Source of the DNA: Citrus sinensis
Lineage: Eukaryota > Streptophyta > Magnoliopsida > Sapindales > Rutaceae
NCBI RefSeq assembly: GCF_022201045.2
Contig: NC_068562.1
Span: 6,802,001 to 6,866,000 of the forward strand
Length of the DNA stretch: 64,000 bases
Reading direction: 5' to 3'
This document shows, piece by piece, positions 1 to 64,000 of this stretch. The position numbers were made by a program, and so were the translations under genes. A model generated the notes under the pieces. The model was not told the origin of the DNA, did no database searches, and saw only the letters and a list, made by a program, of their open reading frames with translations. How positions within the stretch are numbered: position 1 is the first letter of the stretch; each line of letters opens with the position of its first letter.

Positions 1-24
1 GAGAGAGAGAGAGTGTGTGTTTAC

Positions 25-111
25 TCTTTGAAAATCACGAGGAGCAACGCCGGGAAGGTAGAAAGAGTGGGCGGAGGAGATGAAAAGGAGAGTGAAGACA
101 AGTATTTTCAT
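25..111 (-). CDS. TM9SF / nonaspanin (EMP70) protein, first exon only, runs off the left edge
   Basis: The ATG lies at 111-109 and opens a 29-residue reading frame down to a GT donor at 24-23 (GTAAAC). The peptide has a hydrophobic signal sequence (MKILVFTLLFISSA) followed by HSFYLPGVAPRDFQR. The FYLPGVAPRDF block is the hallmark start of the mature lumenal domain of TM9 superfamily proteins. Family members have nine membrane spans and act in the Golgi/endosome system. The exon ends in phase 0 just before where relatives continue with a GD..VKVN segment, which would lie outside the window. The gene is on the same strand as the MSI4-like gene. Identification rests on one short but very characteristic motif; the rest of the gene cannot be seen. 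Confidence 0.72.
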
Positions 112-927
112 TGTTTTTGTGCAGAGTTTCTTAGGTTTGTTCATTTTCGTGTTTGTTTCACAGAGAAAATGGAGACGAGATGAATATTTAAGAGATCTCG
201 GGCAACTTTGTATTTTGCGTTAATAAAAAAATTGGTCATCTCATGGTCATTCATTGGTTTTCGTTTTGCTATTGCCACGACTTACTATTTTTGCTATTTC
301 CAAATTCCTTCCTCCTCGTTATAATAATAATAATTATTATTTTTCTTCCTTAATTTGAATATAGACATTATATTAGAATATGATTTAACCGTCTTTTCAC
401 GCAAAGCTAAAAGTCTCACCGGGTAATAATATTTTGGGCGTATGACGCTAACACTACCAACGAACCCGATAACAACCTTGAAAACATTTTAATTAAATTT
501 GCGATGTAATGTTAAAATTGTAATGAAGAAATATATTTTACAGACAACAAATGATGAGAATTTAATAGTTTTTGAGTTACAAACATGTTATACAACAAAT
601 AACGTTCGCCAAACATAGTATTAAACAGATGATTTTCCTTTTTTTTTTTTCAACTAAAACAAAATTTGACACAGCACTTCTTGTTAACTACCTTCCGTTT
701 CCGTGGTTAAGCTCAGTCAGCTAGCTGGATAATAAAATAATAGTATTCATTGGTTTGGCAAAATTCCTCAAGAGTGCCATTTTCTTTTAGAACACTGTAG
801 TTTCCTAAAAGTTTTGCACCTCATAAGATCAAAAGGAGGAAAACAAATCCGATGGATAATTGTGATAGAGGTACACAACAAACACATTTGTACAAAGAGT
901 TTGGAAACTTGACACTAGCTGGGTATT
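112..927. other. intergenic spacer between TM9SF start and MSI4-like end
   Basis: AT-rich spacer that should hold the 5' UTR and promoter of the leftward TM9SF gene and the 3' UTR of the MSI4-like gene. I see no coding signal, repeat structure or RNA gene. Confidence 0.6.
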
Positions 928-2011
928 CTAACAACTTTTATCACAACCAAAAATATGAGATTTGAACTTGTCAAGCTCAGCCAAAACCTCTTCTTCAGGC
1001 CGGTAAATCAAATCGATCATCCTCCATATCTGCAACACATGCAAGGGTGACGATATCAATCCCAGTAATTGAAAAATTTAACAACCAATTAAGGCATAAT
1101 TATATTGTTCAACAGAATGCTGGGATGCTGCTTATAGCTGATTCACAAATAAGTGAACTTGTGCAATTATAAGAGACCATGAAAAAACAAAGCTGGATTG
1201 AACCAGAATAATACAGGATTATAGGACAGATCACCCCCGGAGTTTCCTATTTTCTGATCTTTACTGTTGACCAAATTGGAACCTCAATTCATAATGAGGT
1301 GATCCATTTGTATGTTGTGCATGTGTAAGACTAAAGTCAATTTTCCTATACCTGTAGTGTGCCACCACCTCCAGTACTTTCACCATCGTCAGACACACTA
1401 ACAATCGTCCATGGATCAGATGCATTCCAATGGAAGTCAACAACTTTGTCTCTGAATCATATGCAAAAAAAATACTAAATAGTAAATGACAATCTTATGA
1501 AATTCAGCAATAAAGAAGGTTAAATGCATGACCAAAAGTTTAAATTATCATCTCCTATAGCTGCATTACCTATGTCCAGCATGTCGGAAGAATAAGCCGG
1601 GTGGATAATTGGGTACTTTCAATTCACCATAATCTTGCTTCTCACCAATCTAAAAAACAACTGAACTTTATTATACACAAAAATATAACATGATCAGCCA
1701 CCATAGATTGTGTTACACATTCAGTCATCAATACTGTCAATCTCATATCAATTATGCCAATGCCTTATGGAAAACAAAATACGAACCACCGAAACTCTAG
1801 GAATCATATACTATAATTCTTGCTGGATGAGATGGACATTGTGGGGGAGACAGGGAGATATCTCAAAAGGACTGTAAAAACACAAAATACAGACTGATAG
1901 ACAGACGGACAGAATCAATATACTTGTGAATGATTCCAACTACAAATGCAAGCAGCATCAATAAAAGCCAATTCACACTTTGTCACTAGTATGTCTCATC
2001 AAAGAATTCCA

Positions 2012-2055
<44 letters not shown>

Positions 2056-5000
2056 AATAAGGCAGGCAGGAGAAATTTTCAGGGCTTCACACCTTCTCAT
2101 GATCCCAGATGTTTAAAATTCCATCCTCTGCAGAACTTCCAAAGACTGATGACTTGTCAGGAGACCACTGGAAACAAATGAATTGCTGATGTTAAACATA
2201 ACCCAAAATAAAAAAAAAATATATATATATACCTCAGTCCTAAAGATGTAATCAGGCAACATACTTACCTGTACACAAAGGACAGCAGCACTATGACCCT
2301 CAAATTTATGAATAGGTGATCCAACTCCATCAGAAGTGAGTTTTCGGCGGTCAAACATATGAATAGAGTTATCAGCAGACCTATAAAAAAAGCAGGGGAG
2401 AGTAGGGCCAGCAAATGGAAGATGTATACCTCAATCCATGAAAATGAAATTATTTGTTCACAAGCATACACAAGTGTAGAATGTGAAAGGAAGACATAAA
2501 ATTCATCACATGATGATTTGGTCAATGTCCTATAAGAGAGTAGATGTATAGATATAAATACCCCGTCAATATGAGATTCACATCATGGGGATTCCAATCA
2601 ACACAATGAATATCAGCATTATGAGCTTTCTCAACCTGCCTCAGAAGAAAAGAAATTGCAAAAGCAAGTCAACAACAAAACCCAGAACTGTTCTCTAACT
2701 ATTGAGAAGATCACAAAAAAGCAAAAAACTAAACGGAGAAATGGATAGATATGATGTGAAGAACAATGACCTTGACAGCTGGAGTAGAGCCAGATCTGGC
2801 ATCCCATAGTATAAGGCACGAATCATCACCTACACTGCAGAATTCCTGTGCACTACACATAAATAATAGAAAACAATAGAGCCCATCATAAATCCAGAAA
2901 TGGTCATTCTGCTGTAAAGCAGAAGAATCAGCAGGCATTGATGAGCAGATTATCTTTATAGTTTATTGCTTCCCATATTATCTTTTTAGTTCAGCAATTC
3001 AAGACCAAATTACAGAATAAAAGAGGGAAGAGATAAAATAAATGACATCTAAATTTATAAGAAAGTCCAAATTACGGAATAAAAGAGGGAGGAGAGAAAA
3101 TAAATGACATCTAAATTTATGAGAAAGTCAGTGTTACTTAGCAGATGGTAAATTTTACCATCTAATTGGATCAAGAATGCATAATTACCTTGCTACATAT
3201 GCCCAATGCACTGGCTAAATAATGAGAAATACCTTGATGGACAGAACTGAACGTCTTCAACAGTGTCTTCATGCCCTAGGTATTTACCTCGTGCCCCAAT
3301 AGAAGGGCTCTCTAGAGGTTTATCACCATTCCCACCACTCTTGGAAGCATTTTTAGAGTTGGCACCACCAGAAGCTGTAGATTTTGCAGAACCTGGTTCT
3401 GCTGCCAAAGCCGAGACATGGTCTTGGACGCTCCATAAAACCACTGACTGATCCTTGCCTGTCAAAAAAATCTCATCAACCAAAATTGTATGCTCAGAAA
3501 AGATTGAACTCATGACAAGAAGAATGAAAAGAAATAATCTCAATTAAGAAAAGATCTGATAAGGAAACCCAACTCATAGGCCAAGAAAAACAAAAGAATA
3601 AAGTACTGGTATTTTCATAATGTTCGGAAGAACATGTTATGCAACAATCTTATCAAGCCAAGGAAAAAAGAAAGATATAAAAAGGCGCAACCTCCAGAGA
3701 GCACATAGGGTTCAGTTGGACACATGGCCAGAGCAAATTCAGCATTATCTTGATGGCCGGTCAATATCTGCAAGATGGCATGCTGCATGTTAGCAAAGCT
3801 TCACTTTGATTTCAGAAAACCAATAACAAAGATATGGTAATAAGTGAACTCTCTCTAAATGTGTGTGCGTGCATGCTACAGGGCCAACACTAACAAATAC
3901 ACTAGCTATCACAACCAATGGTGATGATAACAATTATTTCTTAGCACAATCGCACCAGATCTGGACGAGAATCAGCAGCTCCTAAGACAGCATGGCGATT
4001 AGGTTGTGCCTCAACATCCCAAATGAGGACCTATTTTGGAAATCACAAGAACATAGTTCATTTGAGCTTCATTAACTTAATCACGTTGAGATGTATAAAC
4101 ATAAACATAATTCAAGTTATTCAAACATTTGATTCTCTTTATTAAAAGGATCAAAGATGAAAACAATTGCTTACATCAGGACTATCAGTGTGTGTGGCTA
4201 CTATTTTACTGTTCTGTGGGAGTTCTCTTATTCTGTTCACCTGCAAGATCATGTTCATTGATTGCTTAAATCACTCTGGATAGCTAAAATACCAAGCAGC
4301 ACAAAATAGTCTAATATGCAAATCATGAGAAAAGTGTGCACACGGGCTGGTATAGGTTACAATTTTGAATAATAACAAATGAAAACCTTAGAGGTGCAAA
4401 ATCAACAAACTGCCAACGCGATGGCATAAATCCGCAAATCCCAAGGAAGGCAAAAAGGGAAAGTGATGACATACCTCGCCAGGATGTATGATTGTTTTAA
4501 ATTTCTTTACAAAGGGTGAGCGTGCTTCTTCATTGAACTGTAAGATTAAGCAAGAAAAGAATAATATAATTATGCAATGAGACAAATCCAATTCAATCAG
4601 ATATAGAAGAAATCAAATGAGGACGAGTGGCCGAAAAAGGGGTAATAACCATTCACAATAATGTCACCTGTGATATGTGCTCTGCAGCTGCAACTCGAGG
4701 CTTGACAACCTCACAGTTTGCTATTACAAGAGTATTTGGAACACTGCCATCCGTCTGAGTACAGGAAATTAGAAGAAGAATAAGAAGAATGGCAACAGAA
4801 TATGAAATATGTTCTGCACCAAGAAACTTGAAAGGAGCTCACCAACTATAAAAAATAAGAAATACACAGTTGATTGTTTTACAAACTGAAACTTGCCTGT
4901 TCAGAAAGGTAAAGACGTTGGCGATTCTTGTATGTAGCTTGCTCAAGTTGTGGACCCCATCTATCAGAACAACAGAAGGATTAGACATTCACTTGAACAT

Positions 5001-5841
5001 TTTAGCTATTCCTAAAATGAGAGTTAAGGTAATTGTGTCTAAATCCCTACGTTTTTTAAGTACTAAAATGCATAAAAACATACAATTTTGAAAATTTCCC
5101 CCCAAGTTTTTCTCTTCAAGCAACCAGAGGGTTCAACGAGAAAAGAAAGTGACATTGAAGTAAATGAAACATGTAAAATAATTGTGTCCCAAAAATAATA
5201 CATTATCATTTTTTCTTTCCCTCATTTTACCACCAACCAAACAGAAATAAGTAAATCTGGCAATTTAACCTCACCTTACATTGAACTACAAATAAATAAC
5301 ACAGCATTCGAAACCTAAAAAGCACAGAAAGAAAACAAGAAATTCGTTGACAGGATTAGATGCATTCTAACATCGACAAACGTTCTTTACTTTCCCGTCC
5401 AAAACCTTAGACACCCACAGAGTAAAAATGGCTAAAACCGTTGAAAATTTACTTTTCTTCACCCATAAATCCTCAAAAACAAATATTATCGAAAGCACCA
5501 AAATAAATCCTCACTTTTTACTTCAAATTCAAGATACCCGCTTAAGAAAAATTGGTCCAAACCCTAAAACACGAAAAAAAAAAAAAACCTGTTTAAACTC
5601 ACACATTACGTCTTTATCAGCAACCAAAGACACAAAACTTAAAAACAAGAAGAACCCACAGAAGAGGAATAGAAGATAGAGCAGAGTGTGTTTGTTTGTG
5701 AGCGTGTGAGGACCTGCAAGAGAGAGAGGGCCAAACGAGGTTGTGATTGGCGAGCCAGTCATAGAGCACAGGAACTAAGGACTTCCATTGTGTGTATCTA
5801 TCATCAACCGATCTTTCCATTCCTTTGCGTCCCTCCTTCAT
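928..5841 (-). CDS. MSI4: MSI4/FVE-type WD40 histone-binding protein (469 aa, 15 exons)
   Basis: Exons (minus strand): 5841-5714, 4960-4897, 4754-4668, 4537-4475, 4240-4175, 4030-3956, 3767-3692, 3458-3233, 2852-2771, 2635-2562, 2380-2269, 2167-2093, 1649-1570, 1451-1352, 1029-928. All junctions keep frame. The N-terminus has the RBAP48/MSI H4-binding helix (YTQWKSLVPVLYDWLANHN, then WPSLSCRWGPQ), followed by WD repeats with the ends VLIWD, VVLWS, LILWD, LNIWD. A long Ser/Gly/Lys-rich insert (about residues 200-245, in exon 8) is typical of the plant MSI4/MSI5 branch. Family knowledge: FVE acts with histone deacetylases and the autonomous flowering and cold-response pathway as a nuclear chromatin adaptor. 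The N-terminus is shorter than Arabidopsis FVE and lacks its basic extension. An in-frame TAG upstream makes 5841 the only good start. MSI5 is the alternative name. Intron 2 is GC-AG. Confidence 0.93.
2014..2052. repeat. (GA)n microsatellite in an intron of the MSI4-like gene
   Basis: About 39 bp of uninterrupted GA dinucleotide lies between exons 12 and 13 of the MSI4-like gene, about 40 nt after the donor. On the transcribed strand it reads as a CU run. It is likely length-polymorphic. Confidence 0.9.
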
Positions 5842-6756
5842 TTTTCCCTTCTGCTTATTTCCTTTTCTTTTCTAAATTTTTTCCCTGTGCTTTCGGCTTT
5901 CCCGCCTCTGCTTATGCTGCTGCTTTTGTCTCTATTTGATTATTTGTGAAGTAAATTGGACAGACCGATAGAGAGTTGGCAATTGAGTTGGCAGAAGAGG
6001 TGGGATGCGTGTTTGGGGTCCAAAAAGTGATTTTACCGGAAGTACTTTTCTTTTTACAAACATTTTGATTTCTTAAAGTTAAAAATTCTCACAACTTTAA
6101 TCATTTTTCTCTAAAGTTAAAACAACCCTCTTTTAATGTAACAAAATTTCTTAATTATAAAGCTTTAAAGAAAGCTTTGAAAAAAAAGGATCCAGTTCTT
6201 TGTTTTAAGAAAGTGACACTTAAGTGTCAAAGCACAAAATATAAGTTACTGATCAAATTTTATTATTACTTGCATTTAAAAAAAAAATTCAATTTTTTAG
6301 TCATTGGAAAACAATTTAGCCACATTAAATTCAGAACAACAAAATAAAAGATTTTGATTTATCATTTAGGTCCTATGAGAAATTGATTTGCTATAACTTT
6401 TAAACTATAGTTACTATATAAAAAATTATAATTATAAAATAAAAGTTAATAATACATAATAAATATAAATTTTAAAAAATAATTTTAATAAAATTCTTTA
6501 AAATATAATAAAATTTTCATCTTACAAATTTAAATTGAGAACAAACAGGGATATTTATGTGCTTGAGCTGTTAATTTACCAAGGCATAAAACTTGGAATA
6601 GCCAAGCAATACCTATGTTACCTCACGTTGAATAAGTGCCTAAAAACGGTGCGTTTTAAATTACAAAACCGTTTGTTTTTAAAAGCTATCAGAGTCTGAG
6701 AGCTCTGTTAAACTCTGGAATCACTTCCAAATAACTTAAAAGCACTTTCATCATCG
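5842..6756. promoter_or_regulatory. divergent promoter region, MSI4-like / FHA gene
   Basis: A 915-bp head-to-head spacer. The part next to MSI4 (about 5842-5940) is pyrimidine-rich on the minus strand and probably 5' UTR. From 6050 to 6560 it is very AT-rich. I see no repeat or ORF. I did not pick a TATA box with confidence on either side. Confidence 0.5.
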
Positions 6757-8254
6757 ATGGAAATCACCGGCGAAGACGGTTCCAAAGTCCAAATAAAACC
6801 CTTTTCCAACACCGTGTTCGGCAGAGGCTCAGGGTGCATCACAACCGACCGTACCGTATCCCGCTGCCACGTGTTGTTCTGGCTTAAAGACTCCTCAAAC
6901 GGGACCGAAACAGAGCCCAGAGCTTGTTTCGACGTGATTGGAAAAAATCCCATATGGGTTCGGAGCGGAAAGAGCGGAAAGCTGAAAGCTTTTAGGAGAA
7001 ATGAGAAGGGTGAGGTTACGGTTGGTGATTGGTTCTATATTGGTGGTGGTCAAAGTCAGCAGCCCGTTCGGTTTGCTGTAAAGAGAATAAATGAGCAAGA
7101 AGCGGAGAAGGAAATGATGGAGGCTGGTGAATCAAGTGAATGGAGTTCTGGTGGTGAGTTGGAGAGTGTTGATGTATCAAGTATTGACCCCGTTAAAGGT
7201 ATGGTCTTTAATAGTGTATTTATATGTTCATTTATAGAATTTGGAATTGGAATGGATTGTGAAATTTGCTTTGTTAAAAGAATATTATTGGATTGTGTTA
7301 TTATTTATGAAACGGGTTTGCTAATACTGTGTCTGAAATTCTGTGAATGATGAATTGCTGAGATTATTTGAAATGGAATGAAGATTAAATATTGAAGTGA
7401 ACTTTCTCTTCAATACAGAATTTCGAACGGCAATGGACTATGTAAATGCTTCGCTTAAATAAAAGCATAGATTATTTATAAAAGAAAAAAGCTTTGTGCT
7501 GTAGATTTCGGATGATGTGAATAGGTTGTGTAGATTATTCAAATGAAAGTTAATGAGAAATTCTGCATTCCTTTTGTAGAGAATTTGGAATGGGGAATGG
7601 TTCTTGTAAGTGATTTGTTAAAAAATGGCATTGTTAAGCCTTTCTATTTATGGAGCATATACAAGATCATTTTGGTGTGATGATCTTGTATGCAAAGATG
7701 TTTATGATGTGGAAATGATGCAGAATTTTATAAGTACCCTGTACATCTTGTGAAATGCAGAATTTGGTTTTCTTGTGATTGGCCACGAGTTTGATCAGTA
7801 TCCTAAGGAAAAGATCCGCGAAATGAAAAACTGGGACTGGTTTCTTGAGGAACCCAGAAAAGATAGTGATGGAGATGATGAGGTTACTGATAAAAGGAAG
7901 AAGAACGGTATGAGGAGAAGGAGAGGGAAAGCTACAAAGAACGATGATGATGAAGATGAATGGACAGGAGAAAGTGAAGAGGACAAAGAGGTGATTGCTA
8001 AAGTAAAAAAGATGCAGAAACCAACATATTCTACTAGGTCAAAAGATCATGACAAACAACAAATAGGTAGGAAAGGTGGCAGAAGTTTGGTGCAGAAGAA
8101 ATCTATCCCTGCAAAGGCAGAAGAGAGTGAAGACGAAGATGATCCCACGTTGGGAGGCTTTTTACTTGATGATGGGGATGAGGAACTAGGAGTAGAAAGC
8201 AATGTGGATCAAGAGGAGGAGGAAGAAGAATTTGATGATGTCAATGATGACTAA
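6757..8254 (+). CDS. FHA-domain nuclear protein with acidic tail (311 aa, 2 exons)
   Basis: Exon 1 is 6757-7198, exon 2 is 7761-8254. The phase-1 junction rebuilds a Glu codon (G|AA). Residues about 1-110 form a forkhead-associated fold: a GRGSG turn, TVSRCHV (the SxxH phosphothreonine-binding signature), and GKNPIWV with the conserved Asn. A conserved block FLVIGHEFDQYPKEKI follows the intron, then basic stretches (KRKKNG, RRRRGK) that look like nuclear localisation signals, and an acidic C-terminus with DEDDPTLGGFLLDDGDEEL. FHA domains bind pThr peptides in DNA-damage and transcription proteins. No catalytic domain is visible, so this is probably an adaptor. The precise orthologue is not recognised. 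If intron 1 were retained, translation would stop after about 197 residues. Confidence 0.88.
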
Positions 8255-9982
8255 AATCATTTTCGAAACTTATGATGCTGGGTACAGATTCAGTGGTAGT
8301 CATGGTGCACCTGCCACTGGATAAGTGGATATAATAGTACTCAAGGATAGCTTTTGTGTTCATGCAAGCTGGAGATTTGTTACAGCGTTACAGAGAAATG
8401 CAATTACATATTTGTCTTGCATATCTTGCCAAATAAAACTGTTTCTTGCGATGGAAGAAAAATGGAAGAGTAGCAGAAGCCAGAAGGTGTAGTTTTACAT
8501 TAACATTCAGGAATATTTTATTAATCAAATGAGAAACGTTTAGCACACACAAGGAGAAAATGAAAATTATAATTAAGTTTCGAAAGCCCTCTAAATCAGG
8601 ATTTGTCATTAATGATAAATTCAATTTACGAAAGGTTTAAAATTAATTACAAGTAACTTAACTTTTTAATAAATGTTTATTAAAATAGCTAGATAGAACA
8701 TGGAAATGGGTTTTAGAATTAAACCATATGGGATTACTACTCTCTAATATTCATTGATACTTTTACATTGAACTTCCGACTAAAAAGGAACGGATTGAGT
8801 AATATATATATTCTCATGGATAATTATTTAAGCTATTGCATGACATTATGGGGATTAGTTTCAGTTCTCCCTCGATTATCAAATAATTGAGTGGAGCCAG
8901 TTTATTCCTCACGAAATGTGAGTGAAGTAGACACCCCTCAAATATTAGAGAGAGTTTTTAGAGAGGGTTTAAAGAATTTGGGCCACGTTTCAAATGAGTA
9001 CATGCCACGACGAAAATTCCAGTTGTATAATCTATTTGTAAATATTAATTGTAATATCAGTAACAATCATGTATAACAGTATTAAAAAAAAAGTCATTGC
9101 ATGACATTTTTGTCAAATTATTGTGTTAATTTTACTTTATTGATCCTAAATATCTTTTCTTAACTCTTCCCTAGAGATGCTTGCTGCATCCAAACTAATA
9201 CCAATCCAACCCATTTCATGAATAAAAATGTGATCACTTAACCAACCCTAATGAATTTGCAATAAGTGCATGAATTAATATGACAGAAACACCAACTTTG
9301 CACACCCAAGAAGGGAAAACCAATTGAGAAAAAATTGATTTTTATTGCTCATATGAAAAAAAAAAAAAAACAAATGCATTGCTTTCTCTTTTATAAAAAT
9401 AACATTAATATATTTTATTCTTTTAAATCAATTCCAGTTTTGTTTGACATTAATATATTTTAATTCTTTTTTTTTTCCTCCCAAGCAGATATATCTTTTT
9501 TACAGGATTATTTTTCAAATACTAAAGTTCAGATAGGACTGACGGGCATATGATTGTGAAGAAGAGAACAACATCTGTTAGGAGGGGGGGGGGGGGGGGG
9601 GAGATTTTATTGAATTAATGATTGGTTGTGTTTCATTTCCTCTTCACTGTTATGTTAGATGAGCTGAGTTACATCGTATACATACAAAACTGGAAAATTT
9701 TTCTGTTTTAACAGAATATGTGGTTATGAAAAAGAGCTGATTAAAGTGAACCACGTGAAAAAAGTGTAACGTAACTCTATTTCCACTGGATCAATCACGA
9801 ATCGCACAATTTAAAAAAAGGGGGAAAAAAAAATTCTGAAATCATTTGAATGAGCCTAATAAGTAGTAGATACTTAAAAGAAATGAGTCCATCTTATTTA
9901 ATAATTTTATTCATGTCAGAAATATGGTTATGGTATGTTGTACGTCGTTGCCTGCGCAGACTTGCAATCAATTTCTCTTGTT
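8255..9982. other. intergenic, no gene seen
   Basis: Spacer after the FHA gene. It begins with that gene's 3' UTR. It holds A/T homopolymers and an 18-G run at 9584-9601. Short ORFs at 8891-9076 and 8388-8624 have no recognisable content. Confidence 0.6.
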
Positions 9983-12317
9983 TCAATTAATTTGAACCTT
10001 CTTGATGGTCCAGGCTCTCAGGTTTTTTTTAATCAATATAAATGTCTAACTTGTAGTGATATCTGCAATATTAATCACATGCATAACATTATAATAAAAA
10101 AAGTTGCAATTAATTTCTGTAACGAGTACGAAAAGAACATTAAATTTAATAAAAGAATGTAATCTTTTTGCATATAAATTGATTATTTGAGACATTTGAA
10201 AAATGAAAATTATTTATTAACAGTCTGTTTTCTAATCACAACTTTAACACAAAAATGAAATAAAGTAACAAAAACAAGGAATAGAATCGAAATGGTGGCA
10301 TCACTATTCACGTAATCAACGGGTGAGTGGGGAAGAAGAAGAGAGAGAGAGAGAGAGAGAGAGGAATGTTTTTAGCTTTGAAAGTTGAAGCAAGAAATTG
10401 ATAACTTGAGAGAAAGAGAGACATCGAGAACCTGCTTTTGTCACTGCACATGAGCACTGCATATTTGTGTTGGCCTTTGAATAGTCTGAAAAACACAGCC
10501 GTGCGCTCTCGTAAATCTTCTGAAGCCAAAATCAGCAGCCCAAATGGACCTATAGAACCTTTAACTGATGCACTTTTATGGCTGCAAAGCAACTCTGGGT
10601 TGGTCCTACTTGGTTCCAGAACTTCTGCTTTCTCTAACACCGTTGTCTCAAATGAGATCTCAATATCTGCCTGCAAAAAGAAAAAAGATAAAATAGAACA
10701 TAAACATATTCATAGCCAGAATACCGCTAGCTCTAAACTTAACCAACCTGTGCATTTGTGATGCCGGTGACTTTATGCAATGATACCTCATGCAGCAATT
10801 TGCTTCGAAGTTCTACTTGGTTTCCGCGCAACCTCTTCATTTCTGCAATAGCCACTGAATCAACTATTTTCCAGATTTGTCGAGCCAAAGATTTCGAGGA
10901 ATTGCCTGCAAAATGAGTCCAATATATCAATTGGATGGTTTGTATTTAACATGCCTTGTCCCATTAAAGACAATACATATTGTATAATAAAGATTCAACA
11001 AGCACTATGTAATCCTGAAACAAAGTATTTACTGAACAATTATTCACTTAAAATTACCTGTAATCCCGACCAACCTTTCTTGATATCATCATCCTTACTT
11101 GATGATTCATTAACCCATCCCAATAAAATCCTCCTGTGCTTAGCATTATCATAGAAAGTCTTCGAAGCATAAAATTTGCCGTAATCATATCTTAATCCTC
11201 ATTACTATCATATGTCCCAATTGTGTAACAGTCATGCAAAGTTCTAAACAAGCTTGCTTTAAGCACATGTTTAACATGTTGCTGTTTAATAATCGATGTG
11301 TCATTGACACCCTTTAGGCTATTACTAAAAACTGGGAAAAAGTCGAGGCACTCCCACATACCAGAATGTTTAGCAGAATACAGTGGCTTTTTAGCTTTAA
11401 CCCAATGTATAAATCTTTGCTTTTATATAGAATTGCCAACCCTGTGTCCTTAATTTCGCTTCCTATGATCAGTCTCCATTTCTCACCAGGATCAAGCCAA
11501 GCAGTGCTTGTATCTCTAAATAAACTTGGATTAATTTTGTCGGTGGGTGAAATTAATGGATTTTTTGATGTGTTAATCCACTCTCTGAGATAAAGATCAG
11601 ACAAATTTTTGGGCACAGCCAAGTTCTGCACTTATCTGTTATTTCTGTCAATTCCAGGGTACAAGATGATTGGTTTGCCTCCAGGCAGATTGTGGCAGAG
11701 CTTGACCAAGACTCATTTGATATCTGATGGCTGGATCATGTGAGATCCAGTTAATCAGATCCATTGATGTAGAGTGTCCCCACACAAGAATTTTCTTCCA
11801 TATTGGACCTTTTGGATTGTGTTGGTAGAAAAAGTGATAAATTCCCTCGCAAATCATCGGTCCTGAAATTGACAGGAAAGACTTCTAGTTAATGAAACCT
11901 TAACAACAGAACACTGAACAAGAACAAGAACTATGGCTAAAATATTTAACCAAAACAACAGTGGCGAGAAAACTAAATTAAGTGCAGGAAAGAACTAACC
12001 ATTGGGATCTGCATATCCAAACGCGCCATTTTTTTCCAAAAGGCGGAAACAGGGTACCAAAAATAATTTTAGAGACATAAAAATGAACAATAAGATTAAC
12101 AAGAATCTATCAGACAGAGAGAGAAATACCAATAAATACCAATCATCCAATACTTTGGAGGCTAGAAATGATAACCAGATTTGTAAGGCTGATTTATAGA
12201 ATTAGATTTTGATTTTTGAAGGTTTTTGTAAACCTGGTGTGAAGGTTCAAGCTCAACTGCATCATGTTCAAGCAAGAGAGAAAAGGAAAGGAGTAGACAA
12301 AGACAAGAGCTGGCCAT
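9983..12317 (-). pseudogene. GH32 acid invertase pseudogene (copy A), 3'-truncated
   Basis: Recognisable invertase parts in gene order. Exon 1 is 12317-12140 (signal peptide MASSCLCLLLSF; a stop replaces Gln in YHFQPP, and NDPNG's Asn is Ile). The mini-exon at 12008-12000 is intact. Exon 3 begins near 11868 and its coding matches run down to about 11060, with frameshifts after the HDPAI block and in the middle. It has a deletion where others carry the TKHxYYTIG strand. Exon 4 is 10905-10748, with a nonsense codon in the LWLDKSGK block and a 1-nt loss. Exon 5 is 10670-10432 and is still open. Exon 6 is absent. Only the last residues of exon 7 (SLRAW..KKVQIN, stop) remain at about 10021-9983. 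It resembles copy B most (HFFYQ, AQIN end). It cannot give an active enzyme. Confidence 0.88.
10340..10363. repeat. (GA)n microsatellite in the copy A 3' region
   Basis: Pure GA run of about 24 bp located where exon 6 and most of exon 7 of copy A should be. Confidence 0.85.
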
Positions 12318-13280
12318 TTTGTGGTAGCTGCTTGATAGGTTTTTTCAGAAGAAGAAACATATACAAGCTATTTATATTTGTTCATAGATCGATGAAAAAT
12401 GAATGAGAAAGCTTATATTATAAAGATTCGGTGAGAATTTCACCTTTTCGTAAATGGGATCTTGTTAACGTGTGGCCTGAGATTACATCCTAAAGAAGAT
12501 TATTACCACAATGAATTTGGTAAAAAGATTTTTTTTTTTTTTAAATGTTCATGGTATGGATGGTGTCAATTTCAATCAGGCTTTTGTCAGGTCCCTGTTC
12601 TTTTCTAGTTATTTACTTGTAAAAATCTGATTAAAAAAAAAATTATCTTTAGTCTAAGACGTCAAGATAATCTAATAGAAAAATTGTCAGTTTTTAACAG
12701 GTTTCCATATTTTCAAAGTTTTAATTGGGTAAAAATATTTCCGTGTGTGTTCTGCATTGAAGTATTGGCAGTAGTAATGTCTAATGATCTTTCAAAAATT
12801 TAGCAATGAAGAGAGATTCAGTTAATCTCTTTTCTCAGATACATCCAAGATGATGAGCAGGAGAAAATCAGAGGTTTTCTGATGAGAGGTAGAATTAGAA
12901 ACCCCAGGTTACTGCATGGGGTATTTTTATGATTGTTCAGGTTTTACTTTTGCAATTTTCATATTAAATCAAAGCTTTATATCTTTCTTCTTTTTTTTTT
13001 TCATGTTTCCTTATTTTGGTGATTTGCAACATGAGTCTCATATCTGTAATTAGACTATGTTCACCAAGGAAATATATGACATGGTTTGGCTATTTCATTG
13101 ATAAGGCTTAAGAGGACTCACCACCGAGAGAGCAAGTAACAACATGATTTAGATAAGAAAAATAGTAAAGAAAAAACAATTGTATATTTCTAAATATTTG
13201 TTTATTGTAGGAATATATGTAATCGCATGTCATTTCTTCTTTCTGTCGTCTTCAAACGCGTGGTGTTCTCTTTCTCTTGC
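12318..13280. other. spacer between invertase copies A and B
   Basis: AT-rich sequence that should contain the copy B 3' UTR and the former copy A promoter. No ORF, repeat or transposon end was recognised. Confidence 0.5.
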
Positions 13281-15741
13281 TCAATTTATTTGAGCTTTCT
13301 TCATGCTCCAGGCTCTCAGGCTCGTAATGTTTACCTTCTCAGTTCCATTGTTGAAAGCATACAAGTGAGCCTTGTCATGAATTGCCAAGGTTGGATAAAT
13401 TCTAGCTGTGATACAAGCTTTGCCGCCTCCACCAAAGCTTTCGACTATAGAGCGATCAATCTATATATAAACAACCAAATCATCAAAACTGCTTGTATTG
13501 TTCATGGTCAACTAATAGATTCTCATATGTTAATTAATAGCAACTCACCAGACTTCTTATCGATAACTTCTCATGAACTGGATCCAGATCCAGAAATGCT
13601 CCATAGCTGGTCTTATCATTATCGTCATTTATGGAAGACCTATTAAACCAAAAATAAGAGGAGAGATGGGTAAAAGATATAACTTGCGGCAAGAAATTTA
13701 TTAGAGCTTGAGTGAGAGAGAGAAAAAACGGTCATTAATACCTGCTTTGATCACTGCACATGAGCACTATATGTCTGTCCTGCCCTTTGAATATTCTGAA
13801 GAATACTGCTGTATACTCTTGCAAGCCATTTGAAGCCAAAACTAGCAGCCCAAATGGACCTAGAGCACCTTTAACTGATGCACCCCTTTTGGCTACAGAG
13901 AAATTGCGGGTTGGTCCAAATTGAGTCCAGCACTTCCGCTTTCTCAAAAGCAGTTGTCTGAAATGAGATCTCAACATCTGCCTGTAAAATAAATGGATAG
14001 TAAAGATTTAAAAACCCCTTATGCCCTTAATTTGGCAGTTGCCTATTACTTTAATTGAAGCAAGAACTAACCTGTGCAGCTGTGATACCAGTTATTCCAA
14101 CCATTGATCCTCTCTCCAGCAATTTGGCCGGCCATTTAACTTGGTTACCACGAAGCTTTTCGATTTCAGAAATAGGCCATTGCATCAGTTGTCTCCCAGA
14201 TTTATCAAGCCAGAGGTTCCTAGGAGTTGCCTGAAAAATGAGTCCAAGAAAAGATGGTTAATGATTGATGGCTTGCCACTAAAACAACTAAATGATTTAT
14301 TTTAACAGATTTCTTACTAAAGTGTTACTGATACTATAGTTTCCATATGCTATTATATTAATCAAGATCTTCAAAATTAAGTCGGAACTTGGAAAAATAT
14401 TCAGTTAAACAATAATTATTCACCAATTTACCTGTAATCCAGCCCAACCCTTCTTGAGATTATCACTGCGAGTAGATGACTCATTAATCCATCCCCACAA
14501 AATCCGCCTGTTCTTAGCACTATCAAAGAAAGTCTTAGAAGCATAAAATTTTCCATAGTCATATCTTAATCCAGAATTATCATCGAAGGAACCCTCTTCT
14601 GCAATGTGTGTATCTGTGGTAATGTTGTACGTCCCAATTGTGTAATAGTCCTGCTGATAATTACTTAAGCTTACCTTAAGCACATGTTTAATGTTCGGTC
14701 CAATAACCGATGTATCAACACCCTTTGGGCTCTTGGTGGAAACAGGAAAAAAATCTGGACACTCCCACATTCCGGATTGGTTTGTAGAATATAAAGATTG
14801 TTCAGCCTTAGTCCAATTTACAAAATCTTTGCTTCTATACAGAATAGCTAGCCCCGTGTCATTTATTTTGCTTCCAATGATCACTCTCCATATCTTATCG
14901 GGACCTATCCAAGCTGTGGTTGGGTCTCTAAACGAACCTGGATCAATTTGGTCAGCTGGAACCATTAATGGATTTTCTGGTGGCTTAATCCATTCCTTAA
15001 GGTAAGGGTCAGATAAATTTTTCGGCACAGCCAAATTCTGCACTTGTTTATTGCCAGCATCAATTCCAGTATATAAGACAGCGGGGTTACCCCCAGGAAG
15101 GATTGTGACAGAACCTGACCAGCAACTATTGGCATCGAATGGCTGTGATGGATAGATGGCTGCATCATGTGGTGTCCAGTTAACCATATCCGTTGACGTA
15201 GAGTGTCCCCATACAACCGTGTCCCACAGCTTGTATTGATAAAAGAAGTGATAAATTCCCTTGTAAATCATAGACCCTGAAGAAATTTACACTACACCAT
15301 TACATTATTTCGACCATTATAGATTGATTATTTCTCAACCAAATTAGGATGAAACATATAGACCAAGACAAAATGGCAACAACAACTACCAGAAAAGCAG
15401 AGAAGTACTAACCGTTGGGATCTGCATATGCAAACACACCCATTTGTCCAGGCCGTAATCAGAACATGAGACCAAACAAATGTTAGAGACACAAGTAAGG
15501 AAGTAAAGATTAAAAATTCAAAACGAGATAAGACAGAAATGAAAAAAGATTTACCATTCATCCAGCTACTAGGAGGCTGGAAATGATAGCCGGTTCGATA
15601 AGGTTGACTGGTGATAGAAGAAGAAAAAGATTGACACGTTTGAAGGGTTCTGTAAACGTGTTGTGATGCTTCAAGCTTGACAAAAACATGGCCTAGAAAG
15701 AGAGCAAAGAAAATGAACAGACAGATAGAAGAATAGCCCAT
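13281..15741 (-). pseudogene. GH32 cell-wall invertase-like gene (copy B) with one frameshift in exon 5
   Basis: Exons (minus): 15741-15555, 15421-15413 (9-nt mini-exon), 15276-14432, 14230-14072, 13981-13742, 13639-13549, 13460-13281. All splice sites are consensus. Signal peptide [27 protein letters not shown] supplies the nucleophile Asp, FRDPTTAW the stabiliser, and WECPDF the acid/base Glu. Exon 5 carries CCCC at 13883-13886 where copy E has CCC. The extra base shifts the frame in the QKGASVKG block, giving a stop after about 436 residues and loss of most of the C-terminal beta-sandwich. Without it the gene would be full length. Strand SLSNYQQDYYTIG replaces SLDDTKH, so the Asp/Lys pair tied to sucrose use is missing. 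It could be a real pseudogene, a sequencing error in a homopolymer, or a null allele of a fructan-exohydrolase-like enzyme. Confidence 0.85.
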
Positions 15742-15830
15742 GGTTTGTTAATGAGAAATGCAAAACGCAGACTGCATGTCTTATAGAACGCGTTGTGCTT
15801 TGAAAAGTCGACAGAGAACTGACCTTTACT

Positions 15831-15837
15831 TTTATAA
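15831..15837 (-). promoter_or_regulatory. TATA-like element of copy B
   Basis: TTATAAA on the minus strand, about 90 bp upstream of the copy B ATG (15741). Plausible distance for a core promoter; not tested. Confidence 0.45.
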
Positions 15838-16045
15838 GTCTTTATGATAGATTTTACACGTTACGTGCTATATGGTGTGAATTTCTATGTTTTAACAAAA
15901 TCCATACCAATCCTTACAAAGAATTGTATATATATATATATTTTGCTTATGTTTGATTTCTCAGCAACTCTGGAGTCCAGATTTTGACAAAATCTTGATG
16001 TCCATTTGCAGGAATACTGTGCAGAAATTTTTTGTGCTTCTGTAA

Positions 16046-16726
16046 TGTTGAGTATGAACTACAAATTAGTTATATAGTCAAGTGCGACAGGTCGGTTGAA
16101 GACTTGTCAGTACTATGACATGTCGGTTGGAGTCCCTGAGAAGGCTATATGACAAAGATATTTTGTCCTCTGTGTGTACAAGGAAGACATGTGACTTCGC
16201 ATGTGATTCACTTAAAGGAGACGACAGCTTGAGCTGCCGTTTCATCACTTAGAATAAACAAGATGAAGACACGTGGCCAGGAGGCTGATCAGAAGTCAGT
16301 TAAGGCTGTTAACCTGTGCGGGAAGCTGCTGGACTTTATCACTGAACACAGGGGAAGCATGCTGGTGATTGGGAGACCTTTTCTGATCGAACATTGCTTA
16401 TATATATAGCTCGGTACCTTGGAATACTGATATGTGTGTTAGTCGTAATCTTCTCTAAAGAACTTGTACTCTGTCGACACTCATTCAATAAGCTTGGATT
16501 CACCTTTTTCACAGTGGGCGTAGGCTTCCATAGCCGAACCACTATAAGTTTCCTCTGTGTTGTTCTTTCTGTTCTTTGATTCTTTCTTTGATTTTCTTTG
16601 GTTGTTAAGATTGTTTAAGCGTTCATTCAACTGAGTACTGATCATCTACAATTTTAGATACAAGAACCTTTCTTGAGTGGATCTTGGTGAGCCATTATCA
16701 GTTCTTTACTGGTATTTGGTTTGACA
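16046..16726. mobile_element. solo LTR, Ty1/copia type
   Basis: A 681-bp block begins TGTTG and ends GACA. It is flanked on both sides by the same 5 bp, TGTAA (16041-16045 and 16727-16731). Inside are a TATA-like tract (about 16399-16408) and, downstream of it, the GTGG(A/G)CGTAGGC....CCGAACCAC segment (about 16516-16542) common in the R/U5 part of plant copia LTRs. No internal region or second LTR is present, so it looks like the product of LTR-LTR recombination. It lies between invertase copies B and C. Confidence 0.68.
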
Positions 16727-16868
16727 TGTAATACATTTTCGAGAAAGAGAATAACACATATAAGTTAAGAATAGAGTGAGAAGAAATGAGAAATGATCCT
16801 CTTTTTGTCTAAAATAGTTTTTACTGCTTAATCCTTCACTGTATAATCTTCATTGCAGCTATTTTGTT

Positions 16869-19800
16869 TTAATTAATTTGGGCTCTCTCCATGCTCCAGC
16901 CACTAAGAGTTGTGATTTTTACACCTTCAGTTTCCGCAGTTAAAAGCATATCGTTGTGCCCTATCATCAGTTGCCAAGATTGGGTAAACCCTGGCTGTGA
17001 TACAAGCTTTGCCTCCAACACCAAAGCTCTCAACAGTAGAGTGATTAATCTGCCAAAAATGGTTATCATGAAATGGGTTAAAGCAAAAATCTATAAATGT
17101 GTCAAAGGAGAAAGGAATTGGCAAATAGAGCACAACTGCAGAACAGTTAGAACATAATTTTGCTCCTTGATACATGCTCCTTTATACACGGCTCATTTAC
17201 GCCCACAATTAGCCCTCAGTCTGCACCGGATTTATAGCAATTATTTTTAAATTCTTTTCTTTCCAGTTTTTTGTATAGCAATTAAGTTCTTTCAATTTCC
17301 AGTTCGTAGGCTTGTGTATAGAGCTTGTTCTGTAACTTGGAAAATTAATAAGAGAAATTATTTATTCTCTATATTCTTTCATCTACCTTAGTGTCTGCTG
17401 CATACTGTAGATTTGTCTGTTTTGGTTCTTAATCTCTGTGTATTTTTAACTTTGTATAACCAACAAAAATTGGCCATATTTTACGGCAATGTTAATATCA
17501 ACTCACCAAACTCCCCCGTGACAGTTTCTCGTGAACTGGGTCCACATTCAGAAAAGTCCCATTAGTGGTCTTATCTTTGTCAATTGTCATTGTCCAAGGA
17601 TGACCTGTTACCAAAAGTAAAAATTAAAATATAATGACAGCAAAGAAGAGTTGGAAAACATGAAGTTTGATACGGAATTTAGAAAGTGGAAGAGAGGAAG
17701 TGAAGAAGCTGCTTTGGTCGCTGCACGTAAGCACTTCATAATTGTTTTGGCCTCTGAATATTCTGGAAAACACAGCCGTGCACTCTTTTTAAGCCGTTTG
17801 AAGCCAAAACTTGCAAACCAAATGGACCTAAGGCTCCATTAACTGATGCACCTTTCGGCTACAGAGCAACTGTGGATTGGTCCAACTGGAGTCCGGCATT
17901 TCTGCTTTCTCCAAATCTGTTATCTCAAACGAAATCTCAACATCTGCCTGCAAAACACAGAAAATATAATAGGTAGGATGTGGTGGTGGATCAAAATTAA
18001 GGGTGTCAGTTAGTTTTTGTGTTGGATATCTAGTATGCTAGGCCTAGCGTCACAACACCATTGTCAGTGGCGGATCTACAGCTGATCTGGTCCAGAAAAA
18101 ATCATTTAAACCTCTTATATTTTGATTAATTTTATATAACGACAGAGTTTTATTTTAGTTTCATATATATATATATATCCCTAATTCAGTTACCTTTATG
18201 TTTTCATCAATTTCATATAACAACAGAATTTTTATTTTATTTTCAAATATGTCCCTAATTCAATTATATGTTTTTTTTCCAATTGAAATTAATGACTTAT
18301 TTTATAAAATGATTAAATTATATATTTATTGAATAGATTAAAAACATTAGGGGTCTAAAATGTTATCATTGCTTTAATTTATTTTTAAAAATTTTAATTG
18401 AAAAAAGTATGTCAATGTAATATAACATCGTCTCTAATATTAAAAGTACTAAAAAAAATAAAAGTAATAATTATTAACATTTCCAAAAGAAATTTATGTG
18501 AATTTTGAGATTTTATTTATTAGTTACATTGACTAAGATGACAAGTTAGAAAATAAAATTTATGTATTTTGAGGAGATTTTGATTGAAGAATCATCAGCA
18601 TCTAGTTTTTAAAAAAGAGTCAGAGTGACTGACAAAGAAATTACAGTACCAAATACTTTTTTGCTGGGTTAAATTTAATTTATTATTGAAGTTTTTGACT
18701 AACAATATTTTTATAATTTAAAAAGGTAAATAGATTTTAATTGTTTAATTTATTTAAGCCTCAAAATTAAGTACTTTTCAAATATAAAAGTTCTACTTGT
18801 AATTTTTAATTGATTATAATTACATGCATTGATTTATTCTAACTTGAAACTCTTAATTGATTCATTAATTCTTATATAATTACATGTTATTATAGGTTGT
18901 AATTTCAGATTTCATGATTAAAAAATAGTATTTTTATATTTAAATTATCTTTTGTTTTTTACAATTTTTATATAATTTTTTGTTTAAAAAACATATTTAT
19001 AAGGTTTTTCATGTCTCCTTTATTTAATGTACTTCTTTTTACTCATGAATGTTTATACTCACTTTAAAATATAAAATTATCTTTTGTTTAGGTCAGGGTA
19101 ATACAAACTCCTGAATCTGCTCCTGACCATTATTATACTAAGCGTAGACCAACCTATACAGGCTTTTGTGATACCAGTAATTTCAAGCAATGATCCTCCT
19201 TCCAGAAATTTGTTGGGAAATTTTGCTTCGTTCCCACGAAGCCTTTCAATTTCCGCTATAGGCCACTGAATCAGTTGTTCTCCGGATTCGCCTAGCCAAA
19301 GACTCCTAGGAATCCCTGCAAAATGAGCTCAAGAAACGTGTCTGAATGACTTAAAGATGACGGGCCACTTGGCCAAATGAATGCATAGTTTAAAAATTTC
19401 TCAGTCGACCGAATATTAAATTATTGCTTGCTAATTCTATGCTATTATATATATTAATCAAGGGCCTTTGTTTGACTTTGTTACGCTGACCACATGCTTG
19501 CAACAAACTCACTGAAAGAATGATTATTATTAAATTACCTGTAATCCAGACCATCCCTTGTTGACATCATCATTCTGAATACATGATTCATTAATCCATC
19601 CCCACAAAATTCGCCGGTTCTTAGCACTATCAAAGAAAGTCTTTGAAGCATAGAATTGGCCATAATCATATCTTAATCCCGAAACACCCTTCATTGAACC
19701 CTCCTCTGGAATGTACTTATCTGTTGTAACATTATAAGTACCAATAGTGTAACTGTCAGAAAATGTTTATTCAAAGCTAACCTTGAGAACATGCTCAATG

Positions 19801-20868
19801 TTTGGTCCAATAGCCGATGTGTCGACACCGTTTAGGCTATTAGTATAAACCCGAAAAAGATCCGGACACTCCCACATTCCAGTTTGGCTGACAGAGTAGA
19901 GTGGATTTTGCAACTTTAACCCAATGTACAAAATCTTTGCTTCTATACAGAACTGCCAACCCTTGGTCCATAATTTGGCTCCCCATGATCATTCTCCATC
20001 TTATCAGGACCAAGCCAAGCAGTGGTTGGATCTCTGAATAAGCTTGGTCCATTTCGTTCAGTGCGCAAGATTAATGGATTCTTTTGGTGACTTAACCCAT
20101 TCTCTAAGCTAAAGGTCAGATAAATTTTTGGGCACAGCCAAGTTCTGCACTTGTCTGTTTTCTAGGTCCATTCCAGTATATTAGATGGCTGGCTTTGCCT
20201 CCGGGCAGGATTGTGGCAGAACCAGACTAGCAAGCATTGATATCAACAGGCTGTGATAGATAGATGGCTTGATCATGTGAGGTCCAGTTAATGAGATCTA
20301 CACTTCTTAATAAATCTAGGAGAAGAATTCAAAAGCTTTTATGAGACGTTAATTCATTTTTTGGCAATCAAATTTCAATATTGCAGCATCAGCACACTAT
20401 TATACACTTCTGAAACATCACAACTGAACATTTGAGTTATTTCACGTGGATTATTTATTATTAAAGTTGAGATAAAATGTATATCCAGGAAAAAAATTTT
20501 AATATGTAACTAGCTAGAAAAGAGGGGGGGGGGGGGGACCAACCATTCGGATATGAACTCCATATTTCCATTTGTGCATGCGAAAACATTACATTTTCGA
20601 AAATATAGGAAAAACAAAAAAGTTATCAGCTGAAGCAAATGTGTGAGATATAAACAACCAGATTAAGAAAGAAAGAAAAATGAAATACCATTGAGCCAGT
20701 TCTGAAGAGGCTGAAAATGATAACCAGTTCTATAAGGTTGACTTGTGGAAGTAGATCCAGAAGTTTGAAGGAATGAAACAGAGAAAAGAAAAATAATGAA
20801 CAGATAGAAGCAGTGGCCACATCCATGTATGCTTGTTTTGCTTGAGAAGAGAATGATATGCAAGCCAT
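16869..20868 (-). pseudogene. GH32 acid invertase pseudogene (copy C), multiply broken
   Basis: Exon 1 remnant (about 20868-20689) keeps [17 protein letters not shown] but lacks the segment after the signal peptide. The mini-exon at about 20553-20545 reads ATCCGAATG with no AG acceptor before it. Exon 3 (about 20310-19545) has lost its first part, has a stop at the Trp of NGCWSGS, and has more frameshifts. Exon 4 (about 19320-19150) is fairly well kept. Exon 5 (about 17950-17705) has a frameshift at the QKGASV block. Exon 6 (about 17607-17497) is shifted, and exon 7 (about 17049-16869) is shifted in the AFN(N)GTE block. The intron 4 equivalent carries a 1.06-kb transposon. No functional product is possible. 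Confidence 0.88.
18065..19125. mobile_element. non-autonomous hAT-like element inside copy C
   Basis: 1,061 bp, AT-rich, without an ORF. The left end is CAGTGGCGGATCTACAG. The right end, read inward on the other strand, is CAGGAGCAGATTCAGGAG, an imperfect terminal inverted repeat. Flanks are 8-bp near-identical duplications: ACCATTGT (18057-18064) and ACCATTAT (19126-19133). An 8-bp duplication with CAG ends fits hAT. It explains why this intron is about 1 kb longer than in the sister genes. Confidence 0.7.
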
Positions 20869-22100
20869 GTTATGTACGAGAATTTGTAAGCACTTTTCAA
20901 GCCATTACGTATTTGGTCAAATTGATATATTACAGTTACAAGATGCCGTGTGTGATTTTCCGCTTCACATTTCGGAAAGTCATAAGTCGATCGCGTGTTT
21001 ATTCTTATTTTTCCTGGAAACACTAAGGCAAAAAATATAACTCTTCCCCTGCAGCTTGGATTAAAGTATAGATTTTCAAACACCTTCATAGCTCTCCATA
21101 TTATGTTATTAAGTTTATGTTGACTCTTAACGGTTCATAAGTGTTTTTTTTTTTATGATAGTAAATATTGAAATATTGATTTCTAAATTCTAAGTGTTCT
21201 TATTTTTTAACTGTTTAAATTGAAAGTCCATAAGAGTGTGACTGAGTGATTTTCAAGTAACTTTATTTTATTAATCACCTAAATTTAAATTTTAGAGAGT
21301 TGATAGAATAAAAAATATATTTAGATTTTGTCCATAAAAAAAAAAGACTGTTTAAATTGATGGTGTATATAAAGCCTTTGAAAAGGTTTGAACTTCAAAA
21401 GAATTTCAAGTGCTGGCCTAAGAATTTTTGTATTTTAGTCAAATAAGTCCAGATCAGGTTTGAGATTTAAGCAGATAAGTCCTCATACGTGCAACGTACG
21501 TGAGTCACTTATTCTGACCAGGTCAAACTTCAGTTAATTTTGTTGGAATAAGCGTGAAAGCTCTTCTGGGCTCAACTCGGATACAAAAGGCTGATAAAGA
21601 GCGTCGTAACTTGAGGGATCCTACTGTGCCATTAGGGAGAGGCTTCTGCTAGAACTTGTTTTCTGTAAAGTGATTGACAGTTTTGTAACCTTGAGTTGTA
21701 AAAATTACAAAAGCAGTCGATTTGTTTCTTGGATGGAAGTAGACGACGAGGTGGCTCCCATCAAAATCCTGTGTTTTGTTCTGTTCTTATTTGATCTATT
21801 TATTTGCTTTTTTTATTATTTTTTTTAAATAGCATTATTTTGCACCGATTATTCAACATTCAGAAACTGCTGTTCAAAGATGAATCCCTAATATGAAGAA
21901 TAACACATATTAGATGGGAAACCATATACTAATAACAAAAACAATAAAACTAGAAAACGTTTTCTTTTTTCTTTTTCTTTTTGGTTTTATTGATAAAACC
22001 AATAATTACATTTACAAGGAATCAACAATTAATTAGCAACAAAAACAAAATTTTGCTGCAGCATTTCATTCAGTACAAACTTGTCCACTCCTTTCATTCT
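20869..22100. other. spacer between copies C and D
   Basis: Contains an LTR-like relic at 21541-21858 (listed separately) and otherwise AT-rich sequence with no gene. Confidence 0.5.
21541..21858. mobile_element. short LTR-like relic
   Basis: The 318-bp block starts TGTTGGAAT and ends ATTCAACA, giving TG..CA ends with a short inverted repeat. Inside is a segment GAAGTAGACGACGAGGTGGC resembling the CGTAGGC/CCGAACCAC region of copia LTRs. The flanking 5-mers (AATTT and TTCAG) do not match, so a clean insertion cannot be shown. It may be truncated or half of a rearranged element. Confidence 0.4.
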
Positions 22101-25100
22101 TCAACTAATTTGAGCCTTCTTCATGCTCCATGCACTCAGAGTTGAAATCGTGACAGCCTCAGTTGCATTGTTGAAGGCATACAAGCGAGCCTTATCTTCA
22201 ATTGCCGTGATTGGATAAACTCTGGCTGTGATGCAAGCTCTGCCACTCCCACCAAAGCTTTCAACTATGGAGTGATCAATCTGTAAAACATGTGAAACTC
22301 AGATAGATTCCAGTAATTAAAATTGCTGATGCAGAAAATAATTTTACAGCATGTTCTCATTATATATGATTTTAACTCACCAAGCTCCTTAGAGACAGTT
22401 TGTCTTTAATAGGATCCACATCCACAAAAGCACCATAAGTGGTTTTATCATTATCCTCATTCAAGGAAGACCTGTGCAATTAGAAAGAAAATCAGAAAAA
22501 TAGACTTAATAAAAAAGAAAAAAATTCAAAACACATACAATATATGAAGTTGTGCAAGAAATTGAAAATTGACCTGCTTTGGTCACTGCACATTAGGACA
22601 ACAGGTTTGTTGTCAGCCTTCTTGAATACTCTAAAGAAAACAGATGTGTACTCTTGGGAGTCACTTGAAGCCAAAACTCTCAGCCCAAATGGACCGAGAC
22701 CACCTCTCACTGAGGCATTCTTTGTGTTGCAAAGCCACTGAGCATGAGTCCATCTTGGCCTATACTCTTCAGCTTTGCTGATGTCGGTTATCTCAAAAGT
22801 AATCTCAACATCTGCCTGCGCAGCTGTAACGCCGGTAACTTCATGCAGTTCTCCTGCCTCGAGTCGTTTGTCAAACACATTTATCGGCGGGCTACTGCGA
22901 AGCTGTTCGAGTTCACTAACTGGCCATTGCACCAGTTGTTTCCCGGACCCATCGAGATAAATATTCCTAGGGATTGCCTGCAAAATGAATCCAGATAAAG
23001 TGTCTCTAACAATCAATGATCTTACAACTCACCAAGTTCATAGTTAGTTGCCAAATGTCAACAATTGCAAGCAGTGGCGAAATGAGGACTTTGGTTCAAC
23101 AGGCTTATAATGAAGAAACCACGTATTTAAGTAGGGCTATCAGGTTCGGTTTGCTTTTAGAAAACCGAACCGAACCGAACCGAGTTCATTCATTTCAAAG
23201 CAATCTGAACAGAACAGACCCAAACAGGGGGCCAAAAAAATAAAAATTCATATAATAGTCATTATGCTTGTTAAACTATATATTTAGATCGAAAACTAAA
23301 TTTCTTTGGATTGAAAATTTTAAACTAAAAATTGAAATCCTATACTTGAGTAGACCAAAATAAAAATTTTGTAAATTAAATGGGGGAAAACATTATTTTT
23401 TTAGAAAAAAAAGGTAAATTTTAAATAAGACCCTTTTAAAATTTTTCAACTTGAGTGATTTATTCCATCGAGACCACAATATAAGTTCATTTATACGTGT
23501 TTGAAACGGAGACCTACATAAATGCAGTGAATAATCATTAAATTACCTGAACTCCGGCCCAACCCTTCTTGATATCATCAGCCACACTTTGTGATTCATT
23601 AATCCAACCCCACAAAATCCTCCTGCTCTTGGCACTATCAAAGAAAGTCTTAGAAGCGTAAAATTTTCCATAGTCATACTTCAATCCCGCATCACCATCA
23701 ATCAATCCCTTATCTGGGGTATATTTATCAGTAGTATAGTTATAGGAACCAATTGTGTAATAATCATGCTTGGTGTCATCCAAGCTTATCTTAAGCACAT
23801 GCTTCACATTTGGTCCAAGAGTTGATGTATCGAGACCACAGTGACTGTTAGGAGCCACCGGGTAAAAATCTACACACTCCCACATTCCTGTGTGCCTGGC
23901 AGCATGCAAGGGGCGTTTAGCCTTAACCCAGTTCAAGAAATCTTTGCTTTTGTACAGAATTGCGAACCCCAAGTCATTAATTTTGCTGCCAATGGCCACT
24001 CTCCAAATATTATCAGGACCTTGCCAAGCAGTTGTTGGGTCTCTGAATGAGCTAGCGTTGATGTTATTTACGTTATCTGGTGCCATCAATGGATTTTTAT
24101 CTGACTTAACCCACTCTTTAAGATAAGGGTCTGATAAATCTTTGGGGTAAGCTATGTTTTGCACTTGTTTCTTATCAGGGTCAATTCCAGTGTACAATAT
24201 GACAGGTTTTTCTCCAGGGAGAATTGTGGCAGAACCCGACCAGCAGCCATTGACATCAGATTTCTGTGACGGGAAGATGGCCGGTGGATGTGGGAACCAG
24301 TTAATCAGATCCCTTGATGTTGAGTGAGCCCACACAATGTTGCCCCACACTGCTCCTTTTGGATTGTATTGGTAGAATAGGTGATAAATTCCCTTGTAAA
24401 TCATAGGACCTGAAATTTATATCTCATTACAATACTTGTAACTTGAATGGTAACTAGGAAAAAAAAAATCTAACAAAGAGCCAGGGAAAGACCAATTCCA
24501 AGCTTTAATGAGACATCAACTCATCATTTTGGCAATTGAATTTCAGTCCAAACTTCAAGTATCAGCAGAATGGCAAAGCGGAAAACGAAAAGGCACTATT
24601 GAAACTCTGAGTCTCAAAGAAAATTCTGAAATTTTAATGCCCTATTTATACCAAGACCCCAAGAATCCGAAATTAACAGAATAAGCTCGGATTATTATTA
24701 CATGAAAAAAAAAACCTATAAACCATAATAACAATAAACGAAACAAATTACACTTGAATTTAACAACAAGAATCACTTATGATATATAAAATGATTTAGA
24801 TAAAGATACGCATATTTGACTATCTAAATAATACAATTTTATTGACTTCTTTTAGAGCTTTAAAATATTACATTATGAGCAAATATCTTAAACCATAAAT
24901 AACATCTGCTCATATACTCGTAATATTTAGTATTATACATATCTATGATTTTAGATTTGATTATTTCTTACAATTGAGAGAAAATATATAGTTAAGAAAC
25001 CAATTTGACAACTAGGTAGAGCAAGAGCAAAAAAGTACTAACCATTGGGATCTGCATAACATAATTGTCCACGCCAGAATGATCAGAGGTTCAAATAAAA

Positions 25101-25379
25101 AAAAAATGTTAGAGATAACAAGTCGATTAAAAAAAGTAATGGAAATTAGAAAAAGAAAAATTAAATCGGTGGAAGAAAATTACCATTGATCCAATGCCAT
25201 GGAGGCTGAAAATGGTAACCTGTTCTGTAAGGTTGAAATCTATAATCCCATGGCGTTTTAGTTTCATTTTGAGGAGTTTGAAGTCTGCTGTAAATGTGAT
25301 GTGTTGCTTCAAGTTCCACAATTCCATGGCCAAATAAAACAGTAAATAAAAGAAGTAAACATAAAGAAAACTTGGCCAT
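22101..25379 (-). CDS. cell-wall invertase, GH32 beta-fructofuranosidase (copy D, 580 aa)
   Basis: Exons (minus): 25379-25184, 25051-25043 (9-nt mini-exon), 24409-23547, 22977-22574, 22471-22381, 22280-22101. All are in frame. Signal peptide about residues 1-24 ([19 protein letters not shown]). Catalytic Asp66 lies in NDPNG (split over three exons), Asp192 in FRDPT and acid/base Glu246 in WECVDF. Val rather than Pro follows the Cys, unlike copies B and E (WECPDF). LDDTKHDYY keeps the Asp/Lys pair associated with sucrose hydrolysis. Exon 22977-22574 is the exact fusion of exons 4 and 5 of the sister genes (VTAAQ joined to ADVEI), so one intron is gone. Predicted role: secreted, apoplastic cleavage of sucrose to glucose and fructose for phloem unloading and sink supply. 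Invertase versus fructan exohydrolase cannot be settled from sequence alone. Confidence 0.92.
23163..23182. repeat. (CCGAA)n short tandem repeat in an intron of copy D
   Basis: About four CCGAA units inside a CGGTTT/AAACCG inverted motif (23145-23182). The motif resembles the end of a small hAT-type MITE, but no second end or target duplication was found. Confidence 0.5.
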
Positions 25380-25436
25380 GTTTGTGGAACCAGTATATAT
25401 AACAAATATTGCTTCTGATTAAAGAATACGAACATG

Positions 25437-25444
25437 TATTTATA
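25437..25444 (-). promoter_or_regulatory. TATA box of copy D
   Basis: TATAAATA on the minus strand, about 58 bp upstream of the ATG at 25379, matching the spacing seen for copy E. Confidence 0.55.
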
Positions 25445-25827
25445 CTAAAATCTGGTCAAGATTGAGCCGAATTATTAGCTGAGACACTTATGGACTGCCT
25501 TGCATTAAGGATTTATACTAAAATTTGAGTTATCTTAAATCCTTAAAAGTACCACAAATAAGATTGGGTAAACTAAAATTGTCTATGATTAGAAATTTTA
25601 TATTCTATTTTCGAAAGCAAATTGTCTATGTATTAATAGGTTCCGTTATCTAATAAGACTTTTTGCAAGTGCTCATTGTCAACACATTGTTACTTACAAC
25701 TGTTACAAGTAAATACATGTTGAAATGAAAATATATGCCCTGTTGTTTATTGGCTTTTAGGCATGGTTAAATGAGTCAGCCTTATAGTCTTCTTGGGAAG
25801 ATTGAAGTTTTTCGTTACTTTTTAAAA

Positions 25828-25990
25828 GGGTAATTTTTAAAAACCTCCCCTGAGGTTTGAAGCTGTTGCAAGTAAATGGTAAAAATCATTTTATTTGTAA
25901 AAGGCCCCCTACTGTTAGTTAAAATTTTCATTAACTAACTGTTGATTTTAAAAAGATAATATTACCCCCAATAATAGTTTACCCCCAATA
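25828..25990. mobile_element. fragment of the same MULE family as 36196-37846
   Basis: From 25828 the sequence GGGTAATTTTTAAAAACCTC continues with TGAGGTTTGAAGC and TTGCAAGTA, matching the left terminal repeat of the MULE at 36196 over roughly 70 bp. No partner inverted end or target duplication was found, so it is a lone terminus or an internally deleted copy. It lies upstream of copy D and downstream of copy E. Confidence 0.55.
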
Positions 25991-26425
25991 ATAGTTAGAA
26001 ATGGGATTCTGTAAGAACAAATTTCTTTGTAATTAGTTAGAAAAAACAAAAATATGCGCTAATTTATTTGATTTTTTTAATTGAAATTGAGAGATTAAAG
26101 CATGCATGCATGCATCTGCACAAATTCTCAGTCTTTAGAGCCCACTGCGTGAGCTGGAGCAACAGTTTCTGTAAAACTTATTTTAATTAATATTCTTTAT
26201 TGGGAGCCTACAAACAAGCTGAATAACAACAAGAGTATTCAATGGGAATAGAAATACACTTTTACTCTAATTATAAACATATTTTAGAAAAAAAGGTACT
26301 CTGCAGAAAAAACAAATGACCCTTTTGCTTGTTACATAATGGCTTACTCGCAAGAATCTGTTAACTGAATCTGTCACTAGTTGCTTCTATTTGTCTTCTT
26401 CCAACTCCTGCACCCTTTTCTTATT

Positions 26426-28902
26426 TTAATAAAGTTGAGCTTTCTTCATACTCCAGGCACTCAGGCCGTTGATTTTGACATTCTCAGTGCCATTATTGAA
26501 TGCATACAAGTGGGCATAATCATCAATTGCCAAAGTTGGATACACTCTAGCTGTGATGCAGGCTTTGCCTCCAACACCAAAGCTCTCCACTATTGAATGA
26601 TCAATCTGTAAGAGGAACGTACCATAAAATGCGTTACAAAATTTTCAGACACTATTGAAAATGGTTGACAATTTGCTTGTAGTGGGAATGTTATGGTTAA
26701 CTCACCAGACTCCTTAACGACAGCTTTTCATAAACTGGGTCCACATTCAGAAAAGCGCCATAAGTGGTCTTATCATTATCACTATTCAAGGAAGACCTGT
26801 CATAATAAAACAAGAAAAAGAGTTTGAAAACATGATGTTGGGTGTGAAATTGATGATATGTTGAAAGAGAAAAATTGTAAAGACCTGCTTTGGTCACTGC
26901 ACATAAGCACCACAAACTTCTTGTCTTCGCCTTTGAATATTCTGAAAAACACTGCTGTGTATTCTTTCAAATCTTTTGAAGCCAAAGCGAGCAGCCCGAA
27001 TGGACCAAGAGCGCCTTTAACTGATGCACCCTTTTGGCTACAAATCAACTGTGGATTGGTCCACCCTGGGTCCAGCTTTTCTGCCTTCTTAAAATCACTT
27101 ACATCAAATGAAATCTCAACATCTGCCTGTAATACAAAAACAACCAAAGTTGAATTTTGGGACTTTAGCGTAGTGGGTTAGGACATATTATTGATACTTG
27201 GCAAAAACCCAAATATGCCTTCTTTTATTCATTACCAATTTACTTGCATATAAACATGAACTAACCTGAGCAGCAGTAACGCCAGTAACTTCAATCACAG
27301 ATCCTCCCTTCAGCAATTTGCTAGGCACTTGCACTTGGTTTACACGTAACTTTTCGATTTCAACAACAGGCCATTGGACCAAATGTTTGCCAGATTTATC
27401 TAACCAAAGTTTCCTGGGAATTGCCTGCAAATTTAGTCCAAAGCAAGAGTTTTTAAATTGTAGACTTCATATGCTAGTCAACATTTCCAACTTAGTTAAG
27501 CAATATTCAATACCAAATTACCTGTATTCCAGCCCAGCCCTTCTTGACATCATCATTAACACTTGATGACTCATTAACCCAACCCCACAAAACCCTCCTG
27601 TTCTTGGCACTATCAAAGAAAGTCTTGGAAGCATAATATTTTCCGTAATCAAATCTCAATCCTGAATCACTCTCCACGGAACCCTCATCCGGAACATATC
27701 TATCTTTAGCAGTGCTATATGTTCCAACTGTGTAATATTCATGCTTAGTATCATCCAAGCTAACCTTAAGCACATGCTTAGTGTTGGGTCCCATATCCGA
27801 TGTATCAAGACCATTTAGGCCATAAGTAGAAACAGGGAAAAAATCAGGACACTCCCACATTCCTGTGCCTTTAACAGAATGTAAAGGGTGTTTAGCCTTA
27901 ATCCAATGCAGAAAATCTTTGCTTCTGTACAAAATTGCTAACCCTTTTCTGTTAATTTTGCTGCCGATGATCACTCTCCATCTCTTATCAGGGCCAAGCC
28001 ATGCTGTGGTTGGGTCTCTGAATGAGCTTGTATTGATTTGATTCATGGCATCAGGTGCCATCAATGGATTTTTTGGTGACTTAACCCATTCCCTAAGGTA
28101 AGGATCAGATAAGTTTTTCGGCACGGCCAGGTTTTGGACCTGTCGGTTATGTGGATCAATTCCAGTGTAAAAAATGGCTGGTTTTTCTCCAGGCAGGATT
28201 GTGGCTGAACCCGACCAGCAACCGTTGATATCGGACTGCTGTGATGGGTAGATGGCTGGATCATGTGGGATCCAGTTAATCAGGTCCTTTGATGTAGAGT
28301 GAGCCCATACAATGTTGCCCCATACTGCTCCTTTTGGGTTGTATTGGTAGAACAGGTGATAAATTCCTTTGTAAATCATAACACCTAAAGGTATGTACAC
28401 CCATTACAACAATGGAGTTTTCATAAGCCAACTTTGAATTAAGAAAAGATATATCTAGCTAAAAAATGAACGTCCGTTTGTGTATATAAGATCAATTATT
28501 TCTCAAAAAGAAAAAAATAAAGATAATTATGACAAGTAGAAGAATGATTATCAGGAAACTAATTTACTTACCATTGGGATCTGCATATATATCCAAATAA
28601 TGACACCAAAATTTTTCCATTGCCACAGTCATGACAAAAACCAGAGACGAAAAAGACAACTGTTAGGAGATATAAGGAAGAAATGAAGAGTTGAGAAAGA
28701 GAGGGAAAAATGAAAAGGAATTACCATTGATCCAATTCTTGGGAGGCTGGAAATGGTAGCCAGTCCTGTAAGGTTGATTAGGTGAAGTAGATTGAGAAGT
28801 TTGAAGGTTTCTGTAAACATGGTGAGAAGCTTGGAGCTCAACAACACCATGGCCAAGAAAGAGAGCAAAGAAAAGGAATAAACTGAGATAAAAATTGGCC
28901 AT
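26426..28902 (-). CDS. cell-wall invertase, GH32 beta-fructofuranosidase (copy E, 573 aa)
   Basis: Exons (minus): 28902-28725, 28580-28572 (9-nt mini-exon), 28384-27522, 27424-27266, 27126-26885, 26796-26706, 26605-26426. This is the canonical seven-exon plant invertase layout and every junction is in frame. Signal peptide about residues 1-25 ([19 protein letters not shown]). Catalytic set: Asp60 in NDPNG, Asp186 in FRDPT, Glu240 in WECPDF. Pro after Cys is the cell-wall type. [13 protein letters not shown] keeps Asp273/Lys276, the pair needed for sucrose as donor. The five-bladed propeller is followed by a complete C-terminal beta-sandwich (exons 4-7). Predicted secreted, wall-bound sucrose hydrolase. 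A TATA box lies 56 bp upstream. This is the best preserved member of the cluster and probably its main functional gene. Confidence 0.94.
28572..28580 (-). other. 9-nt mini-exon (DPN) of copy E
   Basis: ATCCCAATG flanked by TGCAG and GTAAGT. It supplies the centre of the NDPNG nucleophile motif. Equivalent mini-exons: copy D 25043-25051, copy B 15413-15421 (ATCCCAACG), copy A 12000-12008. In copy C the acceptor AG is lost. Known in plant acid invertases as one of the smallest exons. Confidence 0.9.
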
Positions 28903-28957
28903 GATGCTGTGGCCTGCAAGGTCGGTATTGGATGAGAAGACCAGCACAATGCAGGCT

Positions 28958-28968
28958 CTATTTATATA
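28958..28968 (-). promoter_or_regulatory. TATA box of copy E
   Basis: TATATAAATAG on the minus strand, 56 bp before the copy E ATG at 28902. Confidence 0.6.
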
Positions 28969-29994
28969 GAAAAATCCAGAGTTGTTGTTTGAAAAAATTG
29001 GAAATGGATAAAATATATTTAATACCATGTGATCCCATTGGTCAATGAAGCTGATCTGCTAGCAGAAAGTTGAAAAGTTTAGAAGAATCAAAATGGTTTT
29101 GAGTGAGAAAGATCTCAGAAGCCGTGAGTTTCACTTCGCAGAAACAAGCAAGTCAGAAAGTCAATATGCATTTTTATTAATTTCTTCGGTGTGTATATAC
29201 AATCTAGCGATGTCCGAGAGAAATAAATCTAATTTAGTGTTTTACACTATCCTTAATCATTTTATAATGATGAAAATTATTTGACTATATCATAAAAACT
29301 TTGAATCCCTAAAAATTTGATGCAAAAACTTTTATAAGTACACAAGTCTGCGTTTTAAAAATTTGATTTGGAAAAAAATTATCTTACCTTAAAAGAAAAA
29401 AAATATTTTGACACAAAATGTATAAATCTCAACTTTTTAGAATAGAAAAGAGTAAAGAAGTGCCTATCTTCATATTTTAAAATTTTCATATATTTTGGAA
29501 AAAGACTTTGGAAAATTTACACCAATAGTCATAAAAATTTTGGCTTTTTTCATCTTAACCCCCCAAACAAACTTCTATCAACATTAGCCATAAAAAAGCC
29601 TTTGAGACCAAAATACCCCTCTCTCTCATCTCCATAATGTTGGTGAGCTTGCCTTGGCGCAACAACTCGCCGATTCTGTCAAGCCTTTAAATCAGCCATG
29701 GCGGCAATAGAAACACGCTCCATTTCGGAAATGGCGTCGTCAGAGATTTTGGACTCGGTTTCACTGACCTCGTAATCTTCAAGATCAGAGAAGCTCGTTC
29801 TGTCTCGGACTTCCCTACGTGGGCTGCCGGAAGAGATGAAGGCGTTGGTGAATCTGAGATATTTGAATTTGTAATAAATGGGTGCGAAGTGAAGGACTTG
29901 ACGTGGCTTGTTTTTGTTCCAAACCTCCAGCAGCTAGATATAAGTTTGGTTTAGAAGAATTGAAGAGCATATGTTGGAGCTCGTTGCCTGGAAG

Positions 29995-31010
29995 TGTTGG
30001 TGCGACAGGCACCTGTCGCACCAAGGCCATTTGGTGACCACTTGGTGCGACATGCCATTTCTTCTTCTTGCTTTCACCTTCTGCACCTGTCGCACCAAGG
30101 CCATTTGGTGACCACTTGGTGCGACAGGCCATTTCTTCTTCTTACTTTCACGTGCAATATATTCTCCCATTCTAAGCCAAGTCACGGGCCGGCCACCAAA
30201 GCATTTTGTATTCACGGCAGCTCAGCTTCTGTCTGCAGCTAGCTTAAAGCCATTGACAGCTGAAACTCTCCTGGAACCAGGGCGTATTTATTTTGTACTG
30301 CCAGCCTCAACATTCGGAAATGAATTTTCTCCTATTGACTTGGCAGGTATTGTGAAAAAGCTCACAGCGCAAGCCAAATCCGCTGGCAAATCTCAGGCTA
30401 ATAATTCACCCAGAAGAAAAACTCTGTCACCAAATCCGTACAGCCGTAGTTCATCAAGCCCGGCTTGGAACTTGCCAACCAGAAGCCCAAATCGGATGGC
30501 CGACGGCGTTGAGAAGGTCTCCTGTAAAACGATCTTGGAGGCCTATTTTGGACACGATTAGAGAGATGTCTTTCAGGAGGAGTCATTCAGATTTACAAGA
30601 AGTCCTCGTATTGCAAGATTCGAAGACCATGTAACGTCCCATGTACTTCTGTTTGTAAATTGACTACAAATTTTAATAAAGTAAAACTGTTATTGTAGAG
30701 TAGAGTGAGGCGCAACAAACATGCATGCTCTTACTTTGTTATTTAGGTTTGGAGTATTGTAATTTGTAATCACTGGCTTAATTCGAATTCTACAGAAGTC
30801 AATGAATAATTAGCTTTAGATGAGCTCGGTGTTCTCTCTTTGGTGGTCGGCCCGTGACTTGGCTTAGAATGGGAGAATATATTGCACGTGAAAGTAAGAA
30901 GAAGAAATGACCTTGGTGCGACAGGTGCAGAAGGTGAAAGCAAGAAGAAGAAATGGCCTGTCGCACCAGTGGTCACCAAATGGTCAAGTTTTGGTGCGAC
31001 AGGTGCCTGT
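29995..31010. repeat. long inverted repeat inside the Pack-MULE
   Basis: The left arm (about 29999-30215) and right arm (about 30838-31018) are near-identical in opposite orientation. Both contain the ordered landmarks TGCGACAGGTGC, AAGAAGAAGAAATGG, GAGAATATATTGCACGTG, AAGCCAAGTCACGGG (given in one orientation). The loop of about 620 bp holds the PADRE fragment. Read-through RNA would fold into a long hairpin. Confidence 0.82.
30243..30634 (+). pseudogene. captured 3' exon of a PADRE (DUF4228) gene
   Basis: The opening LKPLTAETLLEPGRIYFVLP, followed by FSPIDLAGIVKKLTAQAKSAG, is the C-terminal half of a PADRE domain. PADRE proteins are small plant proteins often responsive to pathogens and stress. 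The frame is lost once near 30500-30530; after it the typical tail (WRPILDTIREMSFRRSHSDLQE) resumes and ends with a stop at 30632-30634. AATAAA at 30675-30680 suggests the donor gene's 3' UTR was captured too. The upstream exon and start are missing. A stretch ending in TGTCTGCAG just before the homology looks like the donor gene's intron acceptor. Confidence 0.75.
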
Positions 31011-31140
31011 CGCACCAAGTTTAGGTGCGACAGGCTGCATGTCGCACCAAGTTTTGGTGCGACAGGCTGCCTGTCGCTCCAAGTTTCGTGCGACAGGCTG
31101 CATGTCGCACCAAGTTTCGTGCGACAGGCAGCCTGTCGCC
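30993..31140. repeat. five tandem 31-32-bp palindromic units
   Basis: Units start at 30993, 31024, 31056, 31087 and 31118. Each has GTGCGACAGG, a 2-6-nt centre, then CCTGTCGCAC (or the CATGTCGCAC / CTGTCGCTCC variants) and a CAAGTTT linker. Each unit is itself a near-perfect palindrome, and the same core caps the long inverted repeat arms. Confidence 0.85.
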
Positions 31141-31469
31141 ATATTCACCCCGACTCGCAGTTCACTGAAACTCTCGAGCAAGTTCAGAAAATAACTCATA
31201 CCACTATGTGATGCCGATTAGTGTTGGATCCGGATAGATTATAATCGGATTTCACTTTTATCGTTGTCTTTTATCGCCGCCGTTGGTTGATGATTCAAGA
31301 GTGGAAAGCTGCCTTTGGTTTGACGAAAGTTGTTTTTTGTTTGTAAAGAAGGGTAATTTGGAGAGAAAAGCCTGTATTTGGCTAATGTTGATAGAAAAAA
31401 GTTGAGAGGGTTAATTATGAAAATAACAAAAATTTTATGGTTATTTTCATAAATTTCCCGAAGACTTTT

Positions 31470-33434
31470 AGGATAATTAATGATAAATAAATTATTCAAA
31501 CAAAAACAATTAAATTTTTATTTTATTTTTAAGTCAGCATGTGCTTCCAACCCTTTTCAGCGCCATATTAATTTCTTGCTAACTTTGAAAAGCAACTAGC
31601 TAGGCCAGATTGATCCCAAAATAATATATGTTAAATAATTTTTATTAACAATGCTTGTTAAGTTTAGAACTAGGTAAGCCGGTTGATTATTGGCGGTGAA
31701 ATTTATAATTAAACATTATACAGATGCACAATGGTACATGACGGACGGCGGCCGGGATTAAATTAAAAATTGAAATTTGTTACTCAACAAGAAATTTATA
31801 ATTAAACATTAAATATATACGGTTCGTTCGTTGGATTTAATATATTGTCAAGTTGATAATATTTACTTGATCATGTGCGCATACATTTCGGAGCTAGCGT
31901 GTGCCCAGCCCCAGGCGCCATTCGAGCCAACCACAGCTAAGAAATATTATTTGAACGTGCACATCAATCAAATTTAGGGTTATTGAAATATAAATAAATA
32001 ATTCTGCCCATGTCGGGTTGTGAGAATTTTCTTTTTGGCCTCATTGGGAGACGATCGCGCGAGATATATAGGAGATGGATTGTATTAGTCAACGAGTCTT
32101 TTTCGTTTTAAAATTGATTTAATTCACAATCGTCATCGTTGATTTACAGGCTAAATAGTTGTCAAGATTCTCAAGGAAACTCCTGAATACTACCATTTTT
32201 TAAAAGTAAAAATTTGTGTTTCGCAGACGGTGTTCACATGGAGACTATAGGAATTTAAGTTGATCACGTTAGCCGCTCTCGTGTAAGAGGAACGATACTA
32301 TGGCAACATGCATGCATGATCGTGACTTCGCCGCGATGTAATTGGAAAATATTAAAAGGTGAAAGAGAAATCATGAAAAAAATAAAATAAATAATCAAGT
32401 TCTATGAAAATATCCTAATTATGTAATTAACAATGTGACCCCAATCGAAATGCTCCATCTAAATTTTCAACTTATTATTATTAAATTAAGTGTCCCGTTG
32501 ATTTTGAAATGTCTCAACTTACCCCGTGCGGTCTAAAAGCTCGATTCTTTAGAATTTGATTGGTCAGTTTGATTTTACAAAAGCTCATTACCCATCCCTA
32601 TTAAACTAATAACTCACAAATATAAAATAAGCTAAAACAAATGATGTTTTCTCGTCTTTCGATTTGTTTTTTTTTTTTTTTAATTTCGTTTTGCTTTCAA
32701 TTTTGAATATAGGTTGGGTTGTTTGGATAGACTTGTAAGGATAATGGATTATGTCCCCATTTTTTTTTTTTAAATTTTTAAGCAATAAATACGGAAACGG
32801 GATAAAATCATGACGCATGTGATAAGCATTAATGAAAAAAAATATTATGTCGGTCTCTTCTGTTCCAAGAAGGGCGATCAAGAATCTTCCAATTAATGCA
32901 ACTTTGCCTATTCATTTGCCACACAAATGTCCAAGTCCAACCACCAAGGTCAAATAAATGGAACTGTTCGTTAATTGGATAGCTCCAGGCTCAAACAATA
33001 TGATATGTACATGCGCATCCGATAATGGGAATTATCATATTATTGTTTCAATCTTCAACCGGCAGAAATTGTGCAAAATAGACTTTTTTATAACCTTTTA
33101 TAACATTGCCAAGCGAAAACAAGGAATTGAGGATATTGATTAGACATGTGTGACCAGAAGAGTAAACACGTTCAAATGATAGAAATCAAAATATGATTTT
33201 ATTTATTTTTCCCCAAAAGTTTGAGAGGTACGTATTAAATTCAGAATCTATTAATTTTTAGAAATTTAAACGATTGCATTAAATTTAAGTACTTGCTTCA
33301 TAAATTGAATTACTGCAAGGACATGGGCATGATCGACAATTTTCTCCAAGGACATGAGCTTTACTTTTAAAATAAATAAAAATATATTTGACTAGATGGT
33401 CGGAGAAACATTAGAAGCACGAGAGAAATTGATT
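31470..33434. other. intergenic, no gene seen
   Basis: AT-rich spacer with A/T homopolymers and no ORF or RNA gene that I can support. Confidence 0.55.
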
Positions 33435-33443
33435 AAATATCGT

Positions 33444-33585
33444 GGACCTGCCTATGGTACAGATTCTGTACCTAACATCTCCCGTCATCCCACCGTCCCA
33501 TTTTCTATGGTTTAATTTCTCACTCCACATCCAACGGCTGATGCTGCAGTCTGTAGCTTACAGAATCTGTAAGCTAGTCGAGTCC
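33444..33585. mobile_element. 142-bp MULE-type MITE
   Basis: Ends are GGAC..GTCC. Imperfect terminal inverted repeats each contain the exact palindrome-like block TACAGATTCTGTA (33458-33470, and 33559-33571 as TACAGAATCTGTA). The 9-bp flanks are identical: AAATATCGT at 33435-33443 and 33586-33594. It has no coding capacity. Confidence 0.78.
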
Positions 33586-34373
33586 AAATATCGTGCTCAA
33601 ATATCACTCGTTTGAAAATAGGATGAGGAGGTCCACAACGTCCATGCCACACGAAATCTCCGTCCAAAATTGTGGAAATCTCAAAGCCAGAAAGTCGTCA
33701 CCAAGCTATTTTCAAATTAATGATCAATAGCTAGCGAATGAAGACTTTTCCTTTTTGTTCTTTTCGGCGTATCCACCTCAAAGATTTCATGTGTATCAGC
33801 GTACATATGATTCCAAGATTTCCAATATCAGCTTTTATATACACACATTGCAAATATCTAATAAAGTCTCGGAAGCCACTTCAGCTTTCGTCGAAGTGGT
33901 GGGTTGCTGTCCTCACAAGCGATTCAAGTCCCCATAAAAATATTATAGGGGTTAAAACATTTATAATATCTTTTTTCTTATGAAATGTAAGTAAAGTAGG
34001 GGCATCCCTTATCTGTAAGAGCAATTTATCTGGGATTGGGTATGTATTTCATAGAATTTAATGTAATCATATATAAGTTCAAGTTAGATATATCTGATTG
34101 TAAATATCAGTATATTATTATGATAACAGTTGTAAATATCTGTGTAATACAGTAATATGGTGTGTAACTAGTATTCAAAAAATAATAATAAAATAAAGTC
34201 TCGGAAGGCTTGGAGTCCTCTTAATCTAAGGCACTGTATATTATAAGGCTATGTCCCTCTTGGCTCTTGATTGATTAACTGATCAGCAGGTTACAGGTGC
34301 AAGTTTCTTATATTTTGAAGTCAGCTCCTTCAGAGAAGAACATAGCAATAACATTCACAAGGAAATAAAAAGA

Positions 34374-34395
34374 TAGAGAGAGAGAGAGAGAGAGA
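34374..34395. repeat. (GA)n microsatellite
   Basis: Short GA/AG run in intergenic DNA. Confidence 0.8.
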
Positions 34396-34566
34396 TTAAA
34401 GCCTGCGGTGAGAATGCGGCCACATTTTTTTTCTTATTTGTTGTTGGACTAGAATAATAAATATTGTTTCCAGATTGCATGCAAGTCTTTGACATAAGAC
34501 ACCTGTCGGGTTGCTTGGCCCAGACGGATGCAAATCTCGAGCTTTTACAAGATCTTGAAGAAACTT

Positions 34567-35378
34567 GTGCTGCGTTTACTTTTTGGATTGGAGTGGGAAT
34601 CTTTGGATTAAGAGTGTGGAGTGGGAGTGAGAGTAGGGTGTTTACTTAGACTAAATAAAAGTATGGATTGTCAATCAAAATCTCAATTATTTGTTTACTT
34701 TATCTTGGATTGAGAGTAAATTATTTTAAATTATAATTTTATCCTTATGTACAAAATTATAATTTGTAATTAAAAAATTAATAAAAAATATATTTGGAAA
34801 ATAAAATAAATATTTTATTATATTTATAAATTAATAATAATTACTAATATTCTTAATTATGTAAATCATAATTTTTTATTAATTTTAATTTAAATTATGT
34901 GAATAAAAATTATTAATAATAGCAACACAAATGAAATATTATTATTGATAATATAGTACAAAATTAATATTTTTTAGAATAAAATATTTATTATTATTAA
35001 ATAAATAATTAATTAATATTTATTAAAATTAATGTTTAATATTATTAATTTAAATATAATATTTATTTATTTTTATTTTATTAAATTTAATAAAATAAAT
35101 ATGATATAATTATTATTTTTAATAAATATGATATTATTTATTTTATTAAATATTATTTATTTATTTTAATTTTAATTATAAGGATAAAATGGGAAGAGGG
35201 GGGAGTGGATTCCCACTCCCACCTCCCCCCATGGGAGTGGGAATCTCACTCCCCACTCCAAAATTGAGTGGGACCCATGGATTCCCACTCCCACTCTCTC
35301 ATTTTTTAAGGTAAGTAAATACTGGAGTGGGAGGAATCCACACTCTACACTCCCACTCCAGCAAGTAAACACTACCTT
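34567..35378. mobile_element. non-autonomous DNA transposon with AT-rich core
   Basis: The left end CTGCGTTTACTT...GGAGTGGGAAT and the right end, read inversely, GTAGTGTTTACTTGCTGGAGTGGGAGTG, form imperfect terminal inverted repeats rich in GGAGTGGGA motifs. The core (34700-35180) is almost pure A/T. No clear target duplication could be fixed, so the class (hAT or PIF/Harbinger) and exact ends are uncertain. Confidence 0.5.
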
Positions 35379-36185
35379 GATGTACCGTGACTTGTCCAAC
35401 TCAAGCATACCCCACCTCTTAAATACAACCAAATTGAAGTGCTTGTATGATGAAAAATCAGTTGAAGAAAAAAATGCAGATTGAGTAGTATGGTTCATGA
35501 AAATTGACTTCGTTGTTATCACCTATTGAAGCTTCTGATAGCAAATACAAATGGCAGAACAAAATAATTACATAAACAAAATGGCGAGTTTGAGTTATTG
35601 AAATTGAAAGTTTTGGTTAAATTACAACTTAAGGAAATCTTTATGGTCAATTTGTCAAATTGTTTACGAGGAATAAGATGAATTTCATGATTCAAAAAGA
35701 AGGGTGATCAACTTCGACACATTGTGGGTGTTAGATACAGGTGGTGCCATTGACGTCTATTGCGGCAAATGAAAATGTCCATTTTTATTTGGGAAGAAGC
35801 AGGATCCACCTAAGAACGAGTATTTCTCGCTTCAATTTGAAAATTTTTGTTAAAAGAAAAATATTATAATGACTAACGAGGATAATTTGGGAACTGTGTT
35901 AATTAAATTGAGAGAAAAAAATGACTAGATGTACAGTGACTTGTCCAACCCAAGCATACCACCTTTCAATTGGAAGTTGACTCCTCGATATCAATTCAAG
36001 GCATTAACATTTGCATTCGGCCTAATCGCCATCGGAATATGCCCAAAATCCATTTGCCAAATTCTGTACTGCGCAAAGAATATGATGGATAACTACATAT
36101 CTTCCCCTCAAGTTCAGAGAAAGTGCAAAATATGACAACATTCATGTCAATTTTACTTTATGAGCATTATAATAAAAGACTGTTA
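35379..36185. other. intergenic, no gene seen
   Basis: Low-complexity spacer. Short ORFs here (for example 35929-36135) have no recognised similarity. Confidence 0.5.
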
Positions 36186-36195
36186 ATCTCGGAAA

Positions 36196-37846
36196 GGGTA
36201 ATTTTTAAAAACCTCATATGAGGTTTGAAGCAGTTGCAAGTAGATGGCGAAAATTTATTTATTTGTAAGCACCCCCTTACATTTTGTTCTGTTTAATCTT
36301 TGTTTAGGTAGTTAGGGGCATTTATGACAATTCGTGCAAGAACTAAAAGTTTTGCAACATCTGGTGACTCGAGCACGATAACTGAGACCTGCCTTTGTAG
36401 TCACTATGCTCTGAGATCCAAATTTCATGAGTTTCCAAAAGCCTTTAATTGAATGCGCTTTGAGTTCATTGTTATTAAAGCTTGAATTGTTGGACCATTA
36501 ACACTTGACCCACATAGATGCATGCACGCCATTGGTTTTAGTGCAGAATCTTTTCAAGTAATGAAAAAACATTTGATTTGAGCACCAAATCTTTCAACCC
36601 GCGATTGAACCCCTACGAGACTCGGTCCTCGAACTAATTCAGCAGCTTCACCAAGTCATCCTTATTGCCACCATCTCCATTCACATGTTTCAAAGCCTTT
36701 TTGAGTCCCTCAACATGCTCTCTATCAATCCGGGCTTCAATTTCAGTCTCGATGGAGCCAGCGACTCAAATGATGGAGTGAGTCGAGACTCATCAAGTCA
36801 AGAAGCTTTTGAGGCTATTATGGTCGTGCTCTCTATGGAGGTTAAGACGAGGCTTTTGAGGTCGACGAGGTGTTGAGCGAGAGTAGGGAAATGTGGGTCC
36901 TTGGAGAGGAGGGCATCATATTCGGTTTCGAGCTTGAGCGGAGCTTTAATGGCGGATGAGTTGAACTCAACTGAGTTGGAATTAAGGTGCGCTTGGAGGT
37001 CGACTTCTCAACTAAGTGTTGCGGACCGCCCAATTCGCTAGCTCAATTGCCCACAATTTCGGGCTAGAGAGCCAACACAAGGCCAAGAGTGCTAGCTTGG
37101 CCCAATTCCGGAACATTCTAGGCAATTCTAGTACATGTGAGCTTGTAAATACTCTAGAATTCTCCATAGAATTCCAGCACATGTAAATAGCTAGGAAATG
37201 ATAGAATTCTCTAGAATCTCTAGAGCTTGGCAAGCCTCCCCTATAAATATGGGATGGCATTAGGCATTTGTATCCAACAAGCATTGTAAGCAACTCAAGC
37301 ATTGTATTCTCTCTTTGTGCAATACAAGTTTTCTTCTTTGGCTCAATTGCTCTCTTCTCTAGTTCGAGAAGCTCTAGGCTTACTTAGCAACATTCGACAA
37401 AGTTGTCTAAGTACCGCACGGGTTAGCTGCGCAAAACACTCATCCCGTGACATAAGGCTTGCTTAAGAGCTTCTAGGACGTTGAGCATTCGTGGAGATTG
37501 TTCTTGCCATGATGGATCTTCCATAAATGCATCTCGTTTCCTTTGATTTTGTGTTGTTTTGATGATTCACGAAGTTTATGTGAAATGGAGGTAATGACCA
37601 CTCACTGAGTCATTGTATAAACTAATCAATTGACCAAGCAATTTATCTTGAGACTTGAAATTTCTCAGCTGATTTTTAGCAATGTCGTGTATAAAAACTA
37701 TCATTAGGGTAATTTCATCTTTTCAAAGTCAACTAATTGTTAACAAAAAATTTAACTAACGGTGAAAGGATATTTACAAATAAATTAATTTTCGCTATTT
37801 ACTTGCAACTGCCTCAAACGTCAGGATATGTTTTTTAAAATTACCC
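36196..37846. mobile_element. MULE with captured sequence, perfect 10-bp target duplication
   Basis: 1,651 bp. The left end GGGTAATTTTTAAAAACCTC and the inverted right end GGGTAATTTTAAAAAACAT start terminal repeats that stay similar for about 85 bp (shared GCAGTTGCAAGTA and GCGAAAATT). Flanks are identical: ATCTCGGAAA at 36186-36195 and 37847-37856. No transposase. The interior has a GC-richer segment with a minus-strand open frame (about 37010-36600, including EFNSSAIKAPLKLETEYDAL and DPHFPTLAQHLVDLKSL) that looks like a captured host exon of unknown identity, plus a nested solo LTR. The element ends 180 bp before the ATG of the metallo-hydrolase gene. Confidence 0.85.
37017..37452. mobile_element. 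solo LTR nested in the MULE
   Basis: The 436-bp block starts TGTTGCGGAC and ends CCCGTGACA, flanked by TAAG on both sides (37013-37016 and 37453-37456). It has a promoter-like CCCCTATAAATATGGG (about 37229-37244) and a pyrimidine-rich downstream part typical of an LTR R region. Only 4 bp of duplication is supported, so the ends are less certain than the host MULE. Confidence 0.6.
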
Positions 37847-38026
37847 ATCTCGGAAATCGGGTCAGCGTTGTCGCCGCTCGTTTTCCAGAGTCTCCCGAGT
37901 TCTTCACTTTCCTCAAAATGCCCTTTCAGAACCCTAAAAAAGCCGAAAAAGTTCAAAAAGTAAAAAGTTATGAGACAATTTTTTAAAAAAATCTGAAAAA
38001 AGAAGAAAAATTAGAACTTTCTGTCA

Positions 38027-41000
38027 ATGGCATCATTTTTAGGCACGGTGAGGCCAAGCCCATCCTCAGTGTCCTGTTTTGCTCCTTGCAGACGCCAAAT
38101 ATCGGTTTACACCTCTCAAATTTCACTCCCAACATCTGGGTTCTTTCCTTTCAAGAGGATTCTTCAAGCTTGCCTTCAATCTAGTATGTTTCGATATAAA
38201 TTTTTAAGTTTTATTTCTGGGTATTAACGGTTTCCATGAATTATTTTCCATCTTTGCTTTACATGCAACTGTAAATGGTGTTAACTTATCCGGGTGTGAT
38301 CGATATGGATGATTGATTCTTGGTTTTGCACATTTAATTGGATATTTCTTTTTATATCTGTAATTTTTAATGTGCATTCATAGACTGGAAGCTTTTATGT
38401 TTGAGGAATTCTTAGCTTGTTATCTGGCAGCTGAAAAGCTTTAATTTTCAGTAAATTTAGATATAATGATGGACTTACAAAAATCCTTTTTATGAATGTA
38501 TTGCTTAAAGAAAACATTGCATTGTGAGGAGTAGCTGATAGTGAGGTTAATTTGTTACAAGTGAGGAGGCAGTGTCAACCTTTTGGTGGATTTTATTTCC
38601 GCTTGAAGGAAAATTATATGAAGTCTCTGCTGCAGATATTGTTGTGTTGTCTGCTATCATTCATAGCTATAGATAACCTATTAGTGATCCAAATTGGGTT
38701 ACAGATTTGGCAAATGGGGATAATGGAGTGCAGTTACCTGCTCAGCAATCTGAAATTGTATTTATGGGGACAGGAACTAGTGAAGGGATTCCTCGTGTCA
38801 GCTGTCTAACTAATCCTTCAAAAAAATGCCCGGTATACTATAGAGACTTCTATACTTGAGTTGACACTAAATGCACAAAATCTTTTGGAGACTTCCATTG
38901 AATCCCTCTTATGTACAGGTGTGCACAAAAGCTGTCGAACCTGGTAATAAAAATAGGAGACTCAACACAAGTATCCTTATTCGTTATCCTGGGCCATCTG
39001 GAAGGAGAAACATTTTAATAGATGCTGGCAAGTAAGTGAAAGATACTCCCAATTTGATCGTATTGGTCTCTTGGTATGGTTTAGCTGAAATCGCTTCTGT
39101 TTCTTATTATCATTTGCTGCTAATTTTTCAATTCCTACTGTTTCCATCTAATTGTCTTGATATGTGCTTATATATAAACAATAATAAAAATCTAGTTGGG
39201 CTTATAAAAATTATGTAATTAAACATTGATTGAATCTGGGAAATGAGATGGAAATTTATTTTTCCTTAAGACTAAAATTGGTCCCAAAGTTAGAAATAGT
39301 AAAAGAGATGGACCTTATAACTGAGCAATTTTGACGAGTTTATGTAATTCCCAAACTTATATGGCAAGAATTTTCTTTTGAACTTCTATTTTGCAGGTTT
39401 TTCTACCATAGCGCTCTTCGTTGGTTTCCTGCCTATGGGTCAGTCTTTACTTCATTCACTTGGAAAGTCTTTATGAAGGCCGTTTAAGATGTCAGTTACT
39501 TCAGTTGAGATTATATGACTGCAGCTTGTGCAAGCTTTGCATGTTGGTACTTTGTTAGACATTGCTACATATGAATGCAGAATAGTTGCAATAAGTTGCT
39601 TGCAATTATAAAGGACCATGTCACATAGGTTCTGTGGTGCACAAGATTTTGTGTACTTCAGATTAAAAAATGTTGGTAGTTGCAAAAATACTGGCCTCAT
39701 AATGTAGGGGTGGTATTATTTTAGTGTCCCGAGTATGTTATGATTCCCCTTCAAAAGAACCCCATACCAAAACTTTTCAACTTCTAGTCTTAGACACTGT
39801 ACTGATTAGATATGAATTTATTTAGGACCTGTGAGTGTCCCATTTGTTCTAGGATGATTGTTGATCCAATGTAACAAACTGGAATGAAAGTGAAACTTCT
39901 GCATTTGTTCATAGAGTTCAGTTTATCACTTAGTAAATTTTTATGATTATATTCTATCTGAACAAATATCTTGATGATTTTGATTCCATCTTCATAGTTT
40001 TTCAGCACAATTCAAACCTTGTTTCCTTGAGTGCTTGGTTTCTTCTGTTACCATTACCAGTGTTCCATGTTTGCTGAAGATTTTTTTATTGATAAATATA
40101 GGAGATTTGATTATTGAAGCACTAATTTATTGACATCCAAATTATTTGATGTTTTTGTTTCATATGTAGGAGATTTAAATGTTCATTTTTTTTTAAAAAA
40201 AAAAAACTAAATTCCTATTGATATTTGGCACAGATGTATCTTAGAGAGAAGTAGTTCTGCACTTAAAATTTTGTCTCTATGACCAGTTGGCCTAAACAAG
40301 CATAAATGTGTTTTCATACGCATGCCAAGCATTAGATATGAATTGAAGTAACCACCTATTACAATTTATAATTGATGCTACGTAATTGTTTAGAATAGTT
40401 CTAAATGTATATTGCATAGAGCATTTCTCTCAATGGATAATATGCTATTTAAATTGTCTTCATTCAGCTAGCCTGCTTGGTTTCTTTTAAAGCATTTATG
40501 TATATGAAAAAGTCGGAAGTTGTTAGATTGTGATGGTTTTGCAAATTCTGCTATGGTATATGTCAGGTACTTGCCTTATCATAACTAGTTGCATTTCTGC
40601 CAGGATAAGAACAATTGATGCGGTTATAATTACTCATTCTCATGCTGATGCAATTGGAGGTCTCTGACAACACTTTCTGATTCTTTTTCTTTAATCAAAC
40701 AAATGAATTTATGACACTGCATTAAGTTTGCTCTTCGTCATCTTATTATTATTGGATTTTGAAATAGAAGCACATATATGCTCTAAGATTGGCCTTTAAA
40801 TTATTTTTCATTTTTTACCCCCTTTTTTTTGAAGGTTTGGATGATCTTCGAGACTGGACGAACAATGTACAGCGTCACATTCCAATTTACGTTGCAATGC
40901 GTGATTTTGAGGTCCAAAATGCAATCCTGCCTTTATTGCATAGCATATTGTGTAGTTTTCAACTTCATTTGATCTTGGCACTAATTATTAAAACAATTTC

Positions 41001-42483
41001 AGGTAATGAAGAAGACTCATTATTATTTAGTGGATACAAGCGGGATTATACCTGGTGCTGCAGTTTCAGAGCTGCAATTTAATATCATTGATGAGGAGCC
41101 ATTCACTGTACAAGATTTAAAGGTAACAATTGTTCACTTAGGATTAAAGTGGAAATCCATAACTCTCTGATATATGAGTTTTTGAACTGGTTTCATAAAT
41201 TGGTGCCCTAAATTGGCTGTCAATTCCTCACGTGTTGTCAAACAACAGTTTCTGAAATTAAGTACAATAAAAAGTCTCTCTGGGAATTTGTATTTAAATT
41301 ATGAAGCTGAGGAAAATATTCAGAAATTAAAAAAAAAAGTTGTTTGGCGAGGGCTTTTTCACTTGGACTTAGTAAGGATAAATCAAGATTGCAAAGACAG
41401 AAGTAGGATTCATCTCAAAGCAAGAATTCATTTTGATGTCTATTCATCTTTAAAGGACTCTTAAGGTCCAATTAAAGACTGCTGTTTAATGGAATGGTTT
41501 TTTAGATGACCATTTGCTTCTTTGCATCTCTCCTGGATGTCTATGTGACTTGGTCTCACAATTCTCTGTTCTTCCAATGTAAACCTAAACATAAAATATG
41601 ACAAAAGTGTTATGTAGCCAAGTTGAAAAACAGTTTACGATGCAGAGTGATTTTTCTTTAAAAATATTGTGCTTCAGATTACACCTTTACCAGTGTGGCA
41701 TGGTGCTGGTTACCGTTCCCTTGGATTTCGTTTTGGTAATATTTGTTACATCAGGTAATGCTCTGAATATGGTTTGTTTGTGGAAATGTAATGCTTTCAT
41801 TATTTTCAGACTCCAGAAGTTTGAATTTGAAACTTTGCTGTTTTTTCTTTTTTCCAGTGATGTCAGTGAGATACCTGAAGAAACTTATCCCTTTCTGCAA
41901 GACTGTGAAATCCTGATAATGGTCCTCTCTCTCTCTCTCTCTCTCACATGCAAAGATACACACACATTTTTTCTTGTTTGCATGTATACTTAAGTTTTAT
42001 GTATGTACATAAGTACAGTTTGTTTTAAGCTTAAATGTCAAATGATTTTTTCAGGATGCTTTAAGGCCTGATCGGTCTTCTTCAACACACTTTGGACTTC
42101 CAAGGGTAGACAAATTCTTGGCATACTCAGGTAATCAATTTACATTATCAAATATGAGTTTAACTATTTTTCCTTTCAGGCTTTAGAGGAAGTGCGGAAA
42201 ATTCAACCAAAGAGAACACTTTTCATTGGTATGTTAATTTCTCCTTTTATAGTGTAGAATTTACGTGTTTCTGTTTCTGAATTGTTACTTGTTCCTTAAT
42301 GTTACATTGTCTTTGAATTCAAAAGAGATTCTAAACTCATCTTCTTTCCTATGCTTTTACAAAGGCATGATGCATTTGATGGATCATGAAAAGGTGAATG
42401 AAGAACTTCTGAAGTTGATGGAGACTGAGGGTCTTGATGTGCAACTCAGTTATGATGGATTGCGTGTTCCAGTAATGCTCTAG
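38027..42483 (+). CDS. metallo-beta-lactamase-fold hydrolase, probably plastid-targeted (350 aa, 12 exons)
   Basis: Exons: 38027-38183, 38705-38832, 38919-39031, 39397-39438, 40604-40659, 40835-40911, 41003-41122, 41678-41754, 41858-41921, 42055-42105, 42180-42228, 42365-42483. All phases agree. Exon 1 is Ser/Arg-rich and low in acid, like a chloroplast transit peptide. The fold begins with EIVFMGTGTSEGIPR, then CPVC.., NILIDAGK, and the metal motif THSHADAIGGLDDL (HxHxD). Downstream are WHGAGYRSLGFRFG (third metal His) and the C-terminal FIGMMHLMDHEKVNEEL. This belongs to the plant PhnP-like/cyclic-phosphate phosphodiesterase-type branch of the superfamily. The substrate is unknown. No competing start lies upstream before the MULE boundary. 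Confidence 0.88.
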
Positions 42484-43611
42484 CTCTTACCTTGTTTTCA
42501 ATGTGGGGATTAATAGACTGCATATACCAAACATGCTGTAGCCTTTATCATGTATTTTTGGGCACAGCCACTATTTTTTAACAACAAAACATACACCATA
42601 AACTCCAAATTCCAAGTCAATTATTATCTTGACCAACTCATCACAAACTCATATGATGTAATCTTTCCAGGAAGTTTCATTGGCCTCATTTAGTACTGCT
42701 GAATTCTAAATGTGACATAACATTATTATTTTATGTATTGGACTAGTGCCCGATTTTTCCTGCTTGATGTTAACATATTAGTTGCTCTATCATTTTTCTT
42801 GGTTTTGCTGGCACTAGCATGTTTAAAAGCGAGAGATGCTGAGAAATTGGTGACTATCTGGGGCCTGCTCAGAACTTTTTATAAATGCAGAAATAATAGT
42901 AGTCAAGGCAACCTTCTCTTACTTTTTGTATGCGTGCATGGAGTCTAAACAAGCTCTTTTTTCTCAATTATTTGCGCCCATCAACAGCAAAAGCATGTCT
43001 AAAATGATCTTGGGCAGATATGATTGTCGATTTTGAGTTGAATTTTTTTTGGGTACTTGAATGATCTGGGTCTGAGCAAATGTTTTATGATGATGACAAA
43101 AAGTATTACTGATGTTTGAAAAAAACCATTATAGGAAAGTAGATTTCCCAAAAGCGTGGAATATGAATCAAACTGCTTGTAAATTTGTACCAGAAAATTT
43201 GGTATCTTAGGAAATCAAGATGTGCATTTGTGCTTTAGGAAGGTCTCTACACTTAACTTTGGCCGTTACCTTTGTTGCCTGAGATATTACAACAGTGACG
43301 AAGACACTTTATGAAAAATTTCCCAGTCACATTGGTTGTAACTACCAGTCTGGTTAAACCATGTAAAAATGAGTAATATGGCGGGGGGGTCAGGTGGACC
43401 AATATATGATTTTTTTGTATTGTTTTTATTGGGCTGTAACTTACAATAAATATAACTTAACAAAACCAAACTTACATTATTAAACTTTAAGTCAAACTTT
43501 TTATACAGCATAGTAAAAATAGATTTACATAAATAATTTTCTGAACACAATCACGAAACTACTTTATATTTTATTATTTTACATCTTTTTTTTAAAAGGT
43601 CTTTCTAAATT
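42484..43611. other. 3' flank of the metallo-hydrolase gene, no further gene seen
   Basis: AT-rich. The first few hundred bases are probably 3' UTR. No ORF of note. Confidence 0.55.
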
Positions 43612-44363
43612 GGGGGATTGTTAATTTCTCTCTTATTGTAATTAATATATACTATTTATCCCCTTGTTGTTTTTATAATAGCCAATAACTCCTCTCACAA
43701 CATTAGTTTACAATATTACCCATATTTTCAAATATAATTTTATTTATATTTATTATAAATTAAATAAATCATATGAATAGAAATTGAAAAAAATATTTAT
43801 TAAGAACAAGAAATATATGTTTTGATGTGAAAAAAAATTAATAATAAAATTTTATATGTTTTGATGGAAACAAAAAAATGATTATTAAAATTTTTTCTTG
43901 TACTTTTTTTTTATTTTGTAAACATTTTGTCTTAATAAATATTTTATAATATTTTAAAATTAAATGTAAAAAGTATAAGAAAAATATTTTATTATTTATT
44001 TTATGATAATTTTTATTTATCATTCAAGTTTCTTATAATAATTTTTTATCATTTTATAATAGTTTTCTTATATATTTATTATATGAAAATATTTATAAAA
44101 TAAAAAAGCACAAGAAAAATATTTTATTATTGATTTTTTTCACATCAAAACATATATTTCTTATTTTCAATACTTAATTTTTTATTTTAATTTCTATTCA
44201 TGTGACTTATTTAATTTATAATAAATATGAATAAAAATATATTTAAAAATATAGATAATATTATAAATTTATGCTGTCTGAAGAATTATTAGCTATTATA
44301 AAAACAACATGAGATAAATAGTATATATTGATTAAAGTGGAGAAAATTGACCATGTTCTTTTT
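43612..44363. mobile_element. foldback / long-TIR element
   Basis: The left arm (about 43612-43960) and right arm (about 44010-44363) are inverted copies. Shared landmarks include AATATATACTATTTATC, TTGTTTTTATAATAGC, TTTATTATAAATTAAATAA and AAATATATGTTTTGATGTG. The arms nearly meet at the centre, so the whole 750 bp can fold on itself. There is no coding sequence. Flanks TCTAAATT/TTTAAATT hint at a 7/8 target duplication but boundaries are approximate. Confidence 0.72.
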
Positions 44364-47300
44364 AAATTTAATATAGCTAATCAGATCTTGAATCAAACAT
44401 GGTAATAATATTTTATTTAACTACTACTTTTAATAATTCTCAAAAAAAAAAAAAAAACTAATTTTGCTAGTTGCATTTTTGAGGCTGTGAGCCTGTGACT
44501 TGGGCGCCAGGGAGAGTCATTGTCTGATGGGGGCCACACGGTAAGATTTTACTTAAAGGTAGGCATGGGTGCCAGGTGTCAATTCGAATTTTGCCGCCTC
44601 CTCTGAAAACGAACTCTCAGAGAGAGGGAAAAGAGGGTCAAGTTAGTCACGCACTCTGCATGGATCTCTGAAAGCAAATCCAATAAACGGTCGCCACGTG
44701 CACTTGTCGAGTCAAGTACGAGTCCTCGATTAGTCCTTTTCACGGGTGTGTTGAAACGAGACGGTGAAAGGCTATAATCATCCTATTGCATGAGGAAGGA
44801 AGTAAATAATTCCCTGTTCCTACGGACTCATTCTATTCCATGAACTCTCGGGCTAAGATCTTACACGTGGCATCCCACAAGGGGAAATTGTTGAAATGTA
44901 ATTTGATCGAATGCGGTCCATCGAGGATGATGGAGGTCATGTGCAGTGTGAGTTATCATTGATATGTTTGACAATTAGAAAGTGGGCCCAAAGATATCTC
45001 AATCATTTTGGGTGGGACCTACTGCTTTTTGTGTGCCCCTCGTGAACTCTGAGTGCACACAAAACACACACGACAATGAATCTGACAGTGATGTGACTGA
45101 TAATGAAACAAATTATTCTTCTTGAAAATCAGTTTTGGTTCCACTGTATTTTCCCTTGCAATTTGGGGCACAACTAGACCCAAGTGAATGAATGATATTA
45201 AATCTCAAGTCCCACGTGTGATTTTAGTTAGAAATAAATTGAAAAACAAGAACTTGAATAAAAAAAATATAGTTTTATTTGGGGGCAATAGTTATTATTC
45301 CTGTCATAAGTAAAATTAAAAGTTTAGTTTAATGTTCTAGATGTTTAGTTAGGTAGCTATTTTTTTCTTTTTCTTTTTCTTTTGGTTGAGGTGGTTTGAA
45401 TATAAATATTTACATGATATATGTATATTTTTTTAATATATGAATATAAGAGACATTACGTTTATTTTTATAAATAAAAAAATCTTAAATATAATTATTT
45501 GACATTTATGTCCTTGTAAGTCAAAAAGAATAAAAATATTAAGTTTTATAATTTAAAAAATAAGTATATTTAATATAGATATTTTTGACATATAATATTT
45601 ACTTGCCATTTATATAAAAGTTATAAAAGTTCATTTTTTTCTATTAAGATGTAAATATTTTAAAATGGGATATAAATTACAAAGAATAAATAAATAAATT
45701 TAAAATATATATATATATATAGAATGAATAATATTTCAGACGTCAAACATTTAACAAATAAACTCTTAATTTGGTAAAAATTTCCTTTTATTCAACAATT
45801 CTAAATGGAAATCAATTGAAGTGAAATAGTACTACGTAATGGCATTGACCTATTGTCGATATCACACAAAAATTGAGCACTCGATATGTCGATTATCTAC
45901 CAGTTCTTCATCGACCACTTGTCTACTACTCTGTGGATGTTTCTGTTTTAAATGTTCATTTTTTTACTACTAAATTAAGGGAAATGGTGTGTCGACTAGT
46001 TTTACTGTTTTACAAATTGATCCAAATTTTACGTTATTTTCATAATCCTCAAAGGAGAAAAATAACGTTTCCGAAACTCGTCAAACGGAAATTTTCAGGT
46101 CTATTCACTGAGGTGATGGAGGCCAATAAATGCGAGAGTATGAGCTGGAAGTAAAATGACTGAAACAGGGAAATGGCATACAAATTTGTATTGTTTGATG
46201 ATATCATTTTTGGATTCAACATAAAAAATAAAATATTGTCTGGTTTTGCTTTGTTGCCAAATCAAATCAAGCTGGGCAGAGAGGTTCACACAGCCAACAG
46301 AAGCAAAATCATACAAATAACCAGTTGTAATATAACATTATAACTTGTCTTTTAATGAGCCCAGAAATCATGAAGTCTTGTGACTTTTTTTTTTTCTTGA
46401 TCCGTACAATCCATGCAGAGAAACTGTTGAGTATACCCAGATTCTGAATATGTTTAAGTTTACATCCTAATTTTGTCTGACCTTTCATGACTGATATAAC
46501 TAACAAAATTTGCTTTCCGCATTGATTAATACATATATAAAATATGAATGGTAATTAATTCTTGTAACACGTCACTTTATGTTATATTATTAACTCTTTT
46601 AAGACTTAAACACTAATTGATGATAATTAAGTCAAGAATGGCCTGCTAAGCGGGAGAGGTTAAAAATCCACTTCAATAGTGCTATTGTAGAGTATAAAAT
46701 CACTTTTGTTAAAACTTTTTAGATCATGTTTGGTATGAAAGTTGGACAGTCGTAATTTAAAGGATGCAATATTAAAGTATTTAGAAAAATACTAACTGTT
46801 ATAACGTGAAAGTTAAGTTGAGTGGATTCTACACTTACATGATGAAGAACATATAATATTTTTATTATTTTTGTTGAAATTATTATTTAAAAATTATATC
46901 GATTGTACGCAATCATCTTTTATTTTATAATTACAATTATTTTTTTTCAAAGATTTTAGTTTAAAAGTTATAATACTTCAATACTAAATGGCAATCATTT
47001 AAAATGCAATGGGGGGGGGGGGAGGAAGTGATTGGGAGAATATTAAAAGAGAAGAAGGAAGAAGACAACAAAATCGAAGGCAATGCATCTAATTAATATA
47101 TACAAGAAAATTAACTTATCATAAGTTGTTAAATTAATAGCCTCCAACAACTCTTGCTAGACACTTACTCTAACCAAATATCGATTGAAACTTAAAAATC
47201 CACTTAAGGTAACATAATCAATTTTTTTTTTTTAAATTTTGGGGACTACCTACCATTATTTAGTTTAATAATTCTTCATTGACCGACCTTTTATGTGATT

Positions 47301-49849
47301 TTAAAATAATCACATTTATCAATGATAGCTGAGTCATAGAATTCAATCATCTATGGTATGATCAGAGTTAAAATATTCGAGGTTATTTTTTGGGTACTAT
47401 TAACTATTTCAATTAGAGAAAAGCAGAAAATTCCTTTAAAAATTTATGATTACACATGGGTAACTAGCTATATATAATTACATACGAAATTAAATTTTAA
47501 TATCACGTAAATTAGAAGTCTGAAAAGACAAATGTATCGAAAAACAATAGCATATATAGTTGAAACACGAGATTAGACTCTGGTACCATATATTTTTTAT
47601 TAAAAAAAAAACAAACTGATAGATAATCACACAAAAATAATATGAAACTAGCTTGAGGCTAATTAATTATATTACAGTTTATTTTAAACACAGGTCATTC
47701 TTCAAACTAATGTATGTAAACAAGTTAATTTGTAGACATATCTATGGCTTGAATATTGACAAATGGAATCAAACCAGATCACCAATCTAGGGGCCTAATT
47801 AATTAACTTACATTATGGATAATTCTCTCATGTTGGTTTTATTTAATATAATTTCCAAACATATCTTTTAGATTATTTTAACGGCCGGGATGAGCTGGGG
47901 GAGCATATTGAGACATGGGTCGAGCAAGATCCCATTTCAAAACTAAAATCATTATTGAAGAATAAACAAGAAAATGACAAAAAAAAAACAGTTTTTTTTT
48001 TTTTTTCATTTCCATTTTTAAATTTCTTTTTGGTGATGGAACACAAACTCATCGAAAACATGAACAAACAGAAAGACAATGTAGCCTACATAAAGTACCC
48101 ACATTATTTAATTTCATACGGCACAAAAAAATATTGTATATGTGATGGTGAAACCTTCATTAATTTAAATTTTAAGTCATTGTTGATGATGCCCTCAAGG
48201 CTCTTATATATAAATATTTATATGTATACTTCATTTGACATAAATCTCTTTCATTTTTTTTTTCTTCTTTTTGAGAGAAAATCAAATCTACGAAGTTGAT
48301 CCGAGAAGTATGAATTTACGATTAACCCTTCGTTTGGGGTTATTACGAAATCATAATTTACAGTGCTTGAGTCAATCAAAAAAAATTTTTAAAGCTTCAA
48401 AAAAGTCAATGAAACTTAATTAACATTACTATTTGAAAATATAATTCTGTTAAGAGGCCCATACTTTGATCTAAAATTTGGTGACACATAAGTCAACCAA
48501 AGTGTATCTTTATCTACCATCCTAGTCACGACTGATAATTACATCAATTATAACAACCTTGACAATGATAACAAACAATTACCACAGCCCAAATAATATA
48601 ATAATTTAACTGGGCTTTACTGATTATAATGGAATACTATTCATGATCATCATAATTATGATCATAAATTAATAATGATGAGGGGAAAAAAATCAAAAGG
48701 TCAAATTAGGCAGCAGTGAGCAGCTGCCTGGTAGTAGCGATAGATTATGGAAGAGTACTTAGAATACATAGCCATCAGCTATCAGCTATCATATGACCTA
48801 AATTGGGTTCCCATTTCTTTTATTTGATAAAACATGCAAAATTGTCAGAAATTTCAGCTATCTCCTTGCAAAACAAATATTAAAAAACAAAGTGAAATTA
48901 ACAAAAAATAAATAAAATAAAATGAAGTCACTAGCTAGCTTTTAGTCATGCCTGTTGGCAAAATTAATCAATGAATCAATCATGTCACTGTAAATGTAGA
49001 AAGCTGTGAAAGTTAACTCTATATACAAAGTTACAGACCCATTCATCTAATATATGCATATAGAATACACATATATAGGCTTTTTTTTTTTCTTATTCTT
49101 TTTGGCTGGTTACTTTTTGATCATGGGGATTAAACAAAAGTTCAAATTATTTTAGCAGACAAATAAAAAAAAAGAAAGCAAATAGAGAATAATAATAATA
49201 TAAAGATTAAAGAAAGAAGAGATTTTTCTGGGGGTTGTGGAAGAGAACAAAAGAAAAGACAGAAAGTGCAACGTCATGAGTTAAGCAGTAGGGTTTCTTT
49301 TTTTTATTTGGTGTTTTTATTTCTCTTTGCTTTCAATATCATACACACACAGAGAGCACACAACATACATCTCTTCTCATCCACTTCTCTTTCTCTCTCT
49401 CTCTCTCCCCCTCTCTCTGTCTCTGTGAGTTTTTATTTTCTTGGTTATTATTTTTCTTGTTTTTTGGTCATGTTTGTATGCTTATGGTTGGATTTTCCTG
49501 GTAAATATTAGAAATAGCAAAGCTTATGTTATGAAAGCATGAAGAACAAAAGTTCTTTGAGGAGGATCTGCTTTAGCTGCTAGCTATATAAACAAATATA
49601 ATATTGTCTCTTGGGTTGAAGCCAAACAAACAAGGAACCATCAAGAGAATTATTGAGAGATAAATATACGTTTATATATCAGTTGCAGCTAGTTTTCTTT
49701 TGTTGTTTGTGTTACTACTTCTAGTTTTTTCATTTATTATTTTCAGCTTTTTCTATATAAGTTTGAAATGTTTTGTCTTTTAGATCCTTTGCGTCCAAGA
49801 AGATCTATGTGACTCAAGGTTCAACCTTGTGAAGTCCCCAAGAGAAAAG
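44364..49849. other. 5.5-kb gene-free stretch upstream of the IDD gene
   Basis: The part from 44460 to 45150 is less AT-rich and has two G-box-like ACGT sites (GCCACGTGC near 44693; TACACGTGGC near 44862). The rest is AT-rich, with a 12-G run at 47011-47022 and several short motifs resembling MITE ends (near 46735 and 48330) that I could not pair. The last 500 bp, with a CT-rich tract at 49388-49426, should be the promoter and 5' UTR of the IDD gene. I see no gene. Confidence 0.5.
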
Positions 49850-52269
49850 ATGATGAAAGGCTTGATATTTCATCAACAGCAACAACAGCAGCAGCAAGTT
49901 TTAGAAGAAAATATGTCAAATTTGACCTCTCAATCTGGTACCGAAGCAAGTGTTTCTTCAGGCAACATTAGGGGCGCTGAAACAACAAACCATCAACAAT
50001 ATTTTGCCACCCCACCAACTCAAGCTCAACCACCTGCAAAAAAGAAGAGAAACCTTCCGGGCAACCCAGGTTAATTATTATTATTTCAATTTTTACATCT
50101 TGGGTTGTTTCTTATTCTTTTTATATACAAAAGAAGTCCCTTTTTTTAATTTTTAAAAATTTATTATTTTGGGTGGTTTTGGATCAGACCCAGATGCAGA
50201 AGTGATAGCTTTGTCGCCAAAGACGCTGATGGCGACAAACAGATTTGTGTGTGAGATCTGCAACAAAGGGTTTCAAAGAGACCAGAATCTTCAGCTTCAC
50301 AGAAGAGGGCACAATTTGCCATGGAAGCTAAAGCAAAGAACTAGCAAAGAGATAAGGAAGAAGGTATATGTGTGTCCAGAGCCAAACTGTGTGCACCATG
50401 ACCCGTCAAGGGCACTTGGAGACTTAACTGGAATCAAGAAGCACTTCTGCAGAAAGCATGGTGAAAAGAAGTGGAAATGTGACAAGTGCTCAAAGAGGTA
50501 TGCGGTTCAATCAGATTGGAAAGCTCATTCCAAGACCTGTGGCACCAGAGAGTACAGATGCGACTGTGGAACCCTTTTCTCAAGGTAACTAATAATCAAT
50601 CCCAAAAATAATGTTTATTACATAGATTCCATTTGAACATTTCAGTCCTGTTTATGGAAGGGAGTCGGAAATCTTCATTGATTGAGACTTGCGCGAAAGA
50701 GAGAATGTCTCTTTAGTCTGTCCAAAAATCCCATGTATAATCTTTGATTATTCACACTAATGAGTTTTTTACAACACATAATTCATCTATGTTTCAGCTA
50801 CAAGTACTACTCCTATTTAATTTGATACCCTAGACTCTAGACTCTAGAGAGAGAGAGAGAGAGAGAATGCTTAGAATGGATAAATGAAATTCAAGAGTAG
50901 CTTATGTGGACAATTTGTCCTTAGCTAATTCAGCGAAAAAATAATAATAATAATGGATGCAAAAAGAGAGAGAGTGGGGAAAAAGATGATGAAGAGTGAA
51001 AGAAAGTCAAATATTTCTGGCATTGTCATGTTGAGCACTTTATGACGGCTTTGCTTTTGTTTGCTTGTGTTTGAGATTGTTTTCTTTTGCTGGGTTTTGA
51101 TTTTTTTTTTTTTTTTTTTTGGGTCCAGGAGAGATAGTTTCATCACGCACAGAGCTTTCTGTGATGCTTTGGCTGAAGAAAGTACAAGGGCTATTACAGG
51201 AACAAACCCAATTCTCAGCTCATCATCTCATCATCAACCTGGTATTGTTGCTGGGGCCTCTTCACATGTAAACTTACAGATCCCTCAATTCAATCCCCAA
51301 GACTTCAGTGCATTTTCACTTAAAAAAGAACAACAAAGTTATAGCTTAAGACAAGAAATGCCACCATGGCTTGGTAGCCAACAACCATCAATACTAGGAT
51401 CAGCTGTTCCTGGCCTGGGGCAACCACCATCCTCTTCGCACACCGTTGATCATCTCTCATCACCATCATCTTCAATCTTCAACACAAGGCTTCATCAAGA
51501 TCATCAGTTCACACAAACCACCCATCAAGATTTGACTCGGAACGATCACCCAGCAAACCCTAACCCTAGCCTCGGACCCACGCTCAGTGTTCCTCATACC
51601 AACTACCATCAAGCAATGGCTTCCGCTTTCCCACATATGTCAGCTACTGCATTGCTGCAAAAAGCAGCACAAATGGGAGCAACAATGAGCAGCAGCAAGG
51701 CTAGTACTGCTACTGGTAATTCGTCGTCGTCATCTTCACCAGCTCATCATGCCGCCTTGACCAGACCCCACCAACAACCACCACCCCCACAACAAGCTCA
51801 CGTGTCTGCAACACCTGAACATCCTGCAGGCAACAATAAAACAAAAACAACAACTGGGTTTGGTTTGAATTTGTCTTCACGTGAAGGAGTTGTCCATGGC
51901 TTGACTCCTTTTGGGACTAAAACTTCTGGGGGAGGCTCATCAGGTCCTTTTATCCAAGAAATGCTCATGAATACTTCTTTTTCATCTGGGTATGCTGCTG
52001 CTTCTCCATTTGATGATGCTTTGACATTTGGTGGGGTTTTTAATTCAAAGAAAGAGCCTCATCTGAATCATAGTTTCAATGAATCATCGTCACTCTCCAG
52101 AACAAGTGGAATTAATGATCATGGAGAAGAAATGACAAGAGATTTCTTAGGGCTTAGAGCTCTCTCTCAAACTGATATTCTCAACATTGCTGGGCTTGGT
52201 AACTGCATTGACACAAGATCTTCTCATGAGCAACAACTCAATCATTCTCAAAAACCATGGCAAGGTTAG
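49850..52269 (+). CDS. INDETERMINATE-domain (IDD) C2H2 zinc-finger transcription factor (585 aa)
   Basis: Exons 49850-50069, 50188-50584, 51129-52269, all in frame. The first ATG is at 49850; the preceding in-frame codons have no ATG. Order: poly-Gln near the N-terminus (about residues 9-16), basic AKKKRNLPGNP nuclear signal (about 63-73), then the ID domain in exon 2 and the start of exon 3. Finger 1 is C2H2 (CEICNKGFQRDQNLQLHRRGH). It is followed by the second C2H2 finger (YVCPEPNCVHH) and two CCHC-type fingers ending RRDSFITHRAFCDALAEE. The C-terminus has MSATALLQKAAQMG and TRDFLGLRAL, family motifs tied to DELLA/SCARECROW partners and TOPLESS-type repression. Family roles include root patterning, gibberellin response and starch or sugar regulation. 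It is closest in style to the IDD4/5/6 group; exact orthology is not claimed. Confidence 0.94.
50847..50866. repeat. (GA)n microsatellite in IDD intron 2
   Basis: About 20 bp of GA in the second intron of the IDD gene. Confidence 0.8.
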
Positions 52270-54688
52270 CAGCTGAGGTGATGATTAGGTTTTTATTTTT
52301 CTTTCTTTTTTCATTTACTTTCTTTCAATCTTCCCAAATGGAAGATTTCTGAAGATCATGATATTTCAATACACTTTTGTAGCTATATTAAAATTCAACC
52401 AAGAATTTTTTTTTCAGTCTTTTTAATATTTTTATTTCACTGTAATAATTAATTAATTTGTACTGCACACGCACACACACAACCAAAAAAATATATATAT
52501 AAAATAAGAAACCTTGGAAAGGAAATAAGGGAACCCTAGCTAGTTCTCTAGCAATAAACACAATTAGAAATTAAATAAACAACTCAAGAGCGAAGGACTT
52601 CTACTAGAAGCACTTAATCGTTCTTTTTTTTTTTTTAAGTGACTTCTCTTATTATTCGACTTAATTCTCTTTTATATTTTTATTTTAGTTAATTAATTTA
52701 TATCTTGAATTCTTGAAACATCTGTCTGAATTGATCCCATTTTTGTCCATATAGGGGACAACTTTTTATGCATCACATGTATTAATTTTAAGAATCAATT
52801 ATCTTAATTAATATATATGTGGACACAATATTTATTTAGATAATCAATATATTGGTAAATTAATTCCAATTAATCAAAGTACATATGAAATCTATATGCA
52901 ATAGAATTAGAACTTCGACAATGTATAGTTTTTTTACTACAAATATGTATGTATATATACACTGATAGAGGTCACAAACATTATTAAGCAAATGTACGTG
53001 TGTGATTAGTTTTTATATTTCCGTTTTAATCCTTTTTGTTTTAAAACAAACTCTCCTTTTATTTCTATATACACAAAAGTTCAAGAAGTAAGTTGAATTG
53101 GATTTACCATTATTATTGGTAACTAAAAAAAAAAATTGAAAAAGAAGTGACTGAAACTCCAATGAAGCAATAAGCCAAAACCGAGCTCTATCCCTTTTCC
53201 TTTCTTCGCATTATTGTATAAAAATAGAGTGAGAAACTTTTGAATATGCGAATATTTATAGGTGTATGTATTGTTTGTGATGTCCATGCTGCTGCTGTAA
53301 AGTGAATAATAAGGGATATACGTTTGTTGGACACAAGAAGCATTGGATCCTGCAATTTGGAAAGATTCGTCAAAAATAATTAATTTGCATATAGAATTGT
53401 GAAACTTAGCTTAATTGCTAGATTGGTTGATATATATGAATATATATGAGACATGCCAAATAGTATTTAAAATTTCTTTTTTATGTAGCTATAAATTAAA
53501 AAAGATATCGATGATGTTTGACACCTAATGTGGGTGCAATGCAAGTGGGATTCAATCCCGAGGGAGGATCACTCACTCTCATTACCCTATCATTTATAAA
53601 CAAATTTTACACTATTCTTCCTTTTGGGGTTGTCACTTTTGATCTTCTTTTTTAATAATAATTTAAGTTTCTGATTACACCCTTTTCCATAATATGGGTA
53701 GTTGTAATAAAATTATAAGTTCAAAGTATGTTGCTTTGAGTATAATATATATAAGATGTGTGCTCGAGTAAGGTACAATTAGCCTATCATAAGAGATATG
53801 TATATATGTGTGTGTGTGTGTATAAACTTACATTGTTAAAATAAGAATGAAAAGAATAATATTAATTCTTATTGATAGATCTCTAAGATTGTTATGTCAT
53901 TTTAATGAAAAACTTCGTGTGAATGAAATTAATGGATCGGGCTGCTCACTTTGAAAGTGGAGCTCTCAGCTGTACATGCACTTGTTTCTTTCAACTTTCA
54001 TTGGTTTTAGAAAAGTATTATCAAAAAAACTAGACCAACAAAAAGATTCCTCTGCAATCCCACTTCCCCTCACAGAGAAAGCGATCAAGAAAAAGAATAA
54101 TACGCAATAATTCATGTTCGTTCATGCATGGTGTTTGGGCAGTTGTTTTCGCTTTCTTATGCATATATTATATTATGCTAACTTCATAAAACAACTCTCC
54201 CGGATGTGACATGTTATATATGTTTCTACTTTAAACTTAGTTAGTCTTACTAATTAAGAGATAATTATGCCACGGTGATGGACAAAATGTAAAGATTCAG
54301 ATATTGGGATTTATGTTGATAAATAAAGAAGCTAATTAGGAAGGGAGCACAATCCCCAAAAACCCACAAACATTTCCTGATTATGGATGCTTTGTTGGGT
54401 GCTTTCTGTCTGGTGATACATGATGATCACTGATCAGAGTTTTTTTTTTTTTTTTTTTTTTTTTGAACTTTAATAAAAGAACAAAAACCAATATGTGGCG
54501 GTATCTAAAAAAGCTGACATATAAATTCAACAAAGGCTACAAGAGAGGGGCTGTGTTATGTTAATGTATGTGTCTGGAGTTTACGTATTTTGATGGTGGG
54601 CATGGCTAAAGAGTAAAGACTAGTTGACTTGTCATTGTAAAGGATTCAAGATGCTCTCAATAATAATAATACTAGCCATAGCTAGTAC

Positions 54689-54728
<40 letters not shown>

Positions 54729-56938
54729 CCTTTTGCCTTGACTTACTGTCTTCTTCCCTTTTGTTCCTGCTTTCACTTAAACTTTCAGCTTCCATGATCA
54801 TTATGGTGCCTAGAAAATGCTTTACTTTCTTTGAAAATTTGCCTGTTGGGTTGGCCATTTATATTTGTACATGGCTAGTCGAAGAATTGTCTTTACATTT
54901 AATTAGTTACAATTTTTAATTTAATTGCTGTACTTGAAGTATATATATATATATAAGACAATCAAGTCATATTATTGTTGCCTGTTGCCATGTCGATGGT
55001 GGCTGGTTTTTAACCTGTAGCGGGCACCGTACAGGGCAGCGCATATTTCGTTTCTTTTTCTCCTGTTTTATGTCTCAAATAAACTTTAGCTCTTAAAAAA
55101 AATTAATCTCTGATGGGTGACACTAAACATCAATCTCATTTTAGAATCGAGTGGTGCTATTGTCACCCCTCAATAATTCTCTTACAGCCCCTTCCCTAAA
55201 TATACCCCATTTAATCATTTCAAAATTGACTATTCCTCTTTTAACACCACCTTCCGTTCCCTTAACACCCTTGTTCACTATGGGAAAAAAAAAATTGAAA
55301 AAGTCTATGTAAAGGACTGGGTCTTGTAATATATTTTAAAATCTAAATTTACATCACAAAAGAGGAGGGATTTGAGAAATAAGAAGACAATAGAAGAAAT
55401 TTTCGTAAAATATATAATATAGTTTATATAGGAAATTATATTTTCTAATATATGGAGGAGTGGAGAAATTTTGGCAAAATAAGAGATCCATCTAGAAGTA
55501 GAAGGGTGATATCTTTGTTGTGAGAAGATTTCTCTTTCATACAATTTTCTTATTCTACAATGCTTGAAATGGAAAATTTTCTTGGCTGCTTCAATTCAAT
55601 TGCATGCATCAATAAAGCATTAAATACAAATAAAAGCATAAATAATATGAGACGTGAGGATTTAGGGAGCTTTTAAAGAGAGAGATGAGTTCACAAATAT
55701 TAGAAATTGACTCATCAAATTTGACTGAACAATTTATAATCTTGCCATAAGTCAGAAAATAATAATAAGAATTTGTGAACATATATAATCGACTGTTTAT
55801 TATTTAAGTTTTTTCTTCATTATTTGGAATGGTTGCAGAGAAGAGAAGTTTTGTATCTAAATTCAAACTTGAATTGTGCAGGCTCCTTGCAGGAGTTTCA
55901 TTAGAGGTCTTTTAATGTAATTTCCTGTATGGTTAAAATTGGAAAAACAAAAATGGGGTTTTGATAGGATTATTGAGGAGTGCCAATAGTGCCACTCTTT
56001 AGCATCCGCACGATAAAGCTAGTAGCCCAGTATAAATGGACTTATTCTTTTGGGCTTCCTCAAGTAAGTAAATGAAACGTGAAAGCCTAGTGAAGGTCCA
56101 CTTGCAAGCTCAGCATTCATTAGTACTTGTACATTTCTTTGCTTACAAGAAAAATAATTTCCATTCGAGTGTCTTAAAAATCATCTCACCCAATTAAAAA
56201 AACAAATATGATAAACAGACTGGAGGCTGAATGCTAATAGTGATGGTAAGTTGCAGGTTTGGGCAGACTTTTTCAAAGTCGAGATCTAAGCTCATTTTAG
56301 GTGAAATGTAAGAGTCGAGTTCATTGCGGGCTCAGCCTGAATCTTGGCTTAGGCTTACATATATTTTTAATTATTTTTTAAATAGTTGTAAATTTGTAAT
56401 AAGTTAATAATTAACAATAAATTAAAAAAAGACTGTTTCAAAGTAAAATAATAAATAAAGAAAGCGAAGCAAATAAAAACTTATAGATTTAATTTTTCAG
56501 TATTAAATTCTTTAATTCAAGCACCCTCTTAATTAATTACGCTTAAGAGAGAGTTAAATATTATAATTTGTAAGTTTTTTGAACTTGACTTATGAATTAA
56601 AGATTTAAGTTTTTTAATTTTTTTAGATTTTAATTTATAAATTTATATTTTTTTAAAAATAAAGGGTTGGGCCGGGGTAGCCAATTGTCAATATAACTTA
56701 TAAAGATAAACATACAAATTGAGTATTGAGTAATGTCATCATGCTTCTTTTACACTTATCAATTATATGAATATAAAAGGATGGCATGTCCTACAAAAAC
56801 GTTTATAACATAAGTGCCATATCTAATATTACAAAAAGAAAAAAGAAAGAGAGAAATAAACGATTATTCATGGTAATAAAAAGACAACATGACAACCAAG
56901 AAAAATATGAGGAAAAGATATGTGATCATCTATAACCG
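52270..56938. other. 4.7-kb gene-free stretch downstream of the IDD gene
   Basis: Starts with the IDD 3' UTR. It contains a (CT)n run (54692-54725), a long T run (54440-54464) and AT-rich sequence. At about 56240-56690 GGGCTCAGCC and GGGTTGGGCCGGGG motifs look like ends of a hAT-type MITE, without a target duplication that I can show. No gene. Confidence 0.5.
54692..54725. repeat. (CT)n microsatellite
   Basis: About 34 bp of pure CT dinucleotide. Confidence 0.9.
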
Positions 56939-56946
56939 ACATGGGT

Positions 56947-57935
56947 AGGGATGGTAATGGGCACCGCCCACTGTAGGTTTGTCATTACCAAACCTGCATA
57001 CGCACAAAATTTAAATTAACAGGTTGTGGGTTTTATTTTTTTAAGAAAACTTGCCCGTTGCAAGTTTTGATAATTATCAAACCAACAATGGTGCCCGACA
57101 GATTTTTTGTGAGTTTTCACATTTGAAACAAGTTGCATTAAATCATATCAAATTAACATGTTAATCTATAACTGATTTTAAATCATATCAAATTAATATG
57201 TTAAGCTGGCTGAAAATACAAAATTATGCATGCAGATTTTAAACAAGCTGAATCTATAACTATACATATATCAATCACACAATTTTCAAATGTAATCAAA
57301 TACAAAAAATTTGATGAAAATAATAGATTAGTAGCAGCATGTACTGCTAACAATACCTTCCACGACCAAAACAGATGAAAATAAGAGGCGGTACAGAAGA
57401 TGACAGCTATAACAACAACAATTGTAAAATCAGCGACCCAACTGCAGAATCAGTGGCAGAGGTAGCAGCAACAATAATGGCTACAACTATAGAATCATTG
57501 GTGGAGCCATGGAGACAACATCAACAAGCTAACAAAAATAACTGCAAAATCAATAAGGGTTGCCGTAGAATTAGTGGCAATTGTAGTAGAAGGAGTAAAG
57601 TCATAGAGATGAGAGATCGATTTAAGTTAGGACTTTACTCTTTAGGGCTTAATGTAATTGAGACTGGCACATATTTACATTTTTTGGTAATTAGGTTTAA
57701 ATATTTTACATTAAAACATTACAAAATTTTGAAAAAAAGAGTTGTAGGTTTGGCGAATATCTTGTATGTATTCACTATATATTTTGTAAATACCAAATCC
57801 ACCCGCAACCTAGTGCAGGTTTTGATTTGTGATACCAAACTCACCCGCAACCTGCAAAATTATTTGCTGCAGATGGGTTTTGACAGATGGGTTTGGACAA
57901 ATTTACGAGTTTGCAAGTACCATTGATGTCCATAT
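56947..57935. mobile_element. putative non-autonomous hAT-like element
   Basis: 989 bp. The left side begins AGGGATGGTAATGGGCAC and the right side, inverted, ATATGGACATCAATGGTAC. Both ends are followed inward by repeated AACCTGCA/GGTTTG motifs. Flanks ACATGGGT (56939-56946) and ACATGGGC (57936-57943) match 7/8. An open frame of 183 codons inside (57375-57926) has repetitive Asn/Thr-rich content and no domain, so I do not call it a gene. Confidence 0.5.
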
Positions 57936-58059
57936 ACATGGGCATAAAGTGTGCAACGACACATACTATTGATGACTCAACATTTATATTTTTAACAAAA
58001 GCATCATGACATTTACTCTGAGTATAAAAAGACGACATTACCTTTTTTTTTTTTTAACA

Positions 58060-59970
58060 CTATATAGGAGACGCATCATCTCTTTTCTTTATTTCACATT
58101 ATTTCAATAAAAGTAAGATTTTTTCTTTTTCTTCCTTTTTTAACAATTGCAAGGAATAATAATCTATTTTAGTTGTTCATATTTGTTTACATGTCCATTT
58201 TCTTCCAACTAAAGACATTGAGATGACTTATCTCATTCTAAATTTGGTCAAAAAATGTAAAAATTATAAGTGTTACATGCAATACATTTTACTTGAAATA
58301 TGTATACATATATTTTCATTATATAAATAAATGTGGACAGACAGATTGTTCATAAAATTAAAAATCAAAAGACTATTAGCTGAACCAAAATAAAATCAAA
58401 GGTAACCCATTTATCTCTTAAAATTCCACTTTAGACATGATAAGTCGTCTATTTTTCAGCAACGCCACATCCAATATTTCTTCGCAAGAATACTAAAGAT
58501 GACAATCGTTTGTCATTGGAGAACCAAACAACATGTCATTGATATGAATATCAGACCTCCAACATGCCATCCTCTATATTCTCATAAACGACAATGGATA
58601 AACATTATTCGCTGCCGCATACTATTTTTAACCTATGTTTGAAATTTGTGCCAAAATGACATATCATCCACCTTTATTTCGGTCGGACAATAGGGCATTC
58701 ATGTAATTAACAGGACAACGGCACATCACCTACGTAGTTGAATTCCACATGATTTTAATGAAAATAAGAGATCTTTTACTTTTTAACAATTAACTAAAAT
58801 AATAAACAACGTTAATTATTCTTATATTTTTACACGTTTGTTTTCTCCAACACAGAAAATAAGTTGATTGTATATTTTGGTCAAAATTGATTGAAAAACT
58901 TTAGTTTCAAATTCATGTTGAAGTGTGGATATATACTATGTTGAAGATATATATACATATATATTTATACTATGTTGAAAATATATATTACATACTCTGG
59001 TCCGGGGTTTATGTAGGAATATGAACTCTTTGGCCTCCCAATAGACTCATTCTAAATTTGGTGTAATAACGTAAAAATTGCACATGTTACATGCAACACA
59101 TTTACTTGAAATATATATAATGTATTTTTATAATATTAATAGATGCAAATAGATGGACCGTTTATAAAATTGAAAATCGAAAGACCATTAGCTAAACCAA
59201 AATAAAATCAAAGATAGTTCATTTGTATTTTAAAACTTCACTGTAGACATGACAAGTCATCTATTTTTTAACGATGTCACATCCAATATTTTAAACTTTA
59301 ATTTGAAAGAATGCTAATGATGACGGGTCCTTTGTAATTTAAGAGTTAAATGACAAGTCGTCAATATGACTATCGGGTTTCTGACATGACGTCCTTTGTA
59401 TTCTTATAAACAACAATATGTAAATAGGTCGTTTGAAATTTGTGACTAAATAACATGTCTTATGCCTTTATTTTGGGCGGATGATGTGGCAACCGAGTAA
59501 TTTATAGGACAATGATGCATCATCTACCTAGTTGAATTCCACATGATTTTAATGAAAGAGATTGTTTGATTTTAACAATTAAATAAAATAATAAATGACT
59601 TTAATTATTCATTTTTTTTACATGTTTATTTTCTCCAACACGATAAATAAGTTATTTGTATATTTGTATCAAAATTAAGGAAAAAACCTTAATTTGAAAA
59701 TCACGCTGAAGTACGCATGCATACTATGTTGAAAATATATATTATATACAATGGTCTGGGCTTTATATAGAAATATAGAAATATGATCTCTTAGCATTTA
59801 TTTCTACTTTACAGGCAATGCGTCATCTTTTTCTTTAATTTCACATGATTTTATTAAAAATAAGAGATTTTTTTTTTTCTGTTTTAACAATTACATGAAA
59901 TGATAATCTATTTTAGTTGTTCATATAATTTTGTATATCTGGTAAAATTAAGATAAAAACTTTAATTTAA
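58060..59970. repeat. tandem duplication with unit about 815 bp
   Basis: The same ordered sequence occurs from about 58231 and again from about 59046. Landmarks include CTCATTCTAAATTTGGT, GTTACATGCAA, ACCAAAATAAAATCAAAG, CACATCCAATATTT and TTGAATTCCACATGATTTT. Partial copies flank it at about 58060-58200 and 59810-59970. The copies are clearly diverged, so the duplication is old. No coding content. Confidence 0.78.
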
Positions 59971-60741
59971 AGATTACGTCTATCCTTTTGTCTCGTTGGC
60001 TGAATACAACAACCAGCATTGAACCAATAAAAAATTCATATAACTGCTGCTTTATCGAAGCCGCCATTTTTATTTTTATTTTTTCGTTATTGAAAACAAT
60101 TCGGTTTCAGTTTTAAGTTGTTTCATGTGGTGTTTGTTTTTGTTTAATGTAAAATTATCTTAATAGAATCATTACTTTTTTTTTACTATTCACTGAATTT
60201 GGATGTATTTAATATTTACCTAACTTGCACGATAAACCATATGATTTTACCTTAATAAAATCTTACTTGTCGATTGGCTGACAGAGTGATGACAAAATAT
60301 TGAGCCCAACTTACTTTATTAATTAACGATTTTCAAATAATAAGAGGGATATATGAGATTTGGTGTACCATAATTTCTATCAGCGCCTCCTTTTATTCTT
60401 TTTCTTCCCCCCCCCCCCCCCCCCCCCACCAATAAAAAATCATTGCTCCATTTAAAAAAAAAAAAAAAAAAGAGGCGCTTTTGCCTCCAAATTTAGAGAT
60501 GAAGCTGGAAAAATAAAGCAAGATGAGGTGTACTTCTGATCAAAGCGGACCATAAATTCTCTCTAAAATTTAATATAAGAGTAAAAAAATCTATACTTGA
60601 TGATGTAATTAATTACTAGAACCAGCATAAAAATCCATTTTGTTACCAAAATTTTCATTCAAGATTAAAAAAATTTGATGATGGTGTTTTTAGGAAATAC
60701 ACAATTGATTTGAGGAAATACACAATCCAGTAGGAGTGGAA
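59971..60741. promoter_or_regulatory. upstream region of the BGAL17-type gene
   Basis: AT-rich sequence with a 21-C run at 60407-60427 and an A run just after it. It should contain the promoter and 5' UTR; no element was picked with confidence. Confidence 0.45.
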
Positions 60742-63700
60742 ATGCATAGTGAGAGAGAGAGTGAGAGTGACGGCACTACTAGTACAGCTACAACGAGAGG
60801 CCCAAGAGAGTCAACGACGACGATGACAGTCAAACGCGCGATGGCGACAATGCGAAGGCGGAGCACCGCCACCACCAATACGACGTTGTTCCTCACCGTT
60901 TTGATATCGCTCTTGGCCTTTCTTGGCTTCGTCCCTGTCTTCGCTCCCCTCCCTTCTCTCGCCTTCCGCAATCCTCCTCCTCCTCCTCACCACCGTCATC
61001 GCCACAATAACGTAACACACACACTCTCTCTCTCTCTCTGTATGACTATATGTTTGTATTTCATGTAATTGTTAGAGATGAGTATATTGTGAGTATTAAT
61101 TTATTTAGTTACCTTGTTTAACTTTGATCAACGTCGAAATGTTACTTGCTGAAAATGTTGATTTTGGTGATTGGTTGGGAGATAATTTATTTTATTTTAT
61201 ATTTTTATTTTTATTTTTTAATTATTATTGGTATGTATCTCATCAGGTGAATGGTCGAAAGTTTGAGATTGAGGATGACATGTTCCGGAAAGATGGTGAG
61301 CCATTTCAGATTATTGGTGGTGACCTGCATTATTTCCGCATTCTCCCTCAGGTATTCCTCTTCCTTTTATTTATTTTATTTGTTTCTAAAGCAGTGACAT
61401 AGTTGAATTTATTCAATGCCATTTCGGATTATTGAGTATCTGCAATTGAAGGTTTATAAGAGTAAAAATAACAATAATAATATTAACTGTTGTCACGCTC
61501 AGTATAAATGGGGGAAAATAGAGAAATGAAATTCTTTCGAAGAAATTGAGTATTGGTAAAGCTCTTCAGCCTCAGGGTTGCATATTTTTAATTTCAAAGC
61601 TTTCTCACAATAAAAATAAGTTATAGAATTGGTTTATGTGTTATTTTCTACCTAAATGTCTTGGTTAATTTACTAGCATATATATACTTTCTTATTTGTC
61701 ATTATTACTATATTTTGGGTAATGTTCTTCTTCAACAACATGGTGATTTGGTGTGTGTTTTATATATGCAGCACTGGGAAGATAGGCTTTTGCGAGCAAA
61801 GGCTTTAGGCTTGAATACCATTCAAACTTATGTTCCTTGGAATCTGCATGAACCAAAACCTGGCAAGCTGGTTTTTAGTGGCATTGCAGATCTTGTTTCA
61901 TTTCTTAAACTTTGTCAGAAGCTGGATTTGCTTGTTATGCTTCGACCTGGGCCTTATATATGTGCAGGTCAGTGTCTGTTTTTCAACTCAGATTCTTTGT
62001 TCAGTAATTGGTCTCGTTGTTGTGGGTGTCCCTAGTCATGTTGATGATGAAAGTTGTTTCCTCTAATAATATCCTATTTGTTGTAGAGTGGGATTTGGGG
62101 GGTTTCCCTGCTTGGTTACTTGCCAAAAAGCCGGCTCTCAAGCTAAGGTCATCTGATCGTGCTTACCTTCAGTTGGTACATTCCCCCATACTTTTCCTGT
62201 TAGTAATAAATATCTTAACATGTACGTTGAATCAGACAAGTGCAGATTGTGAACCTCTTTTTCCAAGGATGCTCCTACCTGCAATTGATCATTTTCAATC
62301 TTCTTTTATTTTCTTTTGGCTGTTAGGGATCAGAAACTGTGACCTGCTGTGCCTCTCACCCTTATTATTTATCTCTCTGTTGGTTATGTTGCTTTTCATC
62401 TATTTCAACAGAATTCCTAGCTCCACATGGTCATACTAACCTCGTAAAAGTTGTGGCATATTCAATTATGCATTGTTATCTTGATTAGATTTCCTCCCTT
62501 GTTTTATCCAACCTTGAGCTCTAATTTTGCACTTGTTTTTCTGTTTTCAAGTTGAATTGTTTGGGTTGAATGATTTTCTGCTCGAACAATTAAAAAATAA
62601 ATGAAATCTTGATGCATGTTCTGTTCGCTAGCTGTCATATAATGTTAAGGATTTATTAGGCCATCTGCAGTGTCCTAGAATATTTGTTCATACCAATGAT
62701 CTCTTTAGGTGCATTTCTCAGGCAAATCAGTGTTGGTTGTATTACAGTGCTGTCTATGCTGACTTGTGGTTTTGAAGCAAATACAGTCAGTTCTCTTATT
62801 GGTTGTCACTCTTTCCAATGATTTGCTCAATTTCTATTGAATTTCATTTTTTAGTCAAGCATGTCCGACGCTTTTTGTCTTTAACTTCTGTTGATTCACC
62901 ATGACATACCTCACTGTGCTTGTTTCAAAACTCCAAATTTGCAGGTTGAAAGATGGTGGGGAGTCCTACTTCCGAAAATAGCTCCTCTGCTTTATGACAT
63001 TGGAGGCCCAATTGTAATGGTTCAGGTATGTGGGCAGGGTATTTTACTTATTGCTTAGCTGTCTGATCACTTGAACTGTAATAGATAGAAGGAGAAAACA
63101 GTTAGCGGGGAAAAAAAAAATCCAATTTCCAATATGCTGTAATCAAACCACAGCAGTTTAGGAAAAAAGGCCCATCCTTCTTAATGGTTAAAGAAAACTG
63201 TCGTTAAGTTTTGTGTCAGGGAAAAATATAATTTCTCTAGATTTCTGTCCGCTTATCATTTCTTTTCCTATAAAAATAGTAATGTGCTTCCTCCATTCCT
63301 TTTGCCTTTCTACTTTTCATCAAATCTACGCTCTACCAAACAAAGTGTTAAAATGATAGGACAACTTCAAATTCTCTAGTTTCAGGTACCGATGATAATT
63401 GATATTATTTTCACAGATTGAAAATGAATTTGGTTCGTATGGAGATGACAAAGAGTATCTTCATCACCTTGTAACATTGGCGAGAGCACACCTTGGGAAA
63501 GATATAATTTTGTAAGAACTTTTTGTGTTCCTCATTCCATTTTTTTCCTGGTAATAGTGTTGGTATTATTTACTTGAACTTGATTGATTTAGTTGAGCAG
63601 TATGAACTTATGAGAGTAACTGAATAATTTTCGGCTTTATGGTGCCTCTCGTAGACATTTCTTTTTGTAATTTTGTATTATAAAGGTGTTCAAATTGCGT

Positions 63701-63844
63701 TAGTCAAATGGAATTTTGGCACATAATTCTAGTTTAATTATCTACCCTTTGACTTGATTTTATTGGTTTCCAGGTATACTACAGATGGAGGTACAAGGGA
63801 AACTCTTATGAAAGGAACCAACCGTGGAGACGCTGTCTTTGCAG
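60742..63844 (+). CDS. BGAL17: beta-galactosidase 17-type GH35 enzyme, N-terminal part (gene continues past the right edge)
   Basis: Exons seen: 60742-61011, 61247-61351, 61772-61967, 62087-62175, 62945-63025, 63417-63511, 63774-63844, together 302 codons with consistent phases. The start at 60742 has no upstream in-frame ATG after a stop. The N-terminus has an Arg-rich cytosolic stretch, then one hydrophobic segment ([20 protein letters not shown]), suggesting a signal anchor. Exon 2 has [16 protein letters not shown]. Exon 3 has [11 protein letters not shown]. Exons 5-6 have [17 protein letters not shown], the GH35 signature with the acid/base Glu. The nucleophile exon lies outside the window. 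Family role: removal of terminal beta-galactose from cell-wall or glycan substrates. This divergent single-copy branch lacks a settled substrate. Confidence 0.92.
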
Positions 63845-64000
63845 GTAAGTTGAGCCTAATATATTGTAAGTTCTTAGTTGTTAGCTTGAGGGATATGGGC
63901 ACTCAGACACAGGAAGTGAAAAATCAATCCTTATAGAATGTCTTTTCTAGATCTTTTTTCTATTATTTTTTTCTTCTTCTCTGCACAGGAGTACTGTAAA

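Follow-up and report, generated by a model that had tools for sequence, protein, structure and literature searches.

A mosaic Pack-MULE of Citrus sinensis that probably gained host-gene pieces stepwise, with fold-back template switching around its newest capture

How a transposable element of Citrus sinensis came to enclose a piece of a PADRE gene between long internal inverted repeats, and whether this arrangement could serve any function, are the questions raised by the locus considered here, which lies in a stretch of 64,000 nucleotides (C7:6802001-6866000, hereafter the window) and was compared with a genome of 11 contigs and 300 Mb. The explanation we consider probable, taken as a whole capture history, is that positions 29510-31459 of the window are a 1,950-bp non-autonomous Mutator-like element, a Pack-MULE, which would have gained host DNA stepwise, with template switching that included a fold-back. 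The outline of the element is as follows:

29501-29509, no strand: left target-site duplication (TSD), read as AAAGACTTT
29510-29632, plus strand: left terminal inverted repeat (TIR) of L type, which recurs in the genome and pairs with the right TIR
31335-31459, minus strand: right TIR of R type, which pairs with the left TIR
31460-31468, no strand: right target-site duplication, read as GAAGACTTT

GGAAAATTTACA opens the left end at 29510 and the right end falls at 31459; the original prediction had recognized a real element here but placed it at 29511..31460, one base off. The ~125-bp TIRs at the two ends, one per end in the TIR scan, share 73% identity over 114 bp, and both end types are found repeatedly elsewhere in the genome. 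The TIRs and the target duplication, with AAAGACTTT and GAAGACTTT agreeing at 8/9 positions, had both been claimed in advance and both are present. Paired MULE-type TIRs, a duplication of the 8-11-bp class and captured fragments are thus all found in this one element, while the scanned listed frames gave no match to a transposase. What bears out the reading as a Pack-MULE with PADRE sequence is the pair of TIRs, the TSD, the large number of copies with matching ends and the existence of a source gene whose frame is open. No second (empty) site was recovered within the window, with which the joined element flanks were compared; similarity of the left flank in the window is confined to about 28656-28903 and stops short of the insertion point.

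The left end, when searched against the genome, gave 422 candidates at first look, and the matches listed from the best 40 scored number 41, namely the element itself, 39 other places at 93-97% identity and one at 77%; the search with the whole element gave 225 matches. The original prediction had called for a search of the host genome for same-end copies and for the parental PADRE gene, and it yielded many of the former and the latter at C9:31904511. Ends in the family start with GGGAAATTTA or close variants. Nineteen elements could be bounded, comprising the window copy, 16 with both ends in one locus, L007, whose far end was taken from L066, and L065, which was counted up to its first right end; this sample is biased toward short elements and those resembling the window copy. 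When shifts of up to 2 bp per end were permitted in scoring (L018 uses 2 bp at both), the TSDs of these 19 were perfect in 13, had one mismatch in five (the window element, L005, L008, L018 and L029) and were lacking in one, L065.

By sequence comparison, the window element is a mosaic of ribose-5-phosphate isomerase (RPI), EXO70, leucine-rich-repeat (LRR), ammonium transporter (AMT) and PADRE pieces, the four host-gene pieces beyond PADRE having been absent from the original prediction. The PADRE, AMT, EXO70 and RPI pieces have separate source genes on C9, C3, C8 and C2, respectively. The pieces and associated segments are these:

29628-29682, minus strand (antisense): RPI fragment of 55 bp, 96% identical over 55 bp to a source near C2:24865727 (L030)
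29683-29802, minus strand (antisense): EXO70 fragment of 120 bp, 96% identical over 120 bp to its source at C8:28465813 (L028)
29803 to about 29991, plus strand: LRR fragment with approximate boundaries, 97-98% identical to L004 on both sides of a gap
30151-30179, minus strand: 3' end of AMT, 29 bp, exact to C3:43462060-43462088
30175-30840, plus strand: captured PADRE piece of 666 bp, with source codons 39-190 and 3' flank, its frame broken
30659-30713, plus strand: 55-bp segment with AATAAA, missing from the present C9 source locus (L002, C9:31904993)
31019-31145, no strand: array of 31-32-bp palindromic units adjoining the right arm of the inverted repeat, with similar sequence in many relatives, a recurrence that the original prediction had not mentioned

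Pfam supports the source frames of RPI (L030, PF06026, E 3e-60), EXO70 (L028, Exo70_C, E 5e-118), AMT (PF00909, E 2.5e-19) and PADRE (PF14009, E 2e-26). The LRR piece, which we take to be of the NB-LRR type, is represented in L004 by a frame that matches LRR_14 at E 4e-7 and 29.7 bits, under the 40-bit curated cut-off; the genome search gave no close source for it, matches outside the family reaching 64-70% when longer and up to 95% when shorter, mostly on C7. The window version is without about 412 bp, at 29866-29871, that L004 and L005 possess. The 29 bp of AMT are the final coding bases, the stop codon and 21 bp beyond, and a pattern search that permitted up to three mismatches found them at four places, all exact, which are the two arms of the inverted repeat, L007 and the C3 AMT gene.

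The PADRE source on C9 reads without interruption through 190 codons, beginning with an ATG (L002:1387-1956). Segments 30175-30658 and 30714-30840 of the window are identical to C9:31904511-31905118 at 476/484 and 126/127 positions, which amounts to 8 mismatches and 1 gap over 611 columns. What was taken from the source comprises codons 39-190 (152 codons), the stop and 149 bp beyond, the start codon being left behind. The capture of PADRE sequence therefore stands, now with a source gene, but its earlier description as a 3' half or 3' exon does not, since 152 of 190 codons with the stop and 3' flank make up about 80% of the frame. Likewise, the AATAAA poly(A) signal is present as had been noted, but sits in the 55 bp missing from the present source; either this segment was later lost at the source, or the donor was another allele, or the element gained it, and the transposon may preserve an older PADRE 3' flank.

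Some members of the family carry TIR-RPI-EXO70, and others have the LRR piece added. The EXO70 piece measures 564 bp in L029, which gave no match to RPI, while L025 has RPI with 532 bp of EXO70. In L014, RPI and 120 bp of EXO70 are accompanied by the first part of the LRR piece, of which L004 and L005 have the long version. The RPI/EXO70 joint lies at the identical base in L025, L014, L004, L005 and the window copy, and EXO70 ends at the identical base in the last four of these, L025 continuing to its 532 bp. The window copy combines an L004-like left half with an L007-like unit that carries the beginning of an AMT piece, and with the 666 bp of PADRE: the palindromic unit comes with an L004-like U unit that extends to 30082, and the second U unit is L007-like. 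L007 itself holds 618 bp of the AMT gene at 99%, of which the window copy has only the first 29 bp. Among the matches listed (best 40 scored candidates), the PADRE part occurs only in the window and on C9. Apart from this series, L004:2489-2730 looks like a further likely gene fragment past the U unit, with an antisense frame containing VIKCRKHPKHKQSPGVCSLCLRDKLSQL, and L014:1497-2534 has an additional long open antisense frame beside its RPI, EXO70 and LRR start.

The inverted repeat that surrounds the PADRE piece consists of two arms:

29997-30201, plus strand: left arm, with the palindromic unit, two tandem U units (L004-like, then L007-like), the 29 bp of AMT and the first 27 bp of PADRE
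30838-31018, minus strand: right arm, a reversed copy of the chimeric left arm, with the 27 bp of PADRE, the 29 bp of AMT, both U units and the palindromic unit

The arms measure 205 and 181 nt around a loop of 637 nt and are identical at 172/176 aligned positions, with indels of 5, 1 and 28 nt, the last being 28 nt missing from the second U unit of the right arm. The best ungapped inverted pair is 30126-30201/30838-30913 (76 nt, 97%), followed by 30043-30106/30905-30968 (64 nt, 97%). In the structure predicted for 29997-31018 the two arms are paired, at a minimum free energy of -518 kcal/mol given without a shuffled baseline; the earlier view that they could fold around PADRE is upheld by this pairing and by the arm identity. 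At one PADRE position, where the source has G (in CGCC), both arms have A, which is what copying of one arm from the other, or a later change in the source, would give; a second position deviates in the right arm alone. A scan for internal inverted repeats (BLAST E 1e-3, TIR pairs excluded) found one with a loop of at least 200 nt only in the window copy among the 19 bounded elements, the 18 other relatives being without any, and the nested hairpin is thus indeed unusual within this small sample of the family. No-loop self-inverted matches of at least 80 nt occur in 12 of the 19 (an AT-rich match in L007 left out), and in several relatives these apparently correspond to the array of 31-32-bp palindromic units of the window element.

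How might such a structure arise? We suppose that, during repair or replication of the element, DNA synthesis would have switched from AMT to PADRE at AGCCA, the 5 bp that both share at their joint, and continued into the PADRE 3' flank. At 30838-30840 it would then have reversed onto the complementary strand, using the CTT (3 bp) that is common to both templates, recopied PADRE-AMT-U in reverse, and reached an R-type end by way of a palindromic unit. In the right arm, the parts resembling L004 and L007 stand in the same order as in the left, which argues that the right arm was copied after those parts had been joined. The setting of the switch would be either gap repair after excision or a stalled fork, and the hairpin would be a by-product of capture. 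PADRE capture and fold-back may have been one event, as the few differences between the arms (4/176) and from the PADRE source would allow; one event and two look alike here, since the matches listed include no PADRE copy without the fold-back. Counted against this explanation are the joint overlaps of only 3-5 bp, the blunt RPI/EXO70 joint and the right end, which differs by about 9-10% from the closest relatives, too much to point to a donor.

The family transposase would finally have inserted the product upstream of an invertase-like gene, whose likely ATG (near 28902, minus strand) is about 600 bp from the left end, and the element could possibly affect the promoter of this gene. We read as one invertase-like gene the frame 27510-28400, which matches Glyco_hydro_32N at E 7e-90, together with the frame 28663-29028, which contains the likely ATG and has no Pfam match. 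The first-exon region of this gene, 28656-28903, has four more matches of 70-78% at 12112, 15476, 20663 and 25178, and another frame that looks like GH32 occupies 23538-24404; the window from 12112 to 28949 probably holds tandem invertase-like genes.

The inverted repeat might instead have arisen from one MULE inserting in another in opposite orientation, with subsequent loss of ends, and the abundance of the family and the contribution of sequence by two different relatives would fit such a history. Both arms, however, terminate inside PADRE with the identical chimeric order, and the TIR scan of the window gave only the outer ends and a weak 38-bp match inside the right TIR, with no internal ends seen; we therefore disfavor nested insertion and consider it improbable. 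A different question is whether a chimeric gene is expressed from the captured PADRE piece and gives a product of its own. A 102-aa frame from TTG does stay open and matches PF14009 at E 4e-6 and 27.8 bits, under the 29.6 cut-off, but the captured PADRE frame suffered a 1-nt insertion, meets a stop at 30559-30561 and came without the start codon of the source, and of all the readings considered here this is the one we would least expect to hold.

The original prediction had proposed that the hairpin could make double-stranded RNA and small RNAs acting on parental PADRE genes. The strong predicted pairing of the arms, the 98-99% identity of the captured PADRE to its source and the description of captured sequences as siRNA reservoirs in maize, in a review (PMC13317346), would suit a diced hairpin transcript silencing the source gene. 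The anatomy speaks against it, because PADRE occupies the loop and contributes only 27 bp to the stem: when the 476 distinct stem 21-mers of both strands were compared with the source loci and 18 relatives, 0/476 were exact to the PADRE source, the best being nine arm 21-mers within 1 mismatch. We hold this route to be highly unlikely. As 427/616 loop 21-mers are exact to the source, silencing of PADRE by a route independent of the hairpin would be possible. If the small-RNA idea is valid, the stem counts direct it away from PADRE and toward AMT and certain sister elements, with exact matches of 18 stem 21-mers to the AMT locus, 162 to L007, 132 to L004, 60 to L005, 18 each to L037, L047, L049 and L050, and 12 to L003. 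A precedent would be Mu killer of maize, which, according to PMC3440606, is a partial inverted duplication of transposase and TIRA sequence proposed to make hairpin RNA; Mu killer and the window element both have an inverted duplication in MULE-derived sequence with a potential hairpin RNA, whereas the stem in the window consists of family repeats and short gene scraps. At least one stem 21-mer is common to 8/18 relatives, but 10/18, including the transposase-bearing L065, have none, which implies a narrow reach across the family; the AMT match is limited to the stop codon and 3' flank, and no transcript is known. That the hairpin targets the AMT gene or sister MULEs, in the way proposed for Mu killer and MuDR, seems to us very unlikely. 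A related and still unlikely thought is that the fold-back, by putting the AMT end and MULE repeats in a long and almost perfect stem, created a young proto-small-RNA gene with AMT and sister Pack-MULEs as possible targets of silencing; if true, it would be a snapshot of template-switch capture creating new hairpin RNA genes.

Returning to the capture history that we favor, a transposase for the family was looked for among 12 PF10551 loci, none of which has TIRs of the window element within 3,285 bp. L065 (from C1:7729888, in the locus C1:7729700-7738100), which the searches with the ends gave instead, carries the same ends as the window element, and its frames between the ends match DUF1985, Peptidase_C48 (Ulp1-like) and SWIM, as well as DBD_Tnp_Mut together with the first part of the MULE domain. 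Five R-type ends follow in tandem in the fetched stretch, with CTTGGTGTTCATAT after four of the five and CTTCGTGTTCATAT after one. None of the five right ends read gives a matching TSD, the transposase frames are split in the plain ORF list, and the place is absent from the PF10551 search rows (best 150 of 899 candidates scored), for which reasons L065 is only a putative active transposase source of the family.

Pack-MULEs with several captured genes are known. They are touched on in PMC13317346, and the window element, with TIRs, a 9-bp-type TSD and several host-gene fragments with identifiable sources, is of this kind already described, with a clear capture history, and differs in that its newest capture is enclosed by an internal fold-back. 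The gap-filling and FoSTeST models of Pack-TIR elements, as given in PMC8277862, invoke short shared sequence at joints and chimeric fillers; the window element likewise has short joint overlaps and a chimeric filler, whereas those models concern animals and the plant element would have required successive switches and one strand reversal. The Ulp1-carrying (KIU) MULEs that appear in PMC13317346 resemble L065 in its DUF1985, Peptidase_C48, MuDR transposase and SWIM, but are there non-TIR Vandals with VANC, in contrast to the ~125-bp TIRs of the window family. MULEs with multiple TIRs, described in PMC3310237, are similar to L065 with its five tandem R-type ends and unlike the window element with its single TIR per end. 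CitMule of clementine (PMC4334395) is also a MULE with a 9-bp TSD, but differs in its published description, which gives it a FAR1 domain and TIRs that are short and degenerate. No paper listed in the literature searches, a scope that left most subscription papers outside, describes the window element itself, which does not imply that it is unpublished.

The order of captures can still be read from the family, with EXO70 and RPI first, LRR next, and AMT and PADRE last, and its relatives and most of the sources survive in one genome, the last capture step probably including a strand reversal. This combination makes a template-switch account of Pack-MULE capture directly testable, and with it the question of how frequently capture by template switching would give inverted repeats.
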